Part shown: one piece after another, positions 1 to 33,515 of the stretch | How positions within the stretch are numbered: the first letter of the stretch is position 1 | How the letters are laid out: each line of letters begins with the position of its first letter | Source of the DNA: a virus | Reading direction: 5' to 3' (one strand) | Virus record (IMG/VR): IMGVR_UViG_3300021373_000840 | Span: 1-33,515 of that record | Length of the DNA stretch: 33,515 bases | Made by a program: the position numbers and the translations under genes | Notes under the pieces: generated by a model | What the model saw: only the letters and a program-made list of their open reading frames with translations | What the model was told of the DNA's origin: nothing | Databases searched by the model: none

Positions 1-1
1 T

Positions 2-60
2 ATTTGTGTAATATTTACAACGTACCGGTTCAATTGCTTAACAATACCGATTCTAGTTCT
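2..60. repeat. Left copy of 59-bp terminal direct repeat (circular-assembly overlap)
   Basis: Bases 2-60 are identical to 33457-33515; base 1 (t) differs from the matching base 33456 (g). The repeat lies inside the portal reading frame and both copies are in the same frame, so removing one copy joins the two halves of the portal gene perfectly. This is the mark of a circular assembly whose ends overlap, not of a biological terminal repeat inside a gene. The mapped circle is about 33,456 bp. Confidence 0.9.
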
Positions 61-783
61 TACAACAATATGAAGGAAGCCAAAAAAGCGTTATATCAAA
101 ACGCCGTTATTCCTGAACTAATAAAAATTAAAGATGAATTAAATCGTTGGTTGGCGCCTAAATATGGCGACAAACTATGTATTGAATTTGATTTTTCTGT
201 TGTTCCTGAACTGCAAGAAGAAACTGACAAAGTTGTAGATCAATTATCAAAGGCGTGGTGGATTACACCAAATGAAAAACGTGCTGCAATGAATTATGGT
301 AAGGATGAAGATACAAATGCTTTAGATGATTATTATATTCCTGCAAATCTTATTCCAGTTAACAATAATGAAGTTGATGAACCTTTAGAATCTATTGATG
401 TTGATGTCAATAAGTTCTTAAACGCAAACATCGAAAAAAAAAATCCAATAACTAAAGACGAAACGTTTTCAGATTACCCACAAACGGCAAGTAATAACGC
501 TAAACGAATGATTGAATGGCGTGAAAAGTACGGCTCTGAAGTTAGAGCAGGAACGCCAACGGGATGGCGAAGGGCTTCAATGTTAGCATCTAGAGCGCCA
601 TTGACAATTGATATGCTTAATAGAATGAAATCATTTTTTGCACGTCACGACGGCAATCAAACAATTGCTGATCGTTATAAAGATACGCCTTGGCGTGACA
701 ATGGATATGTCGCTTGGAATCTTTGGGGTGGGACTGCAATGCGTGATTGGGTTAACAAAAAACTAAACCAAATAAACGATTAG
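2..783 (+). CDS. Portal protein, C-terminal part (continues from 32499-33515), with extra C-terminal domain
   Basis: This is the second half of the HK97-type portal gene that starts at 32499; no start codon is needed here because the frame runs through the contig junction. The joined protein would be about 579 residues. The portal is the dodecameric ring at the capsid vertex through which DNA is packaged and released. Residues coded by about 466-768 form a separate domain behind a low-complexity acidic linker: a SDYPQ start, N-A-K-R-M, G-T-P-T-G-W-R-R-A, LASR, M-x-S-F-F-A-R-H, and a final W-x-L-W-G-G-T-A motif. I recognise this as a small domain of unknown function attached to various phage head proteins. 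The portal assignment is firm; the role of the extra domain is unknown. The stop is followed one base later by the next gene. Confidence 0.88.
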   Translation, partial: LCNIYNVPVQLLNNTDSSSYNNMKEAKKALYQNAVIPELIKIKDELNRWLAPKYGDKLCIEFDFSVVPELQEETDKVVDQLSKAWWITPNEKRAAMNYGKDEDTNALDDYYIPANLIPVNNNEVDEPLESIDVDVNKFLNANIEKKNPITKDETFSDYPQTASNNAKRMIEWREKYGSEVRAGTPTGWRRASMLASRAPLTIDMLNRMKSFFARHDGNQTIADRYKDTPWRDNGYVAWNLWGGTAMRDWVNKKLNQIND

Positions 784-784
784 T

Positions 785-1624
785 TTGGCAATAGACAAAG
801 ACAAATGGCAATCTGCATTTGAAAGACAATTAGATATTGCAGAGAAAAAACAAATCGCTAAAGTAAAGCGTTATTATAAACGCGAATATTATAAAGGCGT
901 TGAATCTTTTGTTTCTGATGGTCAAACAAACTTCCAATTATTATTCGACAACAAAGACTTGTTAAAAATATATCGTGATTTGTACACCGATATAGGAATG
1001 CGTTTTGCTAAATGGTATGTCAATAATTTTAGAAAGTTTATGACAAAGGCCGTTAATACATCGGCGTTTGATGATATATGGGCCAATGCATTTGGCGCCT
1101 TTGGTTCCGCTATGGGCGCTCAACGTGTGACGCTTGTAAATGGTACGGCTAAAAAAACTCTTATAGATTTAACAGAACGTTTAATGAGTGATCCGGAGTT
1201 TATGTCATTAGGCGCAGTTGAAAAGGGCCGAATATTAAGAAACCAATTCAATCAATATTCCCAATGGCAAGCTGAACGTTTAGTTCGTACTGAAGCAACC
1301 GCGGCTGCTAACTTTGCACAAGCACAAGCCGCACAAACAATATTTCCACCTGAACAAATGCAAAAAGAATGGATTGCAAGTTTTGATGATAGGGTTCGTG
1401 ATACTCATTCAGAGGCCGGAAGTCAAAATCCAATTCCGGCAAATGACGCCTTTATTGTTGGCGGACAACCAATGATGTTTCCAGGCGATCCAATGGGTGG
1501 CGCTGCTGAAACTATTAACTGCCGTTGTTCTGTTGCATATTTTCCAATTGAAGGCGCTGAAACTATTGGTGACATTACAACAATTGGATTTGGTTTGGCT
1601 AGTGGTGGCATTAATGAATTTTAA
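785..1624 (+). CDS. Minor head protein, phage Mu gpF / SPP1 gp7-like
   Basis: This 279-residue protein belongs to the Mu F-like minor head protein family, whose members sit inside the capsid near the portal and act in head morphogenesis and DNA ejection. The family signature is in the C-terminal third: R203 and H208 (RDTH), F223, G226-G227, a PGDP motif at 233-236 and the diagnostic NCRC at 245-248. The N-terminal two thirds are mostly helical and charged. The start is a TTG at 785; no in-frame ATG occurs until about residue 72, and a stop lies at 773-775, so TTG (or less likely ATT at 779) must be used. It directly follows the portal stop, consistent with coupled translation in the portal-F-protease-capsid order typical of HK97-like phages. 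Confidence 0.85.
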   Translation: MAIDKDKWQSAFERQLDIAEKKQIAKVKRYYKREYYKGVESFVSDGQTNFQLLFDNKDLLKIYRDLYTDIGMRFAKWYVNNFRKFMTKAVNTSAFDDIWANAFGAFGSAMGAQRVTLVNGTAKKTLIDLTERLMSDPEFMSLGAVEKGRILRNQFNQYSQWQAERLVRTEATAAANFAQAQAAQTIFPPEQMQKEWIASFDDRVRDTHSEAGSQNPIPANDAFIVGGQPMMFPGDPMGGAAETINCRCSVAYFPIEGAETIGDITTIGFGLASGGINEF

Positions 1625-1631
1625 AAAATCG

Positions 1632-1645
1632 TATATTTACAAAAA
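1632..1645 (+). promoter_or_regulatory. Promoter-like box TATATTTACAAAAA before the prohead protease
   Basis: A TAnnTTTA box at 1632-1639 followed by CAAAAA lies 14 bases before the protease ATG (1654). The same TAnnTTTACAAAA string occurs before the genes at 5074, 16500, 30231 and 32499, which argues for a shared regulatory element, probably a variant of the Bacteroidetes -7 box (TAnnTTTG). No clear -33 TTG is seen. Confidence 0.45.
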
Positions 1646-1653
1646 TTTTTCTT

Positions 1654-2343
1654 ATGAATACAATTCTATATAAAGCATCGCCGGTTGGCGAATTAATTGA
1701 TGCTGATGAAAAGGCCGGAATAATAAAAGGTTATGGATCATATTTTGGAAATAAAGATTCCGACAATGATGTTATAATGAAAGGCGCATATAAAAAGACT
1801 ATCGCCGAAAATGGTGAACGTGTTAAGTATTTATATCAGCACGATATGAATCAACCAATCGGCAAAATGAATGAATTGTATGAAGATGACAAAGGTTTGG
1901 TTTTTGTTGCTGAAATCGCTAAAACACAATTAGGAAAAGACGTTGTTGAACTTATGAAGTCAGGCGTTATTACAGAAAATTCAGTTGGTATTATGCCAAT
2001 ACAAAAACAAGACAAAGGCGATTATCGTGAAATAAATGAAGTTAAATTATATGAGATTAGCGCCGTTACTTTAGCCGCTAACGATCAAGCCAAAATATTA
2101 GATGTCAAAGGAAATGTTGACGTTGAAAAATTATCAAAAAGATATGATAATCTTTGCAAACTTATTCGAAAAGGCGACATTTCTGATGAAATGGGTTTTG
2201 CTATCGAAGCTGAAATATTAAAATTAAAATCATTATTTGTTGAGTTCACGAAGCCGGTTGATGAAATCACTTCGCCGAATGTTGAAATAAAAAACAATGA
2301 TTCTGAAGTGTTAAATTATTTATTAAATTCCTTAAAAAATTAA
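1654..2343 (+). CDS. HK97-family prohead protease
   Basis: This is a 229-residue member of the U35 prohead maturation protease family, which cleaves the scaffold-like delta domain of the capsid protein and then itself during head maturation. Visible family features are GYGSYFGNKDSDNDVI near residues 26-41, the catalytic histidine region YQHD with H63, and the serine motif ITENSVGI with S110, followed by E-I-S-A-V-T near 141-146 and a variable, charged C-terminal tail. Its length fits stand-alone proteases. ATG at 1654 is the first start after a promoter-like box and is about 30 bases after the F-like gene; the capsid gene begins three bases after its stop, as expected for the pair. Confidence 0.92.
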   Translation: MNTILYKASPVGELIDADEKAGIIKGYGSYFGNKDSDNDVIMKGAYKKTIAENGERVKYLYQHDMNQPIGKMNELYEDDKGLVFVAEIAKTQLGKDVVELMKSGVITENSVGIMPIQKQDKGDYREINEVKLYEISAVTLAANDQAKILDVKGNVDVEKLSKRYDNLCKLIRKGDISDEMGFAIEAEILKLKSLFVEFTKPVDEITSPNVEIKNNDSEVLNYLLNSLKN

Positions 2344-2345
2344 AA

Positions 2346-3530
2346 ATGGAAGAAAATTTAAAAAATCAATTGGATCAATTCAACAATGCTATTGATTCAA
2401 AAATTGAAAAATCAAACAACGAAGTTGTTGAATCTGTTGTTGTAAAAGCAAACGAGATTGTAAAATCTGAAGTTTCTGAAATGGCAACTAAATTAAATGA
2501 GAGATTAGACGCTATTGAAGTATCTAATAAAAAAGCGTTTAGCGCTAAAAAGAGAATGACTTTCAAAGGTGCTTTAACTGAAGCATTAGAAGATGGTGCG
2601 ATTGAAAACCTTGCAAAAGGAAATTCAAGAAGTGCTTCATTCTTAATTAAAGCTGATATGACTACTGGCGCTGATTTTACTGGTGAAGTTATTGCTGCGG
2701 ATAGAGTTCCTGGTTATAAATTTGATCCAACAAGACCAACGCATATTCGTCAATTATTAGCACAAGGATCAACTCAATCTGACGTTGTAAGATTCGTAAA
2801 AGAAAGTGGTTATTCAAATGGTGCTGCTGCAACTGCTGAAGGTACTACATTAACGCAATCTGATTTCGACATGACTGCTGCTGATGCTAACGTAAGAAAG
2901 ATCGGAACTTATTTCCGTATTTCTGAAGAAATGTTAGCTGATACACCACAATTGACTTCATACCTTTCGGCAAGAGCGCCTGAAAAACTTTTAGAAGTTG
3001 AGGATACACAAATTTTAAGTGGTAACGGAACTGCGCCAAATTTAAGTGGTATCATTACTGATGCAACTGCATTTGCTGCCGGTGATTTAGCTGATTCAGT
3101 TGATGAGGCTAACCAGTTTGACGTAATTGTAGCTTGTTTAAATCAATTAGCAGGTGCAAATTACAATGCTGATACAATCCTTTTACACCCTTCAGATTTC
3201 CACAAGATTCTATTATTAAAAGATTCTCAAAATAATTACCTAAAAGACCAAGTTTATTCAGGCCTTCAACCGGTATTTATGGGCGTTAAAGTTGTTTTAA
3301 ATACTGCTATTACTGCCGGATCATTCTTAATCGGAAACTTTGGTGTTGGAACACAACTTTGGGTTCGTGATGGAGTAAATGTTGAGTTCTTCAGAGAAGA
3401 TGGAACTAACGTTCGTGATGGATTTGTAACTGTAAGAGTATCTGAAAGAGTTGCTTTAACAAACTATTTACCAAATGCGTTTGTTACTGGAACATTTTCT
3501 GCTGCAATTGCTGATCTTGAAACGCCGTAA
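2346..3530 (+). CDS. Major capsid protein, HK97 fold
   Basis: This 394-residue protein is the HK97-type major capsid protein that builds the icosahedral shell. The first 60-70 residues are a charged, predicted coiled-coil segment (EKSNNEVVES, KLNERLDAIE), the delta domain normally removed by the prohead protease encoded just upstream. The shell domain follows, with typical HK97-family stretches: TGADFTGEVIAADR, R-x-L-L-A-Q-G, ISEEMLADTP near the spine, P-x-L-S-G-I, NADTILLHPSDFHKI, and a C-terminal part with FREDGTNVRDGFVTVRVSERV. Gene order and length both match. The gene is followed by a strong intrinsic terminator, so capsid transcription may be kept apart from the connectors downstream. 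Confidence 0.95.
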   Translation: MEENLKNQLDQFNNAIDSKIEKSNNEVVESVVVKANEIVKSEVSEMATKLNERLDAIEVSNKKAFSAKKRMTFKGALTEALEDGAIENLAKGNSRSASFLIKADMTTGADFTGEVIAADRVPGYKFDPTRPTHIRQLLAQGSTQSDVVRFVKESGYSNGAAATAEGTTLTQSDFDMTAADANVRKIGTYFRISEEMLADTPQLTSYLSARAPEKLLEVEDTQILSGNGTAPNLSGIITDATAFAAGDLADSVDEANQFDVIVACLNQLAGANYNADTILLHPSDFHKILLLKDSQNNYLKDQVYSGLQPVFMGVKVVLNTAITAGSFLIGNFGVGTQLWVRDGVNVEFFREDGTNVRDGFVTVRVSERVALTNYLPNAFVTGTFSAAIADLETP

Positions 3531-3554
3531 TTTACGGATAATCAACCATAATTT

Positions 3555-3586
3555 AAGGCCTGGATTAATTTCTAGGCCTTTTTTTT
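3555..3586 (+). terminator. Rho-independent terminator after the capsid gene
   Basis: A 10-bp stem pairs 3555-3564 (AAGGCCTGGA) with 3571-3580 (TCTAGGCCTT, one G-U pair) around a 6-base loop, followed by a run of six further T. It ends the head operon 25 bases after the capsid stop. Confidence 0.9.
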
Positions 3587-3684
3587 ATGCTTTATTTTTA
3601 GGCGCTTTACAGATAAGAAACGAAAAAAAACAAAAAAAACTTTAAAAAAAAGTGAAAATATTTTTTTAATTCCAAATTAAAATG

Positions 3685-3692
3685 TACTTTTG
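3685..3692 (+). promoter_or_regulatory. Promoter -7 box TACTTTTG for the small-gene cassette
   Basis: TACTTTTG matches the Bacteroidetes TAnnTTTG consensus exactly and lies 26 bases before the ATG at 3719, after the capsid terminator and an AT-rich gap (3587-3684) in which I see no gene. A -33 TTG is not evident. Confidence 0.55.
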
Positions 3693-3718
3693 AAAAACAA
3701 ATCAATAAAAAAAACAAA

Positions 3719-3928
3719 ATGACAAATCGAGAATTTAAAAGAATGTATAAAAAAAGAACTCAAACAATTGAGTTTATACAAGAATTGATTTTGGATATAA
3801 AATACTTAAATGACGTTTTGTCTAATGGTTATTACAAAAACCAAACAGATAAAAACAATAAGTCATCACAACTTGAAAGCCTTGAAAAAATGTTTTGCGA
3901 TATAAAGCAAGAGTTTAATAAATATTAA
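3719..3928 (+). CDS. Hypothetical protein, 69 residues, charged helical
   Basis: I do not recognise this protein. It is 69 residues, rich in K, N and E, without a signal peptide or membrane segment, and probably all helical (MYKKRTQTIEFIQELILD, then LESLEKMFCDIKQEF), so a small cytoplasmic coiled-coil protein is likely. It is the first gene of the cassette between capsid and connector genes. The start at 3719 sits behind a TACTTTTG promoter box and the leader AAACAAATCAATAAA, which recurs before the next gene. Its position in an autonomous transcription unit within the structural region suggests an accessory role rather than a structural one. Confidence 0.65.
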   Translation: MTNREFKRMYKKRTQTIEFIQELILDIKYLNDVLSNGYYKNQTDKNNKSSQLESLEKMFCDIKQEFNKY

Positions 3929-3952
3929 AAAACAAATCAATAAATTATAATT

Positions 3953-4090
3953 ATGAAAAATTTTATTATAGAGCAAATTAAGAAAGTAGAAAAAGAAATG
4001 TATAGAGCAGTAGAATATGGAAATCATTCTTATGCACAAGCATTATATTTTGATGACTTAATGCCATTATTAAAATATTTAAAAACTTTA
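3953..4090 (+). CDS. Small hypothetical protein, 45 residues
   Basis: An ATG at 3953 opens a 45-codon frame ending at TAA 4088-4090 (MKNFIIEQIKKVEKEM at the start, LMPLLKYLKL at the end). I do not recognise it. It looks like a helical hairpin: an N-terminal amphipathic helix with alternating K/E, then a YGNHSYAQALYFDDLMPLL segment resembling the 'A/S-x-A-L-x-Y-x-D' pattern of small helical phage proteins. A 17-base leader identical to the one before 3719 (3928-3944) lies just upstream, supporting real expression of both genes. Confidence 0.55.
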
Positions 4091-4105
4091 AAATAAAACA
4101 TTAAT

Positions 4106-4123
4106 CGGCGCGTTTCGGCGCGC
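4106..4123 (+). other. GC-rich hairpin without a U-tract
   Basis: GGCGCG (4106-4111) pairs with CGCGCC (4118-4123) around TTTCGG. This is the most GC-rich spot in a strongly AT-rich region. No T-run follows, so it is unlikely to terminate; it may protect or pause the transcript between the genes at 3953 and 4140. CGGCGCG also occurs twice as a direct repeat (4105-4111, 4115-4121). Confidence 0.55.
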
Positions 4124-4139
4124 CATAATATTAAACATT

Positions 4140-4286
4140 ATGAAAACAACAACTGGATTAACGATCATACACGATGGCAACCGCGTCAACGTGTACACTA
4201 AACAAGAAATTGAGGAACTACAAAATAAAAACATTTTTGATAAATGTTTGAAAGCAGTTATAAAAATATTAAATTTAAAAAATTAA
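4140..4286 (+). CDS. Small hypothetical protein, 48 residues
   Basis: The frame runs from ATG 4140 to TAA 4284-4286 and gives 48 residues. The N-terminus (GLTIIHDGNRVNVYTKQEIEEL) reads like a short beta hairpin followed by a helix, and the C-terminus is a basic amphipathic helix (KCLKAVIKILNLKN). I do not recognise it and see no catalytic motif. It follows the GC-rich hairpin by 16 bases and precedes the zinc-ribbon-like gene by two bases, so it shares their transcript. Confidence 0.55.
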   Translation: MKTTTGLTIIHDGNRVNVYTKQEIEELQNKNIFDKCLKAVIKILNLKN

Positions 4287-4288
4287 TT

Positions 4289-4411
4289 ATGTGGTTTTTT
4301 GAAACATTTCCTGACGATGATCACGAATTTGAATGCCGAGTTTGTGGCGTAAAATTATTTGAAGATGTATTTGTTTGTTCAAATGAATGCTTTTTAGCTG
4401 ATCAATTATGA
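4289..4411 (+). CDS. Tiny putative zinc-ribbon protein, 40 residues
   Basis: ATG 4289 to TGA 4409-4411 encodes 40 residues. Two cysteine pairs, C16-x2-C19 (ECRVCG) and C30-x3-C34 (VCSNEC), suggest a single bound zinc ion. The N-terminus is aromatic and acidic (WFFETFPDDDHEFE). Such minimal zinc ribbons often bind nucleic acid or a protein partner, but the target cannot be read from the sequence. Its stop overlaps the ATG of the next gene (ATGA, 4408-4411), so the two are translationally coupled. Confidence 0.6.
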   Translation: MWFFETFPDDDHEFECRVCGVKLFEDVFVCSNECFLADQL

Positions 4412-4548
4412 AAAAAAATATTAAGTTTTTATTAACAATATTATTTTGGGTTTTTTCTTTACGACAAGTAATGATGTTTAACGATATGCTAGCGGCGATA
4501 TTCTTATTTATTCTCGGAATGTGCGTTGCTTTAGCTAACGAAAATTAG
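4408..4548 (+). CDS. Small membrane protein, 46 residues, two predicted helices
   Basis: The frame starts at ATG 4408 (inside the preceding stop) and ends at TAG 4546-4548. Residues about 5-18 (IKFLLTILFWVFSL) and 25-43 (DMLAAIFLFILGMCVALA) are hydrophobic, giving a probable helical-hairpin inner-membrane protein with a basic start. It could be a holin-like protein, a superinfection-exclusion factor or an anti-defence factor; nothing in the sequence decides between these. A terminator follows about 33 bases downstream. Confidence 0.6.
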   Translation: MKKNIKFLLTILFWVFSLRQVMMFNDMLAAIFLFILGMCVALANEN

Positions 4549-4580
4549 TCATGATTTGATTAATTTATTGGTTTGTTTAG

Positions 4581-4611
4581 AAGGCGGTTATTAATTTAAC
4601 CGCTTTTTTTT
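4581..4611 (+). terminator. Rho-independent terminator
   Basis: GCGGTTA (4584-4590) pairs with TAACCGC (4597-4603) around TTAATT, extended by AAG/TTT, and is followed by a run of T. It ends the first transcript of the small-gene cassette. Confidence 0.88.
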
Positions 4612-4612
4612 A

Positions 4613-4620
4613 TAACTTTA
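4613..4620 (+). promoter_or_regulatory. Promoter-like box TAACTTTA just before the nuclease gene
   Basis: A TAnnTTTA box ends five bases before the ATG at 4625 and directly follows a terminator, so a start here would give a leaderless or almost leaderless mRNA. The similar box TAACTTTG at 30930 has the same close spacing to its gene. Confidence 0.4.
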
Positions 4621-4624
4621 TGTT

Positions 4625-4987
4625 ATGAATGCCAATCAATTTGGTTGCTATGCAGAATATTTATTCGCCGTTGAAGCAATGAAAAATAATTTATATGTTT
4701 CATTTCCTCTGCTTCATACATCACCTTATGATTGCATTGTAGATTCGCCAAAGGGTTTGTTTAAAATACAGATAAAAGCCATTAACGAAAGCAATAGAAA
4801 ACGTAAACGAATACAGTTGCTAGATCGTAATAAAAGCGCTTACAGTCAAATTGACGTGGATTTCTTCGCCATATATTCCAAACAACGTGATGGTTTTTTT
4901 ATAATTAAAAATGAAGGCACAATTAAATCATTTAGCGTTGGTTTAGATAAATATTCAAATTATTTTAATAACTTTGCATTACTTTAA
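4625..4987 (+). CDS. PD-(D/E)XK endonuclease-like protein, 120 residues
   Basis: This small protein has the layout of minimal PD-(D/E)XK nucleases resembling Holliday-junction resolvases and the PDDEXK_5 family: an N-terminal helix with E11 (CYAEYLFAVEAM), then D36 in SPYDCIVD, then the beta-strand motif KIQIKA giving Q49-x-K51 in place of E-x-K. A basic stretch (NRKRKRIQ, 57-64) could contact DNA. Such proteins cut or resolve DNA structures; in phages they serve recombination, packaging or damage to host DNA. The gene stands alone between two terminators inside the structural region, which is where accessory genes often sit. Fold assignment is fairly good; the biological role is inference. 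Confidence 0.72.
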   Translation: MNANQFGCYAEYLFAVEAMKNNLYVSFPLLHTSPYDCIVDSPKGLFKIQIKAINESNRKRKRIQLLDRNKSAYSQIDVDFFAIYSKQRDGFFIIKNEGTIKSFSVGLDKYSNYFNNFALL

Positions 4988-5014
4988 TGTTTTCTTATTG
5001 TTTTCTATTCTTCG

Positions 5015-5050
5015 AAAATGCGTCGCAAATTTATGTGGCGCATTTTTTTT
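5015..5050 (+). terminator. Rho-independent terminator after the nuclease gene
   Basis: A 13-bp stem (5015-5027 with 5034-5046, core AAAATGCG/CGCATTTT, two G-U pairs) with a short AT loop is followed by a T-run. It isolates the nuclease gene from the connector operon. Confidence 0.88.
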
Positions 5051-5063
5051 ATCTTTACAAAAA
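5050..5063 (+). promoter_or_regulatory. Promoter-like box TATCTTTACAAAAA for the connector operon
   Basis: TAnnTTTA at 5050-5057 followed by CAAAAA sits directly behind the terminator and 16 bases before the ATG at 5074. It is one of five copies of this box in the genome. Confidence 0.5.
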
Positions 5064-5073
5064 ATAAAAGATT

Positions 5074-5286
5074 ATGAAACTAAAATTAAAACAATCAATT
5101 TTGAGAGGTGGTAAACGATATGATGAAGGCGATAAAATAGAATTGCCTGACAACATTGCGCAAAATTGGATTGACAAAGGTTTAGCTACTAAAATCGGAA
5201 AAAAACAAAACAAAGATAAATTTGAAACTAAAGAATTAAAAGTTGAATATATTGAAATAAAAGACGATGCGACAAATAAAGATTAA
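5074..5286 (+). CDS. Small phage protein of the connector region (DUF7210-like)
   Basis: This 70-residue protein has a compact N-terminal beta-rich unit with the pattern G-x-x-Y-x-x-G-D-x-I-x-L-P-x-x-I-A-x-x-W-I-x-x-G-L-A (residues 12-39) and a charged Lys/Glu tail. Short proteins with this pattern are regularly found between the capsid and head-tail connector genes of HK97-like phages; their function is not established, though the pattern resembles a small SH3-like fold. It overlaps the start of the next gene by 20 bases, showing tight coupling to the connector. Confidence 0.65.
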   Translation: MKLKLKQSILRGGKRYDEGDKIELPDNIAQNWIDKGLATKIGKKQNKDKFETKELKVEYIEIKDDATNKD

Positions 5287-5791
5287 TTCAACAACTGGAT
5301 CAGAACTTCTAACTACTCAAAACGTCAAGGATTATGTTCGTATTGATACAACTGCGGATGATAATTTAATTACTGCAATGATTAGTCAGGCGCGTATATG
5401 GTGCGAAAACTACATTACGCGTGACATAGTCGCCAAAAACAGAACTTATTATTTAGATTCAACTAACGGCATATTTGATTTGCCGTTTGGCCCAATATCA
5501 AGTATTTCTGAAATCACTATTGATGGAACTGCAACAACCAGTTATGAAATATTAGGATTAGACAATGAAACTATTGAATTGGATCAAGGGCCTGCTGAAC
5601 GTGTTAAAATTACCTATGTAACACAAGGTTTAAATGATGCTTTAGTAAAACAAGCTATGCTTCAATTGATTTCAACGTATTATGATAATAGGGCAGATTT
5701 TATTGAAGGCACAAGCGGGATTGCAAACAATTCCGAAATACCAACATCAACTAAACAAATATTAACGTCTTATAAAACAATGTTTATATAA
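5267..5791 (+). CDS. Head-tail connector protein, HK97 gp6-like
   Basis: The 174-residue product matches the gp6-like head-tail connector (adaptor) family that forms the ring beneath the portal. Signature regions are the N-terminal helix with VKDYVRIDTTADDNLI (about 20-36), AMISQARIWCENYI (about 37-50), the LPFGPISSISEITIDG strand-turn and a C-terminal helix with KQAMLQLISTYYDNRADF. Length is normal. ATG 5267 lies within the preceding gene and the stop shares its last A with the ATG of the next gene (5791), an overlap style repeated through the connector operon. Confidence 0.85.
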   Translation: MRQIKINSTTGSELLTTQNVKDYVRIDTTADDNLITAMISQARIWCENYITRDIVAKNRTYYLDSTNGIFDLPFGPISSISEITIDGTATTSYEILGLDNETIELDQGPAERVKITYVTQGLNDALVKQAMLQLISTYYDNRADFIEGTSGIANNSEIPTSTKQILTSYKTMFI

Positions 5792-6117
5792 TGCAAGCCG
5801 GCAATTTAGATTCTAAAATAACAATCAAACGATTATCTAAAACTTCCGATCAATTTGGTGGTTTTACATCTACATTGTCAGATGTTGCAACAGTATGGTG
5901 CGATCTAAAGCAAATTAAAGGCGAAATAAACGATAAATTTGGTAAAAGGGAACAAGATATTCAAGTTGAAATTACAATGCGTAAAAACACCGCAGATTTA
6001 ATTCAGCTAGGTGACATCTTTACATTAGAAAATGGATCGCAAAAATATAGAATCAATGACAAATTTGAATTTGATTTAGATTTTTACACAAAATTATTAG
6101 CAACTAAATCTGTATAA
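5791..6117 (+). CDS. Head closure / head-tail adaptor protein, SPP1 gp16-like
   Basis: This 108-residue protein belongs to the phage head-tail joining family. It has the short beta-barrel layout of stopper proteins: N-terminal G-x-L-D-x-K-I-T-I-x-R, D-x-F-G-G (residues about 20-25), a V-W-C-D-L strand near 34-38 and R-K-N-T-A-D-L near 70-80. The head closure ring seals the packaged genome and receives the tail. Placement between connector and tail completion gene supports this, as do the one-base overlaps on both sides. Confidence 0.82.
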   Translation: MQAGNLDSKITIKRLSKTSDQFGGFTSTLSDVATVWCDLKQIKGEINDKFGKREQDIQVEITMRKNTADLIQLGDIFTLENGSQKYRINDKFEFDLDFYTKLLATKSV

Positions 6118-6569
6118 TGAACGTCAATATCAAAATAGATCAATCAGATTTGTCTAAACTAAAAAGAAAATTAGATAATTTAAGAACGTTTGAATCTAAA
6201 AAATTATCAAATGAATTAGGACGAACTGGATTTGATATTGTAAAGCTAGCTAAAAAATCAGCCAAAGTTGGAAAAGTTCATGGTGGTACTTTACGCCAAT
6301 CCATAGGCCTACAAAAAAGCGGTAAATCAATAACAGTATTTGCTAACGCTCATTATGCGCCTTATGTTGAATTTGGAACTGGCGGCATGGTTGATTTAGA
6401 TGATATGACAAAACTTGGTATTCCTGAAAGCTATGCTCAACAATTTAAGGGCAAAGGATTAAGAGATATTAATTTACCTGCGCGCCCTTTTTTCTTTAGT
6501 TCTGCGCGTGTTGGATTTAAAAATTTATTAAATCGTCTTAATGGCGAAATAAAAAAAATAATTAAATAA
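6117..6569 (+). CDS. Tail completion protein, HK97 gp10-like
   Basis: The 150-residue product matches the HK97 gp10 family. Key regions are an N-terminal helix with LSKLKRKLDNL, then AKKSAKVGKVHGGTLRQSI, the strand HYAPYVEFGTGGM and the conserved LPARPFFFSSAR near the end, where the R-P-F aromatic motif is diagnostic. Proteins of this family help join the tail to the head. It starts with the A of the previous stop and its own stop overlaps the next ATG. Confidence 0.87.
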   Translation: MNVNIKIDQSDLSKLKRKLDNLRTFESKKLSNELGRTGFDIVKLAKKSAKVGKVHGGTLRQSIGLQKSGKSITVFANAHYAPYVEFGTGGMVDLDDMTKLGIPESYAQQFKGKGLRDINLPARPFFFSSARVGFKNLLNRLNGEIKKIIK

Positions 6570-7006
6570 TGTTAGAAGCAATTCATTATGTCCGCAAGGC
6601 TATTCTTGCAAAGTTAAACGGGAATGTTACAATTAACAGTTCAACAGTTCCGATTTATAATCGTGTTCCAACAGATGCTTCATACCCTTACATTCGTGTT
6701 TATTCAGTTTCTAATGATGAAACAGATCAAAACCAAAGTTCATTCACAATGGAAACAATAACGCGTGTTGAATGCGTTACAAGATTTGTTTCTGATAGTG
6801 GTGGTGAACTAGATTGCAATCGTATGGTTTCACAATGTTTGAACTTATTGCGAACACGATCAGCAAATTATATTGATTTAACATCGGATGGATTTAACGT
6901 TTATACAAGCGTTAATGAAGGCGTTAATTATTTACAAGATGATCTTACAGATCATACATACTTTAGAGCAATTATTGAAATATCTAATAAAATAGAACAA
7001 ATTTAA
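6569..7006 (+). CDS. Tail terminator / DUF3168-like protein
   Basis: This 145-residue protein shows the DUF3168 pattern: an N-terminal helix (LEAIHYVRKAILAKL), V-P-I-Y-N-R-V-P-T-D-A-S-Y-P-Y-I at about 28-44, a beta strand with TRVECVTRFVSD and a C-terminal D-x-T-Y-F-R-A-I-I-E-I strand. Members cap the tail tube end and fix tail length (SPP1 gp17, lambda U). It closes the connector operon; the next gene follows after one base. Confidence 0.82.
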   Translation: MLEAIHYVRKAILAKLNGNVTINSSTVPIYNRVPTDASYPYIRVYSVSNDETDQNQSSFTMETITRVECVTRFVSDSGGELDCNRMVSQCLNLLRTRSANYIDLTSDGFNVYTSVNEGVNYLQDDLTDHTYFRAIIEISNKIEQI

Positions 7007-7007
7007 A

Positions 7008-7319
7008 ATGACTAAAATAAGCGAATCAACAAACGTGACTTTTGATTTAAAAACTATTGGTTTAATACTAGGTGGCGCAATCTCTATTGCATTGACTTTT
7101 TTCACATTACAATCAGGCGTGGCCCAAAACACAAATGACATTAAGGAATTGAAAGACAGTTCTGTTAATTCAACTGAATTTAAATATAAAGATGAATTGA
7201 TTCGCGAAACAATTTTAAGAATAAATGAACAACAAGAAAATATTGTTGAAGATATAAATGAAGTCAAGGAACAATTAAATAAAATAGACGAAAGATTGTT
7301 TGATTTAAAATCTGAATAA
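7008..7319 (+). CDS. Membrane-anchored coiled-coil protein, possible lysis component
   Basis: This 103-residue protein has one strong transmembrane segment (about residues 17-38, IGLILGGAISIALTFFTL) and then a long charged coiled coil (about 40-103, with DINEVKEQLNKIDERLFDL at the end). This is the topology of a membrane-anchored spacer such as an i-spanin or a holin partner; the order is the reverse of XhlA proteins, whose coil precedes the membrane helix. It opens the lysis and envelope cassette and overlaps the next ATG. The function is inferred from topology and place only. Confidence 0.6.
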   Translation: MTKISESTNVTFDLKTIGLILGGAISIALTFFTLQSGVAQNTNDIKELKDSSVNSTEFKYKDELIRETILRINEQQENIVEDINEVKEQLNKIDERLFDLKSE

Positions 7320-7663
7320 TGAAATATATTATTATATGTTTTATCTTCTTTACTAGTGTTGTTAAGGCGCAAAATAAAGAAGGTATTTCAGTTGTTCAAT
7401 ACTCTGCTGATTTTGTAAAAAATAATGAGTTAGACTTATCTAAAATGACAAATAAAAAAATAAACAATTATGAAACATTGTATTTGTCAAATAATTCAAA
7501 AGCATTTAAAAAAGAAAATATAAAATATTTACCAACTGTTGTATTGTACAACAATGGTTCGGAACTAAAACGAATTGAATCTAATATTTCTTTGGAACTT
7601 CCTAAAAATACATTTGATTTAATTTATACTGAAATTGAAAAACTACTTAAAAACAAATTCTAA
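7319..7663 (+). CDS. Secreted thioredoxin-fold-like protein lacking CxxC
   Basis: The 114-residue product starts with a clear signal peptide (YIIICFIFFTSVVKAQ), with likely cleavage before Gln 18, a typical flavobacterial Ala-Gln junction. The mature part resembles a thioredoxin fold: a first strand VVQYSADFV where the redox motif would follow, a middle strand YETLYLSNN, then the cis-proline-type motif YLPTVVLYNNGSEL and a C-terminal helix. There is no cysteine pair, so redox activity is not expected. A periplasmic binding, chaperone or lysis-helper role is possible. It lies in one-base-overlap register between the coiled-coil gene and the barrel gene, implying co-expression late in infection. 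Confidence 0.6.
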   Translation: MKYIIICFIFFTSVVKAQNKEGISVVQYSADFVKNNELDLSKMTNKKINNYETLYLSNNSKAFKKENIKYLPTVVLYNNGSELKRIESNISLELPKNTFDLIYTEIEKLLKNKF

Positions 7664-8742
7664 TGAAAAATAAATTACTAATTATACTATTGTTTATTGG
7701 GTTTTTTGCTAATGCACAATGGCTGAAAAACATATTTGAATATTCAACGCCGTTTTTTAGTTATAATGAAACAAACCCTTTAACAACTGATGAACAATAT
7801 TTTGTAACACAATCAGGCGATGTTATTAATGTAACGCCTGAAAGATCAAATGATTATTTAATGACGTTTGGGATTCGTAAGTTAGCGCGTTTTGATTATG
7901 AAAATAAGGCGCGTAAATGGTACGATGGAACGGAACAAAACACAAGCCTTTCATCTAATAGTGGATCAGTTGTTGGATTAGAATATTTATTTCAAAAATC
8001 TTTTGGTCGCCAACGAAATATGGAATATAAATCGCATAGGTATTTTTTAAGATACTTAAAAAAATATTGGTCTATAAAGATTGAATCACAAAAGAACGGG
8101 ATTATAAACCTTAATTATGACGCTGCGGATTTACGATTTCGTTTGCCAATAACTAAAAACTTAAATTTTTCTTTTGGTGGTATTGTTAGAACTCATAATT
8201 CATACGGCTATAATCCAATAACAGAATATTTAAAAACAAATCAATGGTGGGATTTAGCTTATGAATATGATTATTATGATACGCCTTATGGAATTGATAA
8301 TGATTTAGATGGCGAAAATGATGTTTATGATTGGTATTGGTATAATTCAGAGGATAATCAGGTTGCCGATACTGATGCAGATTTCAGAAGAAACGTTTAC
8401 CAAAGAATTGTAAATGATTATAACAAACGCGAACTTGATAAAATTGGAACGCTTTACACATTATCAGCCGTTGTTGGTTTAGATTATTATTATTATCGTG
8501 ATAAATTTTGGTTGCATTCATGGGCCAACCTTATGCCGAAACATCATCATTTAAAAGGTGATTATAAATACAGTTATGAGAATTTTATTGGAAGGGATGA
8601 TTGGCTAGATTATAACGTTGGAATAATGTCAGGATTGTATTTGATTAAAAATAAAATTGGTATTTTTATTGAATATGAACGTACAAAGTTTTGGGATAAA
8701 AATTTAATATTCTTAAAAACTGGTGTTAATATAATGCTATAA
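7663..8742 (+). CDS. Secreted beta-barrel-like outer-membrane protein
   Basis: This 359-residue protein carries a signal peptide (residues about 1-18, LLIILLFIGFFANAQ) and a mature part rich in aromatic residues and alternating strands (W-S-I-K-I-E-S, F-R-L-P-I-T, LNFSFGGIVR, YTLSAVVGLDYYYYRD, FIEYERTKFWD, LIFLKTGVNIML). The aromatic strand pattern and a hydrophobic final strand suggest a barrel inserted in the host outer membrane. An acidic D/N/Y-rich segment (D-L-D-G-E-N-D-V-Y-D, about 213-225) could be a calcium-binding loop. I do not recognise a family. Because it sits directly before the endolysin, outer-membrane disruption or late exclusion of competing phages are both plausible; neither is shown by the sequence. 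Confidence 0.6.
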   Translation: MKNKLLIILLFIGFFANAQWLKNIFEYSTPFFSYNETNPLTTDEQYFVTQSGDVINVTPERSNDYLMTFGIRKLARFDYENKARKWYDGTEQNTSLSSNSGSVVGLEYLFQKSFGRQRNMEYKSHRYFLRYLKKYWSIKIESQKNGIINLNYDAADLRFRLPITKNLNFSFGGIVRTHNSYGYNPITEYLKTNQWWDLAYEYDYYDTPYGIDNDLDGENDVYDWYWYNSEDNQVADTDADFRRNVYQRIVNDYNKRELDKIGTLYTLSAVVGLDYYYYRDKFWLHSWANLMPKHHHLKGDYKYSYENFIGRDDWLDYNVGIMSGLYLIKNKIGIFIEYERTKFWDKNLIFLKTGVNIML

Positions 8743-8744
8743 TT

Positions 8745-9143
8745 ATGACAAAGAATTTTAAAATTAGTGAATTTGAATGCAAAGGCAATCTTAAAGGTTG
8801 TGAATGTAAAATGACTGCTGATGTTAAAAACAATATTATAAAAGTTGCAGATCAATTGCAAATCCTTCGCGATAAAATAAATAAACCTATCAAAATAAAT
8901 TCAGCTTATAGATGTGCCGATTACAACGATAATATTGTAAAAGGCGCCAAGCATAGCCAACATAAACTTGGAAAAGCCGTTGACATCGTTGTTGATGGAA
9001 TGACACCTGATGAAGTTCATAAATTAGTTTGTGAAATGATTGAACTGGGCCAATTAAATTTTGGTGGCGTTGGTAAATATAACACCTTTACGCATTTAGA
9101 CATCAGAGATTATAAAGCTAGATGGGATTATACAAAAAATTAA
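8745..9143 (+). CDS. Endolysin: M15 family zinc peptidase
   Basis: This 132-residue protein is a D-Ala-D-Ala carboxypeptidase-like M15 peptidase (M15_3 type) that would cut peptidoglycan cross-links at lysis. The zinc site is visible as S-x-H73-x-x-G-x-A-x-D80 (HSQHKLGKAVD) and the third ligand as H117 in FTHLDIR; INSAYRC at 51-57 is also a family motif. The N-terminus (FKISEFECKGN) is typical of this group. No signal peptide is present, so export should depend on the holin encoded directly downstream. It follows the barrel gene by two bases. Confidence 0.93.
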   Translation: MTKNFKISEFECKGNLKGCECKMTADVKNNIIKVADQLQILRDKINKPIKINSAYRCADYNDNIVKGAKHSQHKLGKAVDIVVDGMTPDEVHKLVCEMIELGQLNFGGVGKYNTFTHLDIRDYKARWDYTKN

Positions 9144-9146
9144 ATT

Positions 9147-9602
9147 ATGCCAAAAAAAGAATTTAGATCAACCACATTAGGTAAAATTTTATTAGGCGCT
9201 GCCGGTGTTATTAACCCAACATTAGGAAAAGTTCTTGAAGGCGTAACATCGCCAAAAGAAGCTATTGAACAAATAACTAAATCGGACGTTTCTAATGAAG
9301 ATAAAATTAAACTTCAACAGTTGATATACGAACAACAAAATAAAGAGATAGAAGCCATTACAAGCCGTTGGCAAGCCGATTCAATGTCGGATTCCTGGCT
9401 TTCAAAAAACGTGCGCCCTTTGGTTTTAATTTGGTGTATATGTATTTTTTCAATAGCAGGGATATTGGATTCAGTAGATTCTATTCCTTTTAACATAGGC
9501 ACAACTTGGAATGATACTTTTGAAAAGGTTATGATGGCCGTTGTATTGGCTTATTTTGGTGGGCGTACTACGGAAAAGGCAACATCTTTATTTAAGAAAT
9601 AA
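9147..9602 (+). CDS. Holin, 3TM (GTA-type) family
   Basis: The 151-residue product matches the GTA_holin_3TM group: a hydrophobic N-terminal stretch (LGKILLGAAGVINPTLGKVL), a soluble helical linker, then S-R-W-x-A-D-x-x-S-D-S-W-L-S-K-N-V-R-P at about 72-90 leading into a membrane helix (LVLIWCICIFSIAGIL) and a final membrane helix (VMMAVVLAYFGGRTTEK) with a basic tail. Holins time lysis by opening the inner membrane for the endolysin. Its stop overlaps the ATG of the next small gene. Confidence 0.87.
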   Translation: MPKKEFRSTTLGKILLGAAGVINPTLGKVLEGVTSPKEAIEQITKSDVSNEDKIKLQQLIYEQQNKEIEAITSRWQADSMSDSWLSKNVRPLVLIWCICIFSIAGILDSVDSIPFNIGTTWNDTFEKVMMAVVLAYFGGRTTEKATSLFKK

Positions 9603-9739
9603 TGGCGCGTAAACAAGCTAATATAGTACATTATAAAAAGGTTAGAAGAAAACGCAAAGGCGTTCATTCTAAAAACAAAACTTCGCATTGTAAAAACTCT
9701 AAAAATTACAAAAAAAAATATAGAGGTCAAGGCCGATAA
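9602..9739 (+). CDS. Very basic 45-residue protein ending in YRGQGR
   Basis: ATG 9602 (overlapping the holin stop) to TAA 9737-9739 encodes 45 residues, of which about 20 are Lys, Arg or His. The core is KKVRRKRKGVHSKNK and the end KNSKNYKKKYRGQGR. I recall very similar tiny basic proteins, with G-[VI]-H-[SA]-K-T-K and a YRGQGR terminus, as a frequent feature of Bacteroidetes phages; no function is known to me. The charge suggests nucleic-acid or ribosome binding. It is shorter than typical gene-calling cut-offs and easily missed. Confidence 0.7.
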   Translation: MARKQANIVHYKKVRRKRKGVHSKNKTSHCKNSKNYKKKYRGQGR

Positions 9740-9759
9740 ATAACAAATCAAACTATTTT

Positions 9760-9775
9760 TATTTTTGTATTTTTG
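9760..9775 (+). promoter_or_regulatory. Tandem promoter -7 boxes TATTTTTG TATTTTTG
   Basis: Two adjacent TAnnTTTG boxes (9760-9767 and 9768-9775) lie 26 bases before the ATG at 9802, in the only gap between the lysis and adhesin regions. The GTATTTTTGT string recurs before 14930 and 17738. Confidence 0.6.
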
Positions 9776-9801
9776 TAAATATTAAATAAAAAAATTAGTT
9801 T

Positions 9802-10074
9802 ATGGCTTCCAATTTATATTATTCAAGTGATTTTCAAAAATTATCTTTTGGCGATAATGGTTTGCGTTATTTAGTTACTGGTGACACAAGTGTTTCAGGT
9901 GAGAGTTTCGGCGCAATTCAGGTTATTGATTCGGCAATTATTTCATGCGACATTGACACCGCAGGCGGTGATTCATCTTTAACTTCAATTTCTTTGTTTG
10001 CCGGAACAATTATCTATGGCAATTTTGATGACATCGTTGTAACAAGTGGTAAAGTTATCGCATATTTAAGATAA
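9802..10074 (+). CDS. Small beta-rich protein at the head of the adhesin operon
   Basis: This 90-residue protein is predicted all-beta: short strands such as LRYLVTGDTSV, FGAIQVIDSAII, SISLFAGTIIYG and a closing VTSGKVIAYLR. It has no signal peptide and no cysteine pair beyond C49. I recognise no family, but short proteins of this kind are often small virion proteins (fibre base or decoration). It begins behind tandem TATTTTTG boxes and is separated by one base from the next gene, so it leads the adhesin transcript. Confidence 0.6.
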   Translation: MASNLYYSSDFQKLSFGDNGLRYLVTGDTSVSGESFGAIQVIDSAIISCDIDTAGGDSSLTSISLFAGTIIYGNFDDIVVTSGKVIAYLR

Positions 10075-10075
10075 T

Positions 10076-10333
10076 ATGTTTGGATTAGGATTAACATTAA
10101 ATAGCCTAATTTCAGTTTTAGCCGTTACTGATGATGATTACTTTGCTCAAAGGGTTGAAGCAGATGGCGGTTACATTGAATCTTATGGTTGTGTTATTCA
10201 GGATATTTTAAATTTTCCTGAATCCGACCAAGGAAGAATATTGTTTGAAGCATACGATTCAAGATGCGAAGCTGATGGCGGTGATGCCGAGGCTAGAGTT
10301 TGCACAATTAACGAATTAAATGATCTTTTATGA
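10076..10333 (+). CDS. Protein with two copies of an R-V-x-A-D-G-G peptide module
   Basis: The 85-residue product has a short hydrophobic start (FGLGLTLNSLISVLAV) and then two related modules: residues 26-45 (RVEADGGYIESYGCVIQDIL) and 63-82 (RCEADGGDAEARVCTINELN). Each reads R-x-E-A-D-G-G-x-x-E-x-x-x-C-x-x-x-x-L. The same module appears twice in the baseplate-type protein at 20429-22669. I know of no assigned function; a small repeated virion-assembly or linker unit is a guess. The stop overlaps the start of the first large fibre gene. Confidence 0.65.
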   Translation: MFGLGLTLNSLISVLAVTDDDYFAQRVEADGGYIESYGCVIQDILNFPESDQGRILFEAYDSRCEADGGDAEARVCTINELNDLL

Positions 10334-12471
10334 GTTTATACGATGACGCAAGTTTAGTAATGATACCAACTGCCGTAAAGGATGGTAAACTATATAATAT
10401 AAAACCTGATCCAAATCCTATTTCAGGGGAACTTGTAACTAATGGAAACTTCGATACAGATAGTGATTGGACTTTAGGCACTGGTTGGAGTATTGCTAAT
10501 GGTAAATTAACTGCAAACAACGCAAGTGGTTACGCATTACAATCGGGAGTTTTTGAAAGCGGGGCGTCAAAAACATATAAAATTAGTTTTTCCGTATCTG
10601 ATTATGTAAGTGGTTATTTCACCATATTAACAAGCGGAGGCACTTCTCAAAGTCAACAATTTAACACTAATGGAAATTACACTATTTATTTTAATTCAAA
10701 TAGTCCAAGCGGAACAACACTTCATTTTACATACTTTGGTTCATTTAGTGGCTCAATAGACAACGTATCTGTTGTTGAAGTTGATGAATTACCTGCTGAT
10801 TTTACTTTTGACAGAGGTTCTAATTTAGCTGCGACACGAGTTAATAAAAGTGGACTAATTGAAAAGGGTAGAGAGAATTTATTGTTGCAGTCAAATCAGT
10901 TTGATACAACTTGGAGTTCAAACGGAATTACAGAAACAAGTGGTCAAAGTGGATACGATGGAACTAATGATGCGTGGTTAATAGAAAAATCAAATATTGC
11001 TACTCGTGTTGAACAAAGCGTTAGTGGTAGTGGTGTTACTACTTTTAGTGTATATCTAAAAAAGGGTACTTTGAATTTTGCACTGCTAAATTTATCATCA
11101 TTTAATCAATATTTTGATTTAGAAAACGGGACTTTAGGTAACGAGTCTGGCAATGCTTCATTAAAGGTTGATTCGGGAATAGAGTCTGTGGGTAATGGAT
11201 GGTATAGATGTTATATAACAACTAATCAATCATACACTATTGCTCGTATATATCCTGCAAGAGCAAATGGCGATAATGGTGGTACAAGCGGTTCAATCTA
11301 CATCCAAGACGCACAACTTGAACAAGGTTTAGTAGCTACTGACTATATTGAAAGTGGTGCAACAACTGGTAAAGCAGGTATATTAGAAGATTTACCAAGA
11401 TTAGATTATAGCGGTGGTGCAAGTTGCCCTTCGCTTTTACTTGAACCTACTCGGAGTAATATTATAACGTATTCAGAATTGTTTTATGAAGATGTAAACA
11501 ATAATAGATTTAATTATAGAGTTACAACAGTTGAAAATTCTGCTATTTCTCCAAGTGGTAATTTAAATGCTACAAGTTTAATAGAAGACTCAACAACTGA
11601 TACTCACGTTATGAGAAATACAGTTTCTATTACACAAAATTTAACTTACACTTTTTCTGTTTTTGCTAAATTAAAAAGCGGAGATAGATATTTACGTCTT
11701 TGTTTAGGAACTGCTAATTTTAATGCTACTTTTAATTTAATTAATAAAACATTAGTAGGCACAACTAATGCGGAAGGTAATATCGAAGAGTTTGAAAATG
11801 ATTGGGTTAGATTATCAGTAACAGGAACTCTAACAAGTTCAAATTACGATGATTTTGATTTAAGGTTTATAAACTCAAATACAAATAGTGATTATTACGC
11901 TGGAGACGGAACAAGTGGCTTTTATGTTTGGGGAGCACAAATAGAACAAGGAAGTTACGCAACAAGTTACATACCCACTTACGGAACAAGTCAAACGAGG
12001 TCTACGGATCGTAATTTAGTTTTAGATTTAAGTGATAGTGGTGTTGATGGAGAAAGTGTTACTCATTTTTTTCATTTTACAAATAATAAATTGCTAGTAA
12101 GAGAAAGTTCTAATATAAATGTAAGGTTAAGTTCAAATGTGAGTAATCTCGGCTCTGTAAGAATATACAGGTCAGCTACAAGTGCTAGAAGATTAAGTGT
12201 TGTTTTTCAAGATATCAATGGAGATTTTTCTATTCCTGGTGCTAACACTTCAACAGACGAGGTTAAAATATTAGTTAAGAGAAATTGGACTACTAAATTA
12301 ATTAATGTTTTTATAAATGGAGTAAAGATAACAAATCCTACAAGTGATTTATTTAATACTTGGCATAGGGTTGAAATCGAAGGTACTGGTAGCACAATAA
12401 ATATAAAACAATATGCGGTATTCCCAACCGTATTAACAGACCAAGAATGTATAGAATTAACAACAATATAA
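10330..12471 (+). CDS. Tail fibre / adhesin 1 with lectin-like domains (713 residues)
   Basis: This large beta-rich protein has, in order, a start motif shared with its two paralogues (DDASLVMIPTAVKDGKLYNIKP), a carbohydrate-binding-like jelly roll (about 34-155, from LVTNGNFDTDSDW to IDNVSVVEV), a second jelly roll (about 180-345, ENLLLQSNQFDTTW to IYIQDAQLEQG), a conserved hinge with LPRLDY and CPSLLLEPTRSN (about 356-380), a third roll ending YVWGAQIEQGSYATSYIPTYG (about 535-555), and a C-terminal concanavalin/LamG-like domain ending LTDQECIELTTI. Such proteins bind host surface glycans. Adjacent paralogues at 12473 and 14930 and equal ends argue for duplication. Exact virion location is not shown. 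Confidence 0.78.
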   Translation: MSLYDDASLVMIPTAVKDGKLYNIKPDPNPISGELVTNGNFDTDSDWTLGTGWSIANGKLTANNASGYALQSGVFESGASKTYKISFSVSDYVSGYFTILTSGGTSQSQQFNTNGNYTIYFNSNSPSGTTLHFTYFGSFSGSIDNVSVVEVDELPADFTFDRGSNLAATRVNKSGLIEKGRENLLLQSNQFDTTWSSNGITETSGQSGYDGTNDAWLIEKSNIATRVEQSVSGSGVTTFSVYLKKGTLNFALLNLSSFNQYFDLENGTLGNESGNASLKVDSGIESVGNGWYRCYITTNQSYTIARIYPARANGDNGGTSGSIYIQDAQLEQGLVATDYIESGATTGKAGILEDLPRLDYSGGASCPSLLLEPTRSNIITYSELFYEDVNNNRFNYRVTTVENSAISPSGNLNATSLIEDSTTDTHVMRNTVSITQNLTYTFSVFAKLKSGDRYLRLCLGTANFNATFNLINKTLVGTTNAEGNIEEFENDWVRLSVTGTLTSSNYDDFDLRFINSNTNSDYYAGDGTSGFYVWGAQIEQGSYATSYIPTYGTSQTRSTDRNLVLDLSDSGVDGESVTHFFHFTNNKLLVRESSNINVRLSSNVSNLGSVRIYRSATSARRLSVVFQDINGDFSIPGANTSTDEVKILVKRNWTTKLINVFINGVKITNPTSDLFNTWHRVEIEGTGSTINIKQYAVFPTVLTDQECIELTTI

Positions 12472-12472
12472 T

Positions 12473-14197
12473 ATGAGTACATATAATAAAGCAAGTTTAA
12501 TATTAATCCCAAGTGGGACAAAGACAAGTAAAATATACAGTCAGAAACCTATTAACGGAGATGGGGATTTCACTTTTTCACGTTCAACTATGGCAACTCG
12601 TGTTAATGAAAGTGGGTTAATAGAAAAGGAAACGCAGAATCTTTTGTTGCAGAGTAATAGTTTTGATACGACTTGGAATAGCGATGATGGTCTAACGGGA
12701 GGTCAATCTGGCTATGATGGTTCTAATGATGCGTGGCTTTTTACGTTAGCTACAAATCCTGCTATTGTTAGGCAAGCAAATACAAGTGGAGGCGTTCAAA
12801 CATATTCTGTATATGCAAAAGGAAACACTAATAATGGGATTCGCCTGTATGCTTTTGGTTCATCTAATTGCTATGCATTTTTTGACCTTAACGCAGGAAC
12901 TGTAGAATCTAATCAAAACCTTATTGATGCAACTATAGAAGATAAAGGTAATGGATGGTATAGATGTGCTATTACATTTAACCAAACCAATACTCAACTA
13001 TATATGTATTTGAGTAATAACCAAAACTTAAACGCAAGTAGCGGTTCTATTCTTATCCAAGACGCTCAATTAGAACAAGGACTTGCGGCACGAGATTATA
13101 TAGAAACAACTACATCAGCAGTTTATGGTGGTATTACAGACAATGTACCAAGACTTGACTACACTGATGCTACTTGTCCGTCGCTCTTATTAGAACCTAC
13201 TCGAACAAATCTAATGACACATAGTGAGTTTACAAATGTCTTAAATAATGTTACATTATCTTATGTAGAAAGTCCAGAAGGTTTAAACAATGCTATGCGT
13301 TTAACTGAAACAACTTCTAATTCTCAACATTATGCTACAATTGAAAATGCTTTAGTTACAAGTGGTGTTAAATATTCAATAAGTTTCTTTATTAAAAAAG
13401 GCACTCACGACCAAGTACGATTGTACACGCAAAGTTCTACTATAAACTTTTCATTAAGATTTACTTTTAGTAGTGAAACTTTAGAAATTTTTGGAACTGA
13501 TGCTGAAACTGGTTCAGAAAATTTTGTTGATTATGGTAATGGTTGGTATAGAATTAGTGCTAATGGTACTGCAAATTCAACTGGAACAGTAGATATATAC
13601 GCAACTACTAAAAGTTTAGGTTCTTATACAGGAAGCACGTCAGATTATACTGATTATTATGGCTTTCAAATTGAAGAAGGAAGTTACCCAACAAGTTATA
13701 TTCCTACCTATGGCACAAGTGTTACGAGGAATGCAGATTATGTAGATATTCCACAAAGTAGTTATAACATAAATAATTCTTTTAGTATTCATTTAGATTT
13801 TGGAATAACAAAAAAAATTGAGGGCGTTAGTACAAATATATATTCATTGATTACTAATGAAGATTTAAATTTTCAACTATACACTAATTCAAGTGGAAAT
13901 GATGGATTAAATGTATACTTAAAAAATCAAGGTGGCTATGTGTTTGGTAGTAACCCAAATGATGGATGGGGTAATACTGCTTCTAAAATTTGTGTTACTT
14001 ACAATGCAAATACTGGGCGTTTAGCATATTTTATTAATGGCAGTTTATATAATGAACAAACATCGATTTTATCATTTGGAACTCACTCTACAGCATATAT
14101 AACTCCATCAGCAAACAATCTTATGGAAATTAAAAAGTATTTATTTTTTGAATCTGCATTAACAGACCAAGAAGCAATTAATTTAACAACTATATAA
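12473..14197 (+). CDS. Tail fibre / adhesin 2, paralogue of the 10330 gene (574 residues)
   Basis: The protein repeats the plan of its neighbour without the first jelly roll: start motif KASLILIPSGTKTSKIYSQKP, NGDGDFTFSRSTMATRVNESGLIEK (about 29-53), a jelly roll from QNLLLQSNSFDTTW to ILIQDAQLEQGLAARDYIE, the hinge VPRLDY with CPSLLLEPTRTNLMTHSE, a further roll ending QIEEGSYPTSYIPTYGTSVTR and a C-terminal LamG-like domain ending LTDQEAINLTTI. It follows the first fibre by one base. Likely a surface-glycan-binding virion protein; having two versions side by side points to broadened or switchable host range. Confidence 0.78.
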   Translation: MSTYNKASLILIPSGTKTSKIYSQKPINGDGDFTFSRSTMATRVNESGLIEKETQNLLLQSNSFDTTWNSDDGLTGGQSGYDGSNDAWLFTLATNPAIVRQANTSGGVQTYSVYAKGNTNNGIRLYAFGSSNCYAFFDLNAGTVESNQNLIDATIEDKGNGWYRCAITFNQTNTQLYMYLSNNQNLNASSGSILIQDAQLEQGLAARDYIETTTSAVYGGITDNVPRLDYTDATCPSLLLEPTRTNLMTHSEFTNVLNNVTLSYVESPEGLNNAMRLTETTSNSQHYATIENALVTSGVKYSISFFIKKGTHDQVRLYTQSSTINFSLRFTFSSETLEIFGTDAETGSENFVDYGNGWYRISANGTANSTGTVDIYATTKSLGSYTGSTSDYTDYYGFQIEEGSYPTSYIPTYGTSVTRNADYVDIPQSSYNINNSFSIHLDFGITKKIEGVSTNIYSLITNEDLNFQLYTNSSGNDGLNVYLKNQGGYVFGSNPNDGWGNTASKICVTYNANTGRLAYFINGSLYNEQTSILSFGTHSTAYITPSANNLMEIKKYLFFESALTDQEAINLTTI

Positions 14198-14199
14198 TT

Positions 14200-14571
14200 A
14201 TGAAAAAATTTAGAAAATACAAATTTGGCAGTAAAAGTTCAGCCACAACTAAAATCAATGCTTTAGGTATTGATGAGGATGGAAACCCTACGCATAACCA
14301 TTCTATTGTTAAATTAGGTAACATTGTTTTAGAAAATGGTACTTATGACGAAGATGGAGAAGAAATAACTCCGCCAGTATTATCTGACGATTACCACGTT
14401 GATGTTCTTTGGGATGGCGATCCAAGTGAAGATTGGGATAATCAAATAGTATGGTGTAAACCTTTAGGCGTACATACATTTGGTTCATCATCTGCAATAG
14501 CTGAATGGACTCAAAAATGCAAAGAATTACATCCTGAATATTTTCCAGTTCCTGAAGAATTAGAATTATGA
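14200..14571 (+). CDS. Small partner protein of the fibre genes, copy 1 (possible chaperone)
   Basis: This acidic 123-residue protein is paralogous to the product of 16116-16442. Shared features are the start with K-x-Y/F-x-F, then I-x-A-L-G-[IV]-D, PTH followed by a KLG strand, an E/Y-D-E-D-G-x-E turn, and the V-D-V-L-W / V-D-V-C-W strand. Each copy lies directly downstream of a fibre gene, so the product is likely a fibre-associated protein or fibre assembly chaperone. Its C-terminal extension (WTQKCKELHPEYFPVPEEL) is absent from copy 2. No family recognised beyond the internal paralogy. Confidence 0.65.
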   Translation: MKKFRKYKFGSKSSATTKINALGIDEDGNPTHNHSIVKLGNIVLENGTYDEDGEEITPPVLSDDYHVDVLWDGDPSEDWDNQIVWCKPLGVHTFGSSSAIAEWTQKCKELHPEYFPVPEELEL

Positions 14572-14900
14572 GAATAATCTTCTTTTTGTTAGCGTTTAAT
14601 TGTCATGCGCAATTGCTTACTGAAGAAGATAAAAAACAACATTTTATGGCGGGAACAGTCTTTTCAGCGCCAACTTATAGTGAAGTTTATTTAAAAACTG
14701 GTGACATTGGAAAAGCCTTTGGATATGGTTTATTAGCATCAACTTTAGTAGGTACTGGCAAAGAACTTATGGATGATACATTTGACAAAAGGGATTTGAT
14801 CGCGACAATGCTAGGCGCTATTGCTATAAATATTATTTTAACTACAATAGTAATATTAAACAAAAAGCATAAAAAAACACCTTTAAAAATACAACGATAA
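14568..14900 (+). CDS. Secreted or membrane protein resembling YfiM/DUF2279
   Basis: The 110-residue product begins with a short signal peptide (IIFFLLAFNCHAQ, cleavage likely before Gln 15), followed by D-K-K-Q-H-F-M-A-G (about 21-29), a hydrophobic glycine-rich stretch YGLLASTLVGTGKELMDD and a second hydrophobic helix LIATMLGAIAINIILTTIVI with a basic tail. The D-K-x-x-H-F ... GK-E-L-x-D pattern recalls the YfiM/DUF2279 periplasmic family, whose function is unknown. It overlaps the preceding stop (ATGA) and sits oddly between two fibre units; the following fibre gene has its own promoter box. Confidence 0.6.
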   Translation: MRIIFFLLAFNCHAQLLTEEDKKQHFMAGTVFSAPTYSEVYLKTGDIGKAFGYGLLASTLVGTGKELMDDTFDKRDLIATMLGAIAINIILTTIVILNKKHKKTPLKIQR

Positions 14901-14906
14901 TTTTTG

Positions 14907-14914
14907 TATTTTTG
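14907..14914 (+). promoter_or_regulatory. Promoter -7 box TATTTTTG before fibre 3
   Basis: TATTTTTG (consensus TAnnTTTG) within GTATTTTTGT lies 15 bases before the ATG at 14930. The same GTATTTTTGT string precedes 9802 and 17738. Confidence 0.55.
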
Positions 14915-14929
14915 TGAAAACATTCTTTT

Positions 14930-16105
14930 ATGTCAACACTTAATGATGCTAAATTAACGTTAATTCCTAGCGGTTATAAATCAACAAAAGTTTATTCAGT
15001 TAAACCAACTAATGGTGATGGCGATTTCACTTTTGCTAGAAATGGTGATGCTTCACGTTTAAATCCTGGATTAAATATTGAACAAGTTTCAGCAAACGTT
15101 CCAAGGATAAATCATTATAGTGGGGGTTGCCCATCGCTATTATTAGAAAATGAAGCACAAAATTTAATAACATATTCCGAAGATTTTAGTCAATGGACTA
15201 ATTATTCACAAGGAACTGGATCATCTGTTATTATTACACAAAATAATAGTATAAGCCCTGATGGTCAAAATAATGGTACTAGAATACAATGCGCATTGAA
15301 TAGCGGGAATACAACTTCAGATAGGTCTTATATTAGTTTAGGTGGTTTTAGCGGTACACCATTTGATTGCACTAAATCATTATATGTAAAAAACAATCTT
15401 AATGTAGAACAAACATTTTTTATTGGTGTTAATTCAGTAGCTGATAGGGTTACTTTACAAGTTTCAAATGAATGGCAGAGATTAAGTGTTGAAGGTGGTG
15501 TTTTAAATACTGAATTTAGAATTGGAATTATTGGTGACAGTTCAAATAGCGATAGTATTGACATTGATATATTTGGATGTCAATTAGAAACTGGAAATTT
15601 ATCTAGTTACATAAAATCTAATACTGGATCACCAACAACAAGACAAAAAGATCAATGTTATAATGCAGGAAATAGCGATTTATTTAATATAACAGAAGGA
15701 AGTTATTTTATAGATATAAAACCATTTTCAAATAGTTCATTTTATAATATATCTTTAAGTGATGGAAGTGCAAACAATCGAATATCTTGGCAATTTCAAA
15801 ACAATAATACACAAGTAAGAGTTAGAATTGTTTCAGATTCAACGCCAGTTATGAATGAACCGGAATCAGTAAATTTTGGATCTAGAAATAAATTATGCTT
15901 AACTTTTAAAGATAATGAATTTAAAACTTATATAAATGGATCTTTAGTTAATACACAAACAAGCGGCAACATTCCAACATCATTAGATCGATTAAGTTTT
16001 GCCGTTTACAATGCAACTAATAATTTCTTTGAAGGTGAAGTTTATTCAGTTAAAATTTATGATGAATTATTAACTGAAACACAAGCTATTGAATTAACAA
16101 CATAA
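14930..16105 (+). CDS. Tail fibre / adhesin 3, shortest paralogue (391 residues)
   Basis: This is the third and shortest member of the adhesin set. It has the shared start (DAKLTLIPSGYKSTKVYSVKP, NGDGDFTFARNGDASRLN), goes directly to the hinge equivalent (VPRINHYSGGCPSLLLENEAQNLITYSE), one jelly roll (about 85-225), and a C-terminal LamG-like domain ending LTETQAIELTT. The two larger paralogues therefore look like expanded forms of this architecture. It has its own promoter-like box and is followed by copy 2 of the small partner gene, giving a complete fibre-plus-partner unit. Confidence 0.77.
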   Translation: MSTLNDAKLTLIPSGYKSTKVYSVKPTNGDGDFTFARNGDASRLNPGLNIEQVSANVPRINHYSGGCPSLLLENEAQNLITYSEDFSQWTNYSQGTGSSVIITQNNSISPDGQNNGTRIQCALNSGNTTSDRSYISLGGFSGTPFDCTKSLYVKNNLNVEQTFFIGVNSVADRVTLQVSNEWQRLSVEGGVLNTEFRIGIIGDSSNSDSIDIDIFGCQLETGNLSSYIKSNTGSPTTRQKDQCYNAGNSDLFNITEGSYFIDIKPFSNSSFYNISLSDGSANNRISWQFQNNNTQVRVRIVSDSTPVMNEPESVNFGSRNKLCLTFKDNEFKTYINGSLVNTQTSGNIPTSLDRLSFAVYNATNNFFEGEVYSVKIYDELLTETQAIELTT

Positions 16106-16115
16106 ATAAAATAAT

Positions 16116-16442
16116 ATGTTAGTAAAAAAATATGAATTTCCAAATGAAGCCAAGGCCAATGAATATATAACGGCACTTGGCGTTGATACTGATGAATATG
16201 GCAATGAATACCCAACGCATAAAAATGGCGTTGTTAAATTAGGTTTTATAATAACTCAACCTGCTGAATATGATGACGAAGGCAATGAAACACAAGCGCC
16301 TGAATTTGCAAGTCAATATTCAGTTGATGTTTGTTGGTGTGATTCAAATGATTCTAATATTTTAAATTGGTCACAATACGAAATAACTTTAAACAATGAA
16401 GGCGTGCATTCATTTTTTGGTTTGAAATATATTCAGGATTAA
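16116..16442 (+). CDS. Small partner protein of the fibre genes, copy 2
   Basis: This acidic 108-residue protein aligns by eye with the product of 14200-14571: EYITALGVDTDE against KINALGIDEDGN, then YPTHKNGVVKLGFII against PTHNHSIVKLGNIV, and YSVDVCW against YHVDVLW. The middle turn Y-D-D-E-G-N-E is also shared. It lacks the C-terminal extension of copy 1 and ends GVHSFFGLKYIQD. Its place after fibre 3 suggests that each copy serves its own fibre. Confidence 0.65.
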   Translation: MLVKKYEFPNEAKANEYITALGVDTDEYGNEYPTHKNGVVKLGFIITQPAEYDDEGNETQAPEFASQYSVDVCWCDSNDSNILNWSQYEITLNNEGVHSFFGLKYIQD

Positions 16443-16458
16443 TAAAATAATAATTTCG

Positions 16459-16472
16459 TATATTTACAAAAA
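16459..16472 (+). promoter_or_regulatory. Promoter-like box TATATTTACAAAAA before the tail-tube gene
   Basis: TAnnTTTA at 16459-16466 followed by CAAAAA lies about 33 bases before the ATG at 16500, in a 57-base gap. Same box as before 1654, 5074, 30231 and 32499. Confidence 0.5.
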
Positions 16473-16499
16473 ATTTAATAAACTTTAAAAAATAAAAAT

Positions 16500-16907
16500 A
16501 TGGCTACTACGGGAGTTTTTAATGGTACTAATTTAATCCTCACAGTTGAAGGTGCAACTGTTGGGCATACAACAAGTTGTTCACTTTCATTGTCAATGGA
16601 TACACCGGAAGCAACAACAAAAGATTCAAACGGATTTTCTGAATATATCGGCGGCGTAAAAGGTGGCGAAATATCATTCGAAGGTTTAATTGCTTATGAT
16701 GACTCATCTAACGCAATTGAAATGGCTGATTTCTTATTAGCTAGAACACAATTAACTTGTGTGTTTGGAACGGCTGAAACTGGTGATGCAATATATACTG
16801 CTGAAGGGTTTTTAAGTTCTGTTGAAATGTCGGCTGAAATGGAAGCTGCCGTTACTTATAGTGGATCAATCACAATAACTGGCGCGATTACTAAATCAAC
16901 TAACTAA
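16500..16907 (+). CDS. Major tail (tube) protein
   Basis: The 135-residue product matches the TP901-1-type major tail protein family: a compact beta-sandwich with G-x-x-L-x-L-T-V-E-G near the start, the strand VGHTTSCSLSLSMDTPEATTKDS (where the T-T-K-D motif is characteristic), GGEISFEGLI and a closing VTYSGSITITGAI strand. It polymerises into the hollow non-contractile tail tube. It is the first gene of the tail operon and is followed by its own terminator, as expected for a protein made in larger amounts than its neighbours. Confidence 0.9.
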   Translation: MATTGVFNGTNLILTVEGATVGHTTSCSLSLSMDTPEATTKDSNGFSEYIGGVKGGEISFEGLIAYDDSSNAIEMADFLLARTQLTCVFGTAETGDAIYTAEGFLSSVEMSAEMEAAVTYSGSITITGAITKSTN

Positions 16908-16930
16908 AAAATTAAAAGTTTATTATTTTG

Positions 16931-16962
16931 GCCGCCGTCAGTTTTTGGCGGTGGCTTTTTTT
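16931..16962 (+). terminator. Rho-independent terminator after the tail-tube gene
   Basis: GCCGCCGTC (16931-16939) pairs with GGCGGTGGC (16947-16955, two G-U pairs) around a 7-base loop, followed by seven T. Read-through to the chaperone and tape-measure genes must occur at some level because no clear promoter follows. Confidence 0.9.
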
Positions 16963-16988
16963 ATTATTAACGACAAACAACAATTAAA

Positions 16989-17363
16989 ATGGCAAACAAA
17001 CAAAAGGGTTACATCGACATTGTGATCGGTGGCAAAAAACGAACACTTCACTTTTCAATGAATTTTTGGTCGGAATTTACCGAACAATTAGGCGTTTCAT
17101 TACAAGACATTGGTCAGGCATTTGAAAATGGTATATCTTTAAAAGGATTACGCGCCTTAATTTATTCAGCAATACTTGCAAATGATCAAGAACAAAACAA
17201 TAATATTGATTACAATATATTTACAGTTGGTTCATGGTTGGACGATTTAGAAACTGAAACTGTTAACGATATAGTTGAAACAATGTTGCAGTCAAAAATA
17301 TTAGGCAATTCATTAAGCAATGAAATAAAAAAACCGGGAAAGCCGAAGCCGCCAAAGAAATAA
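16989..17363 (+). CDS. Tail assembly chaperone, G-type product (zero frame)
   Basis: This 124-residue protein is the short product of a G/GT-type tail assembly chaperone pair. Its body is a beta start (GYIDIVIGGKKRTLHFSMNF) followed by helices (WSEFTEQLGVSLQDIGQAF, LKGLRALIYSAILANDQ, VNDIVETMLQSKIL), the usual fold for this role, and it ends with a Lys/Pro tail after the slip site. Chaperones of this kind hold the tape measure protein while the tail tube assembles. It lies between the tail tube and the tape measure genes, the invariant position. A heptamer A_AAA_AAA at 17327-17333 provides the -1 shift to the T extension. Confidence 0.87.
   Translation: MANKQKGYIDIVIGGKKRTLHFSMNFWSEFTEQLGVSLQDIGQAFENGISLKGLRALIYSAILANDQEQNNNIDYNIFTVGSWLDDLETETVNDIVETMLQSKILGNSLSNEIKKPGKPKPPKK
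17327..17333 (+). promoter_or_regulatory. Slippery heptamer A_AAA_AAA for programmed -1 frameshift
   Basis: Zero-frame codons ata-aaa-aaa-ccg place seven A (17327-17333) in the canonical X_XXY_YYZ register. Shifting back one base gives acc-ggg-aaa-gcc and joins the T frame, which stays open to 17695. A run of CCG/GCC-rich bases follows, unusual for this AT-rich DNA, and may form a stimulating structure. Confidence 0.8.
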
Positions 17364-17695
17364 CATTTGAATCATTAACCGATTATTATATTGGTTTGAT
17401 CGGCATACACCCAAACGATTTTTGGCGGCATACTTGGCGTGAAAATGCTTTATTAGCTGAATACTATCATAACAATATAAACTTGCAATGGGAACAAACT
17501 CGTTATTTAGCAACAATGATTCACAATTCACAATGTCAAAAAAAATCACAAATGATAAAACCTGAACAACTTTTTAAATTACCAGTTGACATTAAACGTA
17601 AAAAAGAACGTGATAAACCTAAATCAACGCGTGAACAAATGGAAGCGTTTAGAGATAAATATGAATCAATGACTAACAAAAAGACGTTCAAATAA
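17333..17695 (+). CDS. Tail assembly chaperone, T extension (made by -1 frameshift as GT fusion)
   Basis: In the -1 frame, reading from acc at 17333, the sequence continues without a stop through KEITFESLTDYY and GLIGIHPNDFWRHTWRE to TAA 17693-17695, adding 120 residues to the first 115 of the G product (235 in total). The F-W-R-x-T-W-R-E motif is typical of T domains. There is no good independent start: the first ATG after the slip site in this frame is far downstream, and a TTG at 17396 would remove the conserved beginning. The T part binds the tape measure protein in the known systems. The stop lies within the terminator stem region. Confidence 0.85.
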   Translation, partial: TGKAEAAKEITFESLTDYYIGLIGIHPNDFWRHTWRENALLAEYYHNNINLQWEQTRYLATMIHNSQCQKKSQMIKPEQLFKLPVDIKRKKERDKPKSTREQMEAFRDKYESMTNKKTFK

Positions 17696-17712
17696 AAGCG
17701 TCTTTTTTTTTG
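17678..17712 (+). terminator. Rho-independent terminator between chaperone and tape measure genes
   Basis: AAAAAGACG (17678-17686) pairs with CGTCTTTTT (17699-17707) around a 12-base loop that contains the chaperone stop codon; more T follow. A promoter box comes immediately after. Confidence 0.82.
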
Positions 17713-17720
17713 TATTTTTG
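17713..17720 (+). promoter_or_regulatory. Promoter -7 box TATTTTTG before the tape measure gene
   Basis: TATTTTTG in the string GTATTTTTGT lies 17 bases before the ATG at 17738, directly behind the terminator T-run. Third copy of this string in the genome. Confidence 0.55.
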
Positions 17721-17737
17721 TTTAAAATATTCTTTTT

Positions 17738-20419
17738 ATGGCCGAATCAAATCTTAAATTAAATATTACCGGCGATTCGTCGAAATTAAAAAATGCATTA
17801 AGTTCAGCTAGTTCACAATTACAATCCTTTGGGAATAAAATGCAAACTGTTGGGCGTTCAATGTCAACAAAATTAACTTTGCCATTAGTTGCAGCCGGTA
17901 CTGCGGCCACAAAATTAGCATTGGACTTTGATAAATCAATGACGCAAATAGAATCATTGGTTGGTATTGCAGGCGACAAAGTTAAAGAGATGGGCGAAAC
18001 TGCCAAGAAAATGGCCGTTGATACTGGTAGAAGCGCCAATGAAGCCGCTGAAGCATTGTTCTTTATAACATCTGCGGGTTTAAGAGGCTCGCAAGCTACG
18101 GACGTTTTAAACGCGTCTTTAAAAGCAGCGGCGATTGGTTTGGGCGAAACAAAAACAATTGCAGATTTGGCGACGTCCGCAATGAATGCATATGGCGCCG
18201 AAAATTTAAGTGCAACCGCTGCAACCGATGTTTTAGTTTCGGCGGTTCGTTTAGGTAAATTAGAGGCTTCAGAATTAGCCGGTGCAATGGGTGGGGTTAT
18301 TCCTATCGCTTCAAATATGGGCGTTGGCTTTGATCAAGTCGGTGCGGCATTGGCTGCAATGTCAAAAACCGGAACAAACGCCGCAAATGGTGCAACACAA
18401 TTAAACGCCATTTTGACAACAATTGCAAAGCCAACGGCAGACGCCGAAGCCGCATTCAATAAAATGGGGTTCACGTCCGATTCATTAAAAGAAACTTTGG
18501 CCGAAAAGGGTTTAATGGGTACGTTATCAATGTTAAAAAAAGGTTTGGACGCAACCGGTCAAGAATTTACAGACATTGCGCCAAATGTTAGGGCCTGGAA
18601 AGGTGTTTTGGATTTGACCGGCGCATCAATGAATGACAACATTGCATTGTTTGACGAAATGACAAGGGCAACCGGTGCAACTGATGAAGCGTTTCAAAAG
18701 ACATCGCAATCAGCATCATTCCAATTTAAACAAGGAATGGAAACAATGAAGGCTTCATTATTAGAAATTGGCCAAATCATTTTACCTGCCGTTATTAAAG
18801 CGGTGCAATCATTATCAGGATTTATAAAAGGATTAAGCGATCGTTTTAAAAATTTATCACCTACGGCACAAAAAATTGTTTTAACACTAACTGCAATATT
18901 AGGCGCTGCCGGTCCATTAATATTAATCTTTGGAAAAATTGTTACTGCCATAACAACATTAGGCCCAGTTTTAAAAATTGCAGCCGTAGGATTTAGATTG
19001 TTAACAACTGCAATGCTAGCTAATCCAATTTTAGCCGTTGCCGCTGCGATTGCCGCGGTTGTTTTAGCTTTAAATAATTATAAAAAAGCACAAAAAGAAG
19101 CAACGGCAGAAACTGTTAAAACTTTAGATAAAAAACAAATTGATGATCGTTTAAAAGCTGCTGAAGCTGAATTAAAGTATTTAGATACTTTGGAAGCCAA
19201 AAGAAGATTTTCAGTTGGTGCGCATAAGGCAAAAACTAAAGAATTAAACAATGAAATTGAATTATTAAAACAACGTAAAGATGTTTTAAATCAACAAACT
19301 GAATTGGAATCAAAAGAAGTTGAAACTGCAACGGCTGAAGGTGTTTCAACTGATCCTATAACTATTGACATTACTCCAATTGTTAATCCTGAAGATGCAA
19401 AAATTGCTGCTGAAAAATTAAAAAAATTACAAAATGATATTAATTCAGCATTAGTCACAAATGATGAACAAGCCTATCAAAAAAGGCGTGCTGATGCCAT
19501 TGCTTATTATGATGGATTAATAAATGATGAGCGAACAACTGCTGAACAAATAGTAAGTTTAGAAAATGCCAAACAAGCTAAATTATCTGAAATTGATAAT
19601 GAAGAAAAACAAAGAAAAAAAGATAACAATGCTGAAAAATTACAAGAAGAAAGAAATCAACAAGAACAATTATTAAATTTAAAACAACAAATTGCTGATG
19701 CTACTGGCGCAAGCGATGAAAAGCAAAAAGCTTTAGAAGTTGAAAGGATAAAATTACATTTTGATGAATTAAGAAGAATGGCTGCTGAACATGGTCTTTT
19801 AACTGCTGAACAACAAAAAGCATTTGATGACGCACAAGCTGAACAAGAAGCCGCAGTATATGAAGAAAAGAAAGTTCGTTTTGCAGGATTTATGATGTCA
19901 ATGACTGAAGCACAAGAAATGATTCAACAAATTGGCGCAGGAATTGACCAATCTTTTGGCGCAATGACTGGTTCAATAACAAAAGCGTTTGGCGGTGCTG
20001 AATCCGCATCCGGTGCTTTTGTTGGGACTTTAGCAAAAGACACTTTAAAAATTATTGGTCACAATTTAAAAGCTGCAATGGCTAATTCTATTGATGGTGC
20101 AACTATGACGGCAAAATCTTTTGGGCCGGCAGCGGCGTTTGTATTGCCTGCATTAATTGCAGGTGCTACGGCTTTAGTTACAAGTTCATTTTCAAAGTTT
20201 GCTGCGGGTGGTATTGTAAGCGGGCCAACAATGGGATTGGTTGGTGAATATCCTGGTGCGCGTCAAAATCCTGAAGTTATAGCGCCATTAAATAAATTGC
20301 AAGGAATGATTGGCGGCGGTGGTCAAAATGTAAATGTGACTGGTAACGTTTCTGTAAGCGGTCAAGATTTATTGATTGCCATTGAACGTGCAAATGAAAC
20401 TGCTGATAGAATTTACTAA
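17738..20419 (+). CDS. Tape measure protein (TP901 family)
   Basis: This 893-residue protein sets tail length and helps DNA cross the inner membrane. The N-terminal half carries the TP901-type core: FDKSMTQIESLVGI, a helical region with AEALFFITSAGLRG, LGKLEASELAGAMGGVIPIASNMGVGFDQVGAALAAMSKTG split over about 170-215, and LNAILTTIAKP. Around 378-445 there is a strongly hydrophobic stretch with several membrane-type helices (TLTAILGAAGPLILIFG, ANPILAVAAAIAAVVLAL). A long Gln/Glu/Lys-rich coiled coil follows (about 455-720), then a glycine-rich C-terminal region. At usual spacing, 893 residues correspond to a tail of roughly 130 nm. Confidence 0.94.
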   Translation: MAESNLKLNITGDSSKLKNALSSASSQLQSFGNKMQTVGRSMSTKLTLPLVAAGTAATKLALDFDKSMTQIESLVGIAGDKVKEMGETAKKMAVDTGRSANEAAEALFFITSAGLRGSQATDVLNASLKAAAIGLGETKTIADLATSAMNAYGAENLSATAATDVLVSAVRLGKLEASELAGAMGGVIPIASNMGVGFDQVGAALAAMSKTGTNAANGATQLNAILTTIAKPTADAEAAFNKMGFTSDSLKETLAEKGLMGTLSMLKKGLDATGQEFTDIAPNVRAWKGVLDLTGASMNDNIALFDEMTRATGATDEAFQKTSQSASFQFKQGMETMKASLLEIGQIILPAVIKAVQSLSGFIKGLSDRFKNLSPTAQKIVLTLTAILGAAGPLILIFGKIVTAITTLGPVLKIAAVGFRLLTTAMLANPILAVAAAIAAVVLALNNYKKAQKEATAETVKTLDKKQIDDRLKAAEAELKYLDTLEAKRRFSVGAHKAKTKELNNEIELLKQRKDVLNQQTELESKEVETATAEGVSTDPITIDITPIVNPEDAKIAAEKLKKLQNDINSALVTNDEQAYQKRRADAIAYYDGLINDERTTAEQIVSLENAKQAKLSEIDNEEKQRKKDNNAEKLQEERNQQEQLLNLKQQIADATGASDEKQKALEVERIKLHFDELRRMAAEHGLLTAEQQKAFDDAQAEQEAAVYEEKKVRFAGFMMSMTEAQEMIQQIGAGIDQSFGAMTGSITKAFGGAESASGAFVGTLAKDTLKIIGHNLKAAMANSIDGATMTAKSFGPAAAFVLPALIAGATALVTSSFSKFAAGGIVSGPTMGLVGEYPGARQNPEVIAPLNKLQGMIGGGGQNVNVTGNVSVSGQDLLIAIERANETADRIY

Positions 20420-20428
20420 AATTAAAAT

Positions 20429-22669
20429 ATGTCATACGGCGTTAAATACCAACTTGAATTTTCCGATGTTTTAGGATTTGGAAAAAAAATTGAAATATTA
20501 AAAAAAGATTATACTGGCGAAATTTATCCAATGATCGGCGCGGCTAATCCGGTTAAAATATCTTGGCAATCATCAGATGATTTTTATAAACCAATTATAG
20601 GTTCTAAATGTCAATTGTCTTTAATGGTTACTGACGACGTTTCTTATGATGACTTTTATAAGTTTGATGAACGTGAATATAAAGTTGTCATTTATTATGC
20701 CAAATCACAAGGTGAAATTTATTCAGATCGTGTTACTGCTGATGGTGGCATTGTTGAATCTGTTGAATGCGTAAATGATTCATTAAACAATTTTTTATCT
20801 TATTCGCAGCAATATGATGAACGTGTTGAAAACGATGGTGGTGTTGTAGATTCAATATCTTGTGTTTCTGATGCTATAAATGATGGTAATTATTATGAAT
20901 GGTCGGCATATTGGTCAGGCTTTTTGGTTGTGGATAGGTATCGTGAAAAACTTATTACAAAACCATTTGGCGTGACATTTAACGCCTTTGATGGTTTAGG
21001 TACATTAAATAATTTTTCTGCGCCAGTTAAAAGAAATTACGATGGTACTGGTGTTGCAAATTATTACAAAGATGCCGAACGTATAGATTTAATTCTTGAT
21101 AATCTTGGGTTAGATTTAGAAGTTCATTACATGAACGATATTGAATCTGATAAAATTACTGGTGGTAATCCTAATAGAAAATTTTTCCCTGAATTTAGGT
21201 CTATTGAACCAGGTTTAACAGAACTAATAAAAGGCTACGATATACCCCTTGCAAAAGATCAATTGGTATTATTATTATCAACATACAATATGCGAATATT
21301 TCAATCAATGAATAAATGGCACGTTGTAGAAGCAACAAATTTATTTGATAAATATGTAAAAGATGAAATATTTAATCAAGTTGATGGATCAGGAACAGTT
21401 CCAACGGGAATAAGAAATAAAATTTCAACGCAATTACAAGACACTAAAAAAGAATTTTTAAAATTACATAAATACGATACTAGTGGCGCTTTTGTTGAAA
21501 CAACAGAAGAAAATGTTTTGTTTGAAGTTCCTGCTAAATTAAAGCCAGTTAAAAGTGATTTAGTTGTTGAATATTTACAAGGTATAAATGAAATCACAAC
21601 GCAATCCAAAAACTTAAATAGAACAAAGGCTTTTTTCAATGCCGGTTTTGAATACGGATCAACTGGTTTTCAATTAAGTGGTACTGATATTGATGGAACA
21701 ACTTTTCCTGGAACTGTAAATCCAATAATTGGTGTTGTTGATGATGATAATTCTTATCAAGGCACACAAGCGTTGAAAATGTTAACTGACTCTAGAGCAT
21801 CACAAGCAACGTGTTTTATGTTAGATGATACTGAAGTTGGTGATCTTTTAAATGGAATACAACCTGAAGATGAAATTACAAAATATACGTTTTCAATGCA
21901 ATATAAATTTGTTTTTAATACGTCTGACGATACTGGAATTTTAAATTCTTTTATTATTAGAATAAGAGCGGAAAGTATTAACAACCCAACAAATCATTGG
22001 CGTGAATATGATATTGAAAACAAAAAATGGGTTGATCATCCAAATACTATTGACAATGTAATTTCACAAGAAGATTTTAATAAATGGAAGGAATTAAAAT
22101 TTGATTTCACAAACAATGATTTTAATTATACGAGTTCACTTGGTAACGTTAATTTAAAAATACAAATACAAAGACCGGATTATCCATTTGGAAATACTGA
22201 TTATGAAACAACGTATTTTGATAATGTATTATTAAGATATGAAGATAATTTAAGTGAATCAGAAATAACATCAACATCATTTATTGACAACAATAAAACG
22301 TTCACAACAACTAAAAAAGTTGATAGATTATTTCAGGAACAAATTCAATTATTTAAACGATCTCGCGATAGTTTTGGCGTATTTACTGGAACTAATTTAT
22401 TTAAAACAAATTACGAAATACAAAATCAAAATATTGCCAATGACTTTAGAGAATTTGTTTCAAGATATACGGGAACTTTTAGAGTTAATCAAGTAACGCC
22501 ATTTTCAATGCACAATCGAATTTGGTTTAATTGGGCAACTGCTGAAAGTGATCCACAATCTACAATTGTAGATGGATTGACATACAATATAAAAGACGCT
22601 GAAATAAAAATTAAATCGCATCTTCCAAATGATGACGATGATGTAACAATTGACACAGTAACGAAATAA
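20429..22669 (+). CDS. Baseplate / tail-tip protein with inserted DGG modules (746 residues)
   Basis: This large protein directly follows the tape measure gene, the place of distal tail and baseplate hub proteins. The N-terminal part is beta-rich (VKISWQSSDDFYKPIIGS, YKVVIYYAK) and is interrupted by two copies of the R-V-x-x-D-G-G module (about 101-120 and 132-151) before it resumes with W-S-A-Y-W-S-G-F-L-V-V-D-R-Y and FNAFDGLGTL. A middle domain around 225-330 contains helices and RIFQSMNKWHVVEA; a jelly-roll-like, possibly sugar-binding domain spans about 405-615 (FNAGFEYGSTGFQLSG to TTYFDNVLLRYED). No enzymatic motif is seen. Baseplate placement is inferred from order; I do not recognise a named family. 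Confidence 0.7.
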   Translation: MSYGVKYQLEFSDVLGFGKKIEILKKDYTGEIYPMIGAANPVKISWQSSDDFYKPIIGSKCQLSLMVTDDVSYDDFYKFDEREYKVVIYYAKSQGEIYSDRVTADGGIVESVECVNDSLNNFLSYSQQYDERVENDGGVVDSISCVSDAINDGNYYEWSAYWSGFLVVDRYREKLITKPFGVTFNAFDGLGTLNNFSAPVKRNYDGTGVANYYKDAERIDLILDNLGLDLEVHYMNDIESDKITGGNPNRKFFPEFRSIEPGLTELIKGYDIPLAKDQLVLLLSTYNMRIFQSMNKWHVVEATNLFDKYVKDEIFNQVDGSGTVPTGIRNKISTQLQDTKKEFLKLHKYDTSGAFVETTEENVLFEVPAKLKPVKSDLVVEYLQGINEITTQSKNLNRTKAFFNAGFEYGSTGFQLSGTDIDGTTFPGTVNPIIGVVDDDNSYQGTQALKMLTDSRASQATCFMLDDTEVGDLLNGIQPEDEITKYTFSMQYKFVFNTSDDTGILNSFIIRIRAESINNPTNHWREYDIENKKWVDHPNTIDNVISQEDFNKWKELKFDFTNNDFNYTSSLGNVNLKIQIQRPDYPFGNTDYETTYFDNVLLRYEDNLSESEITSTSFIDNNKTFTTTKKVDRLFQEQIQLFKRSRDSFGVFTGTNLFKTNYEIQNQNIANDFREFVSRYTGTFRVNQVTPFSMHNRIWFNWATAESDPQSTIVDGLTYNIKDAEIKIKSHLPNDDDDVTIDTVTK

Positions 22670-22735
22670 ATAAACTTTGTTTTGTTTTTATAAATAAACT
22701 TTGTTTTGTTTTTATAAATAAACTTTGTTTTGTTT
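22668..22735 (+). repeat. Tandem repeat, 24-bp unit x 2.8
   Basis: Units at 22668-22691, 22692-22715 and a partial third at 22716-22735 are identical (AAATAAACTTTGTTTTGTTT plus TTAT). They begin inside the stop codon of the baseplate gene and run up to a terminator hairpin. Each unit carries AAACTTTG, close to the TAnnTTTG promoter box, so repeated promoters or protein-binding sites are possible. Confidence 0.9.
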
Positions 22736-22740
22736 GTCGG

Positions 22741-22777
22741 CCCTCGTAATTTCTTTATGATTTGCGGGGGTTTTTTG
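22741..22777 (+). terminator. Rho-independent terminator closing the tail operon
   Basis: CCCTCGTAA (22741-22749) pairs with TTGCGGGGG (22762-22770, two G-U pairs) around a 12-base loop; TTTTTT follows. It separates late and early regions. Confidence 0.82.
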
Positions 22778-22795
22778 TTAAAATATTTTTTTTAT

Positions 22796-22818
22796 TTGAA
22801 AATTTATTTTTACTTTTG
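22796..22818 (+). promoter_or_regulatory. Early promoter: TTG-12-TACTTTTG
   Basis: A TTG at 22796-22798 and TACTTTTG at 22811-22818 are 12 bases apart, just after the late terminator and 22 bases before the ATG at 22841. The same TTG-12-TACTTTTG arrangement occurs at 30472-30494, and a 13-base version at 26016-26039. Confidence 0.6.
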
Positions 22819-22840
22819 TTATTCATTAAAACAGAAAACT

Positions 22841-23038
22841 ATGTTTGAAAACCACTTCAAGGCGGAAATGAAACGCCTTAATTTAAAGCGTTATGATGTT
22901 TGTTTTTTATTAAACTGTACAATGCCAACGCTCAAATCACGTTTACAAAATCCTGAATCTTTTACAATTGCAGAGGTCATGATATTACAAAACGCTGATT
23001 TTAATTTATCACAATTCGAGTTAAAAATTAACGATTAA
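22841..23038 (+). CDS. Small HTH protein, putative early regulator (65 residues)
   Basis: Counting from ATG 22841 the protein is 65 residues. The pattern KRYDVCFLLNCTMPTLKSRL followed by FTIAEVMILQNADFNL looks like a short Xre-type helix-turn-helix: helix 2 starts at DVCFLL, the recognition helix at MPTLKSRL. It is the first gene after the late terminator and an early-type promoter, so it may regulate early transcription. A longer frame upstream (possible TTG at 22730) is rejected because it would cross the terminator and promoter. Family placement is moderate; the target operator is unknown. Confidence 0.65.
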   Translation: MFENHFKAEMKRLNLKRYDVCFLLNCTMPTLKSRLQNPESFTIAEVMILQNADFNLSQFELKIND

Positions 23039-23048
23039 ATTTAATTAT

Positions 23049-23534
23049 ATGAAAACAATAAACATTAAAGGTAAGGAGTATATAACAGTCAATGAACGTT
23101 TAAAATACTTTAGAAGCGAAGCCACATTTGATGGTTGGCAAATCACCGAACAATTAGTTCATATTGATGACAAAGAAGGCGTATTTAAAGTCATTATATC
23201 TGACGACAAAGGCGTTGAAATAGCATCTGCGCATTCGCAGGAATACAGAGATTCAAGTTATATAAATAAAACGTCTTTTGTTGAAAATGGTTTCACTTCT
23301 GCATTAGGGCGCGCCCTTGGCTATTTAGGTATTGGAATTGACACTTCTATTGCATCAGCTAACGAAGTTCAAAACGCCGTAAAGAATCAATCATCTGACA
23401 ATAAAAAATGGCTTACTGAAGCGCAATTGAACGCTACTTTAAAAGCCACTAAATCACAAGCGGAAAAGGTATTATCCGGCTTTAAAATGAAAAAAGAATA
23501 CCGCGAACAAATAAAACAAAAGTTTAATATTTAA
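23049..23534 (+). CDS. Single-strand annealing protein, Rad52/Erf-like
   Basis: The 161-residue protein has an N-terminal beta-rich region (KEYITVNERLKYFRSEATFDGWQI, FKVIISDDKGVEIASAHSQEYRD) and a helical motif FVENGFTSALGRALGYLGIGIDTSIASANEV (split here: about 78-91 and 92-108). The pattern E-x-x-x-T-S-A-[IL]-G-R-A-L-x-x-x-G-I-G is typical of Rad52/Erf-like annealing proteins of phages. It would pair complementary single strands during recombination, working with the SSB-like and RecE-like products encoded next to it. The C-terminal tail is charged and probably flexible. Confidence 0.72.
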   Translation: MKTINIKGKEYITVNERLKYFRSEATFDGWQITEQLVHIDDKEGVFKVIISDDKGVEIASAHSQEYRDSSYINKTSFVENGFTSALGRALGYLGIGIDTSIASANEVQNAVKNQSSDNKKWLTEAQLNATLKATKSQAEKVLSGFKMKKEYREQIKQKFNI

Positions 23535-23544
23535 AAACAGAAAA

Positions 23545-23781
23545 ATGAGTTACGAACACAAAAATGGAAATGGGAGTTTATTTAAAAATGTAAATAAATC
23601 TTCTGATAATCAACCTGATTATTCAGGGACAATTAAATTACAAGATGGTACAAGCCAACAAATTGCAGCTTGGGTTAAGGAAGGTGCAAAAGGTAAGTTC
23701 TTTTCACTTAAATTAAGTGATCCTTATGTAAAGAATGAAACGGCAAAAGTTGCTGAAACAAGCGACGATTTACCATTTTAA
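23545..23781 (+). CDS. SSB-like protein with acidic C-terminal tip DDLPF
   Basis: This 78-residue protein has a small beta-barrel-like body (YSGTIKLQDGTSQQIAAWVKEGAKG then KFFSLKLSDPYV), resembling DUF736-type proteins, and ends in TSDDLPF. A terminal D-D-x-P-F is the protein-interaction tip of bacterial single-stranded DNA-binding proteins, so a ssDNA-binding role in replication and recombination is likely. It lies between the annealing protein and the exonuclease, with a terminator just downstream. Confidence 0.65.
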   Translation: MSYEHKNGNGSLFKNVNKSSDNQPDYSGTIKLQDGTSQQIAAWVKEGAKGKFFSLKLSDPYVKNETAKVAETSDDLPF

Positions 23782-23804
23782 TCGATTAAATGACAAACAA
23801 AACT

Positions 23805-23838
23805 AAAAGCGGTTTCAGATATGAGGCCGTTTTTTTTA
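23805..23838 (+). terminator. Rho-independent terminator after the SSB-like gene
   Basis: AAAAGCGGTTTC (23805-23816) pairs with GAGGCCGTTTTT (23823-23834; G-U pairs included) around AGATAT, and is followed by T. It closes the first early transcript. Confidence 0.8.
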
Positions 23839-23864
23839 TATTATTATTTTGAAAATTAAAAATA

Positions 23865-23884
23865 TATTTTTAGTTTTACTTTGA
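23865..23884 (+). promoter_or_regulatory. Promoter-like region TATTTTTAG ... TACTTTGA
   Basis: Behind the terminator, TATTTTTAG (23865-23873) and TACTTTGA (23877-23884) resemble, without matching exactly, the early boxes at 26032, 28301 and 30487. It lies 15 bases before the small gene at 23900. Confidence 0.35.
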
Positions 23885-23899
23885 ATAAAAATTATAACA

Positions 23900-24040
23900 A
23901 TGAATGAAACATTAAAATACTTGTATCTGCGCATAAAAGCAATGCAAGAAAAAATTAACAAATTGGAAAAGGTAATAAATGAATTAAATAGTCAATTTTT
24001 AGTTGATCAAAACATTGACATAAAACAACTGAAAAAATGA
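23900..24040 (+). CDS. Small coiled-coil protein, 46 residues
   Basis: ATG 23900 to TGA 24038-24040 encodes 46 residues that are almost entirely one amphipathic helix with heptad spacing (LKYLYLRIKAMQEKI then LEKVINELNSQFL). I do not recognise it. Its stop overlaps the ATG of the RecE-like gene (ATGA at 24037), so translation is coupled; a role as an oligomerisation partner or simply a leader peptide for the exonuclease can both be imagined. Confidence 0.55.
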   Translation: MNETLKYLYLRIKAMQEKINKLEKVINELNSQFLVDQNIDIKQLKK

Positions 24041-24792
24041 AAACGCAATTTGATTCTAATGAACAATATCATTCATCACCTGGCATAAGTGCATCAGGCT
24101 TAAAGGCTATATATAAAAAATCAGTATATCATTTTTTAAATAAGAAACCATTTGAATCTTCTGCAATGGCGCTTGGAACTGCGGTTCATTGTGCTATGCT
24201 AGAGGCTGATTTGTACTATAAAGAGTTTCACGTTATGCCAAAGATTGACCGCAGAACAAAACAAGGCAAAGAACAATTTGAGATTGAGCAAAAAAAATCT
24301 AAAGGCAAAAAGATTGTTTCTTTTGATGATCACGAAAAGATCACAAAAATTTTGGAAAACTTTCGCAAACACGAATTAGCACAAAAATATTGTCAAGGTG
24401 AAATTGAATTATCTCACTATGGGAAACACGAAGGTTTGGATGTTAGGGTTAGACCGGATTGTTTGAATCGTGTTGAAGGTTTTATTTCTGATGTTAAAAC
24501 TTGCCAAGACAATTCGCCAACTGCCTTTAAACGTGATGTTTATAAATACGCTTATCATCTTCAGGCTGCATTTTATATGGATATGTGCGGGGTTGATAAA
24601 TTTAAATTTATTGCCGTTGAAACGAATTATCCATTTTCTGTTGAGGTTTACACATTAAGTGATGAAATGATTGAACAAGGGCGTAAAGCGTGGAAACGTG
24701 CATTTGACGATTGGAAAATTTATTGTGATACTGGTATTGTTTCGGGATATATTTGGAATGATTTTGATAAAGATGGAAGTTTAATATTATAG
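24037..24792 (+). CDS. RecE-like 5'-3' exonuclease (PD-(D/E)XK, DUF3799 type)
   Basis: The 251-residue protein carries the phage exonuclease VIII/lambda-type core: YHSSPGISASGLKAI at 11-25, GTAVHCAMLE with H51, GLDVRVRPDCL with D141, ISDVKTC giving D152-x-K154, and the C-terminal motif Y-x-x-Q-A-A-F-Y around 173-180 (YHLQAAFYMDM). These are the classic catalytic positions. The enzyme would chew one strand of duplex ends to give ssDNA for the Rad52/Erf-like protein at 23049. Together they form a two-component recombination system, with the SSB-like protein between them. Confidence 0.87.
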   Translation: MKTQFDSNEQYHSSPGISASGLKAIYKKSVYHFLNKKPFESSAMALGTAVHCAMLEADLYYKEFHVMPKIDRRTKQGKEQFEIEQKKSKGKKIVSFDDHEKITKILENFRKHELAQKYCQGEIELSHYGKHEGLDVRVRPDCLNRVEGFISDVKTCQDNSPTAFKRDVYKYAYHLQAAFYMDMCGVDKFKFIAVETNYPFSVEVYTLSDEMIEQGRKAWKRAFDDWKIYCDTGIVSGYIWNDFDKDGSLIL

Positions 24793-24794
24793 TT

Positions 24795-25172
24795 ATGAAT
24801 TTAGATTATTTAATAAATAAAGTGAATAAACATTTTGAATGTGACATTAGAAAAGAAACAAATAAACGTAATTTTGTTATGTCAAGAGCGGCATATTTTT
24901 GGTTGGCGCGTCATACAACAAAAAATTCTTTAAATAAAATTGGAAGTTCTGTTGGTCGTGATCATACATCAGTTTTATATTGTTTAAGAAATTTTAATGA
25001 TTGGATCAATTTTGATCCTTTTTTTAAAGCCGATTTTGAATCTTTAAAAATTCAAGTACTATCACAATTTGAAACAAAAAAAATGTCACCAAAAACGCTT
25101 TTATATAAATATAATAATATGCTTATTGAAAACGAAATATTAAAAAACGAAATAAAAAAACTTAAAAAATGA
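24795..25172 (+). CDS. Stand-alone DnaA domain IV-like DNA-binding protein
   Basis: The 125-residue product resembles only the C-terminal, origin-binding domain of DnaA: a helix with SRAAYFWLARHTTKNSL (30-46), the turn IGSSVGRDHTSVLYCL (49-64) in which D56-H57-T58-S59-V60 matches the DnaA signature D-H-[TS]-[TS]-V. It lacks the AAA+ domain. After about residue 85 comes a Lys-rich helical tail (YNNMLIENEILKNEIKKLKK) that may form a coiled coil. Such a protein could bind DnaA boxes in phage or host DNA. Its stop overlaps the next ATG (ATGA, 25169). Confidence 0.78.
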   Translation: MNLDYLINKVNKHFECDIRKETNKRNFVMSRAAYFWLARHTTKNSLNKIGSSVGRDHTSVLYCLRNFNDWINFDPFFKADFESLKIQVLSQFETKKMSPKTLLYKYNNMLIENEILKNEIKKLKK

Positions 25173-25387
25173 AAGTATATAAAAAAGTTCCTGATTATTA
25201 TATTGGGAAAAATGAAGATAGAAACATTCAGGCGCGTTATGTTGTTAGCGATTTTGATCTAACATATAACGTTGGAACTGCGGTCACATATTTATTAAGA
25301 AGTCAAAGAAAACATAAAACACCATTAGAGGATTTAAAAAAAGCAATAGCGCATTTAGAATTTGAACTTGAACGTCTTAATGAATAA
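25169..25387 (+). CDS. DUF3310 family protein
   Basis: The 72-residue protein matches DUF3310: Y-x-I-G at 11-14, IQARYVVSDFDLTYNVGTAVTYLLRS split across about 20-46, a K-H-K-T-P-L-E-D-L-K-K-A-I stretch and a final helix HLEFELERL. The F-x-L-x-Y-N-x-G-T-A-x-x-Y-L-x-R core is the family signature. Members are common in phage early regions and are sometimes labelled nucleotide-kinase-like, though the biochemical role is not established. Overlap with its neighbours places it in the replication operon. Confidence 0.82.
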   Translation: MKVYKKVPDYYIGKNEDRNIQARYVVSDFDLTYNVGTAVTYLLRSQRKHKTPLEDLKKAIAHLEFELERLNE

Positions 25388-25389
25388 AT

Positions 25390-25779
25390 ATGGCTAATCC
25401 CTATCAAAAATATTTAAAAGGTGAAGATAAACTGCAACGTGCAATAATTAACTATTTAGAATTTAATTATCCAAATGCAATATTTACTCATCCAATGAAC
25501 GAAGGTAAACGCACACCCTTTGAACAATATAAAATGAAATATCTAGGCACAAAGCCTGGAATCCCTGATTTATTAATATTTTCACCAAACGCTAATTTTA
25601 GCGGTTTAGCGATCGAATTAAAATATAAATATAACAAACCTACGGACAACCAAAAAAAGTGGCTTAAATGGCTTGAAAATTGCAACTGGGCGACATATTG
25701 GTCAAACAATTTAGATGAATGCATTGAAATCATTGATAATTACTTTACTAACTCAACCAAAAAATCTTTAAAAAAATGA
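25390..25779 (+). CDS. VRR-NUC domain nuclease
   Basis: This 129-residue protein is a stand-alone VRR-NUC endonuclease of the PD-(D/E)XK superfamily. Seen in order are E12 in the first helix (KGEDKLQRAIINYLEF), the motif K-P-G-I-P-D60 followed by LLIF, G-L-A-I-E76-L-K78 and Q88 (TDNQKKWLKWL), with the last helix carrying W-x-x-Y-W. Phage members act on branched or flap DNA and aid replication or packaging. It sits between DUF3310 and a small hypothetical gene, with ATGA overlap downstream. Confidence 0.88.
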   Translation: MANPYQKYLKGEDKLQRAIINYLEFNYPNAIFTHPMNEGKRTPFEQYKMKYLGTKPGIPDLLIFSPNANFSGLAIELKYKYNKPTDNQKKWLKWLENCNWATYWSNNLDECIEIIDNYFTNSTKKSLKK

Positions 25780-26021
25780 AATATCACACTGTTTATTTTG
25801 ATGCAGAAAATCAAAAAATACGTTTTACACAAAGCCATCCTGATAATATTGCCGTTAGTTATAATTACATTGGCAAATCTACTAGAGTAGAATTTGACTT
25901 GTTGATTGAACTTCTATGGTATAAATATGAAGATGGTGAAATCGAACTTAACGAATTAAAAAAAATATTTGATGAACTGCGATCATTTTGCGATAATATA
26001 AAATACAATTTGATTTTGTAA
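25776..26021 (+). CDS. Hypothetical protein, 81 residues
   Basis: I do not recognise this protein. The N-terminal half looks like a small beta sheet (KYHTVYFDAENQKIRFTQSH, then IAVSYNYIGKSTRVEF) and the C-terminal half like two acidic helices (DLLIELLWYKYEDGEIEL, ELKKIFDELRSFCDNI). No catalytic motif is evident. It overlaps the VRR-NUC stop by four bases and is the last gene before an early promoter box, so it belongs to the same transcript as the nuclease. Confidence 0.6.
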   Translation: MKYHTVYFDAENQKIRFTQSHPDNIAVSYNYIGKSTRVEFDLLIELLWYKYEDGEIELNELKKIFDELRSFCDNIKYNLIL

Positions 26022-26039
26022 AATATAATTTTACTTTTA
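26016..26039 (+). promoter_or_regulatory. Promoter-like TTG-13-TACTTTTA directly before the initiator gene
   Basis: TTG (26016-26018) and TACTTTTA (26032-26039) resemble the early promoters at 22796 and 30472. The box ends four bases before the ATG at 26044, so a transcript from here would be nearly leaderless; AGGAA between them might alternatively act as a ribosome site for read-through transcripts. Confidence 0.45.
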
Positions 26040-26043
26040 GGAA

Positions 26044-26949
26044 ATGGAAAACAAGAAAAATTATTACGCAGTTATACCTGCGCCAGTTAGATATTCAAAA
26101 AAACTAAAGGCTAACGAAAAATTAATGTATGGCGAAATCACCGCTTTGACTAATGACAAAGGTTTTTGTTTTGCTTCTAATGAATATTTTGCAATGCTTT
26201 ATGGCGTATCAAAAACAAGTGTTTCAAAGTGGATTTCTAATTTAGAAAACAATAAATTTATTCGCATAAAAATGATATATCTTCAAGGCACAAAACAAAT
26301 AAAAGAGCGCCGAATATACATCACACCCCTATTGAAGAAAACTTCAATACCTATTGAAGAAAAGTTCAATACCCCCCTTGAAGAAAAGTTAAAGGATAAT
26401 ATACTAACTAATATTAATAATATATATACTAACTATACTAATAATAATAATAATACCACAAAATCTAAAAAACGCCAATATTCAGAAAAAACAACAAAAG
26501 CGTTTTCATATTTTGCAGAACTATTTCCTTTAAAATATCGCCCTAAAACAGAAATACAAAAAAACAAATGGTTGGATTGTTTAGATAAAATACAAAGGCT
26601 TGATGGTTATGACTTACGCGAAGTTTATAACATAGCAAAACAACTGCGCAATGATGAGTTTTGGCAAAACAATTTTCTTACAATTCTAAAATTTAGAAAT
26701 ACTGATAAAAACGGCATTAAATATATTGATCGTTTCATGATGCAACATAAGGCCAAACAAAAACCTATTGGATTTAAAAAAATAAAAAACCTTCAAGAAT
26801 TTTTTATATATAAAAATCCGGCTAATAACCAAAATGAAATTGGCGCTAAAACTAAAAATGGTAATATTCACGAATTTCAAATAAAAGGACTTATGATGAC
26901 AAATGAGTTTCAAGAATTAAAACAATATCTATTAAATGAAAACAATTAA
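26044..26949 (+). CDS. Replication initiator / HTH protein with internal candidate origin
   Basis: The 301-residue product begins with a winged-helix HTH domain of the replication-initiator type: YYAVIPAPVRYSKKLKANEKLMYGEI split over 7-32, FCFASNEYFAMLYGVSKTSVSKWISNLEN (about 41-69), and the wing FIRIKMIYL to RRIYITP. A low-complexity bridge (about 100-145, Asn/Thr/Lys-rich) follows, coded by the iteron and AT-rich DNA described separately, then a helical C-terminal domain (AFSYFAELFPLKYRP, WLDCLDKIQRL, DEFWQNNFLTILKFR) like DnaD/replisome-organiser tails. This layout, with an origin inside the gene, matches lambda O-type initiators. It overlaps the next gene by 14 bases. Confidence 0.75.
   Translation: MENKKNYYAVIPAPVRYSKKLKANEKLMYGEITALTNDKGFCFASNEYFAMLYGVSKTSVSKWISNLENNKFIRIKMIYLQGTKQIKERRIYITPLLKKTSIPIEEKFNTPLEEKLKDNILTNINNIYTNYTNNNNNTTKSKKRQYSEKTTKAFSYFAELFPLKYRPKTEIQKNKWLDCLDKIQRLDGYDLREVYNIAKQLRNDEFWQNNFLTILKFRNTDKNGIKYIDRFMMQHKAKQKPIGFKKIKNLQEFFIYKNPANNQNEIGAKTKNGNIHEFQIKGLMMTNEFQELKQYLLNENN
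26332..26465 (+). other. Candidate replication origin: iterons plus AT-rich region
   Basis: Three related repeats TTGAAGAAAASTTCAATACC occur at 26332-26351, 26354-26373 and, degenerate, 26378-26395. The first holds a perfect inverted repeat (TTGAAG/CTTCAA). They are followed by an almost pure A/T stretch (26396-26465) rich in ATATATAC, ACTAT and AATAAT that would melt easily. The whole sits in the linker-coding part of the initiator gene, as in lambda ori within O. The origin function is inferred from layout. Confidence 0.6.
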
Positions 26950-27772
26950 TTCATTAAGCGGCGGCAAAACGTCGTCATATATTGCGGCAAATTATCCTGC
27001 CGATTATAATGTTTTTGCATTAGTAACAACAAGCGATAAAAATTGTTTGTTTCCTGATAAAAAATTGCGTCAAATTGTTAGCGATAAAATTGGACGTGAA
27101 TTTATTGGAACGTTGGAAGAAGATGCAATAATTTATACAATGTTAGATTTAGAACAATTTATTGGTTCAAAAATTGATTGGGTTGTAGGCAAAACTTTTG
27201 AAAATATTATAAAAAATAAACAAAGATTACCAAACGTTGTTCAAAGATTTTGCACAACAGAAATGAAATTGCGCCCAATTGTTGAATGGTGGTATAAAAA
27301 TATTAATGAAATTATTGAAATGAGAATTGGATTTCGCGCTAATGAACAAAGGCGCGCAAAAAATATGATTGAAAAATTAAATGAAAACGGAAATTCAGAA
27401 TTTAAAACAATAGTTGGTAAATCTAAAAACGGAAAACAAAATCGTTGGAAAACAATCGAATGGCAAAAACCAGTTTTTCCTTTAATAAAAGACAATATTA
27501 GAAAAGATACAATTGAAAAATTCTGGAAAAATAAAAACGTTCGTTTTGCATATATGAATAATTGTGTTGGTTGTTTTCATCGTTCAGCGGCTTTATTAAG
27601 GCATTTAAGCGAAAAACACCCTAATAAATTTGATTGGTTTATAAGTCAAGAAAATGAAAAAAGAAAATTTAAAAATGGTTTAAAATATATTGATATAAAA
27701 AACAGTTTTAAACAAATTAAACTTTTTGATGATGATTTTAACGAATGCGATTCAGGACATTGTGGATTATAA
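26936..27772 (+). CDS. PAPS reductase / DndC-like PP-loop protein
   Basis: The 278-residue protein is an N-type ATP pyrophosphatase of the PAPS reductase family. The PP-loop is S-L-S-G-G-K-T-S (6-13), followed by F-A-L-V-T-T-S-D at 27-34, C106-T-T-E-M-K at 106-111, the R-x-x-E-Q-R-R region around 134-140, and two cysteine pairs, C210-V-G-C213-F-H-R and C271-D-S-G-H-C276. Such pairs bind zinc or an iron-sulphur cluster in relatives. Phage members are common but mostly uncharacterised; roles in sulphur-containing DNA or RNA modification have been proposed for the related DndC. It overlaps the initiator gene upstream and a nuclease gene downstream. Confidence 0.8.
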   Translation: MKTINSLSGGKTSSYIAANYPADYNVFALVTTSDKNCLFPDKKLRQIVSDKIGREFIGTLEEDAIIYTMLDLEQFIGSKIDWVVGKTFENIIKNKQRLPNVVQRFCTTEMKLRPIVEWWYKNINEIIEMRIGFRANEQRRAKNMIEKLNENGNSEFKTIVGKSKNGKQNRWKTIEWQKPVFPLIKDNIRKDTIEKFWKNKNVRFAYMNNCVGCFHRSAALLRHLSEKHPNKFDWFISQENEKRKFKNGLKYIDIKNSFKQIKLFDDDFNECDSGHCGL

Positions 27773-28295
27773 AAAATATAAAATATCTAATAAGTTAAAA
27801 ACAGATGTTTGGCAATATTTAAACGAAACTAATATTGGTAATCGATATGAAGCTAACGGCAACAAAGAAGAACAATTTGTGGGACTTGTTGGCGAGATAA
27901 TTATCAAACATTTGTTTAACATTAAACACGAGTTTAACAAAGGATTTGATGGCGGTTATGATTTCACATACAAGGGTTTAAAAATAGATGTTAAAACAAT
28001 GGGCCGAAACGTTGACGTTAAAGATTATTTTGTAAATAATTTTATTGCATTTCAAAAATCTTACGATTGTGATATTTATATTTTCTGCTCATTAAACAAA
28101 CAAAAAAATGAATTATCTGTTTGTGGTTATTTAGGCAAAAAAGAATTATTAAAATTAGCTACATTGTATAAAAAAGGCGATACTAGAACAAGAACTAACG
28201 GCACAACCTTTAAAATGAAAACAGATACTTACGAGATTAAAAACAATAAATTAAAGAATATTGAAAAATTATTTTATTATTTACCTAAATATTAA
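27726..28295 (+). CDS. PD-(D/E)XK nuclease-like protein overlapping the PP-loop gene
   Basis: This 189-residue protein has the pattern of a restriction-type PD-(D/E)XK fold: E57 in FVGLVGEIIIKHL, D79 in FDGGYDFTYKG and D88-V-K90 in KIDVKTMG, followed by R94, as in many HNH-independent endonucleases. A C-terminal helical part contains LATLYKKGDTRTRTNG. The first ATG at 27726 gives a 47-base overlap with the PP-loop gene; ATGs at 27729 or 27732 or a GTG at 27762 would shorten it. Such overlap indicates co-expression with the PP-loop protein. Role in host-DNA breakdown or in cutting unmodified DNA is inference. Confidence 0.72.
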   Translation: MMMILTNAIQDIVDYKKYKISNKLKTDVWQYLNETNIGNRYEANGNKEEQFVGLVGEIIIKHLFNIKHEFNKGFDGGYDFTYKGLKIDVKTMGRNVDVKDYFVNNFIAFQKSYDCDIYIFCSLNKQKNELSVCGYLGKKELLKLATLYKKGDTRTRTNGTTFKMKTDTYEIKNNKLKNIEKLFYYLPKY

Positions 28296-28300
28296 AAAAA

Positions 28301-28309
28301 TATTTTTAG
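28301..28309 (+). promoter_or_regulatory. Promoter-like TATTTTTAG before the primase-helicase gene
   Basis: TATTTTTAG lies 24 bases before the ATG at 28334, within a 38-base gap; the same string appears at 23865. It deviates at the last position from TAnnTTTG. Confidence 0.35.
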
Positions 28310-28333
28310 TTTAGCATAAGAAAACAAAACATA

Positions 28334-30007
28334 ATGAAAACATTCCAAGATTTCGGCATTGACATCGGCAACAAATCATCCGGTAAAATAAAAACCAAAT
28401 GCCCACAATGCAGCGCCACAAGAAAAAACAAAAGCGATAAATGTTTGTCTATTGATATTGACAAAGGTTTATTTAATTGTCATAATTGTGGATGGTCAGG
28501 CACAACTAAATTTGAAAAGAAAAAAGAGTTTATTCGCCCTGAAAAAATAAAAGTTAATCTTACAGAGCGCATAATAAAATGGTTTTCTGATCGTGGTATT
28601 TCTGAACCAACTTTAATACATTGGAAGATTGGCGAATCACTAGAATATTTTCCACAAGTAGGAAAAAAACGTCGTGCTATAAATTTCAATTACTATCGTG
28701 AAAATGATTTAATTAATATTAAATATCGTGATGGTCAAAAGAATTTTAAAATGGTTTCAGGTGCTGAACTCATTTTCTATGGTCTTGACAATATAAAAAC
28801 AATGGATAAAATTTATATCGTTGAAGGCGAAATTGATGCGTTGTCACTTCATGAAGCAGGCATTTATTCGGTTTGTTCTGTTCCAAATGGCGCATCAAAA
28901 GGGAATCAACGTTTGGAATATTTAGACAATTGTTTTGAGTATTTCAAAGACAAAAAAGAAATTGTTTTGTGTACTGATAATGATTCGCCTGGCATACAAC
29001 TGCGCAAAGAACTTGCTAGGCGTTTTGGTGCTTATCGTTGTAAATACGTTGATTTTGGCGATTATAAAGACGCTAACGAAATATTAGTCACAAAAGGTGC
29101 TGAAACGTTACGAAACGTTATTAAAACGGCTAAAAACTTCCCATTGGAAGGCGTGCTAAATATTGAAAACATTTGGCAAAGCGTTTTAAACTATAATGAA
29201 AACGGCGTAAAGAACTATTCAATTGGTCTTCCTAATGCAGATAATTATTTTAAAATGTCTTTTGGTGAATGGTCAGTTGTGACTGGGATTCCTAATTCAG
29301 GAAAATCTGATGTTATGGACCAAGTATGTTGTAATCTAGCCTTGAAATATGATATGCGTTGCGCTATGTTTGCACCTGAATCATTTCCTTATGAAGGCCA
29401 TATAAAAAGAATATCAAATAAATTAAATGAAACAAATTGTAATAATGAGCAACTAAATCAAACAAAAGATTTTATTCAAGATCATTTCTTTTGGGTTAAA
29501 ATAGATTTAGAAAATTTAACGCTTAAAGGCATACTAAATGCATTTCGTGAATTGGTATTTCAAAAGGGTATTAATGTTTTTGTCATTGATCCTTGGAATA
29601 TGTTAGACCATTCAGCACAACGTGATCATTCATATATTGGGCGCTCATTGTCAGAGATAACCCAGTTCTGCCAACAAACAAATACCCATTTATTTTTAGT
29701 GGCGCATCCTAGAAAAATAGAATCAGAAAATGGAACGTACAAAAAACCAACGTTGTATGATATAAGCGGCTCTGCTGATTTTTTTAACAAAGCCTATAAT
29801 GGTTTGATTGTTTATCGTTGTATTGGTCAACGTACTAAATATGAATCTGACATTGTAAAAATATATATTGAGAAAGTCAAACGAAAAGAAAACGGCCAAC
29901 TTGGCGAATTTGATATTGCACCTGATTTTAAAAATGGCGGTATTTATAAAGATGTTGATTTAGAAACTAAAAAATTTGAAGTTATAAAAGATAATTTACC
30001 TTTTTGA
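28334..30007 (+). CDS. Primase-helicase, T7 gp4-like
   Basis: This 557-residue fusion enzyme unwinds DNA and makes primers at the fork. The N-terminal zinc ribbon uses C23-x2-C26 and C49-x2-C52. The TOPRIM primase core shows YIVEGEIDALS with E164 and CTDNDSPG with D215/D217. The RecA-like helicase domain begins near 295 with the DnaB-type lead-in SIGLPNADNYF, the Walker A motif GIPNSGKS at 318-325, a Walker B-like INVFVIDPWNML around 417-428, HLFLVAHPRK near 453 and an arginine-rich tail. Length is typical of gp4-like proteins. The product ends in DNLPF, close to the SSB-tip type of terminus. Confidence 0.92.
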   Translation: MKTFQDFGIDIGNKSSGKIKTKCPQCSATRKNKSDKCLSIDIDKGLFNCHNCGWSGTTKFEKKKEFIRPEKIKVNLTERIIKWFSDRGISEPTLIHWKIGESLEYFPQVGKKRRAINFNYYRENDLINIKYRDGQKNFKMVSGAELIFYGLDNIKTMDKIYIVEGEIDALSLHEAGIYSVCSVPNGASKGNQRLEYLDNCFEYFKDKKEIVLCTDNDSPGIQLRKELARRFGAYRCKYVDFGDYKDANEILVTKGAETLRNVIKTAKNFPLEGVLNIENIWQSVLNYNENGVKNYSIGLPNADNYFKMSFGEWSVVTGIPNSGKSDVMDQVCCNLALKYDMRCAMFAPESFPYEGHIKRISNKLNETNCNNEQLNQTKDFIQDHFFWVKIDLENLTLKGILNAFRELVFQKGINVFVIDPWNMLDHSAQRDHSYIGRSLSEITQFCQQTNTHLFLVAHPRKIESENGTYKKPTLYDISGSADFFNKAYNGLIVYRCIGQRTKYESDIVKIYIEKVKRKENGQLGEFDIAPDFKNGGIYKDVDLETKKFEVIKDNLPF

Positions 30008-30009
30008 TT

Positions 30010-30234
30010 ATGGCAAAAGCATTACATCCAACATATAAACACCGAATCGCAATTCAATGGTGTATAAAAAATGATATAAAAGTCTATGTAAACCCAACTA
30101 AAAGAGGTTTAAAAGTAGAAATAAATAACAGAGGCAAACGTATTATTTCACCACAAACATACACTAAAACAGAAGCCAATAATAAATGTTGGGAATTATA
30201 TTTGTATATTTACAAAAAATATTTTAAGCTATGA
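30010..30234 (+). CDS. Small basic hypothetical protein, 74 residues
   Basis: From ATG 30010 the protein has 74 residues: a short helix (ALHPTYKHRIAIQWCIKN), a beta-rich middle (IKVYVNPTKRGLKVEINNRGKRI) and a C-terminal helix ending NNKCWELYLYIYKKYF. Net charge is strongly positive. It recalls small nucleic-acid-binding folds, but I recognise no family. A longer start (TTG 30004) overlaps the primase stop and is less likely than ATG. The end of the gene contains the TATATTTACAAAAA box for the next gene. Confidence 0.55.
   Translation: MAKALHPTYKHRIAIQWCIKNDIKVYVNPTKRGLKVEINNRGKRIISPQTYTKTEANNKCWELYLYIYKKYFKL
30205..30218 (+). promoter_or_regulatory. Promoter-like box TATATTTACAAAAA inside the 30010 gene
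   Basis: TAnnTTTA at 30205-30212 with CAAAAA lies 12 bases before the ATG at 30231. It is identical to the copies at 1632 and 16459; position inside a coding end makes chance conservation less likely. Confidence 0.4.
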
Positions 30235-30416
30235 GATTTAACTTTAATACAGTCATTTATCCTATCTATGGGATTCTTTTAGGAATTAATTATTGGAATA
30301 CTAAAATGGATCACGTTACTACAGAATCACCACTTGAAGAAGGTGAAGAAAACTGCCTTGAAATACATTTCTTTTTTATTGGCATTACTTTTATTTGGTA
30401 CACCGACAAAAAATAA
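30231..30416 (+). CDS. Small membrane-type hypothetical protein, 61 residues
   Basis: This protein has two hydrophobic stretches (TVIYPIYGILLGINYW, about 7-22, and IHFFFIGITFIWYT, about 45-58) separated by an acidic loop (ESPLEEGEEN). It is likely a small inner-membrane protein with both ends in the cytoplasm or a peripheral one. I do not recognise the family with certainty, though proteins of similar look recur in phage genomes. It starts within the stop of the preceding gene (ATGA, 30231-30234). Confidence 0.55.
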   Translation: MRFNFNTVIYPIYGILLGINYWNTKMDHVTTESPLEEGEENCLEIHFFFIGITFIWYTDKK

Positions 30417-30438
30417 GTTTTCGTAAAGTTTTCGTAAA
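30417..30438. repeat. Tandem 11-bp repeat GTTTTCGTAAA x 2
   Basis: Two exact copies (30417-30427 and 30428-30438) start at the stop codon end of the 30231 gene, about 35-50 bases upstream of the early promoter at 30472-30494. The place is suited to an operator, but no binding protein is identified. Confidence 0.75.
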
Positions 30439-30471
30439 AAATAAAAAAAAACTTTCATTTTTGTTTAGTAA

Positions 30472-30494
30472 TTGAAAAAATTGTTTTACTTTTG
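30472..30494 (+). promoter_or_regulatory. Early promoter: TTG-12-TACTTTTG
   Basis: TTG (30472-30474) and TACTTTTG (30487-30494), spaced by 12, repeat the arrangement seen at 22796-22818. The leader AAACAAACCAATAAA (30507-30521) before the next ATG resembles that of the genes at 3719 and 3953. Confidence 0.55.
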
Positions 30495-30530
30495 GAGTAT
30501 AATAATAAACAAACCAATAAAACAAAAGAA

Positions 30531-30698
30531 ATGAACTATCAAAAATTTACGCAGCAAGTTAAAATGTACGGAATGATAAACAACGTAGATTCAGTTATAA
30601 CATCTGATGACGCTAAATTTGCTTACATAACCTACACAAACTTTAACGTAACAGTTAATGAGGCTATTAAATTAACATTAGAACTTAAAACAAAATAA
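30531..30698 (+). CDS. Small hypothetical protein, 55 residues
   Basis: ATG 30531 gives a 55-residue protein; the frame extends further upstream only through the leader and promoter, so earlier starts are rejected. The N-terminus (YQKFTQQVKMYGMINNVD) and the D-D-A-K-F-A-Y-I-T-Y-T-N-F-N-V-T strand, followed by a helix (NEAIKLTLELK), give a small alpha-beta fold. Not recognised. The shared leader with 3719 and 3953 suggests a common expression programme with the small-gene cassette. Confidence 0.55.
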   Translation: MNYQKFTQQVKMYGMINNVDSVITSDDAKFAYITYTNFNVTVNEAIKLTLELKTK

Positions 30699-30705
30699 AA
30701 ACAAA

Positions 30706-30864
30706 ATGGAAAACACAGTAACAATTGAAAAAGTAGGTAAACAATATTTTTGTAAAAATTATCAAGCGTTTAACAATATAAACGATACTTGGTTTCATCA
30801 CGAAAATATTAAAGACATAAAAAAATATTATGTTGATAAAGGTTATAAGGTAAAAATTTTATAA
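30706..30864 (+). CDS. Small hypothetical protein, 52 residues
   Basis: ATG 30706 to TAA 30862-30864 encodes 52 residues with a beta-hairpin start (TVTIEKVGKQYFCKNY), an aromatic centre (INDTWFHHEN) and a closing helix-strand (IKDIKKYYVDKGYKVKIL). I do not recognise it. It lies seven bases after its neighbour and directly before a terminator, so it closes the short transcript started at 30494. Confidence 0.55.
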   Translation: MENTVTIEKVGKQYFCKNYQAFNNINDTWFHHENIKDIKKYYVDKGYKVKIL

Positions 30865-30883
30865 CATATTAAATTTATAATTC

Positions 30884-30910
30884 AAACCCTTCAGAAATGA
30901 GGGGTTTTTT
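30884..30910 (+). terminator. Rho-independent terminator before the packaging genes
   Basis: AAACCCTTC (30884-30892) pairs with GAGGGGTTT (30899-30907, one G-U) around AGAAAT, with more T following. It ends the early region. Confidence 0.88.
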
Positions 30911-30929
30911 TATATCACTTATTTTTAAT

Positions 30930-30937
30930 TAACTTTG
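30930..30937 (+). promoter_or_regulatory. Promoter -7 box TAACTTTG directly before the terminase genes
   Basis: TAACTTTG matches TAnnTTTG and ends four bases before the ATG at 30942, so the packaging transcript may be leaderless. It sits behind the terminator at 30884-30910. Confidence 0.5.
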
Positions 30938-30941
30938 TACT

Positions 30942-31292
30942 ATGGCAACGAAAACCAACATATTAAAAAAGAATTTATTAGAAGCATTGGAAAAATCATT
31001 GGGGATAGTAACAACCGCTTGTAAAAAAGTTGGATGCAATCGTTCAACATATTATAAATATTATAATAGTGATCAAAAGTTTCGTGATGCAGTTGATGAA
31101 CTTCAAAACCTTACATTGGATGTTGTTGAATCTGAACTGCATAAGCAAATAAAAGAAGGTAACACAACTGCAACAATATTCTATTTAAAAACCAAAGGCA
31201 AAAAACGTGGCTTTGTTGAGCGTCAAGAAATCCAAATGGAAGGCGGCATTGAATCTAAAATCATTGAATGGAATCCGGCAAAGGAACAATAA
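30942..31292 (+). CDS. Terminase small subunit (HTH type)
   Basis: The 116-residue protein has an N-terminal helix-turn-helix (LLEALEKSLGIVTTACKKVGCNRSTYYKYY split over 12-41; recognition helix around CNRSTYYKY), a linker with Q-K-F-R-D-A-V-D-E-L, then an E-x-E-L-H-K-Q-I-K-E-G-N-T-T-A-T-I-F-Y-L-K-T-K-G oligomerisation region typical of small terminase subunits. It would recognise the packaging site and feed DNA to the large subunit. The gene overlaps the start of the large subunit by 25 bases. Confidence 0.85.
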   Translation: MATKTNILKKNLLEALEKSLGIVTTACKKVGCNRSTYYKYYNSDQKFRDAVDELQNLTLDVVESELHKQIKEGNTTATIFYLKTKGKKRGFVERQEIQMEGGIESKIIEWNPAKEQ

Positions 31293-32446
31293 AAGAGTTT
31301 TGCAATATCCAATTTTATCAAACGCTTAATTCTAAAGCTAGAATAAAAGTTCATCAGGGCGGAACGCGTTCGGGAAAAACTTATGCTATTTGCCAATATC
31401 TTATTTATCGTTTAACAACTACTAAAACACCTTTGACAATATCAATTGTCAGAAAAACATTACCTGCCTTAAAACGTTCTGTATTGCGTGATTTTATATC
31501 TATTGCCACAAAATTAGGGGTGTATTATAAAGGTGAACATAACAAAGCTGAAAACGTTTTTCGTTACAATGGTTCAATGGTCCAGTTTATATCAACTGAT
31601 GATCCGCAGAAAATTAGAGGTGCAAAGCACGACATTTGTTTTTTAAATGAAAGCAATGAATTAAACTTTGAAGATTTCCGACAGTTAAATATGCGTACTG
31701 TTGGCGAAGTTATTATTGACTTTAATCCTTCTGATCCGGTGCATTGGCTTTACAATGAAGTTATTGAACGTGATGATTGTGATTTGTTTATAACTACTTA
31801 CAAAGATAATAAGTTCCTGCCATCTGAATTAATTAAAGAAATTGAACGCATTAGGGAACGTGATCCTGATTATTGGCGCGTTTATGGTGAAGGCCAAAGA
31901 GCGCAATTTTCACAACGTCAAATCTTTACTAATTGGAAATATATTCCATTAGCTGATTTTCCACAATTTGATGAAACTGTTATTGGTATTGACTTTGGAT
32001 TTACAAATGATCCTTGTGCAATATTAGAAGTAGGTAAAATAAAAGATAAATTATACGTTAATGAACTAATGTATAAAAAAGCAATGACAAATCGAGATAT
32101 TGCAAACTATTTAAAAAATATTGGCAAAGCTGATGTCTTATGTTTCTGCGATTCCGCTGAACCAAAATCCGTCGTCGAATTGCGTCAAATGGGTATATTA
32201 GCTAAAGGCGCAGTAAAAGGCCCAGGATCAATTAACGCCGGTATTAGTTTAATAAAAGAGCATGAGGTATTTATATCTAACGAATCAACAAACCTTAAAC
32301 ACGAACAACACACATACTATTGGCAACAACTTAAAGATGAAACAATCATAAATAAACCATCCGATGCCAATAACCATTTATGCGATGCATTTCGATATGC
32401 AGTTTATTCTAAATTTAAAAACAGAACTGAATTTTTTGTTGTCTAA
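31268..32446 (+). CDS. Terminase large subunit (PBSX/SPP1-like)
   Basis: This 392-residue protein is the packaging motor and nuclease. The ATPase has Walker A G-G-T-R-S-G-K-T (31-38), a Walker B region ICFLNESNE with catalytic E127, and a motif III-like FNPSDPVHW (152-160). The RNase H-like nuclease shows IGIDFGFTND with D242, C-D-S-A-E-P-K with D295, and H-L-C-D-A-F-R-Y-A with D373. Architecture and size fit the PBSX-type group. Together with the small subunit it cuts concatemers into full capsids; the packaging mechanism (cos or headful) cannot be decided from the sequence alone. Confidence 0.95.
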   Translation: MESGKGTIKEFCNIQFYQTLNSKARIKVHQGGTRSGKTYAICQYLIYRLTTTKTPLTISIVRKTLPALKRSVLRDFISIATKLGVYYKGEHNKAENVFRYNGSMVQFISTDDPQKIRGAKHDICFLNESNELNFEDFRQLNMRTVGEVIIDFNPSDPVHWLYNEVIERDDCDLFITTYKDNKFLPSELIKEIERIRERDPDYWRVYGEGQRAQFSQRQIFTNWKYIPLADFPQFDETVIGIDFGFTNDPCAILEVGKIKDKLYVNELMYKKAMTNRDIANYLKNIGKADVLCFCDSAEPKSVVELRQMGILAKGAVKGPGSINAGISLIKEHEVFISNESTNLKHEQHTYYWQQLKDETIINKPSDANNHLCDAFRYAVYSKFKNRTEFFVV

Positions 32447-32465
32447 AAAACTATTTTAAATTTTG

Positions 32466-32480
32466 TATTTTTACAAAAAT
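32466..32480 (+). promoter_or_regulatory. Promoter-like box TATTTTTACAAAAA before the portal gene
   Basis: TAnnTTTA at 32466-32473 with CAAAAA lies about 25 bases before the ATG at 32499. Fifth copy of the late box. Confidence 0.5.
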
Positions 32481-32498
32481 TTTATATCTCAATAAAAT

Positions 32499-33515
32499 AT
32501 GGCTTCATTATACGATCGCTTGAAATCCTTAATTACAAAAAACTCACAACAAACGGCGGAACAATATAACCGCGCCATTTACAACTGGTTAGGCGATTCG
32601 ATCGTTTGGAATCCTGAAAATGATGATTCTTATATTACTGAAGGTTATCGCAAAAATGCAACGATATATTCGTTGATTAACCTTATAACAAAAGCTGCAA
32701 CTACAATACCTTTTCAAGTATATGAAAAGACTAATGAAAATGATTACAAGCGTTACAAGGCAATGACTTCAGGAACGTTTGATGCTTCTACAATACACAA
32801 AGCCAATATATTACAAAAGCGATCGTTAGTTGAATTACAAGATACAGAACTTCACAAATTATTAGAAAGACCAAATCCGGCGCAATCATACAACAGTTGG
32901 ATTAGTGAATTAATAGCCTTTGGTAAATTAACTGGGAATCGTTACATCTATGGTATTGGGCCTGATACCGGTGCAAATATTGGGAAATATACAGAACTTT
33001 ATGTAATGCCTTCACAAATTATGGAAATTGTTTCAGGTGGTATTATGAAACCCGTTTCTAAATATAAAATAGAATATAACGGAACTTATGAAATACCTGC
33101 AACAGAAATATGCCATATAAAAGATTTTAACCCTTATTATGATGGAACTGGATCGCATCTTTATGGTCAATCGCCATTGCGTGCCGGTTTACGTTCATTA
33201 ACAACTAACAATGAAGCCACACAAACGGGAGTTAAATATTTACAAAATCAAACGGCGCGTGGTCTTTTAATGAGTGATGAAGGCGATATAAATGAAGTTC
33301 AGGCACAACAACTAAAAGATAAATTCAGAAAACAATTCCAAGGATCAGATAATGCAGGGGATGTTATTATAACACCAAAAAAATTATCGTGGGTTAACTT
33401 TGGATTAAATGCTGCTGATGTTTCATTGATTGAACAATATAACGCATCTATAAAAGATTTGTGTAATATTTACAACGTACCGGTTCAATTGCTTAACAAT
33501 ACCGATTCTAGTTCT
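32499..33515 (+). CDS. Portal protein, N-terminal part (continues at 2-783)
   Basis: ATG 32499 opens a frame that stays open to the right edge (339 codons) and continues in the same frame at the left edge. The sequence is an HK97-type portal: N-terminal Y-D-R-L-K-S-L-I, T-I-Y-S-L-I-N-L-I-T-K-A near 55-66, PFQVYE, L-L-E-R-P-N-P near 120, G-N-R-Y-I-Y, I-C-H-I-K-D-F-N-P, the long helix region N-N-E-A-T-Q-T-G-V-K-Y-L-Q-N, and IKDLCNIYNVPVQLL at the junction. Full length is about 579 residues. It follows the terminase, as in nearly all HK97-like phages. Confidence 0.92.
   Translation, partial: MASLYDRLKSLITKNSQQTAEQYNRAIYNWLGDSIVWNPENDDSYITEGYRKNATIYSLINLITKAATTIPFQVYEKTNENDYKRYKAMTSGTFDASTIHKANILQKRSLVELQDTELHKLLERPNPAQSYNSWISELIAFGKLTGNRYIYGIGPDTGANIGKYTELYVMPSQIMEIVSGGIMKPVSKYKIEYNGTYEIPATEICHIKDFNPYYDGTGSHLYGQSPLRAGLRSLTTNNEATQTGVKYLQNQTARGLLMSDEGDINEVQAQQLKDKFRKQFQGSDNAGDVIITPKKLSWVNFGLNAADVSLIEQYNASIKDLCNIYNVPVQLLNNTDSSS
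33457..33515. repeat. Right copy of 59-bp terminal direct repeat
   Basis: Identical to bases 2-60; see the left copy. It marks the overlap at which the circular molecule was opened inside the portal gene. Confidence 0.9.

Follow-up and report, generated by a model that had tools for sequence, protein, structure and literature searches.

Gene organization of the locus

The window analysed here corresponds to one IMG/VR virus record and is 33,515 bases long. Five near-contiguous open reading frames were found at positions 7008–9602, all on the plus strand, in the order q103, q114, q359, M15 endolysin and holin. TAATG overlaps are present at 7319 and 7663, and the remaining gaps between the genes are 2 and 3 bases. 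Comparison with L004, a 94% relative of the window that served as the reference for dN/dS, gave values of 0.08–0.17 for all five genes.

The third gene, q359 (7663–8742), is the main subject of this study. It starts with ATG and encodes a protein of 359 residues with an N-terminal signal sequence (MKNKLLIILLFIGFFANAQ), in agreement with the original prediction of a secreted protein at this position. The dN/dS of q359 was 0.11, indicating that the gene is conserved. It is followed by an M15 peptidase endolysin (8745–9143; PF08291, E 6.2e-17; phrog_894 endolysin, E 3.6e-37), which had been correctly named, and by a holin of the GTA_holin_3TM kind (9147–9602; phrog_3427 holin, E 2.6e-17; PF11351, E 0.001, under its cut-off). 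The endolysin is the direct neighbour of q359, as had been described, while the coiled-coil gene that was placed immediately upstream lies one gene further away (7008–7319), with q114 (7319–7663) intervening. Neither this thioredoxin-like gene nor the fourth, YfiM-like component described below had been noticed. Beyond the lysis genes and before the tail tube gene, positions 10330–16105 encode three large, similar-looking fibre-like proteins of 713, 574 and 391 residues; one of the three was searched against Pfam and gave no match.

Predicted structure of the q359 protein

The structure of q359 was predicted using AlphaFold2. A run with just four near-identical sequences gave a pLDDT of 28 and was useless, while an alignment of 96 sequences gave a model with a mean pLDDT of 88.4, a pTM of 0.79 and 12 long strands. 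The 96 sequences were diverse full-length homologues collected by scanning viral contigs with the holin, the endolysin and then q359 itself. Strands 1–6 of the model comprise residues 29–37, 64–73, 105–117, 120–132, 136–145 and 150–162, and strands 7–12 comprise residues 167–178, 264–278, 282–291, 316–328, 332–343 and 346–357. The secondary structure of the model places an insert of 85 residues with helices (residues 179–263, encoded at 8197–8451) between strands 7 and 8. The first part of this insert is conserved and its middle is variable; if both termini of the protein are periplasmic, the insert would lie on the outside or in the lumen of the barrel.

The model was compared with known structures. 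Foldseek gave six matches in the PDB at E < 0.001, all of them outer-membrane barrels (NanC, EspP, Pel transporter), and VIA-align gave a Z of about 11 to TamA, CymA and OmpG. Many barrels were found at similar Z and no one family was singled out, so that the VIA-align matches show the fold class of the predicted structure and not a function. OMPLA, which is defined as a 12-strand barrel with a catalytic Ser-His-Asn, was among the matches at Z 9.5, level with many other barrels. The protein thus combines a signal peptide with a predicted closed barrel of amphipathic strands, the features of an outer-membrane β-barrel. The original prediction had gained an impression of a barrel from the sequence and had proposed structure prediction as a check; the model bore out the barrel. 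Polar residues that are invariant or nearly so were found at R72, E107, R158, R176, D274, H285, H294, D316 and E337, and the parts expected to face outwards (L1, the middle of the insert and L5) are conserved less than the strands.

Distribution of the q359 family

Homologues of q359 with 29–61% identity were found in many phages. Two scans with q359 gave at least 515 and at least 584 confirmed stretches, sets that may overlap, and the family is therefore present in at least 500 viral contigs. Searches of Pfam, PHROG and NCBIfam gave no convincing match for q359. Weak sequence matches to LolA in the PDB (best E 0.003) disappeared when a profile was used, and this identity was rejected. A search of 50,697 phage records by tblastn with four divergent q359 barrels found no relative, and neither did a search of the same records with one q103 and two q114 proteins. 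The viral protein A0A516LKJ4 of the BFVD matched q359 by Foldseek with an E of 4.7e-28, a TM of 0.75 and 26% identity, and by predicted fold it clearly belongs to the same barrel family.

Matches to q359 in the genome collection were few and included archaeal and alphaproteobacterial bins. The barrel contigs L248–L251, L255 and L256 come from MAGs labelled as Woesearchaeota, Nitrosopelagicus and Alphaproteobacteria, and are probably mis-binned phage contigs. When 395 genomes were drawn from the class of MAG G051, just G051 itself matched, and the family was not detected in the other 394 sampled host-class genomes. One record of 245,646 bases (L297 and L299) contains two complete modules separated by about 119 kb; the contigs of its relatives are 110–158 kb long, and the record may consist of two joined phage genomes. 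The N-termini of q359 homologues in L270, L275, L283, L293, L324, L325 and L333 are lipobox-like (e.g. LVACAAPKKCCSQ), and from these starts a few barrels of the family may be lipidated.

The partner proteins q103 and q114

The protein encoded by q103 (7008–7319) is 103 residues long. It has a single transmembrane segment at the N-terminus, and its charged C-terminal part resembles a coiled coil. In an alignment of 62 family members E57, K61, D62 and R66 were invariant. An i-spanin is a type II inner-membrane protein with a periplasmic coiled coil, and the charges flanking the segment of q103 are not clear-cut as to orientation. Matches of q103 in PHROG and Pfam seemed to reflect coiled coils in general and were set aside.

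The 114-residue protein encoded by q114 (7319–7663) resembles a secreted thioredoxin and, like q359, carries a signal sequence. Its profile matched thioredoxins in the PDB at 6e-8 and 2.5e-7, PF00085 was matched by 50 of 83 members, and P72, at the cis-proline position, is invariant in the family. These features are those of a thioredoxin fold. The CxxC active site was found in 0 of 137 q114 sequences, so that the protein is not a redox-active thioredoxin.

The last residue of q114 (codon at 7658–7660, plus strand) is Phe in all 122 distinct proteins from barrel-positive phages and in none of the 15 from barrel-negative phages. In a tree of q114 built without the terminal residue, the barrel-negative proteins formed one side of a single branch (support 48), and the correlation consequently counts as one event and not as many independent ones. 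The retention of this Phe in 122 sequences that are otherwise little alike suggests a contact that would be required only when the barrel is present.

Co-occurrence and co-divergence of the three genes

Of the 115 distinct q359 loci that came with flanking sequence, 112 contained both q103 and q114, which substantiates the link between the barrel and the coiled coil at 7008 that the original prediction had drawn. Two gene orders account for most loci, q103-q114-q359 in 59 and q359-q103-q114 in 52. Three of the latter 52 contain an extra q114-like reading frame, and one further locus has an extra copy in front. The association was also found when contigs were picked by other genes: when 50 contigs picked for their lysin or holin were searched over the full length, q103 occurred together with q114 in 15, with one additional weak partial q103. 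The eight full-length barrels in these 50 contigs were all within the 15 that contain q103 and q114, and two further barrels were cut off at the contig end.

Pairwise distances, capped before comparison, correlated with r of 0.61–0.82 within the module, compared with 0.21–0.47 between the module and lysin or holin. The tight co-occurrence and the distance correlations therefore indicate that q103, q114 and q359 are transmitted together, to some extent independently of lysin and holin. It is very likely that q359 is an outer-membrane barrel and that it functions together with q103 and q114.

Some phages contain q103 and q114 and lack the barrel. Three of these share a small lipoprotein of 79–87 residues (…C[ES]DNCDL…) encoded about 6 kb downstream (L017:8260–8499, L034:11136–11399 and L038:11001–11243), which could be an alternative outer-membrane partner. 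A fourth (G014, L347:10800–11456) encodes a lipoprotein of 218 residues close downstream of q103-q114. These four contigs are suggestive of a lipoprotein as the third part in barrel-less phages.

A YfiM-like fourth gene

A small secreted protein resembling YfiM/DUF2279 is encoded at 14568–14900 on the plus strand, 5.8 kb from the module in the window. In many relatives a gene of the same family lies between q114 and q359, making it a linked fourth component. Of 193 barrel-positive loci, 42 contained a gene of this family, which was confined to barrel-positive contigs; the sole match at a barrel-negative locus, L358, proved to be the second half of a barrel-positive contig. Of the relatives, L318 passes the PF10043 threshold (33.4 against a cut-off of 28.6 bits), while the matches of others were weak or absent, and the protein of the window itself gave no match to PF10043. 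In bacteria, YfiM-DUF2279 lipocones are reported to be fused or linked to outer-membrane barrels almost without exception, and lipid head groups of the outer membrane could be their target (2025 eLife, PMC12419801).

Spanins and the link with lysis genes

Lipoproteins were sought using a six-frame lipobox scan, which recovered the positive controls lambda Rz1 and Bor. No canonical lipoprotein was detected in any frame of the 33.5-kb window, so that the canonical lipobox of an o-spanin is lacking, consistent with the earlier remark that no classical spanin pair is visible. With a loosened lipobox the sole candidate was 14568–14900, whose N-terminus resembles an ordinary signal peptide. A unimolecular spanin, with a canonical lipobox and a C-terminal transmembrane segment in one protein, was likewise not found in the window. 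Unimolecular spanins of the T1 gp11 type are the only spanin type reported for Bacteroidetes phages (PMC12596118). Phages without spanins include Croceibacter and Bacteroides phages, and it has been suggested that an outer-membrane protein could act as o-spanin (Kongari et al., 2018, PMC6139136).

Among loci picked by q359 alone, 40 of the 54 from small phages had a recognised lysin or holin within 2 kb, compared with 23 of the 60 from large phages. At 49 of 115 loci, none of the modelled lysins or holins lay within 2 kb. The hydrolases that adjoin the module belong to unrelated families: M15, Amidase_2 with PG_binding_1 (L257) and Phage_lysozyme2 (L239). In large phages the module lies amid large genes, one of which has a Laminin_G domain. 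Near the module in some large phages is a family of about 200 residues (L262:8379–8984) that matched phrog_33083 (endolysin) at E 1e-18 and gave no match in Pfam; it is possibly another lysin.

Substitution of the module by lipoprotein spanins was considered for phages that share the lysin or holin but lack the module. It was not supported, since adjacent lipoproteins were found in 3 of 75 compared with 0 of 21. These related phages without the module (L009–L167) thus mostly have no lipoprotein gene near lysin or holin.

Possible role of the module

The best single explanation of these observations is that the module disrupts the outer membrane at lysis in the manner of a spanin, with the barrel in place of the lipoprotein. 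The module would then be an envelope-spanning device for the end of infection. The q103 protein would be anchored in the inner membrane and extend its coiled coil into the periplasm, where it would bind q114, a non-redox thioredoxin-fold adaptor, and the C-terminal Phe of q114 would in turn dock on the q359 barrel in the outer membrane. Removal of peptidoglycan by the endolysin would cause this bridge to collapse or to pull the membranes together, so that the outer membrane opens, as with spanins. The genes, the folds, the linkage and the Phe correlation come from sequence and prediction; the orientation of q103, the contacts between the proteins, the late timing and the disruption of the outer membrane are inferred.

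Lysis is favoured by the near-contiguity of the module with endolysin and holin, by parts predicted for the inner membrane, the periplasm and the outer membrane, by the linkage of the three genes, by the Phe correlation, by the unrelated families of the adjoining hydrolases, by the lack of a canonical lipoprotein in the window and by the published suggestion of an outer-membrane protein as o-spanin. It is opposed by the loci without a near lysis gene, by the large genes around the module in large phages, by the lack of a pattern of replacement by lipoproteins, by the single event behind the Phe correlation and by the partly independent divergence of the module from lysin and holin. We give a function in lysis no more than about an even chance, since in many large phages the module is located apart from any recognised lysis gene. 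As the lipobox of an o-spanin was not found, the module is not filed as a spanin, although it may work like one. The original prediction of an outer-membrane lysis device therefore stands as to the barrel, the export signal, the lack of a recognisable spanin and the link to the coil, and is plausible as to the lysis role itself.

The main rivals are exclusion of other phages and remodelling of outer-membrane lipids. A barrel exported during infection might mask a receptor, as the original prediction had also considered, with q103 and q114 helping to place or anchor it, and so prevent other phages or the phage's own progeny from attaching to the cell or to cell debris. T5 llp and similar receptor-blocking genes of phages lie near receptor-binding genes, and the large, possibly fibre, genes that flank the module in large phages, the fibre-like genes that come after it in the window and the lower conservation of the outward barrel parts all fit such a role. 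We consider it unlikely: known excluders are single genes and here three genes are kept together, the module lies beside endolysin and holin in small phages, and the absence of the family from the sampled host-class genomes indicates that it is not a common prophage gene.

Alternatively, the barrel and the YfiM-like lipocone protein might form a complex in the outer membrane that modifies lipid head groups and is supplied by the inner membrane via q103 and q114; such an activity may weaken the membrane before lysis or alter the cell surface. The restriction of YfiM-like genes to barrel-positive contigs, mostly between q114 and q359, the tie of bacterial YfiM-DUF2279 lipocones to outer-membrane barrels (PMC12419801) and the conserved polar residues of the barrel point in this direction. 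Against it, 151 of 193 barrel-positive loci had no YfiM-like gene in the fetched stretch and similarity to DUF2279 is weak in most members, and we consider this activity rather improbable; it could also be how the membrane breaks during lysis. A structural role, in which the three proteins are incorporated into the virion and function at DNA entry, is very improbable, as the signal sequences of q114 and q359 should take them out of the cytoplasm where virions are assembled and barrel folding needs the host BAM machinery. In its favour are the location of the genes in the window, flanked by those for head completion and for the tail, and the large, possibly fibre, genes near the module in large phages.

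Many Bacteroidota phages have no recognisable spanin. For their way of breaking the outer membrane the module offers a concrete candidate, three linked proteins carried by at least 500 marine viral contigs, with a testable contact at the last residue of q114. Returning to lysis, there is a reasonable prospect, somewhat short of even, that the module represents a new class of phage lysis system, in which a bridge of three to four parts replaces lipoprotein spanins in many marine Bacteroidota phages. The parts of this bridge would be an inner-membrane coil, a non-redox thioredoxin-fold adaptor, an outer-membrane barrel and often a lipocone-like protein. If the function differs, a phage-borne module reaching from inner to outer membrane with its own barrel, unmatched in the cultured phage records and family libraries searched, would still represent a novel type of envelope system in phage-host interaction.

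Comparison with known systems

A limited search of open-access papers was combined with the above searches of family libraries and phage records, and none of these yielded the barrel family or the arrangement of three parts. Single barrels encoded by phages include lambda Lom, the cyanophage OMP-like proteins and the phage DUF481 proteins, and some proteins of this kind matched q359 weakly in structure. They belong to different families and are not known to be accompanied by a coil in the inner membrane and a protein of thioredoxin fold. Unimolecular spanins such as T1 gp11 serve the same host group, whereas the window has no protein joining a canonical lipobox to a C-terminal transmembrane segment.

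The bacterial operons of YfiM-DUF2279 lipocones and outer-membrane barrels (PMC12419801) also link a small secreted YfiM-like protein to a barrel. The module differs from them in being phage-borne, in containing q103 and q114, and in having a barrel family unmatched in the libraries searched. Two-component spanins such as lambda Rz/Rz1 likewise pair an outer-membrane partner with a protein of the inner membrane that has a single transmembrane segment at its N-terminus and a part resembling a coiled coil, and their overlapping genes also lie beside endolysin and holin. No sequence relation to Rz/Rz1 was found, and in the module the outer-membrane partner is a predicted barrel in place of a lipoprotein, with an exported thioredoxin-fold protein in between.
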